NCBI GenBank assembly: GCA_958510825.1
Contig: OY294047.1
Coordinates: 42,244,006-42,308,005, forward strand
Direction: 5' to 3'
Length of the DNA: 64,000 bases
DNA from: Brachypterus glaber
Lineage: Eukaryota; Arthropoda; Insecta; Coleoptera; Kateretidae
Shown here: positions 1 to 64,000 of the stretch, one piece after another
Layout of the letters: the number at the start of each line of letters is the position of its first letter
How positions within the stretch are numbered: the first letter of the stretch is position 1
Made by a program: the position numbers and the translations under genes
The notes under the pieces: generated by a model
Told to the model about the DNA's origin: nothing
The model's database searches: none
The model's input: only the letters and a program-made list of their open reading frames with translations

Positions 1-475
1 TATAAAAAAAAAACGTTACTCCACCCCCGGCTTACGGTGTGTACTTTTTTTTAAGTATTTACAATATTTTCGTGTAAATTTGTATGTGGGGCTTTTTGAG
101 GTAGCTTAAACTGAATCTGATAATAAAATTTTTCTAACTTCACCCCCGAAGGGAGGTGGGGGTGATTATTTTAAAATGTTTGTAATATTTTAGTGATAAT
201 TGGTATATAGGGGTTATTAAGGTCGCTTAAACTAAATCTTAGAATAAAAAAATCTTACTTTAACCCCTGAGGGACGGGGGGTAGTTTTCGTAAAAATTTG
301 TATATTGGGGTTTTCGAGATTTATGAAAGTAAATCTGAAGAAAAATGGTCTAACTTCACCCTCTTGGGACGGGGGGTAATAATATTTAATTATTTACAAT
401 ATTTTTTGCCATGTTTTGTGATTCCACTCCACGCTCGGGGGAGAAAAAAAGAAGAAAGCTTTTAACTGGGCAGTG
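1..475 (-). repeat. Interspersed repeat with CCCCTCAGGGG-type units, copy 1 (truncated by window start)
   Basis: Degenerate units of roughly 95-120 bp each contain a C-run/G-run core (about 18-30, 137-163, 258-284 and 353-379). Between the cores lie AT-rich stretches with a 'cttaaactgaatctga'-like motif. The right edge at 466-475 reads actgggcagtg, the reverse complement of the cactgcccag edge that starts the copies at 10654 and 13208. This copy is therefore in the opposite orientation. No coding capacity is visible. The three-way match is read directly from the sequence; the repeat class is unknown. Confidence 0.7.
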
Positions 476-531
476 TATTTTCACAATAATTTAATCAAAA
501 TTCACATATGGACTTTTACAAGTTCTTTGAC

Positions 532-1099
532 ACATAATTTATTTATTTATTTACGGAAGAACCTTTTTACAATAATAATATTTGTTTGTACATAATCAAA
601 AAAAATCACCATATATAATACAAGAAATATATCACAGAATATATTTTATTTTATTTTTAAATCTAACTAGAGAAAAAATAAAAATATCACACTCATCATT
701 TATAGTATTATTAACTATATTGACCATTCTACATATAGAGGAATGCATGCCGTAATTGGTGCGGTGATATGCGTTATTTAAAGTTTTTGAACATCTTAAG
801 TTAAAAGGAGGAACATAAATTAATAACAATGAAAGGATATGAGGACAGTCTATAACAAAGTTTAGTACTTTATATATGAACATAATATCATAGTAGTGTC
901 GGCGCTTTTCTAAACTAGGCAAAGAAAAATAATTCAAAAGGTCCAACATATCATTTCTTGAATAATCAATTTGACTTTTAAAGCATAGGTATTTCACAAA
1001 TTTATCCTGTATATGTTCTATCCTAGTAACATGTGTAAGCGCGAATAAGATAATAGTGAAAAGTGATGATGAAAACTTGTTATATTTCACGCGCCTCAA
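532..1099 (-). pseudogene. Non-LTR retrotransposon RT C-terminal fragment with 3' tail
   Basis: The minus strand encodes about 155 residues (1099 down to 632) that look like the region after the catalytic RT domain in CR1/L2/Jockey-type non-LTR elements. The hallmarks are an IEHIQDKFVKYL-like helix, a LPSLEKRRHYYDIMFIYKVLN block, and later HRTNYGMHSS and the closing CDIFIFSLVRFKNKIK. The catalytic RT motifs and the endonuclease are absent, so this is a 5'-truncated copy, as is usual for target-primed insertion. Past the stop, still on the minus strand, the sequence runs into a short (TAAA)n tract at about 532-553, which fits a 3' tail. Family assignment rests on remembered motif patterns; the exact clade is uncertain. 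Confidence 0.75.
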
Positions 1100-1109
1100 A
1101 ACTACTAAA

Positions 1110-1839
1110 GATTAGTTAAAATAAATTGATTTTAAAAAAGTTTTTTTTTATTTTTTTATTTTTTTTTATACACGGTATGAAAATTTTCAATAAATGTTAT
1201 TTACAGGATATTATGTTTTTAACAGTAAAAGAGTTTCATAAGTTATGATTTTTTTTAGAATTTCATCTTTTTTTTTATTAAGGAAAGCAAAAAAATAGCG
1301 AAGCTATTATATCATGGCCATCTATTAGCCGGTTCTATAGGCTGTAAGTAAGTCAAGCTTCCTGTATGAAATATATTATTTTAGTTTACACATTTCTGTA
1401 ATGAATTAGTCCCGTTATTTACCGTCAGATGGATAACCATTTTGACAATAAGAGAGAGTGACTAGGCAACAGCCAATGCTAGCATTAAGCGGTTTTAAAA
1501 TGCATTAAATTTCTATTATTTTTTATTGTTTTAAGTTTTAAAGTATATAAAAAAGAACACAAATAGCAGTGGTTTTATTTTGTACCCTTTATTGGCTGCG
1601 CCAAGTCGATTACAGCTATTACAGTGAATGTAAAGTGTTAAGAACAGCTAAAATCTAAGCGTGTTACTTGGTCTAGTTATCTTTCCTTCAGAAGTCTTCC
1701 ACTAGTCTTTCAAGTACCATAATACCATATAGTTTGTCTTAAGGTAGCTACTAGTGGCATAGGTACCTTAATTTAGTCTCGAGTTTTGTGATAGTTTGAG
1801 CTGCCACCATTTTAATGCAAATGTAACAAGGGCACGCGA
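1110..1839. other. Non-coding stretch upstream of the GTPase exon
   Basis: After a T-rich tract at 1139-1169 the sequence is unique-looking, AT-rich DNA with no ORF and no palindrome that I could see. It lies 5' of the GC-richer block and the GTPase exon, so it may contain regulatory sequence, but no specific site can be defended. Confidence 0.4.
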
Positions 1840-2080
1840 GTGCAGCATCACTTCCACCTAGACACGACAACGCGTTGCACCGTGCTATCGAACTCTTTCA
1901 CTCATCTCGATACCGGCACTGCAAGTGGAGGTACTATTTTACAATCGGTACCACCGTTCTTGTATTCAGTCGCCAAGCAGACGGCACGCGAAATCAGCTC
2001 TACAAGAGCAGTACGAAGTACCACGCACAGCGTGCACTTCGAGAATACGTATGCGTTTATTTTATAATTGTAATATTATT
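1840..2080 (+). promoter_or_regulatory. GC-richer block, possible promoter or 5' leader of the GTPase gene
   Basis: This block is markedly richer in G+C and CpG than its surroundings and is not visibly repetitive. It lies about 400 bp upstream of the GTPase start codon. Three short overlapping ORFs run through it in different frames, as expected of CpG-richer non-coding DNA rather than a gene. A TCAGT sequence near 1965 resembles an arthropod initiator, but no convincing downstream promoter element follows. A segment at about 1999-2034 (ctacaagagcagtac and an agcgtg end) recurs in shorter form at 2606-2636. The regulatory reading is inference from composition and position. Confidence 0.3.
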
Positions 2081-2488
2081 TTGGCCAAATTCGCACGCAA
2101 AAAAATAATATTTTTTAAGTGCGGAACCGGATGTGAACTATATTTTATGAATAAAATTACATTTTTGAAAAAAATTATAAAATAATTTGTGTTTTTAAAT
2201 ATTAAGTACTACCTACCCCTATGACATTATAATAATAATATTAGTACATTAGTGATATACATATCAGTGCCTAAAAATAAACTATTAAATACATTACTTA
2301 CCTAAATAGTTAGTTAATTAATTAGTTCAAACACTAAAATTAAGTTGACATTGATTTTAGAAAAACAAAATAGAGCAACAATTAACGATACTCAAGTGAT
2401 TAATGATTAATTTGTGATGGTTTTAAGTCAAAATGTGTACAAGTTTCTTTGCTTTTTGATTTGAAGATTTTAAACTTTTGCCTTCAAC

Positions 2489-2549
2489 ATGACCAACACG
2501 AACAGGATAAAAGTCGTGGTAATGGGGAGTTCACGAGTTGGAAAATCAG
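2489..2549 (+). CDS. First coding exon of a Ras-superfamily small GTPase (partial gene)
   Basis: The exon reads MTNTNRIKVVVMGSSRVGKS and ends on the first base of the next codon. It then meets a good splice donor: G|GTAAAT, with the intron starting at 2550. The residues form the beta-1 strand (RIKVVVM) and a complete P-loop, G-x4-G-K-S, which binds the nucleotide phosphates and Mg2+ in Ras GTPases. The codon-1 start is supported by the caacATG context, typical of insect starts, and by the short N-terminus before beta-1, as in Ras proteins. GSSRVGKS resembles RASD/Dexras-like members more than classical Ras (GAGGVGKS), but one exon cannot settle the subfamily. Switch regions, DxxG, NKxD and any C-terminal CAAX are not found in this window. 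What is seen is the exon and donor; the identity follows from the P-loop family; the subfamily is inference. Confidence 0.8.
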
Positions 2550-2730
2550 GTAAATTATTAAGTTTTTCTTAAAATTTTCCTTGAAATTTTCTATATTTAA
2601 TACAGTTCTACAAGAGCAGTACCACCCCCAGCGTGTAAACAGAAAATAGAAATAATTTTTTTAAGTCCGCAAAATAGAAATAATTTTTTTAAATCTGGTA
2701 ACGAATATGAACTACATAATAGTGTTTTCA

Positions 2731-2982
2731 CCAACGAACTAATAACTCTTCTCTCTAGAATAGGCATTTCATTTGTAAACTGAAAAAAACGTAGCCAACA
2801 TATACATTTGTCTGTCTTACTCGCACAGCTTTGTTCTAACAGAGACAACAATAACAGTTACTATAAATTGTTATTTTTCAGGCCTGAATATACCTACTAT
2901 TTGTTTATAAACAAACCGATGTTGGCGATACTTTCTATTAACGGTATGCGTATTCTAGAGAGAAGAGTTGTTAGTTCGTTGG
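2731..2982. mobile_element. Short TIR element in the putative first intron
   Basis: Inverted arms of about 32 bp at 2731-2762 and 2951-2982 share the core actcttctctctagaata with one or two mismatches. They enclose about 190 bp of AT-rich DNA without coding capacity. This is a MITE-like structure lying 180 bp downstream of the GTPase donor site. Confidence 0.65.
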
Positions 2983-2989
2983 GTTTCAC

Positions 2990-3476
2990 CCTTTAGTTTT
3001 AGTGATAGATAGTGCCTAATTAATTAGGCTGTTTCCTATTCCATATTTTAAGGTAGCATAAAAAAGAACTTTTTATAAATCAGAACATAACACTTTTAGA
3101 TTCCCAGACCAATAAAAATATTTGGTTTTCCTGATAAATCTATCAAATTCGATTTTTATATCAAGGGTAGGAATGTGGTAAATGTATTGGTTATTTTTTA
3201 GTTATAGAAATGTATCTGATAAAATTTTTTAAACTGGCAAAAGCTCTTAAAAGTTTTAATTTAAAACCCTAAAATAGGTTGTAGTAATCATAGATTAGAT
3301 ATTACGAGTTTACGGCTAGATGATCAACATCCAACAACTCGTAAAACTAGGAACAATAATATGTATAAATTTAAAGAGTTTTTTGTATACCTATAAGTAT
3401 TTCTTTTTTTTTTAATTAATTTGTTTACTTTTTAAATAAATGCATGAGGTGGTGCAGCAGTAGCATTAAATTGTAA
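2990..3476. other. AT-rich stretch, nothing identified
   Basis: No ORF, RNA gene or clear repeat was seen here. It lies between the small TIR element and an AT microsatellite. Confidence 0.4.
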
Positions 3477-3477
3477 A

Positions 3478-3508
<31 letters not shown>

Positions 3509-3510
3509 TT
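3477..3510. repeat. (AT)12 microsatellite followed by a T run
   Basis: About twelve perfect AT dinucleotides are followed directly by ten T residues. Confidence 0.9.
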
Positions 3511-3958
3511 TCGCTAAAAGACCTTTGTCATAATTACAAATAATTTCAAATGCATGCGATCATGCAATATAATAATATAGCAATAAATTCTTAATGGTTC
3601 AAAAAAAATATTCATATTATAATTATTTTAATTAATATCATTAATAAAACATTAACCATTTATGTAAGTATATAAATTATATTCAAATAAAAAATGCGTT
3701 TAATTGCCGTTTCTGATTATTTAGAGTTTATGTGGCGCCAGAGTTATACAGTAGTATGTTAGATCCAAGAATAGATCTTAACTTCTTATAACTTCATCAT
3801 AGCTCATGGTGTGGTTTTGTTAATTTAAATTTAAAGTTATGCCACCTCTGATTTTTTTCAGATGTTATTTAAACCCTTAATAACTAACAACCTGTATCAC
3901 AGACGCAAGCAAAACTCATTATGTTATTATTACGGAAACCGCGCATATTCCTGAAACT

Positions 3959-4167
3959 GAAGTTTGCCTCGTTTTTTTGCATCGAAAATTCAAATAGTAC
4001 ATTAAAGTACTAGTTCATAACATACGTTTTTAGCACACGAGTACAAGTGTAGAAAACAAGACGCTTGCGGCGAGTTTTCTAAAGTACTAGTGCGCTAAAA
4101 ACGTGTTATTGAATAAGTGCTTTAATATACTATTTGAATTTTCAATGCAAAAACCGTTGCAAACTTC
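3959..4167. mobile_element. Palindromic MITE, about 209 bp
   Basis: The left arm starts gaagtttgcctcg and continues through a region with ttcaaatagtacattaaagt. The right arm is its near-complement and ends cgttgcaaacttc. The arms are about 85 bp with scattered mismatches, and the short centre contains cttgcggcg. No ORF is present. Confidence 0.8.
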
Positions 4168-4169
4168 AT

Positions 4170-5216
4170 TTATCCCCACTCCATGTAAGTTCATTCGATA
4201 GTCAAACACGCATCGCTCAATACTAAGTAAGAATACACGAGAAACGATAAAAAATATTATCGTTTCAAAAAAAAATACAACTCTATAGATTACAAATATA
4301 TAATTTATATTATCATATACTTATCCCAAACTGACATATGCAGCTACAAAATTGTTCTAGAATTTTAGATGCCTAAATTACCTGCTTTTTGGCTTATTTA
4401 CAAAAAAAAAAAGTTATGGGAGAATATTATTTTTGCATTTAGAAGGTCGAACTAGGAATGATATGTTTAGTCCGAATAATTCTTTTTTATTTTTTTATGG
4501 TTCAGTTTTATAAATTATTTATGGGAACACGTCCGAGTAACAAATTAAGACACTTTGCTCACGTATTCCTATTAAATTTATTAATAAATGTTTTATGATT
4601 TTGTAAATAATTATGTCTGGGTGTAATTAAAAATGTTTAAACTGCAGTCAAGGTGTCCTTCTGACAAAAAGAAAGTTGTCTCCAAGTGCAAAAAGGTATT
4701 CTTTTTTTTATGCAAGGGAACACTGAAAAAAAAGATTTGATTAGCTTAAACAGATCAATTGTTAAATATAAATAAAATAATAGAAAATACAAGTTTTTGA
4801 AGTAAAGTAAATTGGTATTAATGTCTTTTTTCTACTTTTTAGTTATATTTAATATGTAACTAATAGAAGCCCTGAATAGATACTATTGTTATGTAATATA
4901 TTTTTTAAAATTGATATAACGCGAGTCCTCCAGGAAATGAATACCAAAAGTCCGGCCTATGTCTATGATAAAAATTTCATGAAATGCATAAAGTAAAAAT
5001 TTTCTAAGGAATTTTCAATCACAAAATAAATCTTTAACAGAACTTTGTGGCTTTAAAAAGTGTTACATCTAGATGGTGTAGTATATTATTGTGGTATACC
5101 ACCTATAGATATACATTTAAAATAAATAAAAATACATATAATGAACGAAATATTTTATTAATAAATGTGTACTGGAATCACAGATTTTACATACTAGATA
5201 AAATATTAACGTATTC
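4170..5216. other. AT-rich intergenic or intronic DNA, nothing identified
   Basis: No ORF of note, no clear palindrome and no recognisable RNA gene were seen. Confidence 0.4.
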
Positions 5217-5345
5217 AAAGTGACTAACACATGCGACTCTCCCTCCCTCTCGAATTTTCGTGTCTCTGTTTACAGTAACATCTACAGTTTTATTGGTATT
5301 ATCTGGTGTTTTTTTATTACGTTGGTTATCTTGGACAGTGAAGTT
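5217..5345 (+). repeat. Fragment of the repeat also found at 8600-9020
   Basis: The segment matches the reverse complement of about 8880-9010. Shared pieces include atgcgactctccct-like, aattttcgtgtctctgtt and attacgttggttat. The matching stretch is about 125 bp. The element class is unknown. Confidence 0.65.
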
Positions 5346-5574
5346 TTAACACAGACGTCAAAATCACAAGATGAGGTTAACTTTGAAAAATATAAATAAA
5401 CTTTTGATTTTTACTGAATATAAATCTAAAAACAATATATGACTATATATAAATATATAAGATATGGATTGTGGGGAATAATGTTTTATCACAGATCTGT
5501 GTTGACTATGGATAAAGGGTAAGTTAAAACAAACCAAACCAAGTGGTGTAGTGACCATATCAGCTTTCTCAGTC

Positions 5575-5945
5575 AAAAAGGACCTATTATAGAGACCTAT
5601 TGGAAAATCCCTATGCATAAACCTATTCAATTGTTTTGTTGTTATAAGTAGAAAAATCTGTATGAAACGTAGGCATCTATAAGTTTTCTATGTTTTTGAA
5701 CAGATATTTTCCTAGACCTACTGGAAATTTTTAGTAGGACAATCCCTATGAAAAGTGTAAGTATCTATAAGTTTTCACATTTTTTTTTGGACAAAGGTTT
5801 TCCAAAAAACCTATAGGTACACAATTCATAAAAAAATTCCTACTTCGACCTATAAAACAATTTTATAGGATTACATAAGCTTTCTATAAAACATGTAGAT
5901 ATTTATAGGTTTTGGATGGGGATTTTCCCATTACTTTTTAATTGA
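5575..5945. repeat. Degenerate tandem repeat, units of about 90-110 bp
   Basis: Units share a pattern of ccctatgaaa-like, tctataagttttc and a purine-rich end with cctac or cctat. At least three imperfect copies follow one another (starting near 5580, 5655, 5745 and, more weakly, 5830). No coding capacity is visible. Confidence 0.6.
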
Positions 5946-6190
5946 TAGTATTAATGTCTTTAATTGTAGAGTAATGAAATTATGCCATCCAGTATGATAA
6001 TAAGCAACAAACTTATGGAAATAAAAATGCGAGTTTATGTGCAGATAAGCATAAGGAAGTATGCATCAAAGAAAATATATAATACTAAAATAGCCTTAGC
6101 TGGAGCAACCTTGGGACATACGAAGACCTTTAAGACCAAAATTTTACTGTAGTAATCTTAATATATATCAATTTTTATTTAATGTTTATA

Positions 6191-6902
6191 CAGAGCGGTT
6201 CAAAAGTCACCCCCCCCCCTCTTAACTTTTGAAGCAGTTGAGATATCGACTTCAAATTTGGAACTTTTAAATAAGACAACTTAAACCATCTTTTAGCATA
6301 TATTTAATACTTTCAGCTCTTAAAATGTGGGCAGGGGGGCATGGGGGCACATTTTTTTAAATGGAAAGGGGGTCGTTTAAAACATCATTTTAAAGCTTAT
6401 AAAATTCTCCATTTAACTCCATATTTTTAAATTAAAAAAAAAATGGGTTTAAAATGGGGTTGAAAATGGGTATTAATGTCAAAATTCCTCTAAAAAAAAC
6501 AAATAATTTTTTAAAAATGCCTAATTTCATCATAAAAAAATGTTAATTATACTTTTAAACTAATTTTAGTTGACATAAATAAAAATTTATAAAAAAACTT
6601 AAAAAATCGAATGTTTTAGCACAAAAAATTGAAAAATCAAAACCTTAAAAAACGTTTTTAAAAAATTAAAAAATGTTAGTGTAAATAGAGAATTTTATAA
6701 GCTTTAAAATGATGTATCACACGACCCCCCTTTTCATTTAACAAAAATGTCCCCCCATGCCCACATTTTAAGAGCTGAAAATATCAAATATATGCTAAAA
6801 TATAGTTTAAGTTGTCTTATTTAAGAGTTCTAAATTTGAAGTCGATATCTCAACTCGTTCAAAAGTTAAAAGGGGGGGGGGGTGACTTTTGGACCGCACT
6901 GT
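6191..6902. mobile_element. Mariner-like palindromic MITE, family A, long copy (about 712 bp)
   Basis: The left end reads cagagcggttcaaaagtcac and the right end is its inverse, ggtgacttttggaccgcactg, with TA on both sides. This fits a TA target-site duplication as made by Tc1/mariner transposases. A run of C next to the left end matches a run of G next to the right end. The inverted complementarity continues for more than 150 bp inward. No transposase is encoded, so the element must depend on one in trans. Related copies lie at 54123-54514 and 55454-55534. Confidence 0.9.
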
Positions 6903-7092
6903 ATACATATTTCATATAGGATTAATCTTGGTATAAAGTAAAAATGGATAGACGAGTAGTTAATTTTAAAAATTGTTTTAATAAATTAAGTATATAAATA
7001 TATTAATAAATTTTATTATAAAAAAATTGTATGTAATATTTGGTAGAATAATATCAGAAACTAACATAGAGATTCTCTACTATGTAATATAC

Positions 7093-7470
7093 AGAGTTGA
7101 TACTTTCATTACAATAACAGGGTCGGACAAGAGTAATTTTAAATTATTTTTGGTGAGTTTCTTTAATACATACCTATGCCGAATAAGAAATAATAATGAC
7201 CAAGTTGATACTTTCATTACAATAACAAGGTCAGACAACAGGAATATTAAATTATTTCTAATTTTTGGGCTGTTTGTTTAATACATATCTATGCCGAATA
7301 AAATTATGTCTGTATACAGACAATGCCGAATAAGAGAATAAGATTATATCTGTATACAGACATATAATCTTATTCAGCATAAATATGTATTAAACAAACT
7401 GACCAAAAATTAGAAATAATTTAATATTCCTGTTGTCCAACCCTGTTATTGTATTGAAAGTATCAACTCT
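7093..7470. mobile_element. Fold-back element with one duplicated arm
   Basis: An approximately 100-bp arm beginning agttgatactttcattac occurs twice in direct orientation (from about 7093 and 7203) and once inverted, ending gtatcaactct at 7470. A short palindrome with tctgtatacaga marks the centre (about 7310-7350). It is a non-coding palindromic element with a local arm duplication. Confidence 0.8.
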
Positions 7471-7515
7471 GGTCATTATAAATATGATTTATAATATATT
7501 ATATCTTATACACTG

Positions 7516-7736
7516 TATGAGAAAATACAAATCGCACTTCACAGTGCGTAAACTAAATAGCACTCTGTATGGATATTTGCATATATTTCTGAAGACTTGA
7601 TAAATAATTTTTTTTGGTATACATTTTCTATTAAAAAAAAATGTATTAAGTTAAAAGAAATAGATGCCAGTGACCCTACAGAGTGCTATTTAGTTTACGC
7701 ACTGTGATGTCATATTCGTTTGGACTTTTTCTCATA
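7516..7736. mobile_element. Palindromic MITE, about 221 bp
   Basis: Left end tatgagaaaatac and right end ctttttctcata enclose strongly inverted cores (cagtgcgtaaactaaatagc and its complement). Arms are about 55 bp around an AT-rich centre of about 115 bp. Confidence 0.85.
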
Positions 7737-7995
7737 AAATGGTGTATACATATGATTTATATATCAAATATTAAAAATATTCTTACACAAGTGTCTATCA
7801 CAAAAGTTTTTGTCAAAAAACTCTTTGATCACAAAAGTGTCTGTCTAATCACAGTTTGTTTTACTAATAAGGGAAAATATAAATATCAATGATAAAAAAA
7901 TAGTAAAATATTATAAACTGAATATAAATATACAACTGAACACTCCAATCCAATTCGGGTTTGCTCTAGGCTCTCTGGCCAGGTCATGTGGACTT

Positions 7996-8600
7996 CTAAA
8001 TTCTGGTAACTTCCTTTCCGATATCTTTCCTCTTCTGATTTTCTACAATTAAGTTTTTATTTTGAAAGAATTTGGTTATTTCTACTGCTATGGATTTATT
8101 GGGGTGACAAGCAGGGAATTTAGGCTAATAGGGGTCGGGCATGTCTTAGCTAGGGCCCCATAGAAGGATGAATATTGTTGGGAGTGTCTTGGGCATTCAA
8201 AAAGGATATGTTTGATGTCTTGTATATTTCCGCACCACACCATGGGTCTTCCTTTATGTTAATTTTAAACAAGTGGGAGTTGGTAAAGGAGTGTTTACCT
8301 CTCATATGACATATTTTTGTTCTTTTTTTACTGGTTAGTCCTAAGTTATTAACCATGTTCTCTTTTTTAATTCTGTCCTTTCCCAGTACATGCGTCCTTT
8401 TAAGGGACTCCCTTAATTTGTCCCATACTGTCCCATTCTTTTTTCCACTTCATAAATAGGATTTCTTTTGTTTCTTGGTTGTAATCACGGAAATGCGTTT
8501 TGACTCGAACCACGAGATTTTCCAGGCTTCATTCGCTATTCTGTCGGCTGCTCCATTTTCCGTAATTTTTGTATGTCCCGGAATCCAGCAAAAGTTAACA
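7996..8600 (-). pseudogene. Non-LTR retrotransposon RNase H to C-terminal fragment
   Basis: On the minus strand, starting at 8599, the sequence reads VNFCWIPGHTKITENG then AADRIANEAWKI. This is the C-terminal part of a retroelement RNase H (the WIPGH and N-x-AD pattern). A stop and frame changes follow. Further on comes CHMRGKHSFTNSHLF and, in a shifted frame, a cysteine/histidine segment with DIKHILFECPRH typical of the region after RNase H in R1/I/Loa-type elements. The remaining product ends at a stop near 7996. Several frame breaks show that it is dead. The 5' side is interrupted at 8600 by an unrelated repeat. Confidence 0.75.
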
Positions 8601-9040
8601 AAACACATGAACAAAGCGAAAAAATCCACAAGCCAAACAGATTACTGAAAGGTAAACGAAAACGAAGGAGCGCCTAGTTATAGCTACCCGTACCCGAAAT
8701 GCGCCTGCGTAGTAGAGGGCTAACCGTTTTTCAATATATTATTCTAAATCCAAACCAATTTTTTACAAAATAAAAACAGGCACAAAACCACCGTTAACCA
8801 ACGCTAAAGTAAATTAACGTCCCGCAAACAACAAAAAACCAAAACAATCTCGGTGCGGGTAGCTATAATTAGGCGCTCGTAAAAACAATACAGAATAACC
8901 AACGTAAAAAAAATCACTAGGGAAATACCACATAATACCAATAAAACTGTGGATGTTACTGTAAACAGAGAAACGAAAATTCGAGAGAGAGGAAGAGTCG
9001 CATGAGTTAGTCAAATTTTTTTGATCTTGCAATGGAATCC
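8601..9040 (-). mobile_element. Repeat element interrupting the RNase H fragment
   Basis: The element contains inverted internal segments (gagcgcctagttatagctac at about 8669 and its complement ending 8879) and shares about 125 bp with 5217-5345. It abuts the truncated RNase H sequence exactly where the reading frame is lost. Its outer limits and class are uncertain. Confidence 0.55.
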
Positions 9041-9049
9041 CCAATCTAG

Positions 9050-9413
9050 TATATGAGGTCTGTTACTGGAATATAAAGAAGTTTATTATTATATTTTAAC
9101 AAAAATTAATGAAAGTTCTTATTTTCAAGGAGTTAGTAATACCGATAATACCGATAATAATACTATTTCTTACTATTTTTAGTATTTTAAACACTCAGTA
9201 TAAATATCTACTTGTTATCTCTCATTTAGGTTTCTTAAACATGCATTACAAGAAAGTTTCTTAAAAACTTAAGCAAAACATTTGGTATCTAAATATTGCT
9301 TGATTTTTTATTAATTATTTTTCTGTGTGTATAAGAGAATAAAGTTATGTTATTGCAACATGATTGGCTAAGAATAGGGTGGGATAAAGAGCTGACTCAA
9401 ACCAGTCTTAAGA
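9050..9413. other. AT-rich stretch, nothing identified
   Basis: No ORF or repeat structure was recognised between two mobile elements. Confidence 0.4.
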
Positions 9414-10240
9414 CTAATAACCAGTACCCGGCGTATTTCTAGTTAGTCCAGTCTTCAAGTTAATAAAAGAGGCTTTACCTGGAAATAACTCAGGGAGTTT
9501 AGATTTTTGGTTTATTGGGTAGGGTTTAAGGCCGCAAATAAACAATTTTGCGACATTGAACTCGATTTGGACCTGTAATTTTTTAACGTATTTTTCACAA
9601 AAAAACGGACTTTTTAAATAACTCAAGATCGGTGCATCCTAGGACAAAAAACGTTTAATATGAAAATAAAGAGGAGCAAATCTCCAACATTTTGTGTCGT
9701 GTATTTTTTTGTACGACTTATAGCTAATTTACGGCACCGTCTTAAACGTTACACTGTGGGGTTTTGGATTTTTCTTTATGACTTGGTTAGGAAGGTTTTT
9801 TTTTATTCTTAATACAATGGTGATTCAATTGAAAATCGGTTTACTCGAGATAATGGGGCACAAATGTGTGAATTATTATTAAAAAAAAAAAAAATTACGT
9901 AAATTAAAAAGAGTGCTAGATAGATTTTTTTAATTTTCACCCAAAATGTTCTAAGGGGCGCGCCTAACCGACGATAAAGAACAATTTTGGTTTTTCGAAA
10001 AAAAAAATAAAAATCTAAAAACATATAGTAGTAACGTTTAAGAGATATTTTAAAAATCCGTTAAAAAAATAACAGTTCCAAATCGAGTTCAACGTCGCAA
10101 AATTGTTTTTTTATTTGCGGCCATTAACCCTACCCAATAAACCCAAAATCAAAACTCCCTGAATTATTTCCAGGTAAAGCCTCTTTTATTGACCTGAAGA
10201 CTGGACTACAACTGGAAATATGCCGGGTACTGCTGATAAC
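9414..10240. mobile_element. Long-TIR element, about 827 bp
   Basis: The left arm (from 9414, with cagtacccggcgtattt) and the right arm (to 10240, with its complement aaatatgccgggtactg) are inverted for about 180 bp. They include matching stretches around ggtttattgggtaggg and gcggccattaaccc. The interior is AT-rich, and the ORFs through it are by-products of the palindrome. No transposase is present. Confidence 0.9.
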
Positions 10241-10653
10241 TTGATATTGTCATCAAAAAAATAAATAAATGTGCGATGAAGGAGCAAAAAAATAGTCAGA
10301 ATTAGGTCATTTATCATAATACTTAAATCACGAACACAGCTTTTTCATTTCTTACTTTATTTTACAGGAAAAGTCATTATATGACGGTCAAGTTCAGCAT
10401 ACTTGGATGTACCATGATGCTTTTAGACACTAGCTATCCGACATGTCACGTTTATACAATAATGAGTATTTCTTTCCCAGAAACCATGCATAATAAAATA
10501 AACATTTAGTTAAAGAAACATCAAACGTTACGAGAAAAATTAGTTTTATTTAAGTATTTCGTGCGTGAAAGTGATACGCCACCTCCTCATCTACAGTGAC
10601 AAATGTCGTTCGCAATTAGCGGCGATGAACTTTAACTTTATCTACAAAAAATA
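10241..10653. other. Spacer, nothing identified
   Basis: Slightly less AT-rich than its surroundings, with no ORF, RNA gene or repeat that I can support. Confidence 0.35.
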
Positions 10654-11005
10654 CACTGCCCAGTGAAAAGCTTTTCCATTTTTCACCTCCGCGCGTATAA
10701 TGGATTTTTTTTGTCAGATTCAGTTTTAGCAATATATCAGTTTTCACGAAAACTACCCCCCACTCCTCAGGGGATGGATTTAGATTTTTTTGTTATCAGA
10801 TTCACTTTCAGCAACCTCAAAAACACCAATATACCCCCACCCCTCAGGGGGTGAAATTAGAAAAAAATATTATCAGATTCATATTAGTCGACTCCAAAAC
10901 CCCCTATATACCAATTTTGAAGAATTTATTGAAAATATTTAAAAATATTTACCCTCTTACCACCTCGGGGTTGAAGTTAGAAAAATGTTATTATCAGATT
11001 CAATT
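10654..11005 (+). repeat. CCCCTCAGGGG interspersed repeat, copy 2
   Basis: It starts cactgcccagtgaaaagc and continues with tttttcacctccgcgcg. It then has about three units, each with an accccNcctcagggg-like core and an attatcagattca motif. It matches the copies at 1-475 (inverted) and 13208-13843. Confidence 0.75.
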
Positions 11006-11084
11006 AAAAAAAAAAATCTTTTTACGAAAAAGGAAAAAAAATGTATTTTTTTTTTAATTATAGTTTTTTTAATTTTTTTTAGTT

Positions 11085-11345
11085 TAACCCCCAATAACTT
11101 TTTTGTTTTTGGAGGGATTATTTTCAAAAACAATAGTATATTGCAATATCGCAACTACTTAAAAAAAGAATTCTAAGAAATTTTGTTAAAAAAAATCAAA
11201 TTGTAATTGACATTTAACCTCCAATAACTTTTTTGTTTTTGGGGGATAATTTTCAAAAACATTAGGGATCTTCCCTTTTTAGATTTTTCCTGAAAATTTC
11301 TAGTCGATCGGATAATTTGTTCTGGAGTTATCGTGTTAACAAAAA
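11085..11345 (+). repeat. Interspersed repeat with ttttttgtttttgggggga units, copy 1
   Basis: Two internal units carry cccccaataacttttttg followed by a G run. After them come ggatcttcccttt and a gtcgatcggat motif. The same arrangement in the same orientation is found at 44765-45025. The shared order of motifs shows that these are two copies of one family. Function and class are unknown. Confidence 0.7.
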
Positions 11346-11885
11346 TAATGAAAGACAGACATTTTTTCACTCATTTTTCACATTTTTTCGACGTTATATT
11401 GGATACTAAATTCGGAAAAATTTTATCGGTAAAATAATATTTTTTTGCACGACCAAGACTAAAATCTAATTTTACGCTTTCATTTTCGGGACTAAACTTA
11501 CCGTTTTTCTCCCTAGGGAATAAAAATCACGGCAACCTTGATAATATTAAAATATTATACTTACTATGTGCTTTGCTGGTTCAAAAATTAGGTTTGGTGG
11601 TGTTTTGTAATAAATTAGCGATTCAAACCAATTTATTTGATTTTAACAAAGAAAACCTTTAAAAATAATATTGTTATAACAATTTATACATAACTTAAAA
11701 TTTATCATCTTCGTCCATTTTTTTTGACGTTTGTATCAACCATATTAAAAAACAATTGAAATCGCAATAGCCATGAAACTGACTTTTCGCAATTTACAGG
11801 CATCTTGATTAAATTACGAAAATAAAACAACCGATTTTAGACGCGTGGTTTTTAATTTTAATTTTATCTACCTACCTAAATTATG
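11346..11885. other. AT-rich spacer, nothing identified
   Basis: No gene, RNA or clear repeat was seen. Confidence 0.35.
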
Positions 11886-12060
11886 TTTGGTCCTGCAAAA
11901 AATAGTGTATATACCTCAGAACTAAACTTGGCTGTTTTAGTCCCTTGCATTTCTGTTCTGCTCGCTACACTCGCTCAGGAAACACTAATGCAGCGGGACT
12001 AAAACAGCCAGTTTATTCCCTTGGTATATAGATAACTATTTATTTCGTTTGTAGGACAAA
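11886..12060. mobile_element. Palindromic MITE, about 175 bp
   Basis: Inverted arms include tttggtcctgcaaa with its counterpart ending ggacaaa. Further in are cttggctgttttagtccc and its complement gggactaaaacagccag. The centre is GC-richer and contains tgctcgctacactcgctc. Non-coding. Confidence 0.8.
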
Positions 12061-12244
12061 CAAAAGTAGATTTTTCTAAATTGGATCACCCAGATTTTAA
12101 AAAGGAAAATACGTAATTGAGAGATTAACCGTAACCATAACAGAAGAAAACTTTTATAACGATGATTTAATGGAGATTTCTCCCGTTAGATTAGACAAGG
12201 ACAAAAGTTCTACCCAAAAAGGATAGAAGACATACATACACTCC

Positions 12245-12323
12245 CACTTCCACCCAACCAAACAAATTCTGTATTTGTTCTTTGTTGAACAAATACAATA
12301 TTTACTTGGCCGGGCGAAAAGTG
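12245..12323. repeat. Imperfect hairpin, paralogue of the hairpin at 12421
   Basis: The arms contain accaaacaaattctgtattt and an imperfect complement, around a short loop near 12284. The stem shares the tactgtatttgtt-type core with the hairpin 180 bp downstream but has several mismatches. Confidence 0.6.
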
Positions 12324-12420
12324 TAAGTATATTAAAGAAATTACTGGCGCCATCTAAATTTTAGTAGAATTATCTTATTCTACAGATTCACATTAGCTAT
12401 GTTCGTTCGTACCGCTCACT

Positions 12421-12508
12421 GCTACACTTTCCGGCCAACCAAATAAATACTGTATTTGTTGTATGAAAAACAAATACAGTATTTATTTGGTTGGCTGGAA
12501 AGTGTAGC
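12421..12508. repeat. Near-perfect 40-bp hairpin
   Basis: Arms 12421-12460 and 12469-12508 pair over 40 bp with a single mismatch, which would be a G-U pair in RNA. The loop is 8 nt. The arm contains ggccaaccaaataaatactg. It could be a tiny MITE or a structured small-RNA precursor; the paralogue next to it favours a mobile element. Confidence 0.85.
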
Positions 12509-12745
12509 ACAAATGAGATAGAGATAGGGTAGACGTCTTTTGTTTCATAATTCCAGTTGTAGAGAGCTCCATTACATTCAATATTAAATAATTTTTATGG
12601 CTGTTTATTTTATTTTGATTAATAATTTTAATGTTTAATTTATACTTCTGATTTGAGTTGGTACATCCACTATAAAAGGTTCCATTACACATGTAAAATG
12701 TTTGCAATTTTATATTTACGAAATGTTGGGGACTGATGTGCTTTT

Positions 12746-12890
12746 AGGCCTATCCAGAAGCTTGCATAAGAATATAAAACATAAGAATGCGGTGCCTTGA
12801 TTCACCTACAAGATACATGGCGGCGCATAAAGCCAATCACGGCATGGCATTGTTATGTATTACGTTCTTATGCGAGCCTTTGAATAGGCA
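12746..12890. mobile_element. Palindromic MITE, family B, copy 1
   Basis: The left end reads ggcctatccagaagcttgca and the right end carries the complement around tgcgagcctttgaataggc. Both arms contain cataagaat/attcttatg-like segments and a central agatacatggcggc. About 145 bp, non-coding. Confidence 0.85.
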
Positions 12891-12913
12891 CTTATTTAGG
12901 TATTGCCACTAAA

Positions 12914-13044
12914 GGCCTTTTCAGAAGCTTGCATAAGAACATAAAACATAAGAATGCGATGCCGTGATTGGCTTACAAGATACATGGCGGCACATCAAGC
13001 CAATCACGACATCGCATTCTTATGTATTACGTTCTTATGCGAGA
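12914..13044. mobile_element. Palindromic MITE, family B, copy 2
   Basis: A second copy in the same orientation, 24 bp after the first, with ttcagaagcttgcataag at the left and cttatgcgag at the right. Its arms pair better than those of copy 1 (gcgatgccgtgattggct with its complement). Confidence 0.85.
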
Positions 13045-13207
13045 CTGTGGAAATGCTACTAACAACTCATTTTAAAAAATAATGCTACTTTGGTCGTTTT
13101 TCCCTTGTATTCTTTTTGTACTATTTTTGTGAAGACAATTTATCCTGATTTTCTGTTCTTTGGTTATTGGTCTATTTTGGGGTTTTTCGCTAAACAAAAC
13201 AAAAATG

Positions 13208-13843
13208 CACTGCCCAGTAAAAGAGCTTTCCCATTTTTCACCTCCGCGCGTGAAATGGATTTTTTATTATAAGATTCACTTTCAGAAACCCTAAAAACCC
13301 AAATATACCAATTTTCACCAAAACTACCCTCCGCCCCTCAGGGTGTGAATTTGGAAAAATATATAAATTATCAAGAAAACTACCCCCAGCCCCTCAGGGT
13401 GTGTAGTTAGAATTTTTTATTATCAGATTCACTTTCAGCAACCTCAAAAAGCCCAATATACCAATTTTTATAAAAACTACCCCCGCCCCTCAGGGGTTGG
13501 AATTAAAAAAAAAGTATTATCCGATTTATTTTCGTCAACCCCCAAAACCCCTTTGACGAAAATATTGAAAACATTTAAAAATATTTCCCCCTCTCCCCCG
13601 CGGGCGTGGAGTTGAAAAAAAATATTATTAGATTCAATTTCAGCAACCTTAAAAACCCCTATATAGCAATTTTCAAATTTTTGTAAAAACAAAACAAAAA
13701 TTCCATTCCCTTGCCGCACCAAAAACAATCCCGAGCGAGAACTTTTGGTAACATACCTATATGTCAAATTTCAAGTCTCTAGCTTAAAGCGGTTTTAAGT
13801 TATCGTGCACACAAGATTTCCTGGACAGACCGATCGATCGACC
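13208..13843 (+). repeat. CCCCTCAGGGG interspersed repeat, copy 3 (longest)
   Basis: It begins cactgcccagtaaaagagc and has about five units with ccNNcccctcaggg cores and attatcagattcac motifs. It ends in a segment with caagtctctagcttaaagcg and a gaccgatcgatcg stretch. Short ORFs inside are by-products. Confidence 0.75.
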
Positions 13844-13849
13844 TAGCGA

Positions 13850-14335
13850 CAATTTTTTTTTGTTCGAAATTGATTTATATCGACATAAAACGTCATAAAA
13901 CGTAAAAATACGCATATAAAATTGAAAGTTTTTGCACGAATACAAGGCTTTCCCGAAAATTTGAAAATTTTTAAAATGGAAAGCAAAACTGGGTTAATAG
14001 AAAGTCGTACCAAATCTTCGTTTTAACCGACCTTAAATAAAAAAGTTGGGACCTTTTCTATTGGAAATAAAATTCATATCTAAATAAATTGAACGAAGTA
14101 ATTGAGAACGAGACATCAGCTTTTTCACACTACCATTGTTAATTAATAGGTAATCATACAAACAACAATGGGTTATTTGTAATTAAACTTTTTTTCATAA
14201 CGTGACAAAGAAATTATATTATAATTTCTTTCTCCTTGACTTGTCTTGACATATTAAAATAATTTGCATTGGTTGCCGATTATCGCTAAATCCGGTAGTT
14301 TGATTAAGGGGTGCTTCGAAGCGATAGGGGGGGGG
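13850..14335. other. AT-rich spacer, nothing identified
   Basis: It ends in a run of about ten G residues near 14328-14337. No ORF or clear repeat was seen. Confidence 0.35.
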
Positions 14336-14339
14336 GGCG

Positions 14340-14720
14340 TACCAAATATTTCACAACTTAAAATTGAGTAATTTCCCAACTCCCAAAAAACCAAAAAAAG
14401 CCATTACCCCTGCAAAACATTTTAATGGCTATAAAAAAGCTCCTCACCCCCAAAGTTTTTTTTACCCCTCGCAGAAGTTTTGATGACTAAAAGAAAGAAA
14501 AAAAGGTCCTCCTCTAAAAAAATTACCCAACTGTACTACTCCAATTTTTCCAACTGTACTGTACTTTTTCCAGCTAGAGAAAAAAGCTTTACCCCTACCA
14601 GTATTTACTGACCAATTTCCCAACTGTACCTCCCAATTTCCCAAATATTCTACCACTCAGTTTACTCAATCTTACCAATTGAACATTGGATTTTCCCAAC
14701 TGAACAGTGGACTTTTCCAA
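14340..14720. repeat. Degenerate short-period repeat with ttcccaactgta motif
   Basis: Variants of tttcccaactgta occur at irregular 15-60 bp spacing (about 14370, 14525, 14550, 14610, 14630, 14690 and 14715). In translation they give a repetitive GNWxVQLGNW-like pattern, which reflects the DNA repeat and not a protein. Confidence 0.5.
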
Positions 14721-14754
14721 CTCGAGCGTGGTTTGATTCTAACTGGAACTTTGT

Positions 14755-14935
14755 TTGAAACCTGAATAGTATATTCTATAACTAGTATGGAATAGACAAT
14801 ATTCTGCGTGAGCGAAAAGTTTGTCATACGAGCCGGTAGGCGAGTATGACGGTCCCGCGAGCGCGGAATGACTATTCCATACGTGTTGTAGACTATACTT
14901 TTTCTTCGACTGCAAATATGAAACACTGTATGGCT
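14755..14935 (-). repeat. Interspersed repeat C, copy 1
   Basis: About 180 bp that match 48538-48712 in inverted orientation. The core contains catacgagccggtaggcg, which can form a small hairpin, flanked by gcgagcgcggaatg. A 50-odd codon frame beginning MFHICSRRKSIVYNTYG is open in both copies. The few differences between copies change residues, so there is no sign of selection on protein. Confidence 0.75.
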
Positions 14936-14939
14936 TTAA

Positions 14940-15857
14940 ACTGCGGACTGTTTTTTTTTGAATTTACATCTCTACTGAGCATTGCCCACTTGCAACTGCG
15001 CCGGTTCCGAATCAGTTCAGAACTGAGATTTTTGAGAACCAAAACAAACCTAGTAAAACACAAAAATCAGTATGTAATTGAGCATGACAGCGAACCTACG
15101 GGATCCCATCAGTATAATTTGTTTCGCGATCAGAAGTATTCTAAAATTACGTCGTGATCTAAATTAAACATTGAATAATATTTTAAAGTGTCATGTGTAT
15201 GTCCCACTTATTAAACCATCTTCAAAGATAATTCGAAGATAAAACTATTTCAACAAGACAGCTCTCATTCCTAGGAATCTACAGAAATCTTGGGTAAGTC
15301 TTCCTTTGATTTAATTGCTAAGACATATCTAGTATGCCAAAGACCCTATAATTATCCCTATGCATTTTAGTATATTATTATCGAAGATAGAAACTAGGCT
15401 AGTGATCCTAAAATATAAATAAGCTATCCTAGTTTTTTTTTTACGGCTTTATAACCCGTTGGGGGTCAGCCAGACCTCTTAAAAATAATTTGGCATATAA
15501 AGCCATTAGTAGCATTATATATCTTCACGGCTTGTTTTTTTATACTTCCCTAAGGATGGACTGTCGCCCCGTAGTTATGTCTTCTTTATTAAGCATATAA
15601 AATATGTCTACAAATTTAAATATACGATGTGTATTAGTTATAAATTGTGCAGGAAAATTTGTATACATTGTATATCTAATATCTACCTACACAAAAAGCA
15701 CATGTGTGTTTCATTCAAAGTTAGTTTTATTAAGCTTTTAAGCTCATCTTTAAAAAAGCTGCTAATAAAGTATTATTTGCAGGTAACAGGAAGCAATGCT
15801 TCAACTACCAACACATAAAACAAAAAAAAAAACATGAAAGAAATGCACTGATAGATT
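14940..15857. other. Spacer, nothing firmly identified
   Basis: Mixed AT-rich sequence. A 103-codon frame spans 14846-15157 but starts inside repeat C and has no recognisable motif. Confidence 0.35.
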
Positions 15858-16780
15858 ACACAGGCCAACAAGGATTTTCTGATCGGATGTTTTTTTATTT
15901 TCCGGCTTAGTTAAGATTCAATGACTGCCAAAAATGCATTTTTTTGTTTTCATCATGTATATGAGGAGGAAGAAGAAGAAGAGCGAAAAAAAGGACACAT
16001 AAAGAAACAACAAAAATAAATAACAAAAAAATTCTGGAATACAAAGCCTACCTCTCAATAAAGTTGACCTTTTTGTGGAGTCTGGGATAATACTGATGGA
16101 CGAGTAGTCATTTGATTCTTGATGTAGTCCCGGATTCGATGAAGAATCCAACTTTAGTCTAAGACCCATTATTTTTTTTCTCCTGCAAAACTGTTTTATT
16201 AAATTTTTTCTTATATTTTAAATACTCGCATATATAGTATAATTATGAACTTAAAAAATAAGCACCTACAGCAAGCGTATTCTCGCTTAGTAGGGTGTAC
16301 TCTTTTATTTAATTTTTAAAGCTATGAATTCTTTATAATCTGTATTAATTTGTTATTAAATAAATATTATTATTATTATCATTTTTTTTTCATTTATGAG
16401 CCATGCCAAAAATCTCATTCATTAACATGAAGTGTAGAATTTTTAAGTTATGGACGTTGGTCTACATCAACATAATCAAAAGAAGTCATTTGTCACATTT
16501 TTAGAAACAAAAATAAAATTTTGGAACACCCTAATGGCGCGCAAAATTTTTTTGAAATTTTTCGTTATTTTATTCAAAATCAGCGATATAAAAATAATCT
16601 TAAGCAAAAATTCAGAATTTTGTCCTTGTTTTTTTTTCTTGGCCCACTGTGCGGTTGTTAAAAACCTTACGTGATGGACAAAAACGGAAGCTATATTCGA
16701 AATCAATTTAACTAAATTAACCCAAATCAGCTGTCAAATCCAAATCAACTTTCAAAAGTTGAAAATTTGTTGGCCTGTGT
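15858..16780. mobile_element. Possible TIR element with ACACAGGCCAACAA ends, about 923 bp
   Basis: The 14-bp sequence acacaggccaacaa at 15858-15871 is perfectly inverted at 16767-16780. The interior does not fold back and contains no intact transposase. It includes an AT-rich tail-like tract (attattattattatc near 16363-16380) and a tccttgtttttt region. It could be a deleted autonomous DNA transposon that has received other insertions. The 14-bp TIR is seen; the element status is inference. Confidence 0.55.
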
Positions 16781-17740
16781 ATTTAAGAAATGTCCTTATT
16801 AAAAATAATCCATATAATAATACTTCTATAGAATAAGATATAAATTTCCATAATCATAATTTTTAGCAGTTACAATCTTAAACATGAAATTTTGTGCATC
16901 TTAGAACAGAAATAAGACTAAAAATAACACTTAAAATAATCACTAAAATCGCTAAAACACCATGAGAATTTGAATTTTTTTAACAGAAAAGGAAGAGAAC
17001 CCCATTGGTTACCAAAACGAACAATGAACGAATTTTGCCTTGTATCAAAAGGTTAAAAAAAAATATTTTCAACCCTTTCTTTTGTTAAAACTTTGTTAAC
17101 ACCTATGTCTAATGGTGCCCCGGTCTCTGGGCCACCATGAGACACGATACCGAAAACTATTTTTAGATATATTTTTGTTGCCAAAAGAGACATGGGACTT
17201 TAGTACTTTATTTTTTGTTAGTTTTAGGTAACATAATTAGCCAAAAATTATTTGACCGATATATTTTTAACAACAACTGAAATAATTAGGGTTGATTTTT
17301 TAAGTCTCATGGTGGCCCACCTTCCCCTACTAAAAGAACAGCATTTATTAAACTATCCAAATTCTAATTAATTCTGTTCAAGATCAATTTTGTTATTTTT
17401 GGTCTTTGTTGTGAGAGAAAAATCTTAACCCTTTACTCTGATAACGTGTTAAAGTAAAATAAGTTACATTATCCACTTTAATAGAAACATTTTCACGTAC
17501 TTTTATGTTCGTAAACAGAATAAATAAGAACCCAATAATTCTTGGTATAATAAACCAAAAAGACTCAATTACATTGTCTGGGTATATCGTCATTATCTCA
17601 CCGCTTGTTACTCAAGACGAGGAACTCGTAAATTTTGAAAACCTAATCGTTGCTTTGGGTCCTCACGTCTCAGTTGGCTGTGTTTGGTTAAGAGATCGCC
17701 TCGAGTCTATTTCATACATCACTCAATACTAGGCTGTGTC
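16781..17740. other. Spacer with an unrecognised 75-codon frame
   Basis: A plus-strand frame at 17505-17732 (MFVNRINKNPIILGIINQKD and on to a VSVGCVWLRDRLESI end) is less AT-biased than its surroundings. It matches no family I know and has no splice or repeat support. The rest shows no feature. Confidence 0.3.
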
Positions 17741-18611
17741 AAAAAATCTCGAATTTCAAAATCGAAAGCGCTCTCTGGCTCAAAAGTTGCTTCTTGGTAA
17801 AAAACGGCGGCTTAGAGGCTTTTTAGAGGCTCAAAGCACTCAAACTTTGAAAAAAATCGGTACCTGTTTTTTGGATAAAAACTGATTGTATATAAAATTA
17901 AGAAAATTTTGGAGGGTTTCTTTGGTAATATTTAGAAATAATACTAGTTGGAAGAAAATAAAAAAATTATATCCCCCGTCCCTTTAAGTTAGAACATAAA
18001 AAAAATCGCCAATTATTTGAAGATTTCGCTAAAGTTTCATTTTTGCAAGTATTAAAAAGTGCATAAAAAATATATAATACATAAAGAACAAGAAATAGAA
18101 TTTTAAACAAAAAACCTGAAAATTTATATATAAGCATATATACATGTTAACCTACCTGCGTATACAGAAGACATTATTTACTTCCGACGGGTAAAAAAAA
18201 ATTCAATTCGAAACCGGGTGGATTTTCTGTTTTTTGTCTAAAACTTTTTTCGGTTTAATTTTTTTGAAATTTTCTTATTGGAATATACTTTTTTATGTAA
18301 AAATACACAAAAAGTATTTGTGGTGTAAGATCGCAGGATTAACCGTTTTGACGATAAATGCATTTAAAAGTAAATTTTTACGCATCAAGTACAAAAAATA
18401 AAAAATAAAATAAATTATAAAGCCTAAAAGAAACATTTTAGTAATATGTGGTTATGGAATAGGATTAAAAACCAAAAAAAAATATATCCAACTTGGTCAA
18501 AAAATAATTCCTAAGGGAGCTACGCCATTCCTAAAATTTCTGTTTTTTTGGTATAAAGATTGTATTGTATTAATATTGTATATTTTATAGTTTATTTTAT
18601 ATGTAGTCCAG
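17741..18611. other. AT-rich spacer, no assigned element
   Basis: There are no inverted ends that I can pair. The sequence cctaagggagctacg near 18512 resembles a piece of MITE family D (34779 and 54519), so a remnant is possible. Confidence 0.3.
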
Positions 18612-19386
18612 TTAGTGCAGTCAAATAACGAGAAATTCCTATGTTAAATTGCAATAAATGTACACGGACTGATATTTTAAAGGGTAGTATACTAACCATC
18701 ACTATAGTGAATAGTAACAGAACACTTCTGTGATTTGCGTAAGGAGTGTCTGCTATTTTAAATTTTAGGGGTGAGTGCGGTTATAAATATGCATCTTATA
18801 ATAAAAATATAACCAAATTTACTAAGGAGAAAATTTCCAACAATGTTTGTTTAGATCATTTGTTCAATATATCAATAACAATCGAGTTATAAATATTCAA
18901 AAATGGCCATGTTGGGGGTGAAATTGTTTTTTTTTTTTGGATATTTTAGCCAAATTATTCATCGAAGGATGAGAAGAAAACTTATAGCTCTTGAAATTCT
19001 GTATAAGTTTTTAATATTATGCATTTTCACAAGTATTTTGTTGCGGTTACAGTGGACGCTGAAAGTCGAGTTGCGCCCTGTGTAAATGTGCCAAAATACC
19101 TATGAAAATTATAATATATGAAACCTATAGAGAATTTCAAGAGCTACAAGTTTGCTCATGTTATTAATATATTAAAAAAATGATCCAAACAAAAATTGTT
19201 GGAAATTTCCTCCTTAACAAAATTGGTTATATCATTTTTATCGTAAGATGCATATTAAGCAAGTCACCCCTAAAATTCAAGATAGCGGACACCCCTTAAG
19301 CAAATCACCCGGTGTAAAACTAACAGGAGTTAAAATATCAGCCCGTACATTTATTGCAATTTACTTCTATTATTTGACTGGACTAA
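18612..19386. mobile_element. Palindromic element, about 775 bp
   Basis: Left end ttagtgcagtcaaataa and right end ttatttgactggactaa are inverted. Further in, gcaataaatgtac and attttaggggtgag-type segments pair with their complements. Arms are more than 200 bp. A further partial arm piece (ctcccctaaaattcaagatc) follows at 19410-19440. No transposase. Confidence 0.85.
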
Positions 19387-19774
19387 TGCATATTTAGCGA
19401 GATAACCGCACTCTCCCCTAAAATTCAAGATCGCGGACTAATGATGAATTTATATTAAAGATTGCTTAAATTATTTTGAAGTACGCAAGAATGTTTATCA
19501 CCGAATGCACCTGCAATAACGCACTTCAAAATCTCGATAAAACTGCACATAATTCATTTTTTTTATTGGTGTTTGGTGAGTCGGAAAAAGTTACAATGTT
19601 CGAGTACAGAAGAGATCGATCAAACTGGAAGGATGAAAGATTTCATATCGGTAATTTATCATTTGCCCGTAAGTTATGTTTAAAATAATACTTATACGAG
19701 AAAAAGGCTACATGAACATATTTTTAACAGTTTTTGTAAAGATAACCCATCAATCTATTGTCTAATCATTGTAA

Positions 19775-19839
19775 AGAGTGATATTGGTAGACTGACAGTT
19801 TCGGGCTGCTGGCCCTCTTCAGTACCAAGAATCAACTCT
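19775..19839 (-). ncRNA. Type-I hammerhead ribozyme, solitary copy, intact core
   Basis: Read on the minus strand, stem I is UUGGUA/UACCAA, extended after an internal loop by AGAGU/ACUCU. The conserved CUGAAGA (19822-19816) fits CUGANGA. Stem II is GGGC/GCCC around CAGCA, followed by GAAA. Stem III is ACU/AGU with a 3-nt GUC loop. The residue 5' of the cleavage point is C17 in GUC, complementary to position 19790. Every invariant core position of the hammerhead family is present. Short stem III type-I hammerheads are known from Penelope-like elements and animal retrozymes. Activity is inferred, not shown. Confidence 0.88.
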
Positions 19840-19849
19840 GCACGCTGAT

Positions 19850-20604
19850 TAATAAAACGTTATAATAGCTATTGATTAAATTCAATTAATTTAAATTAGG
19901 CAAAGTATAGGAAGTTTTATGGTGTTACTTTTTAATAAAAAAAAGTTAGTCAAAAATGAGCCCGGAAACTAATATTTTTAGAGAAGCACAGACCAACTAA
20001 TGTTTTTCAGTTGAAAACTTTTAAATAAAAAAAAAATGTTTCAAAAACATAAAATGATAAATTTAAAACCCACACCTCATATAATTTATTCTTCACAGAA
20101 TATAACATCCTCGTCTAGGTAGGTACAAATATTTAGGTATAAAATTACCACCATCATTAATAAACACTAATTTGCGGACATCGTTATTGTTGTCATTCAT
20201 TTCGGCATGACAAACCAAGAAATGGCGAGAATGGATTTTTAATAAAACGCTCGCACGTCCGTAAATAACATCATAGTATGGGTGGTAAACGATGACAACC
20301 CATTGCAACATGGTAAATCTTGTACAAGATTAAGGACTGCAAATAGACGTATGGGTTGTAACATTGAAACTTTTTCAACATTTCTTAAATATGTATTGTT
20401 GTTGTTGCCAGTGACGTACCTATAAATTATTCCAAACGAGTAAACTAGTCGTAAATACTTTTCTTTACGAGATATTGGATAAGCATACCTTAACATAGGA
20501 TTGAAAATATGGAATTTAGGAAAGTTTTATCCCCGAATTCTATTTTTGCACAAAGATAAAACTGGTGGTTCTTATTTTGAAAAGATTTCGATACAAATCC
20601 AAGT
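19850..20604. other. Spacer between hammerhead copies
   Basis: Two overlapping minus-strand frames (20093-20311 and 20239-20496) have no recognisable domain. The stretch might hold a degraded part of an autonomous relative of the retrozyme, but I see no RT or GIY-YIG motif. Confidence 0.3.
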
Positions 20605-20697
20605 AATAAGTAATCCAGGACAGAAATTTTTAATTTTAAACAAAATTATAAAACTATTAATTTATTATTTCATCAATCTATTTTCTAATCATTGTAA

Positions 20698-20760
20698 AGA
20701 GTGATATTGGTAGACTGACAGTTTCAGGCTGCTGGCCCTGCTCAGTACCAAGTCAACTCT
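20698..20760 (-). ncRNA. Hammerhead ribozyme, copy 2, core mutated
   Basis: Same stems as the 19775 copy: stem I UUGGUA/UACCAA and AGAGU/ACUCU, and stem III ACU/AGU. The core reads CUGAGCA instead of CUGANGA: the invariant G8 is C (plus-strand position 20740 is g). Stem II also has one G-U pair. G8 is the general acid and pairs with C3 in the known structure, so this copy is expected to be inactive. Confidence 0.82.
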
Positions 20761-21038
20761 GCACGCTGATTAAAAAATTGTTTTTAGACTTTATTCGCAA
20801 AAGGAATATAGTCATTAGATTGATGTAGTCTTGTGCTCCATCTTTTGCTAGATGTAGACAACTACTCATACCTCTCCTAGTCTGGAGACTTTGAATGGTA
20901 GCAAGTTGAAGACTTGTCTGTCACGAGCACATAGTATCACTAAAGTGTGGTTAGACGTAGAATTTAATATTTAATTTTAAACAAAATTATAAAAATATTA
21001 ATTTATTATTCCATCAATCTATTTTCTAATGATCGTAA

Positions 21039-21103
21039 AGAGTGATATTGGTAGACTGACAGTTTCGGGCTGGTGGCCCTCTTCAGTACCAAGAGTCAAC
21101 TCT
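21039..21103 (-). ncRNA. Hammerhead ribozyme, copy 3, intact core
   Basis: Minus strand: CUGAAGA, stem II GGGC-CACCA-GCCC, GAAA, stem III ACU/AGU and a GUC cleavage triplet, with stem I UUGGUA/UACCAA and AGAGU/ACUCU. The internal loop in stem I (UGACUC against UAUC) is where loop-loop contacts are made in natural type-I hammerheads. Copy 3 lies exactly 341 bp from copy 2. Confidence 0.88.
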
Positions 21104-21202
21104 GCACGCTGATTAAGAAAACGTTTTTAGTCTTTGTCAGTCTACCAATATCACTCTGTACGATGATTAGAAAAGAGATTGATGGAATAATAAGTAATCC
21201 AG

Positions 21203-24090
21203 ATTGTTTGTCCAAACCTAAAACTTTGTTCCAATATTTACTTCCAAAGTAAGTCAATGTACAGAGCTTTGGATATTAAATGATAATATGGACTTAAGAA
21301 GAAAGGCATTTGAATACGTCGACCACTACTGAAACTAGAAAATTGCAATTAGGAATGTAATCATCAGGATACGTATTCTTTTCCTGTATTAATTTTCAAT
21401 GATTTAACTCACAATGAGAAAAAAACTAACATATACTCTTTTCAAGCTAAGCTGTTAAATAAATCTAACCTTTTTACAGACGAGAAGAAGCGGAAACGTA
21501 TCCTTGTCTCGCGACATTCTTGTTAACCAGGTATCTAATTCTTGCCGCCTTACAAATAATAATTACTATACGCTATAGCGAATTATAGAAGAAATGCACA
21601 TAAATATTAAGTTAATTTATTACTTAACTATGAAGGCGACTTAACAAATTACCTCTACTTCTATTTTCTAAGAATACACGTACCTAACTTACAATGACAT
21701 TTAATGTACTTGACTAAAGGTATTTAAATTATATACTTGTAGCTAATTTAACATCTAAATCATTATATTTATTGAATAATATTTAATTTATTTAAGATAT
21801 TAAATAAATGGTCTATTATTTTTTAAGAATAGAGAAAATTAATGTCATCCATATTGTATAAAATAGAATATGTAAAGAATCAGTAATGATACCTCCCAAA
21901 TTCCGATTTTATTAAATTTTCAGATCATCTCATGTGAGTTTTTAATGTCACGATTATTAAATTAAAGATTAATGGCGTCATATCCAATCTGTTTTGACTA
22001 CGAATATTGGGCCTTAAATTATAACTAAAAGAACCTCTTGAAATGTAATTTTCAGGGAACTAGTCAATTTTTAGGATGTCGACAGGCAAATTAGAGAGCT
22101 ATAAAAACATATAATTAGAAATATAAATCTAGGTATTCATATTATTTACTGAAAACAAAAAAAAATCATAAAACATATGAAAAGGATATAAACCTGTCAA
22201 AATAAATGGCCAGGACCTTTATATTCTTTTAATATTTGAGGCGGATTGTATTTGTTATAGGTATGTAATATCAAGAGGTTAATGTCCCTTAAGAAATGCA
22301 TGTTTTACTGACATTTATAGTATAGCCATGATTAACCTTAAGAGCCTCAAGTTAAGGCTCAAAAACAGTTGAATAATGGTAGGTGAGAACTTGGCCTTCC
22401 TAGCTTTCTTCCAATTTTCTATTCCGTTCACGAATATCTTTATTTAATAATAATAATTATTTTTATTGGCAATAAAAATTAAACACACGCATGCGAATGT
22501 TTATTCAAAAATATCTTGTCATTCGAAAATAGTGAAACTCTCGTAATTTCGTTTTCATTTGATTTTTCAGCGTAGGTTTGCCTATTCTTGTATGCCGAAC
22601 TCTCGATTTTCATTTACAATGTGAACAAATAGTTTCTTGTTGTTTAATTAATCTTAAGGAGGTTAATTAACTTAAGCATACGTTAGCAGTATGTTAAATC
22701 AAATGTTTTTTTCGCAGAACAATCACTTGTTATTTAAAAATGCCAAATTATGTTCCGCAGAAAACAGTGGCGTAAACTAAAGAAAGACATACAATACACG
22801 CGTCCCAAGTAAACTAAAATATTAGAGGGAAAGAGAGGGACTTTAGGTTCAGTCCGATTTGATACTTTTTTAAATGTTTGTTTACCGCTTGAGTTATGGT
22901 AGAAATTCGTAAATTTTAGTGTTAGGGGTAACTTTTGCAGATTTTAGGCACGGGTTAGAATCATCTGATCATTTTAAAATTTGGCAAATAATTTTGTATG
23001 CTCAAGAGGAAAAAAATAGATTTCAAGCCCTTTGAATTTTTCACTTATATAAAAATTATATACAATTTTCAACGATTTTTTACGATTTATGGGAACTTTA
23101 CGAATTTTAGGGGTGCAATTAGGATCCTTAGAGAAGTTTGATCACTCTCATATTTTCATAATTTTCTAGTAATACATAAATGAAAATTTTAAGATAATAA
23201 AAAATATAAGGTCCACCCTAATATCATATATTTTAAGTTTGATAAGAAAATATTGTTTTAGATTCTTAATAAAAAATATTTCAGAAGTAAACTTTGCCGT
23301 ATTAGTATCCAACTATGCAAAATTTCAAATTCTATGATGATCATCTATGATGGTGGTCCATTTTTTTAGTTTAATGTACACTACCTACGTAGCGTTAATT
23401 GCATTACTTTAAATCTATGGTATATTTAAATTAACTGTATCATTACGATGCAGTTTTTGATTCAATTGATATATACCGCATCACAACGGAACGTACAGGA
23501 TCCCTTTGTTATAATACTAGTTTCTGATACAGAACGGTTTATTTTAAATAACTATTTTTCATTCATATTAAAATAGTATTTATTATTAAAAATGAAGGTA
23601 ATATAAAATATAATATATGCTATATTTTAGGGTTCTTCTTCTTCTTCCTTTATTTTGGCCTTTTCTCAGTGAGATAATTAGCCAGATCCCTCTTAGTTAC
23701 TCAATTCACCAAGAGTGGTTCTTGTCTGGCCTTTTACCATGCCCACTCCTGTTTTAATTATATAAAATTTCCAGTCTTCTGTAAGACCTTTTCTTTTTCC
23801 TTCTTTCCTTTTCGTGTTTACTGTTGGTTGCGTTAGCTGTTGCCAAGGCAGTTTTTTCTAATTTGTAATTATATTTGCGCATGCGCTAGTATATAAAAAA
23901 TTTTGTACGTATAAAAACTTATTCACGTGCTAGTTGCTTCCAAATCAAAATTTATCAGCATTATAAATGATTAAAAAACATAAAATTCCCTTCTTACTCC
24001 AATATAATCACATGTTCGTCATTTTACTGTACATCTTCCATACAATCACTATAAAAGATCTAAAATCGATTCTGGGGCATATCTAAGATA
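21203..24090. other. Long AT-rich stretch with little structure
   Basis: No ORF of note. At 22900-23200 two loosely similar segments (gaattttaggggtg-type) suggest an old repeat. At 23636-23760 a ttcttcttcttcc tract followed by ttggccttttctcagtgag, read on the minus strand, resembles a non-LTR 3' end with a GAA tail. Neither can be taken further. Confidence 0.35.
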
Positions 24091-24092
24091 GC

Positions 24093-24113
24093 AAATAAAT
24101 AAATAAATAACTA
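24093..24113 (+). repeat. (AAAT)n tract, possible retroelement 3' tail
   Basis: About five AAAT units follow a non-coding stretch. Such tails terminate CR1/L2/Jockey copies in insects, but no coding remnant is visible upstream. Confidence 0.45.
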
Positions 24114-24285
24114 ATACTAAAAGACTTGATGCTAGAAAATTAAACGCGCTTAACGTATTACTAATTCCTGCCGAAAGTACATATTACTCGTTTCACGGAT
24201 GAAAAGCAACTGATATTTTAGGGTTATTTGTGATAAACACTCATAAATGAAGCAAATAAAAACTTTATTACATTACATTATCATG

Positions 24286-24324
24286 CCAACGTTTCATCTA
24301 ATATTTAGGCTTCTTCAGGGCTAA
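24286..24324 (-). ncRNA. Degenerate hammerhead-like core
   Basis: The minus strand has CUGAAGA (24318-24312) and GAAAC (24295-24291). They are joined by a weak stem (CUAA/UUAG) and followed by GUUGGC, whose GGC can pair with GCC before the core. Stem III would be only ACGU, as reported for dimeric short-stem hammerheads. The order fits an eroded Penelope-type ribozyme of a different subfamily from the 19.8-21.1 kb copies. Stem support is poor. Confidence 0.4.
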
Positions 24325-24329
24325 ATTAT

Positions 24330-25280
24330 TAAATATGCATTAAAATAATTTATAATAAATTATGTGTCTAACTTAATTTTGCAACTGGTTGCAAAATTCG
24401 TGAATAAGTCCTTCGGACTTGTATCGGCAGGAAACGAAAATGGTCTAAATACTTTTAAATTAATAAATGTATAATTTTCTTATTTATTTGGCTAATAAAT
24501 TTAAAATTATTATTATTTCTTTAAAACAAGTAATTCTCATTCAGAAATAGTTATGATCCAGTTTGCAAATGGCTCTCACAATTAATAATTATTAGAAAGT
24601 GTCTTCAACCGTCCCAATATATTTTCAAATTCAAATTCTTTTAATTAATATACTTTCCTTAGTGCATCTAGTTAATTTTTATTATTTTATATGTACCATA
24701 AATGAGTTAAAAAGAGTTAATTAACATATTACGTACACTTTAATGTTTCCTTGTAATTAGTTAATAAAAAAAAACTTTTAAAAACCCGCATACTAGTTTT
24801 AAAACTAGTAAATTTTATACTGTCCAACTATAAAAAATCAACTCGAGTAAACTTAAACGCTCTTAAAACGTTACCAGAAATAAACAATAGCATGAATTAA
24901 AACAATTTAACAATAAAACAGAATTTCATTTTGATAAATATTTTTTCGATAAAGTTATACCAGACTGTTTTACTGTAAAAAGTAAATCTGGTAAAAAAAA
25001 TACTTTTTAGACGGCCCTGAGCCGCCATGCTCAAAAATAAATTTGTTGGGTATTGTTTTTAGAGAAAGGAGTTAGTTTCATGTACCTAAAGTAAAAAAAA
25101 ATAACTCTTTAGAAACCGCAATTTGGTTTGATGTTAAAAAAATTTTATAGTCAATTTTAGCATTATTTTTATCGTGGCCATCAGAAAAACTTTGTGCGCG
25201 CCATGGCCAAAACTATTTCTTTCTGGAACCCACCTTGTCGCGAGCCTCGTGGCTCGTTTTGCAGACTTGTTCAAAGAATA
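24330..25280. other. AT-rich spacer, nothing identified
   Basis: No supported gene, RNA or palindrome was seen. Confidence 0.35.
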
Positions 25281-25285
25281 TGCTT

Positions 25286-25717
25286 TTTCTACGATCTAAT
25301 AGAAAAGTTAACATTTCTATAAAAACAAATGAACTTTTCAGACTTCAAAATAACCTATTTCTTAGTATTTTACTTTTCTGCTTTTTACAGCAAGCAGAAA
25401 AGTGATTTTTTTTTTCGCACACAGTGTAGGCAACCGGCATGTCAATCGTAAAACAGATCTGTCAGTTATATGCGAAGAGATTTTGGTCCGCCATTTTTTA
25501 ATACGAAGTTATTATTTTGAATCAAATCTCAATTTTATGTGCTAAATATTTATTTGCTATATATTTTTTGTTACGAAGGAATTATGGAGAGTTACTGTGA
25601 TTGTAGGATTTAACTTTTACACCAACAGATTTGCAGAAAATTGTAATCAAGTGCTGATACCTTGTAAGGTAACTTACTGTCTGAAATATATTTATTTTAG
25701 ATCGTAGAAAAAATGTT
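25286..25717. repeat. Possible inverted-end element
   Basis: The sequence tttttctacgatctaa near 25286-25301 is inverted near 25699-25714 (ttagatcgtagaaaaa). The interior shows no fold-back. The support is a single short inverted pair. Confidence 0.4.
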
Positions 25718-25835
25718 GTTTGTATTACGTGCGCAAAATGTGATTTCTGCTTTCGCGTGATTGCTGATCTTGGCTAGACGCCTGGATCAGCAAATTCCAC
25801 GCTCAAGCAACATTTTGCGCTCTTAATACAAAAAT
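25716..25835. mobile_element. Palindromic MITE, about 120 bp
   Basis: The left arm tgtattacgtgcgcaaaatg pairs with the right arm cattttgcgctcttaataca. A second inner pair (gctgatc/gatcagc) lies around ttggctagacgcctg. Confidence 0.75.
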
Positions 25836-25839
25836 AACT

Positions 25840-27920
25840 ATTTTCTTGACACTTCACACTATTTAGAGAGTAAAAAGTGTCATATTTCATACGCCTGCGC
25901 AATAATATCATACATGTGTGGAAAAGTAAAGCTACCATAATTTTTTCAAAATATTTACTATTTAGTTCAACATTTTTCCATCACATATTTATGTTTTTGA
26001 ATATGTATATGATTTTTCCATTTTCCACTTATTTATTAGTTATAACAAAATAAACAAAAACTAATTTTAGCTGTCAAGGTATAGTCTAAGAAAACAAACG
26101 AAAGCGACCAAGGTAAACTTGAATTGATTTATCAAGGTTGACACATACAAATTCGAGAGTTTAACTAAAACTGTAGCTAAATTATTTATTTTTCTGTGAA
26201 GTACTGGTGTTACTTAATTTTAATCCTTTTAATAATTTTAAAGAATGATAATTTTATTTATCTTTATTTACAGAAATCAATATTTATTTTAAATAATTTT
26301 ATTTTTGTTGGGGCCATAGAAAAAATAGTGTAGATAACTTGTTGGAAAGTATCTTCCTTGAGTTCGCGATGTTTTCTCGCTCGCCGCTGCGTGGCTTGTG
26401 CTTTCTGTATACATTATATAATACATATAGTATTTTTCTGGCCTTGGTATACAAAACTCTCTTCGAGAAAGTAGAATTCTACTTTCTTTACTTGTTGGGC
26501 AGCGTATATTATAAAATATATTTCTATTGGATTTAGCATAATGACCAAGTTGTTAAATGCTCTACGTACATGTGAATGGGATTTTTTTTATTGATATTAA
26601 AATGTATGTCGTTAAATAAAATAATATAGGTTAAATCTGAAAAGAATTTCAACGATTGATTTATAATCGATCTTTCCATATAATAATAATTAGGAATTTC
26701 AGGAAAATATACTTTTTTATTATTTAAGTTGAAATGTTTATTTTTAAATAAATTATTGGGTTATTAATAATATAATAATAAGTTTATTTATTGGACTCCC
26801 AAAAGGCTCTACACAGAAGTTCTTCTGCCTATTAGGTTTCAGTTAATTTTGACAGTGTTTTGAAGTTGTATTTTGTGAAACAAGTGTGCGTGTCCCAAAG
26901 AGTATTTTGAATATTATTTTTTATTTTATTTATTTTAGATGTCCAAAATATTTTTCCGTATTTTTTTACCTGGAATCCCCTTAGAACTGTCTATAAATAA
27001 ATTACTTAATTTAGTTCAAATGATAACTGTTACTGTAATAGTCTTAGAACTCTTAATTACAGTACTGTTTTTCTTGCCCATTAATAAAATTTATTATAAT
27101 TTTCTTTCCCATTAACAAAATATATGAAAATTTATTAATAGAGCATTTATTTTGCGTCTTTGCATATTAGGAAAAAACTGCTGCTAAAAAGGAATACTTT
27201 CCCCCTTTAAGTTCATTAAAAAAATAAAGTTTTTTTCAACAAACATTCTTTTTTTTTTTTGTAAACGAAGAAAATTGAAAAAATATGTTTAGAGAATTAT
27301 ATTTTTTGCCTCATTTTACCCTGTTACTCCCACCCCAATTTTTATCAAAAACAATACCAGCCTAGAACTTTGGATGAGGAAATTTGAAGATGTTTTTTGG
27401 ATATAAAAAGTCGAGAAACGTAAAAAAAAAAAAAAAAAAAAAAAATCTAACGCAAAACTTTCCTCGTGCAAAGTAAAATGGACCTGATCAGAACCAAAAA
27501 AAAAAAATCCATAATCAAAATTTATCCAATATTGAATCGAATAATTCAATTAAGTTTCAATAATAGTGACAATGTATTATTTTTTACACTAATTTTATTC
27601 ATCTTTCTATTGAAAATTTTAAAATAAATAATAAATGTGACTTTACAAAATTATTCAATTAACTAACTTTAAATATATACAAAAATCGTTTACATATAAT
27701 ATTGATTCCTAAAGTATTCTGCCTAAGTTTTACTCGTTAGGAACAGTAGGAATTCAGTATTTTTATAGGAAATTCCTTACTCTAATAAAACAGATCAATG
27801 AATTTGAAATTGACATTTTTGAAGAATTTTTAAATCATTAAAATGCTAAATTATCAGTTTATATTAAAACACCATCTGGTCTTACTCAAAAGATGTTAAT
27901 GTGGAAACACATACTTATCT
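25840..27920. other. AT-rich stretch with a possible retroelement tail
   Basis: No ORF of note. At 26765-26850 the minus strand reads like a retroelement 3' end (agagccttttgggagtcc followed by aataaataaac and an ATT-rich tract). A 23-nt poly(A) lies at about 27422-27445. Nothing else is supported. Confidence 0.35.
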
Positions 27921-27922
27921 GA

Positions 27923-28438
27923 TCCATTCAGATAAATGGCCAACCCATTAACTGGGAAAACCATGCCAAATACCTCGGCATTACAATCTCCAAAAACTTG
28001 ACGTGGGATCAGCACGTCAAAAACACCCTCCAAATAGCAAATTGCCGCCTCTCCAAACTCTACCCCTTAATAGGCAGAAAGAGTCCCCTATCCATTAAAA
28101 ACAAACTTCTTCTCTACAACCAAACCCTAAAGCCGGTACTTCTTTACGGAGCCCCAGCCTGGAATAAAATCACCCTTAACAAAGCGCTCTCAGCAAAACT
28201 TCAGGCCTTCCAAAACAAGGCACTCAGAATATGCCTCGATGCCCCCTGGTTCATGAGGAACAACCAGATACACAGAGATCTCGAAATGCCCCTCCTAAAA
28301 ACGGAAATCATCCGCTACAGCACGTCTTTTATACAAGACAATCTAGACCACCCAAACCCCCTCATTTCAAACTTTCTAGATTACGATCATGAAATACACA
28401 ACACTCACAAAAAGATCAAAAACGTCCTCAACCAGTAA
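27923..28438 (+). pseudogene. Jockey-type non-LTR RT C-terminal fragment
   Basis: Open from 27923, just after an in-frame TGA, to a stop at 28438. Visible motifs are NHAKYLGITISKNLTWDQHV, the segment after the RT catalytic domain in Jockey-type elements. Then come LYNQTLKPVLLYGAPAWN, KLQAFQNKALRICLDAPWF and RNNQIHRDLEMPLLK. Codon use is GC-rich against an AT-rich background, which suggests a younger insertion than the other RT remnants here. Catalytic FADD and upstream domains are missing, so it is 5'-truncated. The 3' part is duplicated in tandem. Confidence 0.85.
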
Positions 28439-28965
28439 TGGTACCCACTAATACAGGACAGATGCATTCCCAGCATCAGTGAGATAGTCTCACTCCTCCC
28501 GCACATCCCTCCCCTCCCTATCCCATCCCTCCCCATCTTCTCTACAACCAAACCCTAAAGCCGGTACTTCTTTACGGAGCCCCAGCCTGGAATAAAATCA
28601 CCCTTAACAAAGCGCTCTCAGCAAAACTTCAGGCCTTCCAAAACAAGGCACTCAGAATATGCCTCGATGCCCCCTGGTTCATGAGGAACAACCAGATACA
28701 CAGAGATCTCGAAATGCCCCTCCTAAAAACGGAAATCATCCGCTACAGCACGTCTTTTATACAAGACAATCTAGACCACCCAAACCCCCTCATTTCAAAC
28801 TTTCTAGATTACGATCATGAAATACACAACACTCACAAAAAGATCAAAAACGTCCTCAACCAGTAATGGTACCCACTAATACAGGACAGATGCATTCCCA
28901 GCATCAGTGAGATAGTCTCACTCCTCCCGCACATCCCTCCCCTCCCTATCCCATCCCTCCCCATC
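28108..28965 (+). repeat. 428-bp exact tandem duplication inside the RT fragment
   Basis: Bases 28108-28537 recur at 28536-28965 with offset 428, and I see no mismatch. The repeat unit covers the last 110 or so codons plus the start of the 3' UTR. The second copy (frame 28681-28866) therefore repeats the protein C-terminus. The junction has a 2-nt overlap (tc). It is either a very recent duplication or an assembly artefact. Confidence 0.9.
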
Positions 28966-28990
28966 CCCCTCCCACCCACTCCACAGCACC

Positions 28991-29090
28991 AAATTATGAC
29001 AGATGCAACTCGCATCAGTAAGCAGAGACTCACTCCCCCCAAATTATGACAGATGCAACTCGCATCAGTGAGCATAGACTCACTGCCCCA
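28991..29090 (+). repeat. Two 50-bp tandem units in the retroelement 3' UTR
   Basis: Units 28991-29040 and 29041-29090 begin aaattatgacagatgcaact and differ at only a few positions. The motif gacagatgca...gcatcag also occurs just after each ORF copy (28460 and 28888), so the 3' UTR is built on this motif. Confidence 0.85.
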
Positions 29091-29139
29091 ACTTTCAATT
29101 CAGATTAAATATTTTTTTTAGATAAATGAGCCATAGGCT

Positions 29140-29275
29140 GCGCCTGTCTCTTAAAGACCCAAACAAACTATTGATGATGACTTATCTGATGATGGTTGGA
29201 AGCCTAAAATATGTATCTCAACAGCAATAAAATAGAAATTAGTTTATTTTAGTTTAGTTTAGTTCAGTGCGGGGT
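29140..29275 (+). other. 3' end of the Jockey-type element
   Basis: Non-coding sequence ending in ttagtttattttagtttagt-like short repeats (about 29236-29268), a plausible 3' tail of the element whose coding remains lie upstream. Confidence 0.45.
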
Positions 29276-29279
29276 TCAC

Positions 29280-29631
29280 TGCCCTCAACACCTGGTCCCT
29301 AGGAACCTTTGTGTTAACCGCACAGATCTCCTCATAACATCCCTGTTTCTTTTAAAAAGTCCAGGTACGGTTTTAGGGGAGTGTTCATGATCTCGTTTGG
29401 TTCCAGCGAGTCGTTCCCAAAGTACCTCCATCTTAGGCCTATTAGAGATGGACATTCACATATGAGGTGGTAGGGCTCTTCGTCCCCTTCCCCACGATAG
29501 ATAGAAATTACTTCCAAATTATTATTTATACTCCAAATAATGTCGAAGATTAGTTTAGACCTTGCAAAATAAAATTTTAATAGGCCGTTAATAATAATTG
29601 TACAATCGGAACACCCCATATTAAGTACCAT
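29280..29631 (-). pseudogene. Non-LTR retrotransposon C-terminal fragment with CCHC-like segment
   Basis: The minus-strand frame ends GDEEPYHLICECPSLIGLRW and then YFGNDSLEPNEI, LKPYLDFLKETGML, stop. A C-x-C plus H arrangement in HLICECP followed by an R and a distal LxxFLKxTG is the usual ending of R1/I/Loa-type polyproteins. The first half of the frame (before IYRGEGDEE) looks degenerate. It lies tail to tail with the Jockey-type element, so two independent insertions meet here. Confidence 0.7.
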
Positions 29632-29634
29632 AAT

Positions 29635-31290
29635 TATAAGAGGCTCTACTAGTAGTGGTAATTATTCATTTATTTTTTTAATATGAAAGCTTTACGTGTT
29701 ATGTATTTAAAATTAATGTGACCTATATTCGAAAGCGCCTTGTTATTAAAATGGGTCTGCACTTCGAGGTTGTTATTAAGTCATACAATTAAAATTTTGT
29801 AATGAGCTTATTAATATTAAAATCATGTATGATCATGAGAAAAAATGTATAGTAAGTAATTGTTAATAATGTTTTTTTATAGGTCAGTAACGTCTAAACC
29901 TATTTTATTTGGACTTTACAAGTAACAAGCTATTAATTGAACACAAAAATTATTATTACAGAAAGTTGTTTCTTCCATTTGGATTCGACTTTATGATTTT
30001 ATGGACACTTAAAAAAAAAACTTCTTTAACTGAGCTACTCGGTTAGTCCGAATGTTGACTAATTCAATATGCCTTTTTTATAATATTCTATAAAACCGTT
30101 GGTCATAACTTTGGATAGTTTTTTTATATCCCTAAAAATTTTTATAATTCGGTTGTTGTGCCTTGATGACTAATTATTTATTTTCTGGTAGGTAGTTGGG
30201 TTAATTCAATAATTAGGTCACCCGTCTAGGGAAGTGGGTCACACCAGAAGTGATACTTCAGTTTTAAAAAAGAACCATGAGGGGAGGTCTATCAAAAATA
30301 GGACAAAAATAAATGGGGGTAATTGGTAAACAGTCCCTTAATCCTTTATTAGTGTAAATAAATTATAACCGGCATCTTTGAAATGCTACTTGGTATGTGC
30401 GGATCTTCTTAACAAACGAATTTCAAAGTCTAGCCACCCACTTGTTCATTACTGTCTAGAATCAACACAGTCTAGATTTGAGGAAGTTGCAACTAGAACA
30501 GGTTTTGTGTATTGGGTTGGATACTTTAGTCGGACAAATATTTATCTACAGTATTTTTATAAAGGGGACCTGAGAGTTTTTCTAACATAATATTTTTATG
30601 TATTCAAATTGTACCTGTTTACCGCATTTTATAGTTGCACCGCTTTAATGTAATATTCCGCGCGATTACTGCTATTCTCGATTATCCAGTCTTCATCCAT
30701 GCAGCAACACCCACGATAGATGCAGCCGAAATCTAGCTAGATGGAAGAGGTATCACACACACTAAATGTAAGTGCTTTTTCGCTTTTCCTTCATTAGTTC
30801 ACCCGCAAATTGTTCAACCGCTTACCACATAAGAATGGTACCTGAAACAAACCAAAAGCAGAATCTTATTCAGCCATTTTCCCGGGTTAATGAAAACCAA
30901 ACACTCAGCTAATAAAGTGTCCTTTCAGCAGCATTTCAAAATGAAAAAAAAAAAAACTATAATACAATCAGAAGATGCCACACTTGATTATGGCTGTATT
31001 TTTGAATCAGTTGTGATGGAAATAGAAGGTTATATAAGCAATTATTAAAAATATAGAATAAATTCACTATAATTTAAAAAAAAGTCCAAACAACTTTAAG
31101 CGCCAAATTTAAATTTTCTGCTGAACAGTAGTTATAAATAAGATATTTGCAGCTTCAAGTAAAATTAGTTTGCTTTGGCAAAGTAAGAACAGTAAGAAAG
31201 GGAAAGAAATACATCAAGATTAGACATAGCACTCGCGGATCTGACAATAGACAAGAAACTTAACATTTTATTTTTAATTATATTATGGTT
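29635..31290. other. AT-rich spacer, nothing identified
   Basis: A 70-codon frame at 30378-30590 has no recognisable feature. The stretch at 30650-30860 is less AT-rich and unique-looking but gives no gene call. Confidence 0.35.
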
Positions 31291-31295
31291 CCGAA

Positions 31296-31446
31296 AAAAC
31301 GTGCAGTGACTAATTTGCGAGACTTTGGCAAAAGGCAAAGATAATATAAATTCGGGTGCGATTCGCGTAATTTCGGTCCAATTCCTCTAAGGGAGATCCC
31401 TTAGACGAAAACAGCATACTACGAGTTACGAGTCACTGCATGTTTT
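31296..31446. mobile_element. Short TIR element, about 151 bp
   Basis: Ends aaaacgtgcagtgact and agtcactgcatgtttt are inverted with one mismatch. The inner part contains gggagatccctta, a small palindrome. Non-coding. Confidence 0.65.
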
Positions 31447-31999
31447 ATTGGATATATACTATATTTAGATGATAAGAAGGTTGAAAGCATATTCTTCTTA
31501 AAAAATTGTTAAAGATTTGGATTTTGGATGATTAACAAGGAGCTGTAAACAAATTATTTTCAGAAAAATAAAAAAATATAAAATTAAACAGCTGATAAGC
31601 CAGAACTTGGTTAAAAAACAGTAGTCACTTTTTACTTCAGGGTTAATCTTAAAAAGTTGGTAGGTGGTAAACACAAATGTTCTGGGCATAAAATTATCCA
31701 CCTGATGTACCACACATCGGTTAAAAAGCAGTGGTCACTTGTATTTTACTTCTTGATTAATGATATAAAGGAAAAAAGTGCTATATAGGTGGCTAGGTAA
31801 CTGTATAAAATGTAGAGAATTGGGACGTGCCTTGCACTATATTATGAACTCATTGTTTTCTTTTTGTGCAGGAAGTACTTTAGATTACAGAACCGTATCT
31901 GATATATTGAGTAATATTTTAAATCTCAGGTAAATCGCACGGATAATAAAGTTAAGTAATTTTTCAACAAATCTTACCGGTAACCGAATCTGTTATATA
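31447..31999. other. AT-rich spacer, nothing identified
   Basis: A locally repeated ggttaaaaa(a/g)cagt(a/g)gtcact occurs at about 31608-31630 and 31710-31740. No gene or RNA was seen. Confidence 0.35.
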
Positions 32000-32000
32000 C

Positions 32001-32457
32001 AGTGTGTCCCCGGATCGACTTGACAATACCATAAAATGACCATTTTTTTTTTTTTTAATTAAGAAAAACTGATTTGGGACTTTGCCATGCTTGCTTAAAA
32101 ACTAATTTTTGTTCGAATGAAATTTTTAAAAATTGTAGCTGGCTGGCGCCAGATATCAGTAAAAAAGTAAAGTTTTCAGGTAAACTTACCTTTCCGTAAC
32201 AGATATAAAAAAAAGTTATTTAAAAAATAGATTTATAATCAAAAATAAGAGCCGTATGTCAAATTATAATAATTTAAATAATATTTTTTTTTTCATTTTT
32301 TTACTCTTTCACTGATATCTGGCGCCACCTATAATTTAAAAAAAAATTATTTTGACAAAAAATTGTTTTAAAGCAAGCTGGGCAAAATGCCAAAGCAGTT
32401 TTTCTTAATTCGAAAAAAAAGGAGTAATTTTGAGGTATTGTCAAGTCGATCCGGGGA
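32001..32457. mobile_element. Palindromic MITE, about 457 bp
   Basis: Left arm gtccccggatcgacttgac and right arm gtcaagtcgatccgggga are inverted. Complementarity continues past gggcaaaatgcc-type segments to an inner pair with ctggcgcca. The right terminus lacks the last few bases of the left one. Confidence 0.85.
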
Positions 32458-32459
32458 TA

Positions 32460-33109
32460 GATATTCCATACAACCATACACATAAATAACTGACGTTTCA
32501 GTTAACGGAATATCAAAGTTTTCAAGAGACTTTGTCAGTGTATTGCCAAAAATCTTTTGAGTTAAGTTGTCTTGAGAACAAGCAAAGAAATCGAAACAGA
32601 TGCGTCTTAATTTATTATTTTAAAAAGAAAAAATAATAACTAGCATTTACTGTGCTTTTTAAAATTAATCCCTTTCACCCCATCCGGTTTTTTAAGGAAT
32701 AGGAACTTATACCAGATTTAAATTAATGGAAAGTCCCGTATCCCTTACCCTCCAGGGTGTCACAATTGTGACTTTACTTCTTTATTTTTTCTTTGAGACA
32801 ATATTTATCCAAAATACTTTTATAGACTTTCTATGTATGCAAACAAATATGCAAATTTAATTCCTGAAACTCTAAGGAAACAAAAACTAGAGCAAAAATT
32901 AAAAATGGTTTATTTTTTATTTTATTTTTCTTCTTTTTAGGCATAACAAATATAAAAAAACACAATTAAATCGAAAAATTATCATTATTTTAGACTCGGG
33001 AGGGTAAGGGGTATACGAATAACCAACTTGGATATTGTGGTAAATTTTGCCATACCTAAAAATATCCATACGTGAATACAATGGAGTGAAAAGGGTTAAA
33101 AGCAGCTCC
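32460..33109. other. AT-rich spacer, nothing identified
   Basis: No supported feature was seen. Confidence 0.35.
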
Positions 33110-33269
33110 TTAGGGAACGCTCAAGTATTACGTAACGCTCCTAGGGGAGGTGGGGATCATTTTGGAGTGTTACGCCCATGTTAATGGTATAGGAAAATAG
33201 CGTTACAGAGGGGGTGGGGGTCCAAAATGATCAAAATTTGCGTTACGTAATACTTAAACGTTCCCTTAG
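33110..33269. mobile_element. Palindromic MITE, about 160 bp
   Basis: Ends ttagggaacgctcaagtatt and its inverse around tacttaaacgttcccttag, with gtattacgtaacgc-type arms and matching G-rich/C-rich inner parts (aggtgggg...ggtggggg in the two arms). Non-coding. Confidence 0.8.
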
Positions 33270-33611
33270 TTTAAAATATTACCCAAACCAAAAAACCGTT
33301 ACACTGTCTCAGTTTGTCAACGATTAAGGTTGCTTTATTGGTTGTTGCTTTGTTTAGTTCGTTTTCCTTATTTTAATTTTTGGTCGGCTTAAGAGTTTTA
33401 GTAGTTCCAAACCAGTCAACGACCAAAACAGATGAAAACCAATTTAGCAACAACCGATCAAGTGACCATAACAATGATGATATTACGGATCAGATCAGTC
33501 GAAGGCCTTGTATAGATCTTAGGCATAGACCATTCCATTCAATTATGTATAATTTATAAATTAAAATTAATTTGACTTTTTATATATAAATTTTAAAATT
33601 AAAAAATATAT

Positions 33612-34350
33612 AAACTAAATTAAATTGTTTGATATTTACAAATTTAAAAAATCTATATAAAATATTTTACTATTCCTTAAAACGACTTTTGTTTGATTAA
33701 CGCAGTCGTCCCTCCGAAGTGACTGATCGATTTCGTCCTTTTTAGCACTCTTCAGAGCTACATATAGGTAGTAAGGACAACTACGAAAATCAAATCCTTT
33801 CCATATATCTCTATATGGAGTTTAAAAATCGTTGTAAGGAATAGTAAAAACAGCTAGCGACATCTACTGCTCAAAGCAAAGACTGGATAAACCTATCGAC
33901 AGTCCAAAAAAGGAAGTAGTTATTGGTTTCAAGAACCTATTGCACACTGTCGATAGGGGGCAGCTTAATCAATGCCACGGTGGACATTGTCGCCAATTGA
34001 ATCCTAAACGCTAGGAGGGTACCTTTTACAGTGGTATCTGAATTAATAAACTAAATTAAATTGTTTGATATTTACAAATTTAAAAAATCTATATAAAATA
34101 TTTTACTATTCCTTAAAACGACTTTTGTTTGATTAACGCAGTTAATCAAACTTTTTACAACGATTTTTAAACTCCATATAGAGATATATGGAAAGGATTT
34201 GATTTTCGTAGTTGTCCTTACTACCGATATGTGGCTCTGAAGAGTGCTAAAAAGCACGAAATCGATCAGTCACTTCGGAGGGACGACTGAGTTAATCAAA
34301 CAAAAGTCGTTTTAAGGAATAGTAAAATATTTTATATAGATTTTTTAAAA
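33612..34350. mobile_element. Compound fold-back element with a direct arm repeat
   Basis: A 96-bp segment (33612-33707) recurs directly at 34048-34143 (offset 436). The stretch 33640-33850 is inverted at about 34150-34350, and both contain tccatatagagatatatgg-type pieces. The centre (33854-34047) is less AT-rich and contains cctatcgacag/ctgtcgatagg inverted pieces. The layout suggests one element with a second partial insertion or a template-switch duplication. Confidence 0.8.
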
Positions 34351-34778
34351 AATATATATATTTAATATTGACAATACTGGCAATATCTTTTAATTGATAA
34401 TTTTGAAAGACGTAAGTGTATTATTTTAATAGCCTAAGGTGGTACTTTGAGCTAGTCCGGTCCCGAGTTTACCCTTACTCTTAATATTAAAAAGTATCTT
34501 TCGGCATTGTCAAACGGTATCTAGAAGGCGTATAAATACATAATTTATTATTTTTTAACCCTATTAAACATGTTTTGTTTTATCTACACTTTTATACGGG
34601 ATCACAATAGGAACTTCTTTTATTGTACACCAGTAGCTATAATTAATTTTCTGAATACCTTGTCATGATATTATCTCGGTGAGCAGGTACGTTTTTATTA
34701 AATACTCCAGAGGTGGATATTAATTCTAACAATTTATGTATTTTACTTTTAAAACACCTTTAGTCAGAAGAAAGTATA
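34351..34778. other. AT-rich spacer, nothing identified
   Basis: No supported feature was seen. Confidence 0.35.
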
Positions 34779-35582
34779 CAGGCTTATTCAGAAATAAGTT
34801 CAAGAAATTTACGGAGTGATTCTCCGTTAAAAAATATGAAAAAAAGTTCCTATAAAGGTTTGTCCGGAAATGAGCCTTAAGGGGCCTGCCGCCCTTCCAA
34901 TATGGACATATTAAATCGGTAACAAAAAAAAAGCACCAATAAAATTTTAATGCTGCAGGACGATTCTTCATTTAAAACTAAGCAAAAAAGTATTCTTCAC
35001 CAAAACACCTAAATTTAATAATAAAGGAGATATAGCGTTTTAAAAAGTAACATTTTTAGTGGCACAAAATGTTACTTCCTCTTAATTGCATTTTTTTTAA
35101 ACGGCTGTTCCTACAGTGTTACACTATATGACATTTTTTATGTATTTTTACTGAGGGAATCTATATTTATTACAAAAAATCCAAAAAACATATCCATAAA
35201 AAAGCTCGGGGCTGGCAAAAAGGGCCATAATGGCCTAGTTGCCTGGCTTGTAGCCTCCCCACCCTTACTACTACTACTTGGGGCAAAAAAGTGTTAAGCC
35301 TCAGATATTTTGTCCGTCTATGCACGCCTCTGGATAAATTAAAAAAATAAATTAACATAAAACTATTGCCCTTATTAATACTAGTATACATGCAAAATCT
35401 CGTCGCTCTAGCTTAAAGGGTACAAGAGTTATTAATTAAAAACCTTATTTTTATTATAATTTTAAAGAGCCGTAGCTCCCTTAGGACTTATTTCCGGAAC
35501 AACCTATATAGAAACTTTTTTTCATATTTTTTAACGTAGAATCATCTCTTAAATTTCTCGAACTTATTTCTGACTAATCCTG
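34779..35582. mobile_element. TA-flanked palindromic MITE, family D, copy 1 (about 804 bp)
   Basis: Ends caggcttattcagaaataag and the inverse around cttatttctgactaatcctg are flanked by TA dinucleotides. Inner arms share tataaaggtttgtccggaaa and its counterpart near 35500. The same family lies at 54519-55251. The ORFs here are by-products of the palindrome. Confidence 0.85.
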
Positions 35583-35593
35583 TATTCGACCAT

Positions 35594-35727
35594 GCACAAA
35601 GAAACCCACCTAGTGTGTCAAATTTAGTATTTCACTTTTTTCGGATGCTTATGTAAAAAAGCAAAAGCAAAACCTTAAACACGTTTTCTCACGAAAGTAG
35701 TTTTGACACACTAGTTGAGTTTCTTGC
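35594..35727. mobile_element. Short palindromic element, about 134 bp
   Basis: The arms cctagtgtgtcaaa (35609-) and ttttgacacactag (to about 35715) are extended outward by gaaaccc/gagtttc. It sits directly before another palindrome. Confidence 0.65.
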
Positions 35728-35731
35728 AAAA

Positions 35732-36060
35732 GGGCCATTCCAGCGTTTCGGGTGTTTCACTTTTACACATTAAAACGAATTTTATGAATACTTATTGCGC
35801 TAATAGATTGGTACATGTATGCTACAATTATACTATTACACCAGTTAAAGAAGCTGTTAAAACCTGAAATAAAATTTTAAAATTTTTTTGCCAATATCTT
35901 CCTTAATTTTTTTAAAATTTTATTTTGGGGTTTAACCGTTTGTTTAACTGGTATATTAGTCCAATTGTAGCATACATGTACCAATCTATTAGCGCAATAA
36001 GTATTCATAAAATTCGTTTTAATGTGTTAAGGTGAAACACCCGAAACGCTGGAATAGCCC
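35732..36060. mobile_element. Well-conserved palindromic MITE, about 329 bp
   Basis: Ends gggccattccagcgtttcgg and its inverse around aaacgctggaatagccc. The arms of about 130 bp are nearly perfect, including ctattagcgcaataagtatt and its complement. Flanking bases are aaaa on both sides. Confidence 0.9.
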
Positions 36061-36469
36061 AAAAGTGAAGTGAAGTTTACAGTTTTTTAACATTTTCTTA
36101 TGCGTTTACGTTAAGAAAAAGTTCAAACCAACCCCATGAAGAAAACAATTTTTAGTTTATTTTTGAAAATAGTCTAAAATTCTCCAACTACTTTAGATCT
36201 ATAGAGTATTTGTATGTTCTTATGAACTTTTTTATTTTTTTAAACTTAACACTATCTATAAGTGTATTGTTTATTAAAGTGTTAAGGACGGTTTATCTCT
36301 AAAATAACTCAGCTATAGATATCAATCCCACCAGATTGGGCTTCAGGAGAAAAAATACACAATAAAATGTGAAAACTTAAAGTATATATATAAAGTACAC
36401 GTTTCTCGTGGCGCCTGCAAACGTTGCATTTTATTATAATTATTTAAAAACAAAATCCTAAATGATATA
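36061..36469. other. AT-rich spacer, nothing identified
   Basis: No supported feature was seen. Confidence 0.35.
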
Positions 36470-36667
36470 CTAGGTATCCCATACAAGACGTTTTATAAAG
36501 TTCACCTCATTTAAGATTTGTTTCTCAGTCCTTAAGACGTATTTTTTATTCTTTATTGCATATCTATAGTTTTCTTTTGTATTTTCAATTAGGGTTTCAT
36601 TAGTTTTCATGCCTTGCATCCATGAACGAATTCTATAATGTCTTTCATCATTAGTTATTTTAGGCAT
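36470..36667 (-). CDS. Uncharacterised 65-codon frame, possible exon
   Basis: The minus-strand frame begins MPKITNDERHYRIRSWMQGM and is strongly charged and hydrophilic (Lys/Glu/Asn-rich), unlike the Phe/Leu/Ile-rich random frames elsewhere in this window. It lies outside every palindrome I found. Immediately upstream is aaggtag|ATG, which could be a splice acceptor, and GAG|gtgaac inside it could be a donor. I do not recognise a family. It may be a real exon of an unknown gene or chance. Confidence 0.25.
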   Translation of the reverse strand: MPKITNDERHYRIRSWMQGMKTNETLIENTKENYRYAIKNKKYVLRTEKQILNEVNFIKRLVWDT

Positions 36668-36669
36668 CT

Positions 36670-38080
36670 ACCTTAATAAGGATTATTTCCACAGAGTGTA
36701 TAAGATAGAAGATCTTCTTTTAACAACTAAATTGTTCCATAATCTCCAATAATACCTCCAGACCAACGTTTTATGTTAGTATCGTTTGAGACCACATGTT
36801 AGATTTAGTCAGCTAATTTTTGTTTTAGGCTCCACAGTTTAAAATCAAAAAGTTTTTTAATAAATGTCGCAAATGAGAAATGAGGATAGAATTCACTTAA
36901 TCCTAATGGACGAGATCTTTTTTACTTTACACTTAGGAAAAATGTAGCAAATTATATTCAGTTGAAAGATTTTTCTCTTTATTAAAAAACTTAAATAGTT
37001 GAGTAGTAGGAAAATGAGATACAGCTAGGAAAATAAAACAAACTGGAAAAAAGAAAAGCTCTTATTTCTGGAAAGTAACATACTGAGATATATTTTAAGC
37101 ATGTACAAATTACTCCAGATAATTACTTAAGTAGAATGAACACTAACTACAACTTAGTAATTACTAAGGTTACTTAAGTATTATTCATTTGAGATTTTGA
37201 CTTTTAAAATACATTCCAAACTTTTTTATTTGCGAAATCACTGCTCGTTTTACATACTAGAAACATTTGTGTTCTATTGTAAAAACTGTTAGAAGGCGCT
37301 TTCTTTTCCCTTAAGATGTCAGAATTAAAGTTTTTACACAATCAAAACCCAGTTATGTAAAAGCATAAAAACGGTGACATGATTTGTTACACCTTATTTA
37401 TGTTTTAAAATTTTATAGGTAATGCATATCAATGAATATTATATTATACAAATATACATATGTATATATTTTTATAACTGTAAATTAAGAAACGATACTT
37501 TCTCCAATTTTTAATTTAATAAAAAGTGGCTCTATTTTTTTGATTTTGGATTTTTGAATTCAGTCTATTTCACCTTATGCCTGATTTCTTTAAATTATGG
37601 CAATGAACAGACAGAAACCATTTAAAAAGTGTTTAGAATACAAGAATTTTGAACTAAAATATTTGTTTTTGCCTTATTTTGTTCTAAATTATCAAAAATT
37701 TTACTATTCTTGTTCTATTAAATTATATGTAATAACTTTATACTTGACAGTGCAGAAAATCTTTAAATTTATCTTAAGAGCTGCAGAATGTATAAATACA
37801 TGTAAATAGCCTTAGGTGGGACACCCAGTATTATGTTAAAATATACAAACTTCTAGTTACGGAGATAAAAAGTTGAAATATTTATTTTTGCTTTAAATTA
37901 ATTAAATTCTGACGTTTACAAGCAGTTCCCTAGCAGGATATCGTATTTTATTTCTTAGAAAGGTGCTACATGTGACAAATCTTATTCACGTACAGATGCT
38001 TTAACTTGAAATTCGAAAAAATGGTAACACGTCTGGTGTTGCGTTCCGTGTATATATAACTGTCAAATATTATGGGTTGG
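36670..38080. other. AT-rich spacer, nothing identified
   Basis: Random-looking AT-rich DNA; a 70-codon frame at 37597-37809 has no features. Confidence 0.35.
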
Positions 38081-39306
38081 TTTACCCAATATTTAAAACA
38101 AAACTAACTAAGAATTTAACCAATGAAATGAAATTTTAAAAATTAATCTGACATTTCCTTGGTCAAATTTTTAGTTAGTTTACTGTTAATTACATGAGGC
38201 AACAAATCGCAACTTTTTTTTTGCCCCGACCGGAAAGTAAATTTTTCTTACTAATCTGACCTTAGAAAAATTTCAGCACCTAAAATTTTTGAGGTATAAG
38301 TCCAGGAAATAACGACGTTTTTTTTTTCAAAATCTTAAAAAAAAGAGTGGGATTTTGAAAATTTTTTGGTATATTAAAAAAAAATACGAGGAACTTAAAA
38401 ATATATATGCCAAGGACCTACTGTCAGAGTAAGTACGCGAAAAAAAAAATAAAAAGGTTAAAATAAAAGTTCGGAGTTTACTTAATTGCTCTTTTGTGGA
38501 AAAACTATCAAATCTGTATCAAAATTTTATAGGACTTAATTTGTAGATTATAAAATTCTCTACAAAAATATTTATACAAATATTTTTTTATTTTGCTTAG
38601 TTTGTTCGTAAAAAGTAAATAAATGAAAAAGAAACAAAATTAAAGTACTAATTTAAAGGCGCAGAATCCAAATTTGACCTTAAAAAAAATCCAGCACGTC
38701 TTATTTTTTTAAATTTTAGTACAGGCAATTATGCCAATTTAAAAATAATTTTTAAAACAAAATATTGTGTATTTTTTTTTGTTTTTTTAATAGTTCTATA
38801 TCATAAAAATGTTACTTTATTACATAAGAACCATATTACGTAACATTTTTTTAGTTAATTTTTGACCCCCTGTAATGATTTTTGACAATTTTTAGCATGA
38901 GTTCGTGGCGATAAGCTTGTCCCCTTATGCACCCTTCTTCTTACCCTCCACCCCTACTTAGTTTTGTCACATCCATTTTTTTAATATTTTTTTTTCATAA
39001 TATCCCCATTTATTCTACCTATGAATTTAAAGTTTCCATGTTTTAAGTTGGGTATTTTTTAACTAACATTGAGTCGCCGAATCTAAATTTTTCCTTGGAA
39101 TATTTTTATCTCCCATGATTTTAGAACAAAAGAGGGATAAAATAATGTTTTTTAACATTTTTATCTCATTTTTCTCAGAAAACTTAGGTAATAGAAATAT
39201 TCTGAGGCCAGATTCGGTTTTAGCGAATCAAAATTAGTTAGAAAACATATGACTCCTATCAGGGCAAGAAACTGTGTTGCCTAGTGTTATTGAGTAAACC
39301 ACCCTT
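38081..39306. mobile_element. Possible large element with weakly matching inverted ends
   Basis: The left end gggttggtttacccaata and the right end (inverse of gggtggtttactcaata) match over about 18 bp with two or three differences. The interior is AT-rich and non-coding. The evidence is only the end pair. Confidence 0.35.
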
Positions 39307-39314
39307 TTTTAGGT

Positions 39315-39343
39315 TGGTAGGTAGGTAGGTAGGTAGGTAGGTT
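39315..39343. repeat. (TAGG)n microsatellite
   Basis: About seven perfect tetranucleotide units. Confidence 0.9.
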
Positions 39344-39451
39344 GCCGTATTTATTGCTCTCGTACACATTATGGGAAGATCTCACGTACACCTACTGTAT
39401 TTTTGAAGAGAGAGCTGGGAATAAAGAAAAGGGTAGGCTACTATAATAATA

Positions 39452-40312
39452 ACACAGGTCTACAAATACCGGGTCATTTCAGTTGTTGGAAAGCTGAGGA
39501 TCATTTCCGAAGTAATTTTCTGCGTAGAATCCGAATCCGGGGTTAGAATTGACCCATCGCGTCAGGATTTTGAGATATTTGAGGTGATGTACCCGAGAAA
39601 CGGCGTTTTTTCCTACTTTTGAGGTTATGTACAGTGTGCAAAAAATTTTGTGTCTCTCCAGTTACATCATTTAGTACCACTCTTACCCTTTAATTTAAGA
39701 GTTCAAGAGATCAATTACGAATTTTTTTCGCAAAGTTATGGCTATTCAAAGTTATGAAATATATCCCTTCACCGTAATTAGCATTTGCATTAAGCCTTTG
39801 AGACAATAATGTTTTACTGTGTAATTTATCTTGAAAATTTTCACTTTGGGGTTATTGAGATCGCTGAGAACGAATATAAAGTAAGAAAATTAAAATTTGC
39901 ATTTCCAATATGGCGTATTCAAAATGGCGGATTAAGATTTGCAAAAAAAAATGTAAATATTGAAAATTGTTTTTAGTTTACATAATATAATTATATAGTT
40001 GTGGGCGATAAAAATTCAGTCAACATCACTCTTCATTTACGTTGGTCGGCTACTCATTTCCGTTCCGATTTGATGATGTCGACTCAAGTGATTTTTCGTA
40101 TAGCCATAACTTTGCGAAAAAAAAAATCGTAATTGATCTCTTAAATTAAAGGGTAAGTGTGGTACTAAATGATGTAACTGGAGAGACAGACCAAACGCCG
40201 TTTTTCGTGTACATAACCTCAAATATTTCAAAATCTGATTCGGATTCTAAGCAGCAAATTACGTCGGAAATTACCCTTAGCTTTCGAACAACTAAACCAT
40301 GTTGACCTGTGT
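39452..40312. mobile_element. Long palindromic element, about 861 bp
   Basis: Ends acacaggtctacaaata and its inverse near gttgacctgtgt. Further inverted pairs lie around ccagttacatcatttagtac and actttgcgaaaaaa. Arms are about 300 bp with indels. The frame at 40037-40231 is a by-product. Confidence 0.85.
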
Positions 40313-40696
40313 AATTTAAGAATTTTTTTTATAGCAACCCTTATTAAACGTATAGTTCTTCTTTTCAAGATTTCTTCTAATAGAAATAGTAGTAAAAATC
40401 TTCTGTTTTAACAGGTGCATTTATTTTAAAGGGTCCATTAAATTCACGCAACAGAAACTTCGCCTCCTCGCAAGAAATGTTTGAAACCCAAGACATGCTT
40501 ATTTCAATTCCTTATCCAGCATGCTCTTAACAAGTTCACATAGCATTTCATGTTCACATTTGAAGTGAATATAGCAATTAAAAGTGGAAAAATCAGGACG
40601 AAACGACAGTGGATGTGGCAAAAAAAGACGACACTAGTTCTAGAAGATAGAGCACATTAAATGCTTTATTTAATGAGTTCTTTCTTACAAAAATAT
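40313..40696. other. Spacer, nothing identified
   Basis: No supported feature was seen. Confidence 0.35.
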
Positions 40697-41141
40697 GTTT
40701 TTCTACGACTGCTTTAGAATGTAAGCAAATACATACACTTTTCAAACACAGAATGAATACATTCTAGCTCTAGATATGGTATGAATAATCTGTATCAAGT
40801 GTTAGAATGAGCACATGTAGTGCCATCTTTTGTTTATAAAAGTAAAGAAAACTGTAGCAAAATTAGCAAAAATATATATATTTTACCATTAAATATTGAA
40901 TAATTTAATGCAATTTAAAGTTTTGCGTTAAAGTTACTTAAAGTTTATTAGTTTTTCTTAATATTTGACCAGTTTTTTATCAATTTAGTTCAAAAAATTA
41001 TAACTGCTTCATCTATTGTTAAATATTTAAACCTGATATATGTCTCAACAATCTGACATAACCTTCAATTTTTGCATTATAATTTGTAAATATGTGCTAA
41101 AATTAAATAAAAGTCTTTTTTAACTACTGATTTGATAAAAT
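40697..41141 (+). repeat. Interspersed repeat E, copy 1 (about 445 bp)
   Basis: It closely matches 47996-48440 in direct orientation, from tttttctacgactgct through gagcacatgtagtgccatct to actgatttgataaaatt, with few substitutions. The 7.3-kb spacing would suit LTRs, but neither copy has clear TG...CA ends, and no gag-pol sequence or primer-binding site lies between. Two independent insertions are equally possible. Confidence 0.8.
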
Positions 41142-41499
41142 TTTTTTGAAAACTAGGTTCGCGTACTCGGTGCGTAATATACTATTGCCTATTAGTTTTT
41201 GTAGGCCAGTGCACTGCTAAAATATACTTCACTTATTTTTAAACTTCGGTTTGCAGTTTAACTAACTTTTCTAAATAATCTTTCTTTATATTGACATCTT
41301 TTTTGTTTCTCTTATTCTTAGACACTGCCCTAAATTAATATATTTAGGACGAAATATTCGTATCTTATGAAGGTTAATTTATACAGTTTAAAACTAGTTT
41401 TAAATTTAAATATTCGTAAATTTATTATAATACAATTACAATACATTGTAACGTTTCTTGAAAACTAAAACTTCTTTATTGAAGGATTACAGACTAAAA

Positions 41500-41641
41500 A
41501 TCGATTCAGGAATCATTATCACTAACTGAACTAAGCCATTCTAGCCTTTTGATTGGTCAAAAAGAAAAATGGCTTCTCACCTGACCAACCAAAAGGACAG
41601 AATGGCTTGGTTTAGTTAGTGATAATTATGCCTGAATCGAT
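41500..41641. mobile_element. Palindromic MITE, about 142 bp
   Basis: Ends atcgattcagg and cctgaatcgat, with arms containing actaagccattctagcc and its near-complement. The centre is short and non-coding. Confidence 0.85.
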
Positions 41642-41644
41642 CTT

Positions 41645-43178
41645 AAAACATAACAGGCGAATTCTAAAAAGTTAAACTTAAAAATAAAACACTTTTCGAA
41701 TGTAGTGAAAAATACTATATTATTTTGAGATTTCTAGTTTTGAATAAGACTTCCTCAATTATTCTACATACATATTCACCCAGAAATTTATTAAATCCGT
41801 GACCGGAATCTGATAGCGGATTCGCAGGCGAGGAACAAAACAGCCACAAGACGTTGACAAGACAACTTGAGAACAACAGGCTCACCAGGAGCTCCTTCTT
41901 CCTTTCTTAATACATCCTCTAGTTGTAGCAAGTTGTCATATAAAGTTTAAAATTTAAGTAATCCATTTTCATCAAAGAAAATATTTCCAATATGTGGTCA
42001 CGTTAAAAGCCAATTACACAGGCATGCAGCAAACTTTCTTTTTGATGAGTTTTATTTGGTACTTGTTTCTCATTGCTTGCCTGTATAACAAAATTTAAAA
42101 AACGCCATTTTTGGCACCGCTGATTTAGAATATAATACTGAAAAATCTAATTTGTGTTTAAATGTCCGATTTTATTAATATTTGGTATATTTATATATAA
42201 TGGCATTTTTTTAAGAAGATGCGCTCAAAATTTTTTTAATTTAAAATAGCGAATTTAATATGTAAGATTGACTTTTTTTGTTGAAATTGAGTAACCTCCA
42301 TTTTCAGTTTTTAATTTTCAATAATGGATACTATTTCAGTAAACGAAACACCCTAAATACATTTTTTTTATTAAACTCCATTAACATTCATAAAATTTTC
42401 CACCATATTGGATCCACCATTTTGAATTTTTAATTTTTATTAATAGATTCGGTTTCAGCAACCTCAAAAAGACCTTAATTTTGGCCGATGAAAACCTGAT
42501 CTAGTCAATAATGCGGTTTGACAACCTTACGTGATAGGAAGAAGCTAAAGGCAATTTTGTAATTGTCCCTACGTTATATAAGAAAATATACATAAAATAA
42601 ATAAAATATATATAAGTATAACCAAATAAACCAAAATAAAGTCAAATTGGAAAAGCTTTCCACAAGTTTTTAAATTTAGGCTTGTGTTAAACTTGCAGTT
42701 TATGTAAAAATTATTCATTTGTTATCATCAAGGTAGCTTTCTTTATTGACTGGATATAATATAAATCATATTAAGCTTCTTGGAATTTAAATATATTTTT
42801 TTAATTAGACATCTACCATATTTATATTTTAAATTAATTCCAGAACGCACAATTGATTTTTATTTGGCCCTAAACCTTTTGGACAATATCAAAAAGCAAT
42901 CTAAACCAGGTTGAGTCAATTAAAATGTTAATTATACGGTTTGACTAGAGGTCCTTCAAAAATAACTGAAGGTATTCTCTGTGACGGTGATGGATTCAAT
43001 AAGGCCCAAAAGTTGACATTACCAACTTTCTAATTTTGTTTTTTAATCATATTGTCATGTTCATTTAGGTTACGGGTATCGTTTTAAGGTCTGAAAAATT
43101 TCTTTAATAACAATATTAATATTACTATAGTTATATGGGTAATAAGATTTTTTGACAGCATTTTGGATAAAAATTGTA
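41645..43178. other. AT-rich spacer with one shared fragment
   Basis: The sequence acaaccttacgtgata near 42520-42536 resembles accttacgtgatgg near 16663-16677, so a common repeat edge may lie here. Nothing else is supported. Confidence 0.35.
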
Positions 43179-43308
43179 ATAAAATAGTATATTGTTTTAC
43201 TAAGAGGAAAATTGAAGCTTTTTTTACTAGTCTGTAGAATTTACGGACGACGCGAAGCGGAGTCCGGAAACTACAGACGAGTAAAAAAAGCACCATACTA
43301 TTTTTTCT
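43179..43308. mobile_element. Small hairpin element
   Basis: The core hairpin 43217-43291 has arms gctttttttactagtctgta and the complement around ctacagacgagtaaaaaaag, with a GC-rich loop region (gacgcgaagcgg). Weaker outer pairing (aaaatagtat/atactatttt) extends it. Confidence 0.75.
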
Positions 43309-43309
43309 T

Positions 43310-44224
43310 CAAGCATCCTATATATTTTTGTTTAAATATTAATTTTTTAATTTAATTTATTCAGTAATAAAGTATGATATGTTTTTTTTTTATTAAATAG
43401 GCCAATAAAACCCTTTCCAAATAAACTTAAACCTACCTTAGCTCATTTTAATTTTTTTTCGTAGGCTAAATCGTACGCTTTTCGCGATTTCGATGGTAAC
43501 TTGTCTAATATAGCATTTGCAATTTCGGATAGATTTGTAGGTGTATAAACCATATATTCTTCTTCAATCATTTTTAGTCAATTTCACACAAGGTTTTTGC
43601 ACAGAATCTGGAGTCAACCACCTGTTTACATAACAAACAAACAAGTTTGAAGTATGGCTGTCATCAAAGTCAAAGAGTGCTGCCGCCAATGGTGGTTTTG
43701 CTAACTAACTTTTTTTTACGGCCTACAACAATGAACTCATTTTTTTTACTGTAAAAAAATAGATTAATTCTAACTAGTGTGTTCAGTTATAAAATATGAA
43801 CATTTTAGTACGCTTGAAGAAAAAATATATATTATGATAACATTTTTCGTATTGTAAGAAATACTTTACCTAAAGGCTGTTAATAAAATTGACTCAGAAA
43901 TAAATTATTTGATTTATTTTTATTTCAAATTAAGAAAATTTAAAGGATTAATCTTAGGATAATAAATTTATCTGAGGCCTTCCTTAAATCATATAGATTT
44001 AATTGTTAAGATTACAATACTTTATATCCCATTTTTAACTTTGAAATATGTATTTAAAAAGAAAAAAAAACTTAATAAAATATGTCAAAACTGCTAGACT
44101 CATTTAGTTTTAATGCTGCTAAAGATTATTAATCCACCAATATGTTCCAAAAACTAACCTTCTACGATTTTACTGAAAACAGAAAATTAAAATATAGGTA
44201 TCCAACTACCAACATTATCTTTTG
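43310..44224. other. AT-rich spacer, nothing identified
   Basis: No supported feature was seen. Confidence 0.35.
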
Positions 44225-44340
44225 CATTCTATGCAAGCTTTAGTAACACTGTCCTTATTCAACACCTAAGTTCCTATTCACAGGCTCTCATAAGGACATA
44301 TTCTTATGTTTTATGTTTTTATGCAAGCTTCTGGATATTT
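44225..44340. repeat. Remnant of MITE family B
   Basis: Pieces tgcaagcttctggat, cttatgttttatgttttta and a left tgcaagctttag recall the ends of the elements at 12746 and 12914. The inner part is diverged. Confidence 0.55.
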
Positions 44341-44764
44341 CTTAAGTTAGTGGGCCAAACGAACATAATAAGTGGTTGTAAATTTTTACAGAATTAGCAC
44401 TGTAAATTTTTGAAGTATGTCTATTATACTTGATTCAAGATAGTTAAGTACTTCAGCTTCCTTTATAAAGAGCAATAACTGTTAATGAATGACAAGATTT
44501 CTAGAATGATACAAATCGTTGGCACTTAAACGCCTTTATCATTTTAACAAGCCGTGAAGGTTTGTAATGCTACGCATTCCATCATATATTATTCACAGTT
44601 AATGGTATAGTGCATTTTCCCAAATACTTTAAAAAAATAAAAAGATACATTTTTTAAAAACGTCTTTTTGAGAAAAACGAAAAATAATTTTTTTTTTTTT
44701 TTGAGAAAAACAAACAAAAATAAGATTTTTTTTGAAAATGAGAGTTTTTTTATCTTTTTAAAAT

Positions 44765-45025
44765 GTTTAACCCCCATAACTATTTTGTTTTTGGGGGGAT
44801 TACTTTCAAAATTGGTAAAACTGATTCTTATAATAAAAGTTATGTTTCCTGAAAAAGTTACGTTAATCGGAATTTTCTTTCAATTTTTTCGATTTTTGTT
44901 TTTAGTTTAAGCCCCCATAACTTTTTTGTTTTTGGGGGGATATATTCCAAAAACAATATGGATCTTCCCTTCGTAGAACTTGATTTTTTTGAAAATTTCA
45001 AGTCGATCGGATTATTCGTTCTTAT
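44765..45025 (+). repeat. Interspersed repeat with ttttttgtttttgggggga units, copy 2
   Basis: Two units with cccccataac followed by tttttgtttttgggggga, then ggatcttccctt and gtcgatcggatt, in the same order and orientation as 11085-11345. Confidence 0.7.
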
Positions 45026-45683
45026 TTTTTTATGAAACGAATTTATATCCAAGAATTTTTTATCTATGACGATTTTTGATTTTTATTTTTTTTTTGATTA
45101 TTCGAAACTACAGTATAATATTATTTTAGCGCAGGCGCTGTGAATAATATAATAAACGTTATCATCTCATAACATATCATAAAGAATCTTCATTCAAGAT
45201 TATGTTCATAAACACTATTATATCTTATAGACTCCAGTAATGTATATGAGGCGGTGTTTATATTAAAAAGGACAAGCTATGAAGTAATTCAACTGCTTTA
45301 AATTTAATGGTGTAATCTTCACACTGTATATGATTAATTTTTTAAAAGTGATATATTTTTTATTGTTAAATTTTTATTTTTAAAACTTTGCAGTTTTAAT
45401 GTATTTTTCTGTTTTTTTTTTAATTTCTTTTAAAATAAACTACTTACAGTATAATTAATAATTTAATAAATATTTTTGATTAATTAATTAAATTTAAGTT
45501 AAATATATCTACTAATAAATAATAGCATAAAAAGTAATATTAAATAATGATTTGGTTAAATCAAATTTTATTTAAATTTTATTTACACAGAGGTTAACTT
45601 GAATTTTTGATTTATGATTACTCTCATTAATAGTTTTGATTTTAAGCTACTACTTATGTACTAAAACAAAAATAATTTTACCT
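45026..45683. other. AT-rich spacer, nothing identified
   Basis: No supported feature was seen. Confidence 0.35.
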
Positions 45684-45878
45684 ATGGTCTGTTTCATCAA
45701 GCAAGATAGTAAATTAAAAATCGCACAGTGAATATTTTCAAAACATATTCGAATATTAGATTTGCAAATATACTGCGTAGTTTATTTTATAAAACATAAC
45801 TATATTCTATACAAAAACATATACTATTTAAACCTGTGCGATTTTTAATTTACTCTCTTGCTTGATAAAACAGACCAT
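45684..45878. mobile_element. Palindromic MITE, about 195 bp
   Basis: Ends atggtctgtttcatcaagca and the inverse around tgcttgataaaacagaccat, with arms continuing through agtaaattaaaaatcgcaca. The centre is AT-rich. Confidence 0.9.
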
Positions 45879-46025
45879 GATTTTGATTTATTATTATTAT
45901 TTATGAAATTAGTGCCATCTTTTTAAGACCAAATTTAAAAAAAAATCTAGCGATGCGTTTTTGAGAAAAACGATTTTCATTTGTTTTAACAAAAAAAATA
46001 TGATACAATTAAAAATTATTTTAGA

Positions 46026-46712
46026 TATTCAGATTTTACGTCAAAAGTGAGAAAAAAGTTTTTATACAAGTTTGAGCTAAATTGCTTTTTAAGAAGTCTT
46101 CTCCTGTCTTTTTACAATGCAAGCATAAAAAGCCACATTGAATATGGTCTAATTATCTGGGGGGGCTCGACACTTCTAGATCGTATTTTCATTATTCAAA
46201 AGAAAATTGTCAGAACGCTCTGTGGTGCAAAACACAGAAGTCACTGTAAACAATTATTTATAGATAACAAAATAATGACGGTTTATTCACTGTACTTATA
46301 CAATTTGATACTTTTTGTTCACCAAAATAAGGAAAAATTTGTGGCAAATAGGGATCTAAACTCTATTAACACTAGGCAACCTCATGCTCTTAGCATACCT
46401 AGGCATAAAACGGCCGGATTTGAAAAGGGACCCAGGTATCTAGGAATCAAAACCTACAATAAGTTACCTCGTTCTTTTACTGATCTGGGCCCTCGGAAAT
46501 TTAAAGAAAAAATTAAACGTTATTTTTCGAATAACCCGTTTTACACACTTGAAGAATTTTTGAACTGTAATGTATATTCTATTAATGTTTAATGTTAGGT
46601 ACTTATATGTACCAGTGTATAATTTAATAATTTTTAATTGACGTTTGCTGGAATTTTTTTCATGTAAAAACGAAGGAGCAATAAACATATCTTTATCTTT
46701 ATCTTTATCTTT
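46026..46712 (+). pseudogene. Non-LTR RT C-terminal fragment with (TCTTTA)n tail
   Basis: The frame 46047-46592 (about 181 codons) has the post-catalytic segment of CR1/L2/Daphne-like elements: LLLSFYNASIKSHIEYGLII then WGGS, IQKKIVRTLCGAKHRSHCKQ, LFIDNKIMTVYSLYLYNLIL, then GPRYLGIKTYNKLP and PRKFKEKIKRYF. The catalytic RT motifs are missing. Past the stop come about 90 bp of 3' UTR and a tctttatctttatctttatc tail (46690-46712), a typical short-repeat 3' end. The downstream frame is clean over its whole length, so the copy is not very old. Confidence 0.85.
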
Positions 46713-46744
46713 TAAAGGGCATTTTTAGAATATTTATCACTTAA

Positions 46745-47277
46745 TATCTCAGTAACGGTTTAACTTATTAACATGAAATTTTTACTATAAAACCAATAAA
46801 TGTAATCATTTAACTCTTTATTAAAATTAAGTTTTTGACCAGGGGCGTAGATACTGAGTGCAAATGGGAGGCATAGCGTAGTGGCTAGCGCGTATGCATA
46901 GCAAGTCTACTATCGTGAGTTCGATTCTCACTGGCGCCGATTTGCCTTTTTCAGTTAATTAATAATTGAAATTTGGCGAAGGCGATAAGTGAAACGGACA
47001 CTCCCTAGAAACTGGTTCGAAAGTCAGTATAAGCCGGTGGTTCCCTCTACTACTAGCCCACACAAGTCCTGGACTTAGGGGATGCTTAATTAAGTAGAAT
47101 AGTACGAGGTTAAACAAACATGTAATGTAACAAACATGTAATGTAATGTAAATAATTTATATGTAAAACTGTAAGTCCGCCCCTGGTTAAATATTTTATG
47201 TCATAAAATGATAATGTTTATTGGTTGCATACAACAGTAAAAATTTCAAGTCAATAAGTTAAACCGTTCCTGCGTTA
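46745..47277. mobile_element. Palindromic element interrupted by a SINE
   Basis: Left arm 46745-46856 (agtaacggtttaacttatta... to gaccaggggcg) and right arm 47164-47277 (cgcccctggttaaat... to gttaaaccgttcctgcg) are inverted over about 110 bp. The 300 bp between them are a tRNA-derived SINE and do not belong to the fold-back. Confidence 0.8.
46868..47163 (+). mobile_element. tRNA-derived SINE
   Basis: The head (46868-46938) is tRNA-like, with A box tagcgtagtgg (46874-46884) and B box agttcgattct (46918-46928) at normal spacing. An anticodon-loop-like atagcaa with AGC in the anticodon position hints at an alanine-type ancestor. Acceptor pairing is poor, so it is not a functional tRNA gene. The body contains gcgaaggcgataagtgaaac and ccctctactactagccca. 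It ends in a duplicated aaacatgtaatgt tail (about 47113-47152). Pol III transcription and mobilisation by a non-LTR RT are inferred from the class. Confidence 0.8.
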
Positions 47278-47499
47278 TGAAGTGGTCTTAAAAAAATGCC
47301 AAAGCTCTAAATAATTAAAATATGAAAAAAAAACTTGGGTTATATGAAAGTTGAGCTAAAAATCGTTTCCAGACCGGCATGAACCGTTGCCCAACTTTGT
47401 AAGAAACGTCATGAAGCTTTATGACTTTATACTTTAAAATAGTGTGAAGGGATCATATGGAAGTGACTTTATAAAATTGGCAGTTTTCTTTTTGGCTAA

Positions 47500-47556
47500 C
47501 CATATAACTTTTAGATAAGAGAGATCCTCTATCTCTTTTATCTAAAAGTTATATGG
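47500..47556. repeat. Near-perfect 26-bp hairpin
   Basis: Arms 47500-47525 and 47531-47556 pair over 26 bp with one mismatch (G-U in RNA) around a 5-nt loop, cctct. The arm begins ccatataacttttagata. No paralogue was seen in the window. Confidence 0.85.
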
Positions 47557-47559
47557 ATG

Positions 47560-47995
47560 CTCTTCTAGATTAGATCAGCCAAGAGTACAGTAATGATTGA
47601 CATTTTTGAAATTTACTCGTCTCCTGTGGTAATTGGTTTCGGTAAGTAAGTTTCCTTGCAGCGTATGAATCGAGATTTTTGTGATGTTTATCGATAACGA
47701 TATTGTGTCTGCCTTCTCAACCGGACAGTATCACTACTTTAATTTTTCTTCGGTGTCCCTTTTTAGTTTTTCGTTTCTTTTTACTAATCTCCATGAATCT
47801 GAATCTTCCAAAAAATCTTTTTAATCGGACTTTTACTAGAATTCGTCAGTTTTATTTTGTCATATCTATAGACCCACCTACATTGAACAAATTTGCATAC
47901 CAAGGTAATATTTTATCTTTGAGTAAAGAAAGAAATTTTTCTTGAAGATGAGCTTCACGTACTCAATGAGAATGAAAATAAAGAAGTGTAAGTAC
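47560..47995. other. Spacer, nothing firmly identified
   Basis: An 80-codon frame at 47703-47945 has no recognisable domain. Confidence 0.3.
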
Positions 47996-48440
47996 ATTTT
48001 TCTACGACTGCTTCAGAATGTAAGCAAATACACACACTTTTCAAACACAGAATGAATCCCTTCTAGCTCTAGATACGGTATGAATATTCCGTATCAAGTG
48101 TTAGAATGAGCACATGTAGTGCCATCTCTTGTTTATAAAAGTAAAGAAAACTGTAGCAAAATTAGCAAATATATATATATTTTACCATGAAATATTGAAT
48201 AATTTAATGCAATTTAAAGTTTTGCGTTAAAATTATATAAAGTTTATTATTTTTTCTTAATATTTGACCAGTTTTTTAATAATTTAGTTCAAAAAATTAA
48301 AACTGCTCCATCTATTGTTAAATATTTAAACCTGATATCTGTCACAATAATCTGACATAACCTTCAATTTTTGCATTAAAATTTGTAAATGTGTGCTAAA
48401 ATTAAATAAAAATATTTTTTAAGTACTGATTTGATAAAAT
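47996..48440 (+). repeat. Interspersed repeat E, copy 2
   Basis: Second copy of the 445-bp repeat at 40697, same orientation, with small substitutions such as tctagatacggtatgaata. Confidence 0.8.
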
Positions 48441-48537
48441 TATTAAATAACATTCATTGCTTTATTTAAAAATATGTGTTTTGTTGCATTCACAATGTCG
48501 AGTCACAAAAAAACATTGTTTTTAACCTTGTTTAAAG

Positions 48538-48712
48538 CCATACAGTGTTTCATATTTGCAGTCGAAGAAAAAGTATAGTCTACAACACGTATGGAATAGT
48601 CATTCCGCGCTCGCGGGACCGTCATACTCGCCTACCGGCTCGTATGACAAAATTTCCGCTCGCGCGGAATATTGTCTATTTCATACTAGTTATAGAATAT
48701 ACTATTCTTAAA
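48538..48712 (+). repeat. Interspersed repeat C, copy 2
   Basis: Inverted match to 14755-14935, from ccatacagtgtttcatattt through cgcctaccggctcgtatga to agttatagaatatact. It follows repeat E closely. Confidence 0.75.
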
Positions 48713-48982
48713 GAGTCTGATTTATTTGTAAGCTACCTAATTCGTGTTCGGCAAACTACAACAAAATTGTACGACTGAGGTAACTAAGTATATTAAAACT
48801 AGTCCGGGATTATTTTATTAAAAAGTTTTAGTTTTTATCATAAATTTTTAGACGACATACAAGTTATTACTTATAGGAAAATATTTAAAATTGATATTAT
48901 ACATTCCTGAAGTTAATAAGAGTCCTTTAAATATTATGCCTATATAAAAAAGTATCATTATTATTATAAGCGATTGCTTATA

Positions 48983-49959
48983 TACGATGTCCCACGGTAG
49001 ACAAATCACCCAAATTGTAGCGTTATTAACAAAGATATCAAAATGAAATTTTTACAAGTCAATACAGACCAAATTACCTTTAATTTGCCCTAAACAAAAG
49101 TTTTCTACTCTTTTTTGGTTTTGAGCTAGAGCTCCACGCGTGCATTTTTTTTAGCATAACAACCTTTTTAAATGCCAATATTAAACATTATAATTTTTTC
49201 CCTTATTGCATAATAGTTTTTTTTACTAAACACATTAATTTTTCATTAAAATTATTAATTTTAAGAAATTTAAAAAATGTAACTTTCTTTTAGGAATAAC
49301 TTGCTAACGTAAAAAAGTAAATTACCGTGGAATTAAAATTTTCAAATATGACGCTGGAAGGAGTGACCCTTCCTTCCAGCGGTAGCTTTTATTGTTAGAA
49401 TGAAAAATTTAACAAAGCAAGATTTTTGAAAATTTTCATCAAGAAAACAGTCATTTAGAAAACACATTTAGTTGTCCAGGAAAAAGTAATTTTTTATTAT
49501 TTTACAAAATAAATGTCTACATGTTAATTAATTTTTCACTGTGTAAAATAATTAAAATTTACTCCAGCCAAGCTACTTATAAAAGCCAATGTTGTAATAT
49601 TGATGTTTTTCAACAATTTTTATACTAAAACCAATTTTAGTTACTATTTTCCAATGTAATCTAAACGGCCAAATCTCAGGTCAAATCCTGAAAACCAATC
49701 TCCACAAAATTACATGCCTTTATGGGAAAATCTAAGCTTTGCCCAAATCACTCCAGTTTTACACAGCATATAAATATATATATTTTTAATATAGTCATTT
49801 AAAAATGTTGTTATGCTAAAAAAAGATGCACGTGCAGAACTCTAGCTCAAAAACAAAAAAGAGTAAAAATATTTTGTTTAGGACGAATTAAAGGTAATTA
49901 GGTGTCTTTGTTAATAACGCTACAATTGGGGTGATTTGTCTACCGTGGAACACCGTGTA
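48983..49959. mobile_element. Large palindromic element, about 977 bp
   Basis: Ends cccacggtagacaaatcacc and the inverse around ggtgatttgtctaccgtgg. The arms are about 180 bp and include gagctagagctccacg and its counterpart. An interior pair tgacccttccttccagcg/gctggaag is local. TA-rich flanks. No transposase. Confidence 0.9.
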
Positions 49960-50615
49960 TTTTTTATATAAAATTAAATTTTACAAATTATCGTATTGAT
50001 AATTTTATTATTGGCGACTATCTACGATTTTCTTTATTAATTTATTTTTTTATTTTCAGGTAAGATTCTTTTTTATAAACTCATCAGAAGAAAAAAATAG
50101 TGAGTATACTAATTTAAATTAATTCAATTAACTTGTTTTTAATTGTAATTTACTAATATGAAAATGCTCTTCAAGTTCGGTAATTAATTAAGGCTATTAA
50201 GGCTAGCTTTTATCAACTTATTCAGTAACTTAGGACCTGATGGGCCCAAATTGAGTCTTTTCTCTCCTTATTTAAAAACCACTGTCCGGCCCTGGATATA
50301 TCCATAATTGGGCTAAATTCAAAGTTCTCTCCGACTTGCATGCTTTTAAATTCCGATATTGTGTTTTAAAGTAACTGTTTAATTTTCTTAACCAATTTGT
50401 TTGGATCTTTTTGTCATTGGCCATTGTCAATACGTCAGCAGCAGTCCTTAAAGAAAATAAATGACTGCCAATTACATTTGAACAAAAACATGCTAATTAA
50501 TTGCGTCATTTCATTAACTGCCTTCTTTGATTATGCTCTTCACAAATATAATAGAAGAGTAGAATATAACGATAATAAAACAAATAGAACAATAATAGAT
50601 AAATAAAACCAAACG
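49960..50615. other. AT-rich spacer, nothing identified
   Basis: No supported feature was seen. Confidence 0.35.
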
Positions 50616-50905
50616 TAAGAAAGCCCCAGCGCCGCAGGCGAAATTTTTTAAGAATTTTTGATCTATAGTTTAAATGGTCTACTTGGAAAAGGGCCTGCAT
50701 ATTTGCTGGTTTTGGCGCCCTTCATTCTGGGGTACCATCAAACCCAGGCCCCGGGGAAGCTTAAATTAAAAAAATAAGAAAGCCCTAACTCCGCAGGCGA
50801 AAATTTTTACGTATTTGAAAGTCTATAGACCAGATATGGTCCACGAAAAAGGGCCTGCATTTTTGCTTGCTTTGGCGCCCTTTTCGTTCTAAGGGATTAT
50901 AAAAT
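50616..50905. repeat. Two tandem units of about 159 bp
   Basis: Units beginning taagaaagccc at 50616 and 50775 share gccgcaggcgaaa, a tctatag segment, aaaagggcctgcat and tttggcgccctt. The second is slightly shorter. Confidence 0.8.
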
Positions 50906-51383
50906 TTTTAGATTTTCTTATAGGATTTTAGGATTTCGGGGGAAGGACGCCCCCCCCCTGGATACGTCCTTGATAATGCTATTATGCCCACTGGGCATTG
51001 CCCAAGTTACTTTTCTGAAAAATATTTAATAAAAAGAGTAAACTATTAAGTACGAGGCAATAACATATTTTTACAATGTATTTATTAATAAAGATATCTA
51101 GGCGACCATACTACCACAAAATTGCATCACCACAATCTCAAATCACTTGCATTGGGTCAATACTAGAATAGTCAATAACTGACCAATATGAAAGGTAAAT
51201 TGGATACTGTTTTGCCATTCATTACTAATGACTGAATGGGTCTGGTAATTAATTAATTTTAATAAATTAAATTCTATTATTGATTTATTTCTTGTCAGGA
51301 AATTCTTAGTATTTATTTGTGTTTAGGACATTGAACTAAAGGCATTGTGCAGGTGGTGCGATTAAAAGCCTGCCTACCCTAGT
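50906..51383. other. Spacer, nothing identified
   Basis: A run of nine C residues lies near 50951. Otherwise no supported feature. Confidence 0.35.
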
Positions 51384-51845
51384 AACAATTTTTGTCAAGT
51401 CTTGAGCAAATCTCGCTCAAGATTCTTGATCAAGTAACTGCCAGATTTTGACAATTCTGGCGCAAGATACTGTCGACAGATTCTTGCTCAAGAATTGTCA
51501 AAGAATTGCTACAGATACTTCGTCAAGATTCTTGGACAAGTCTTTAGCAAGAATGTAGCAAGCAAAATTGACAAGAAATCGAAAAGCGATCTCTATCATG
51601 ATCAAATCGTACTTGTTAGAGTAGGTGAAGATTCTTGACCAAGAATCTTATCAAATTGCTTGCTACAGACTTGACGAACAGATTTGACAAAGTACTGCTA
51701 AATGCTCTACTTCCAGAATCTTGCTAAACTCTTACCCAAGTCTGGATACAGAATCTTGATTAATTCTCTTGCTCAAGAATTGTTCAATTCTTTACAAAGA
51801 ACTTTGTCAAGTACTCTGGTCAAGAAACTTGTCCAAGATCAATGG
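51384..51845. repeat. CAAG/CTTG motif-dense block
   Basis: About 460 bp dominated by irregularly spaced variants of caagattcttg, cttgctcaagaat and ttgacaag. Many of these are self-complementary. There is no fixed period and no flanking TIR. The density of the palindromic 11-mer class is clearly above background. Confidence 0.7.
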
Positions 51846-52430
51846 CATTAGGCTACAAGATCATTATTAAATAACATACATCTTTAAAGCTTTAGAATAA
51901 AATTTTAGTGTTTCAGGAAAATATAAATAAGTATTAGAAAAGTCTATAATCCAAAACACTAAAAAAATCTAAATTGTTAATAATCAATCATTGATTACTT
52001 ATCAGATAAAAGAGTAAGAGAAAATAAGCTTATTTAAAGCATTGAAAGACTATAAAAGATAAAAATCATTAATAAATCACAACGTTCAGAAACATAAGTC
52101 TAAATGTAGTAATAGTAACTTTTTTCATTGTCTTCCTAACAAACAAAAGCTCTAATTTATTGTTAAGTTGGTAAATGAATACGCTTTGTGGTATACGCAA
52201 CAATTTTTAACTACAATAAAGATGAGTATCTTACTTAGCGTCTCTTAATTGATAGTTATTGGCAAGATGTTTTTTTTCTTGGACCAATCCAGTGCTTTGC
52301 TGCCGGCTATGTACATTCTTAGTACCTATCTGCCAATTTTATACGAAGAAAAAATAATACGTCTGCAGAATGGGATGTTAATAAAATTTTAAAATATTCT
52401 AGATATTTTGATAATTTTTATTTTTATTCA
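51846..52430. other. AT-rich spacer, nothing identified
   Basis: No supported feature was seen. Confidence 0.35.
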
Positions 52431-52524
52431 TGCCACGGAGGAATTCTGTGTCCTTGTGATAAGCACTAAACAATATCTGGGGAGATATCTTTATTTTAAA
52501 TGCTGATTGTGAAATTTTAATCTG

Positions 52525-53340
52525 GCTGCTTATAAACGATTCGCTCCCCGCAGTAATGAGAAGAATCTGCCACATGCGCACTGGTTTGCTTATTTTTGTT
52601 TTGACGGATGTCAAAAGTGGCTTCCATTTAGGCAGTTGTGGTTTTATGAAATAGTTTAATTTGAGTGGGTTTACGGTGCGCATCAGGTCCAAAAAAATGA
52701 ACTATATTTTTGCACTGATTTCTGGTTTTATTACTAAAACTTACTGTCTTGAATATATTTAGGTGCGGAAAATCCAGTTTTTTTGTTAGAATATATAGCA
52801 AAAGATTGTTAAAATACTCACGAATTTCTGTTTGATTTTTTTAATGGGGGCGTTGGTTTACGTTAACAATGGTTTGGTTTGGTATTTTGCTGGTTTGGTG
52901 TTTTTTTTAATGGGAGGCGTTGGTTTACGTTAACAATGGTTTGGTTTGGTAGTTTGCTGGTTTGGTGTTTTTTTTTAATGGGAGGCGTTAGTTTACGTTA
53001 ATAATGGTTTGATTTGGTAGTTTGCTGGTTTGGTGTTTTTTTTAATGGGAGGAATTTTTCAGATACGATATTTCAGAATTTAGAAGGCGCTATATTTTAA
53101 GAATCAAATGTTTATTAATGAATATTTCGCAATTTTTTTACGAAAATACTATTAAAAGCGATTACTTTTAGCCAATTAAAAAAAAACTGTTAGCTCGCAA
53201 AGAAAAAAGTAGATAGTTTTGTAAAATTCTGCAAAAGAATGTTACATAATCTTAAAATAATTTTTGGCATACGTCAAAACAAAAATAAGAAAATCAGTGC
53301 CCTGGATTCTTCTCATTACTGAACTGTGCTTATAAGAATC
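52525..53340. mobile_element. Fold-back element with central minisatellite
   Basis: The left arm (52525-52615, with agtaatgagaagaatctg and ttatttttgttttgacg) is inverted at about 53262-53340 (cgtcaaaacaaaaataag and ggattcttctcattact). A 67-bp tandem array lies in the middle. The minus-strand frame at 52399-52692 overlaps the left arm and has no known domain. Confidence 0.7.
52843..53052 (+). repeat. Minisatellite, about three units of 66-68 bp
   Basis: Units start at 52843, 52909 and 52977 and end at an incomplete fourth at 53044. Each holds aatgggaggcgttggtttac, aatggtttggtttggta and a T run. Unit-to-unit identity is high. Confidence 0.9.
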
Positions 53341-53928
53341 CATCAATTTTATCAGAATCTCTAAATACTTTTGCATTTTGCTAAAATAAGTCGGAATACA
53401 GTCAAATGTTGTAGATGTTTTTCATAATTCAAGAAAAATATACCAAGTAACTCTCTTTTCCATCGATTACTATGTAACAATTTATTAACTTTTACATAAA
53501 TTACATGAGTTTTCTCTATGTTTGTACCACAGATGAAAAATAGGTACGAAGTAACAACAAGACACTGTTTTCCTACCATGTTGATACGTGATATTTAAAA
53601 TTTGATGTGTATCCAATATTGTATATTTTCAATTTTGGTGTATCTTTAGTAGTTGCTTCCCTTTTTTTTTGTCTGCTCATGCCATACCTAACCTATGTCC
53701 GGCACTTCAGGCAAAGTAATTGATACGATAAGCGTCAACGATATGGTACTGTAAGTGGAAGGTTTGCAGAAAAAATGGTGTGGTACTTTGTAGTACTAAT
53801 TTATTACTTACAGTAAATAAATAATTGTGCCAGAAGAAGAAAGTATGTTGAATTAGATACCAGGGTTTCAATATGTGGTTTGGGAAGTATGGGCTAATGA
53901 GACCACAATGTGTGAAACTAATGCATTT
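53341..53928. other. AT-rich spacer, nothing identified
   Basis: No supported feature was seen. Confidence 0.35.
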
Positions 53929-54122
53929 ACAAGAGTTGTAAATGAGCAATTACGCACCTATGGAAAACTTTTCCTAAATGCGTGTTTGCTTTACAACTCG
54001 AGTAATGTACAATACTTTTTTCACGAGCATAAAACAAATATCATAACTAATTAAATACATGTCTGGAAAATTAGATTAAAATAAAAAAAGTAATAATACA
54101 TATGCATAAACATACATATATA

Positions 54123-54514
54123 CAGAGCGATCCAAAAGTCACCCCCCCCCCTCTTAGCTTTTGAACCAATTGAAATATCGACTTCAAATTTGGAACTTTT
54201 AAATAAGACAACTTAAACTATCTTTTAGCATATATTTAATACTTTCAGCACATTTTTTTAAATGGAAAGGTGGGTCGTGTAATACATCATTTTAAAGCTT
54301 ATAAAATTCTCCATTTAACTCCATATTTTTAAATTAAAAAAAAATTGGGTTTAAAATGGGGTTGAAAATGGGTATTAATGTCAAAATTCCTCTAAAAAAA
54401 AAGAAATAATTTTTTAAAAATGTTTAAGTTGTTTTATTTAAAAGTTCCAAATTTGAAGTTGATATCTCAACTGGTTCAAAAGTTAAGAGGGGGGGTGACT
54501 TTTGGACCGCTCTG
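54123..54514. mobile_element. Mariner-like MITE, family A, short copy (392 bp)
   Basis: Same ends as 6191-6902 (cagagcgatccaaaagtcac and gtgacttttggaccgctctg), flanked by TA. Roughly 320 bp of the long copy are missing, including much of the right-hand arm. Confidence 0.9.
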
Positions 54515-54518
54515 TATA

Positions 54519-55251
54519 CAGCCTGTTCCAGAACTCGCGTATCGAAATTTAAGAGGTGATTCTACATCCAAAAATATGAAAAAAAGTTTCTATAAAGGTT
54601 GGTCCGGAAATGAGCCCTAAGGGAGCTACGGCCCTTCGAAGATGACGTATTGAATGGGGAACAAAAAAAAGCACCAATAAAATTTTAATGCTGCAGGGTG
54701 ATTCTTCATTTAAAACTGAGCAAAAAAGTATTATACACCAAAACACCTAAATTTAATATTAAAGGAGTAATAGCCTTTTAAAAAGTAACGTTTTTGGTGG
54801 CACAAAATGTTACTTCCTCTTAATTGCATTTTTTTTTTGATAACGGTTGCTCCTACAGTGTTACACTATATGATATTTTATATGTATTTTTACTCTAGAA
54901 ATCTATATTATTTACAACAAATCCAAAAAACATACACATAAAAAAGTTTGGGGCAAAAATGTTTTAAGCCTCATATATTTTGTCCGTCTGGGCACGCCTC
55001 TGGATAAATTAAAAAAATAAATTAACATAAACTTATTGCCCTTATTAATACTAGTATACATGCAAAAGCTCGCCGCTCTAGCTTAAACGGTACCCGAGTT
55101 ATTAATTAAAAACCTTATTTTTATTACAATTTTAAAGGGCCCTAGAGCCCTTAGGGCTCATTTCCGGACCAACCTTTATAGGAACTTTTTTTATATTTTT
55201 GGATCTAGAATCACCTCTTAAATTTTGGCATGCCAGTTATGGATCACCCTG
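54519..55251. mobile_element. TA-flanked MITE, family D, copy 2 (733 bp)
   Basis: Ends cagcctgttccagaactcgc and the inverse ending ggatcaccctg, flanked by TA. The interior matches 34779-35582 closely over most of its length (tataaaggttggtccggaaa, tcctacagtgttacactata). Confidence 0.9.
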
Positions 55252-55453
55252 TATATGTGTATGTTTATGCATATGTATTATTACTTTTTTATTTTTATCT
55301 AATTTTCCAAACAGGTATTTTATTAGTTATGATATTTGTTTTATGCTCGTAGAAAAAGTATTGTACATTACTAGAATTGTAAAGCATATACGCATTTAGG
55401 AAATGTTTTCCATGGGTGCGTAATTGCTTATTTTCAACTCTTGTTATGTAATA

Positions 55454-55534
55454 TAAAAGTTCCAAATTTAAAGTCGATATCTCAACTGGTTCAAAAGTTA
55501 AAAGGGGGGGGGGGGTGACTTTTGGACCGCACTG
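55454..55534. mobile_element. Mariner-like MITE, family A, right-end fragment
   Basis: Only the terminal 80 bp of the family: tcgatatctcaactggttc, a run of about 13 G, then gtgacttttggaccgcactg and TATA. It lies just outside the outer fold-back arm. Confidence 0.85.
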
Positions 55535-55539
55535 TATAT

Positions 55540-56800
55540 ACATAAATGAAAGATGTAATGTCCTTAGTTCAAAAAAAAAGCTCTATTGTCTCTATCATTA
55601 AGCTTATTGTACTGCACACTATTAATACTAAAAATAAAAGTGTTTTATGACACCTGGACGATGTATTTAAGACGCGACAAATGTGAAATATAATCTAGGG
55701 ACATTGGCCTTTACGTAAAAGAAAAATAAATGAGTTTTACTTTTATGCATAGTGCTTCCGAAACCCACCTGTTGCATTGATGTATATATGCATACAAAAA
55801 ATAAATGACAAGATTTTTAAGACTCTTCTCGTCGAGATATCCATCACAACGGGATGCTAATTACATTTTTATGATTGTCGACAAACATAATTACCATATT
55901 AGATATTTTATGTAATGTGAGCAATGCTGATTAGATTGTTAAGTAAATTTTCTAAAGGGTTTTATATTTTTCTATTCCCACACTGAGAAAATCAAATATC
56001 ATGTGTCCATGAATAGGACACTTTTTTTTAAACGGCTGCCAAAATTGTATTTTTAATCTTTTGTACGCATTTTTTTCAGTTATGTTTGGAAATAAAAGAA
56101 CACAGTCCAAGTGTTAAACCTGAATAATATAAATTTTAACCAAAACTATAAGCATTAAAAAAAAAAACGTAAATTGTCCCATTCATAAACACGGTATGGG
56201 AAAAAAATATAATACTGTCGTCAATTTACCTAAGGAAATTGTTAATAAATTGTCTTACATCTACTCTAGCAACGTGAGGTAATATTTTTACCCCATTCTT
56301 CTAGAAAAGGCAGTTTTTTCACAAAATACTTACATTTTAGGGATTGGGGTGTGTGCTTTTATCCCGCGATCCCATTTAATTGATCTTACGCTCGAAACGG
56401 CTAAAATAATCAGTAACAATGTTAAAATTTTTAAAGCCATAAACTTTTTAGAAATTTCTTCAATTATAATTTTTGATCAAAAATTTTATACTCGCGTTCG
56501 TATTTTTCTTTTAATTTGGGTGGTATATTATTTAAAGTAGCCACTTCTGCTTCTTTTACAATGTCCTCAGAGACAAAGACACTATTCTTTAAAATCCAAT
56601 TTTAATTTGAAAACGACGCCACGCGGTAAAAGAAATGTTGATTTTAAACTATCAAACTTGCAATGTTTTTTTTGTACCGTAGCCGCCTACTGTTTCAGCG
56701 GCCATAATGAAATAAAACATTGTGTGTACATAACAAATCGTTAGTAAAGATTGCATTTTCTTATGATTACAAATGTATTGGATAAAATTTTGTATGGCAC
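55540..56800. other. AT-rich spacer, nothing identified
   Basis: A 63-codon frame at 56349-56540 has no features. No other supported feature. Confidence 0.35.
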
Positions 56801-56804
56801 ACGT

Positions 56805-56901
56805 GGGTAATTAGACATTGTCCACTCAAGAATATTGACCCACTCGGCCTACTGCCGTCGTGGGTCAAACATCCTCACGTGCACAATATCTTACTTTACC
56901 C
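56805..56901. mobile_element. Short fold-back element
   Basis: Outer pair gggtaattagacattgt and acaatatcttactttaccc; inner hairpin gaccca...tgggtc around ctcggcctactgccgtcg. About 97 bp, GC-richer than its flanks. Confidence 0.65.
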
Positions 56902-56904
56902 ACC

Positions 56905-58277
56905 TAGTACCATAAATAACTATTATTAAACTTTGATTCGTGTTTTTTCAAATCAATATCAAATATTAATTTGTTTTGAGTTCCAACTCTTCCAAATTGT
57001 TGTATGGGTTTCTTTTCTAAAAGAGATGAATAGGAATGAAATAAGCAATTTGTCCCATTCAATAATACTATCAAAAAAATTAGGCTAAAAATATTTACCT
57101 TCATCTATAATATTTGATTATTTGATATATGTTTCGTGTTCTATACTATTATATAATATGTAATAGTATATTATATTATACCAAATTCAAAAGTTTTCTT
57201 TTGCCTTTCTTCAGTAAAATAATAAATTATAAAAAAATACTTTTGACTTGGTAAAATTAAATTTTTCAAACCCCCAGCTGCCTAAACTTTGTCATTTTTT
57301 ATTATTTTTACTGCACATCTAGGGCGATCTAAGCATGGTAACAAAAACCAAAAATCAAGCATGGCTCAGAAACAGACACTGTCCGACTCAAAAATATGTC
57401 CCATACCTACTATGCGTTTTCATTCCAAATAGGTATAAATAATTAAGTTCTTAAGAGTGTCTTCTGTAATCTAAAAAACGATTATTTATTACATGCAATT
57501 TTATGTAGTTTTCTGTATAGGTACATCCCAGAATAATAGCTTACGATAACTAGCATATTAAATAGGCAATCTTATGGTATTCTTGCATGTGTCATATTAA
57601 CAAACTGCGTATAATGTTAAAAGCCTTTAATACCACTATTATTAAGTCTCCTTTTAAAATAATTAAGCAAATAATCTAAAATTACTAGCTGCGCCACAGA
57701 ACATCTCTATTTCTTTGCAATTACCTCCCAGGAAGCTTATAATCTATAACCCTCTGGTATACCGGTGACTTTCATAAAAGAAATCAAGCCTTTTTTGGCA
57801 TCAGTGTTTTACCGAAACAGTTTAACGAGAGAAGAGAAGTCAATATTATTCTCTTGCCTTGTCAGAAGTTTTAAATTAATACATTTCAAGTAACAAGTTG
57901 CACTGAACACCAATAAGTAGGAGTAAACTAAAATATATTTTTCACTAAAAGATAACGGGTGATTTTATATAGAACCACAAGATTAAAAACGTAAAAAATT
58001 CTTAAACAAACCGAAATTTTCCCATACATTTAAAGGGTGAAGCAGAAGAATTTTATTTTAACTAAAAACAATTTAAAAAGAAATCATTAGGTGTCTTGAT
58101 GAAAAAATGATAACATACATATCATGCGATTAAGATCAAATACTACAAGGATTAATTATAACTGTCCTTTTTTTTACCTGTTAGCTTCAGGATCTTTAGT
58201 TCCATCATTTTTTATTTCATCGAATTGTCTTATTAAATTAATTGTTATTAGGATATTTTCAATGATATCCAATATGA
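56905..58277. other. AT-rich spacer, nothing identified
   Basis: No supported feature was seen. Confidence 0.35.
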
Positions 58278-58580
58278 ATATTATTTCAACCATTTAAACT
58301 AAATAATTATAAAACTGTTTTTAAGTCTATAATAGAATACGTTGAACAAAATAAATTATTATCTGTGTATCAATATGGATTTAGAAATGGAAGGTCCACA
58401 GAAACTGCATCCTGTCAGTTACTTAATTTTGCTTATTCTGAACTCGATTTAAATAAATTTGTTGTATGTGTTAAAGTCGACCTTATAAAAGCTTTTGAAA
58501 CCGTACGTCCAGATTTCCTTAAAGCAAAAGTTGATAATTTTAAAATTCCAGATAATATTTCTAGGGGGTTATATATGTAG
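58278..58580 (+). pseudogene. Non-LTR reverse transcriptase fragment (fingers/palm start)
   Basis: The frame is open from 58278 to a stop at 58578-58580. It contains KSIIEYVEQNKLLSVYQYGF, then RNGRSTETASCQLL, the conserved QFGFRKGRST-type block. FVVCVKVDLIKAFETV follows and corresponds to RT motif A with its catalytic Asp. It is cut off before motif B and the YADD box, so it is non-functional. The clade is probably CR1/Jockey-like. A related endonuclease remnant lies 1 kb downstream in the opposite orientation. Confidence 0.8.
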
Positions 58581-58584
58581 TTAC

Positions 58585-59400
58585 CAAATTGTTTTATGTG
58601 TAATTACATTAAGTAGAATTAGCATATAAACAAAACATATACATATGTTTTAGTTTATACATTATATCTTTTATTTTTATGCAAAATAGGGAAGTTTCAT
58701 AAATCGTACCGGTATTAATTTTTGTAAATCGTATAGGGTTCAATTCCCTTTGGATATGATTAAAGTTGTAATTTTCTTATTTTTCGATAACATTGTGATA
58801 CAAATAATAGAAACTTGTAATTTGAATAATTTATTTTAGTTATTGACAATTAACATTAAATAAAAAATTACTACCCTTGGAAGTCCGTTAAATTCATCGG
58901 TAATACACGTAATTAAATTCTTATAAGTAAATGGGAAAGCCTTCTTATCTTGTCTTTATTTTTTTAATTTAAACCAACAATAAATAATTACGTTAAGATT
59001 ATTAAGAAGGTATTTAGGCAACCAGGTTCCCAAATCGTACCGTTTGCATTACGGAAAATATAAAAAAAATATCTTAGGTGGTAAGATTATAGCGACCTTA
59101 CCCTACACATGAATTTAAAGCCTTTCAGTTTTGATAAAACTATTTTTAATATATATTCCCAATGCTAATGAATTAGGATATCGTTAAATATTGTACCATC
59201 CGGTATGCCAAAGAAGATTTCCTTTTTTTCTGTGACATAGTAACTGCCTCGCTGGCGCTGTGAAAATTATGAAACACCATCGCGGTATGATACTGTACAG
59301 GGAATAAATTCAAATATTAACTATGGAGTAAGTACCTCTCGGTGTACACGCAGCAGATTATAGTCTATAGCTTGTGATAAATATGAAATTACACAGAATA
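58585..59400. other. Spacer, nothing identified
   Basis: No supported feature was seen. Confidence 0.35.
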
Positions 59401-59499
59401 GTTAGACACGGCGCCGGCAGACTTCTTCTTCTGACCTCCGAGAATGTGTCGCACTCTTGTGGGCAGGACGTTTTATATGGACGAAATTATAAAAAAAAC

Positions 59500-59883
59500 C
59501 TATCCAAGTATATACTAAGAGAGATTCATCTAATTTGAATAAAAACGTATCCATATTTTCATCAAAAGGTCTGTATACACATAATATACAAATAGATTCA
59601 TTTTTCAAACTAACTTTACATGCGCCACATTCTAAATTCATTTCAGAGCTCAAATTTATAATTTTAACTAGATTAATAATATTCATTATGTTGGATTTAG
59701 CGTAAATAGACACACCACCATGTAATCTTGTTTTTCTGCTATAGTTACTTATTAAGTTGAAGTTTTCTAAATTAATACAACTCGAAACTTTATCAGCTTC
59801 ACTGCACCAGGTTTCGGAAACACAAAAAATATCAGCTTTTCACTCAAAAATACCTCAAAATCCTCAACTTTGTTCTTAGACAT
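59500..59883 (-). pseudogene. APE-type endonuclease fragment of a non-LTR element, copy 1
   Basis: The minus strand from an ATG at 59883 reads MSKNKVEDFEVFL and then, after a frame shift, ADIFCVSETWCSEADKVSS and RLHGGVSIYAKSNI, with LCVYRPFDENMDTFLFKLDE at the end. The SETW (catalytic Glu region), GG-x-SIY and YRP blocks are those of the retrotransposon EEP endonuclease that nicks target DNA. It stops before the downstream catalytic GDFN and SDH motifs. Confidence 0.75.
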
Positions 59884-60093
59884 TGTGCATTATACACTTA
59901 AAAATTGTAATTATTACTAAGAAAATATTTTTATACAAATTAGTAGTAACAAACAGACTATCTACCTTAGTTGCCAGGCTTTGGTAGGTGACTACTATTA
60001 ATTTACGTTTGGCGGAACAATTTTTTCATCAACTAATAAAGTTTTTCTGAAATAATGTTCCATTTGAAGAAGTATTTTGGAAATGAAAAATTA

Positions 60094-60137
<44 letters not shown>

Positions 60138-60138
60138 G
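60094..60138. repeat. (ATT)n microsatellite
   Basis: About fifteen perfect trinucleotide units. A shorter one ends the second copy of the duplication (about 60812-60833). Confidence 0.9.
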
Positions 60139-60257
60139 AATAGTTAGACACGGCGCCGGCAGACTTCTTCTTCTGACCTCCAAGAATGTGTCGCAGTCTT
60201 GTGGGCAGGACGTTTTATATGGACGAAATTATAAAAAAAATTTATCCAAGTATATAC

Positions 60258-60601
60258 TAAGAGAGATTCATCCAGGTCTGTATACACATAATATACAAAT
60301 AGATTCATTTTTCAAACTAACTTTACATGTGCAACATTCAAAATTTCTTTCTGAGCTCAAATTTATAATTTTATCTAGATTAATAATATTCATTATGTTG
60401 GATTTAGCGTAAATAGACACACCACCATGTAATCTTGTTTTTCTGCTATAGTTACTTATTAAGTTAAAGTTTTCTAAATTAATACAACTCGAAACTTTAT
60501 CAGCTTCACTACACCAGGTTTCGGAAACACAATCAATCAAAAATATCAGCTTTTACTTCTCTCAAAAATACCTCAAAATACTCAACTTTGTTCTTAGACA
60601 T
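60258..60601 (-). pseudogene. APE-type endonuclease fragment, copy 2
   Basis: From ATG at 60601 on the minus strand it reads MSKNKVEYFEVFLREVKADI. A 4-bp insertion then breaks the frame, and the next frame gives CVSETWCSEADKVSSCINLE and GGVSIYAK to LCVYRPG. It is a diverged duplicate of copy 1, with a 40-bp deletion just after YRP. Confidence 0.75.
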
Positions 60602-60840
60602 TGTGCATTATACACTTAAAAATTGTAATTATTACTAAGAAAATATTTTTATACAAATTAGTAGTAACAAACAAAGACTATCTAACTTAGTTGCCAGGCT
60701 TGGTAGGGTACTACTATTAATTTACGTTTGGCGTAACGATTTTTTCATCAACTAATAAAGTTTTTCTGAAATAATGTTCCATTTGAAGAAGTATTTTGGA
60801 AATTAAAATTATATTATTATTATTATTATTATTATGTCCC

Positions 60841-63800
60841 TATTGAAAACTTGATCGAAAAGCAAGACCAAACCAAGATCGTTTTTATTAGTTGGTATCC
60901 TTGGATCCATGGAATTTTAGAAATCTTAACAATGTTCAATATTTGGGCTGCTAACTTTTCATGAAATTTTTCAATGCAAGACTATCTGCAGATGGAGGTA
61001 ATGTCCACAAAAACTTCTAGAAATATACACTTTGGTCTTTGTCATAACCCTTCTTATTATGGTTACGTAATGGATTAGTATGTTGACCTGCAGCTCCTTA
61101 AGATAATTTATTGATTATTTTATTTAAGAAAGGTATCCATGAGAAATTATCGCCATGAATTTAATTCGTTGTTGTAAAGTGTTATCCTACAGTAGATCGT
61201 CAAATATGAATTTGACAATATTTTTTTATGTAAACGTTTGAATGCTTTACTCAAACAATTTTTGTTCAGCTTAAAAAACAAATCCACCATGGTACTTAGT
61301 ACCCACGTAGTTACCACTGCCAATAACTATTAATTAAAGATATATAGTGTACCCAATTTATCTTGATAGTGTGATCATTAATTAGCTTAACTGACTTCTA
61401 TACTCCAGGCTCTACGATAGGATTTATCCTTTTTCGACTATTTTTAGTTATTTTTATACTCTTCGTAGAGATTTGGTTAGAACTTTTAGCCGTAGATGTA
61501 TATTATATTCATTAACATTTTTATGATATCCATTTTTGGTCAATAGGACTGTAGATGCCTCAGGCCAACAATTCATATTTATTGTTTTGAAGTTGGTATA
61601 CATGTGTACATTAGTTCAAGTGAGTTAAGAATTGTCAACAGATGAATAAATTTTGAGGTTATTTACCTCAAACTAATTAACAAACGTCAAACAAAACCGT
61701 TTATTTGAAATACCACTACAAAAACGGGCTTTGAATTAAAGTGATTGATCTCGAACGAAGCGAGATGACAGTCTACTGTCCTATTTGGGCATTTCATAAA
61801 TTGGCCTGTATTTTAAAAACGTACATTAGGCATTTAATGTCATCAACAGAAACCGAATTTAAATCTAACGCCACGCTTAGCCATACCACAAGAATTCTAA
61901 TATATGACGTGTGAGATTGGGAACGATTGAATCTGTTCGGATTGCTGCTAGAACGAATCCTGTAAAAGAACGTACCTGTTTGGCAGAATAAGAAGGGTTA
62001 AGTACACTTGCCGGGATATCTAGACGTCGCGACGTGACATAAATGTGAGGCTCAGGTTCAAGAGCAAAGTAGACTAGTATTTAATTCATACTATACTGTA
62101 AAAAAAATAAGTACAAAAGGTAACTCTTTTATATGTCGTCGAAAACTGAAATAAGGGTTTTATGTTAATTATGGGAATGGCTAGAAATTCCCGAAATCTA
62201 TAATAAAACTTACACAAGTATACTTGATTAGGTGTCAGCGAAGAGATTTTTGCAAAAACCTAAGCAAGACACATTTTCAAATGTACTTTTTAGTATCTTA
62301 TGTCTACGAGGCGGTACCTGCGTCGTTCCATCAAACAATACACGCCAAATCATTAATTTATGGGGCAAAAATAACTCATACCTAGTTTAATGATTATTTA
62401 TAGCTGACAAGGGTACTTACATGTACTATAATAATTATTCTTTATGATATATTAGATACTTTTTTCAAGGAAATGCCTTTATTTTTTAGAAAATGAATCG
62501 TTATTATGCGTTACTTTGTGATACTATACTATGTAATAAAAGTGCTTGGTCGTCCGACCGGTCAGATGATCAACGCTAATCGTCCAACCGTTTTATGGTT
62601 ATGTTTGGTGATTTGTAATTAATTTTTTCAATATTTGTGACAAGCTTTTTTGATCGTCTTTATCGTTGATTTAAAATTGTGTAGTTTTTTTTTCTTTAGT
62701 ATATTACCAAAACTTTTCGAGACATTTCAAGAGCAAGACTAAGAATGTGTTTTCATAGCGTTGTTTTAAGTAACTATAATAAGTGCCAAAAACGTTTAAA
62801 TCATAAAAAGTTTGCTTTTGCAAAGGATTGCTAATATAATAAGGAAATTTCGTTTCTCATTTATTTGCTATAACGTTTAAACAAATTGAGATAATCTCAA
62901 TCAAATTTAAATGAGACTACATTATTATTATAATCTAATTGTTGGAAAAAGCTAGCTTTTTTATATTAAATCATTGGCTAATTATTTAGTTTTTGATACC
63001 CTAAATAAATTTTCAGTAGTAATATAATAAGTGAATGTTGAATTATCGATAATTTTTTTACGGTATTAAAAAAATATTTTGCTTGGCAACAATTTCCTTA
63101 AGCAAAATGTATTTTTATATACAGTAAAAAAATTATGTATAATTCAACATGCATGCACGAATGGTATTTTGAAAGACTATTTCACAAACAAAATAAGGAA
63201 GTATATAATTTTACCATGTTTAATGTTGTTTAAACTACAATATTACTTTACAACTATAATTAAAAATTTAAATCTCAAATTTGCCGCGCTTTTTACAACC
63301 ACGATATTCACTTGTTCGCGATTGTTCCCAAGTCCAAACTTTGCTTTAGGGATATTTTATGCTTAAGATTATTCCAATAAAATAGTTTTTATCATATATT
63401 TTAGCATTTAAATAAAGATCATTGCTGTTTTTGTTTAAAAAGTTTAGTTTTCAACTAAAAAGAAATAAAATAAGGGGTGTTTCAACCCGTAAAAAAAACA
63501 ATTTGCCATCGGTTTCTAATAAAGTTTGGCAACGCTGTACTGGTGCCAGTGCAGTCATTTGATGTTTTTATTTTCGTCATTTAAAAGAAGTAAATTATTT
63601 ACTTCTTTACTGTAAATATAATTTTAATAAATAAGTGTTTAAATTAGTTTTGAGTGGCCTTTTTTTAATACCAAGATTCAATTAAATAAATTAAAATTTA
63701 TGAATATCAGTGATTTAAGCTTTTAAGATAGAAAGTGCATAAAATATAATATATTATTTGAAGTTAATTAGGGTTTATACCCAGGATGTTTTTGGTAATA

Positions 63801-64000
63801 AAATAAGCATTTATATTGCTTATCAATAAAAATAAATAAACTAAAGGTAAGCTTCACAAATTAAAAACACATTTTGCAAAAATATAACATTTATTAAGAA
63901 GAACTGTCAGTTTCTTGTTTCCATAGTAACCAAGTGATAATTTAACATGTGCAAAAATTATCAGATTCATTTTGATCTGATCGGTCAAGAAACTAAAAAT
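60841..64000. other. AT-rich terminal stretch, nothing firmly identified
   Basis: No palindrome, RNA gene or recognisable coding motif was found. The parts at 61740-62340 and 63510-63570 are less AT-rich and unique-looking. The 95-codon frame at 63079-63366 uses a TTG start and has no domain that I recognise. Confidence 0.35.

Follow-up and report, generated by a model that had tools for sequence, protein, structure and literature searches.

An old copy of a hammerhead retrozyme in the Brachypterus glaber genome, from a family with signs of Penelope-like insertion

The feature described here lies in a 64,000-nucleotide stretch of the Brachypterus glaber genome (the window; G000:C10:42244006-42308005 of a 648-Mb assembly) and represents an old insertion of a mobile element that is short and non-coding and whose RNA includes a self-cutting ribozyme. 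It is likely a non-autonomous retrozyme of the metazoan, non-LTR type that was inserted in the manner of Penelope-like elements, with the two target strands priming reverse transcription at two sites on the RNA. Our confidence in this explanation is slightly lowered by one locus of the family (L010) and by a bias in the sample of loci. Judged by its sequence features, the retrozyme family represented by this copy belongs to a known metazoan kind and bears clear genomic signs of Penelope-like insertion.

The sense strand of the element is the minus strand of the window. Read in sense, an inverted arm (21193-21135) is followed by a repeat (21135-20966), a body (20965-20793), another repeat (20792-20625), six further bases and the flank. 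The two direct repeats are 93% identical where compared (20625-20752 versus 20966-21093) and are spaced by exactly 341 bp, the predicted cut sites of their hammerheads likewise being 341 nt apart. The 5' repeat of the direct arm (20966-21135, minus strand) carries an intact type I hammerhead with a full core at 21048-21092, predicted to cut after position 21054 in sense, whereas the hammerhead of the 3' repeat (20625-20792, minus strand; hammerhead 20707-20751) is damaged by a G8->C substitution. Thus, the spacing given in the initial annotation is exact, whereas only one of its two hammerhead repeats holds an intact ribozyme; the 341 bp that it took for the monomer is a shortened version of the 354 bp usual in the family. 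Because G8C is reported to abolish cleavage in other hammerheads (PMC11167929), probably only one of the two ribozymes of the window copy works. The body between the repeats (20793-20965, minus strand) is non-coding, as had been claimed, with no open stretch longer than 42 codons. The partial inverted repeat noted at one end was also confirmed: the inverted arm (21135-21193, plus strand) is 95% complementary to 21003-21061. Its outer end lies about 45-51 nt past the ribozyme cut, and that of the direct arm about 94-96 nt past the cut, the six bases before the flank (20619-20624) being similar to the start of the body. The element is bounded by the target site duplication TAATAAGTAATCCAG, present as identical copies at 20604-20618 and 21188-21202, although up to the first 6 nt of the latter might belong to the element end; the 14-bp duplication proposed initially is therefore real and extends to 15 bp. 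The 300-bp flanks have no match other than themselves within the window, and the flanking 14-mer does not belong to any larger duplicated segment there.

In outline the initial annotation holds, although the copy it describes is decayed. The window copy is about 8% diverged from the usual family sequence and, as a linear RNA, folds better than shuffled sequences (z -4.4). Beyond what had been annotated, the same window contains a solo fragment of the same family (19747-19861, minus strand) with an intact hammerhead core (19784-19828), for which a clear target duplication was looked for and none was found, and a second retrozyme at about 33605-34349.

A strict hammerhead descriptor produced three matches in the window (at 21048, 19784 and 34231), compared with no match when 300 first-order Markov sequences were scanned; the core at 20707-20751, which reads CTGAGCA, was matched only when one mismatch was allowed. 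Rfam did not report a hammerhead over the whole window at the gathering threshold or over positions 19300-21700 at E<=10, and because of this the hammerhead call is based on the descriptor together with the conservation seen across family members, the core being kept in 150 of the 161 family ribozyme copies that are at most 8 substitutions away from the reference. Helix I of the element hammerhead comprises a distal stem and an internal loop in the predicted folds. Exact ribozyme patterns gave no matches in the viral_contigs and genome_contigs databases. The sole Rfam match over the gathering threshold in the window is to a tRNA (46867-46939, 40.7 bits), either a gene or derived from a repeat.

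The element is not single-copy: used as a query against the same 648-Mb genome, it produced at least 256 matches, a lower bound given that 40 of the 2347 candidates were scored. We fetched 35 loci which, with the window copy, make up a set of 36. The fetched loci are for the most part arrays of the 354-bp monomer, tandem copies of the kind that the initial annotation had envisaged; the spacing from ribozyme to ribozyme is 354 bp in 93 of 109 monomers, and the GC content, calculated for one monomer of L018, is 35.6%. Treated as a circle, the L018 monomer folds better than shuffled sequences (z -4.5). The mean number of differences is 2.8 for 369 pairs of monomers from the same array and 7.0 for 5517 pairs from different arrays, and at seven sites with a frequent variant the arrays are mostly uniform, with exceptions that include L030, L015, L033 and L022. 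In L018 (G000:C2:9910600-9915600), nine monomers follow the strict order ABABABABA, with 2 differences at lag 1 and 0 at lag 2, and the array in L017 has the order ABA. A dimeric circle or crossing-over could each produce the order seen in L018. The array in L022 (G000:C1:80390000-80399500), at least 8.8 kb long and running beyond the fetched stretch, is a mixture of many monomer variants without any simple order, which counts against a single pass round a single circle at this locus. Such a mixture would be expected if the arrays were ordinary satellite DNA produced by unequal crossing-over, with hammerheads that have no present use, and the ABAB array, too, could have arisen by duplication of a dimer. 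However, the short arrays have locus-specific target duplications and fixed outer ends, which are marks of insertion, and we consider the satellite origin highly improbable. Arms longer than one monomer call for a template that is circular or multimeric.

The dispersed insertions of this family are accompanied by locus-specific target duplications of about 12 bp. Flank strings of 11-15 bp are common to both sides in 22 of the 31 loci with both flanks available (exactly 12 bp in 12 of these); two of the remaining loci share 9 bp and seven share less. By comparison, none of the 930 mismatched pairings of flanks from different loci reaches 10 bp, a control that covers the first family. The target duplications thus vary from copy to copy, as the initial annotation would have it. 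In 32 of the 36 loci, an inverted arm of 39-452 nt stands head to head with the direct arm; none was seen in L010, L018, L020 and L022. The overlap between the two arms, judged by eye and with no control for chance, is 1-6 nt in 19 of the 32 loci, longer in 2 and absent in 11.

The outer ends of the arms, with positions counted from the ribozyme cut and adjusted by the duplication where one is present, are found at 49-57 or 87-102, except in L014 (71) and L009 (80). Not only do the ends fall into two classes, but they are also paired: in 26 of 27 usable insertions, one outer end is located about 97 nt and the other about 52 nt past the cut (Fisher p 2e-5). The inverted arm is short and the direct arm long in 20 of these 27 loci, the reverse holds in 6, one locus has two short ends, and none has two long ones. 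This count leaves out L009 (for its end at 80), the four loci without an inverted arm (L010, L018, L020 and L022, the last also cut at the left edge) and L015, L030, L032 and L033, which are cut by the fetched stretch; L014 (raw value 71) falls just within the class limit, set at 72. Because the query itself has one short and one long end, the sample of loci is biased toward this type, but the 6 reversed loci and the complete lack of long/long loci argue against the bias as the sole cause of the pairing. There is little indication that direct arms end at the ribozyme cut, inner ends within 5 nt of it being observed in 1 of 34 loci (1.06 expected) with L010 and L022 left out, and in 2 of 35 when L010 is included. 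In L010, which has no inverted arm, the starts of two segments, at positions 3 and 1, are those expected if a linear RNA cut by the ribozyme had been copied, and this locus counts against the explanation that we favor.

The second, different hammerhead retrozyme of the window (at about 33599-34358) has a direct arm on the minus strand, composed of a 3' repeat (33613-33837) that includes a hammerhead with a weakened helix II and ends about 112-120 nt past the cut, a body (33838-34040) and a partial 5' repeat without a hammerhead (34041-34142). The inverted arm (34155-34344, plus strand) contains a hammerhead at 34231-34273 and ends about 77-82 nt past the cut, and a flank string is shared between 33599-33612 and 34345-34358. 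Helix III in this retrozyme is a palindrome, AUCGAU. Sequence similarity between the two families is slight, at best 74% over 67 nt. In the genome, the second family yielded at least 281 matches (40 of 1304 candidates scored), and its monomer, measured in L084, is 436 bp long. Sequence was available for 11 second-family loci (L076-L086, where L076 is the window copy); in 10 of these an end at 69-88 is paired with one at 114-125, whereas both ends of L083 are short. L084-L086 had been chosen because they were listed as fitting, and without them the rule holds in 7 of 8 loci. A flank string of at least 9 bp is common to both sides in 9 of the 11. Among the matches listed, the 15 two-ended clusters of this family comprise 12 of the long/short type, one with two long ends and two left unclassed, with five of the 15 also belonging to the 11 loci above.

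The same pairing was detected in a Penelope-like element of this genome. A genome search for GIY-YIG gave 31 matches, and 30 loci were fetched, 29 of which match an open frame of 716 residues in L075 whose protein product combines an RVT_1 with a GIY-YIG domain. In the 18 loci analysed for their ends, copies of the L075 family stop at 50-62 or 88-91 nt beyond the putative cut of a hammerhead-like motif, which differs from the consensus core. All five two-armed loci (L046, L063, L064, L065 and L068) have one end of each kind, and their flanks share strings of 12-18 nt, a part of which may belong to the element. One end rule is therefore common, within a single genome, to two retrozymes with little shared sequence and to a Penelope-like element encoding both a reverse transcriptase and GIY-YIG, which lends support to the Penelope-like insertion suggested in the initial annotation. 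The related Penelope-like element with a shared terminal repeat, which that annotation had also considered, was searched for by comparing the monomer with the 30 GIY-YIG loci, and none was found. Apart from weaker AT-rich matches, this comparison gave one clear match, in L047/L074 (73% over about 80 nt), located in L074 at 1465-1540, about 0.9 kb from a GIY-YIG remnant and within a stretch bounded by inverted repeats. L047/L074 was considered as a possible helper carrying a related repeat but was not accepted, its matching segment being opposite in sense to the GIY-YIG remnant. As the search yielded no Penelope-like element that has the retrozyme repeat, it is the end geometry alone that points to the helper.

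Pfam analysis of ten window ORFs did not detect GIY-YIG; the one match over the cut-off is a piece of a reverse transcriptase at 58278-58577. In the protein comparisons made, the relatives that carry a species name come from insects. Elsewhere in the window, a reverse-transcriptase-like frame encloses a 428-bp tandem duplication (28108-28965) with two copies that are 100% identical, and a 67-bp tandem repeat (3.2 copies, 95% matches) occupies positions 52836-53052.

The anatomy of the retrozyme copies is the same as that of full Penelope copies, so that the repeats could be regarded as pseudo-LTRs of a Penelope-like element that captured foreign DNA or lost its ORF, with ribozyme cutting and circles playing no part. 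Unrelated sequence between pseudo-LTRs flanked by target site duplications has been described in one account (PMC3846280), and ribozyme mutants of the anole element are reported to insert in vitro nonetheless (PMC11167929). Against this derivation, which appears quite improbable, it is the entire 354-bp monomer that amplifies as a unit, with the ribozyme core kept, and the similarity in L047/L074 is the only clear one to the monomer among the 30 GIY-YIG loci.

Under the preferred explanation of retrozyme RNA inserted by a Penelope-like protein, the family would be transcribed as multimers, the hammerheads would cut these to release monomers, and a host ligase would close the monomers into putative circles. 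A Penelope-like RT/GIY-YIG protein would then cut the target on both strands, with a stagger of about 12 bp. Of two adjacent RNA sites, one would serve for reverse transcription primed by the first strand and the other for that primed by the second. The two cDNAs would extend toward the 5' end of the RNA, one often beyond the length of a monomer and the other usually less far, and would finally be joined head to head. The anole Penelope-like protein is described as cutting and extending both target strands and as starting reverse transcription at two neighboring internal positions of the RNA, between which lies the 'tail' found in genomic copies (PMC11167929), and a rotifer Penelope element as having direct and inverted repeats, with the tail optional at one inverted repeat (PMC3846280). 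The long/short rule joins the anole start sites with the rotifer repeats, from which we infer that the two target strands use different sites for priming. The retrozyme cycle proposed in the literature, which includes a circular RNA (PMC7229834), is compatible with these copies, their own circle being presumptive. We give roughly even chances to the reading that the copies record two-sided, target-primed reverse transcription from start sites flanking the tail, possibly with several rounds on a dimeric circular RNA in the case of L018. Visual inspection had suggested a stem-loop in the stretch separating the start sites, but it folds at only -1.0 kcal/mol and was dropped.

The inverted arm might instead result from self-priming, with the first cDNA folding back or an antisense template priming itself, and not from the second target strand. 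The authors of the rotifer study favored this route for inverted Penelope copies whose junctions carry palindromes (PMC3846280), and the second retrozyme of the window has the palindrome GTTTGATTAACgcaGTTAATCAAAC near its head-to-head junction. Moreover, in the 24 of 31 inverted arms that are at least 70 nt long, similarity to the direct arm of the same insertion exceeds the median for other loci (Wilcoxon p 0.0005), a result that also favors the preferred explanation; for 6 of these 24 arms, at least one different locus is the better match, which counts against it. However, copying back should stop at the start of the first cDNA and so give two like ends, whereas one long and one short end are found in 26 of 27, 10 of 11 and 5 of 5 loci of the three families, which makes self-priming an unlikely source of the inverted arm.

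Comparison with the metazoan non-LTR retrozymes, as they are characterized in the accessible text of Cervera and de la Pena (2020, PMC7229834), reveals a type I hammerhead with a complete core (one of the two being damaged in the window copy), non-coding tandem monomers (354 bp with GC below 50% here; 150-450 bp and low GC there), dispersed copies with target duplications longer than 4 bp, and coexistence with Penelope-like elements. What differs is the inverted arm, the paired outer ends and the duplications of about 12 bp, which are documented across loci here and which we did not find in the accessible part of that description. With the Penelope elements Pen2a_Av (PMC3846280) and Anolis Poseidon (PMC11167929), as far as these accounts describe them, the retrozyme shares two direct repeats and an adjacent inverted one, an optional tail, a short target site duplication, a hammerhead within the repeat and two adjacent start sites of reverse transcription. 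Unlike Penelope-like elements, it has no RT/GIY-YIG reading frame, its monomer measures a few hundred base pairs, and its hammerhead, rather than being a minimal motif, combines a complete type I core and an extended helix I. The plant LTR retrozymes (Cervera et al. 2016, PMC4918200; PMC7229834; PMC7761336) are likewise presented as non-autonomous and hammerhead-bounded, with a proposed circular RNA intermediate, but are described as having type III hammerheads, 4-bp target site duplications and LTRs with PBS and PPT, in contrast to the type I hammerheads and duplications of mostly 11-15 bp found here.

We did not find the long/short pairing rule stated in the accessible literature, which leaves aside most subscription papers, and it may already be in print. 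Penelope-like elements have been put forward, in the accessible text of the metazoan retrozyme study, only as a strong candidate helper of retrozymes (PMC7229834). That one unusual end rule operates in retrozymes and in a Penelope-like element ties both to one kind of machinery, and thus bears on the identity of the enzymes that mobilize animal retrozymes and on the way in which the inverted repeats and tails of Penelope-like elements are formed. The shared rule yields a simple model that is testable in vitro.
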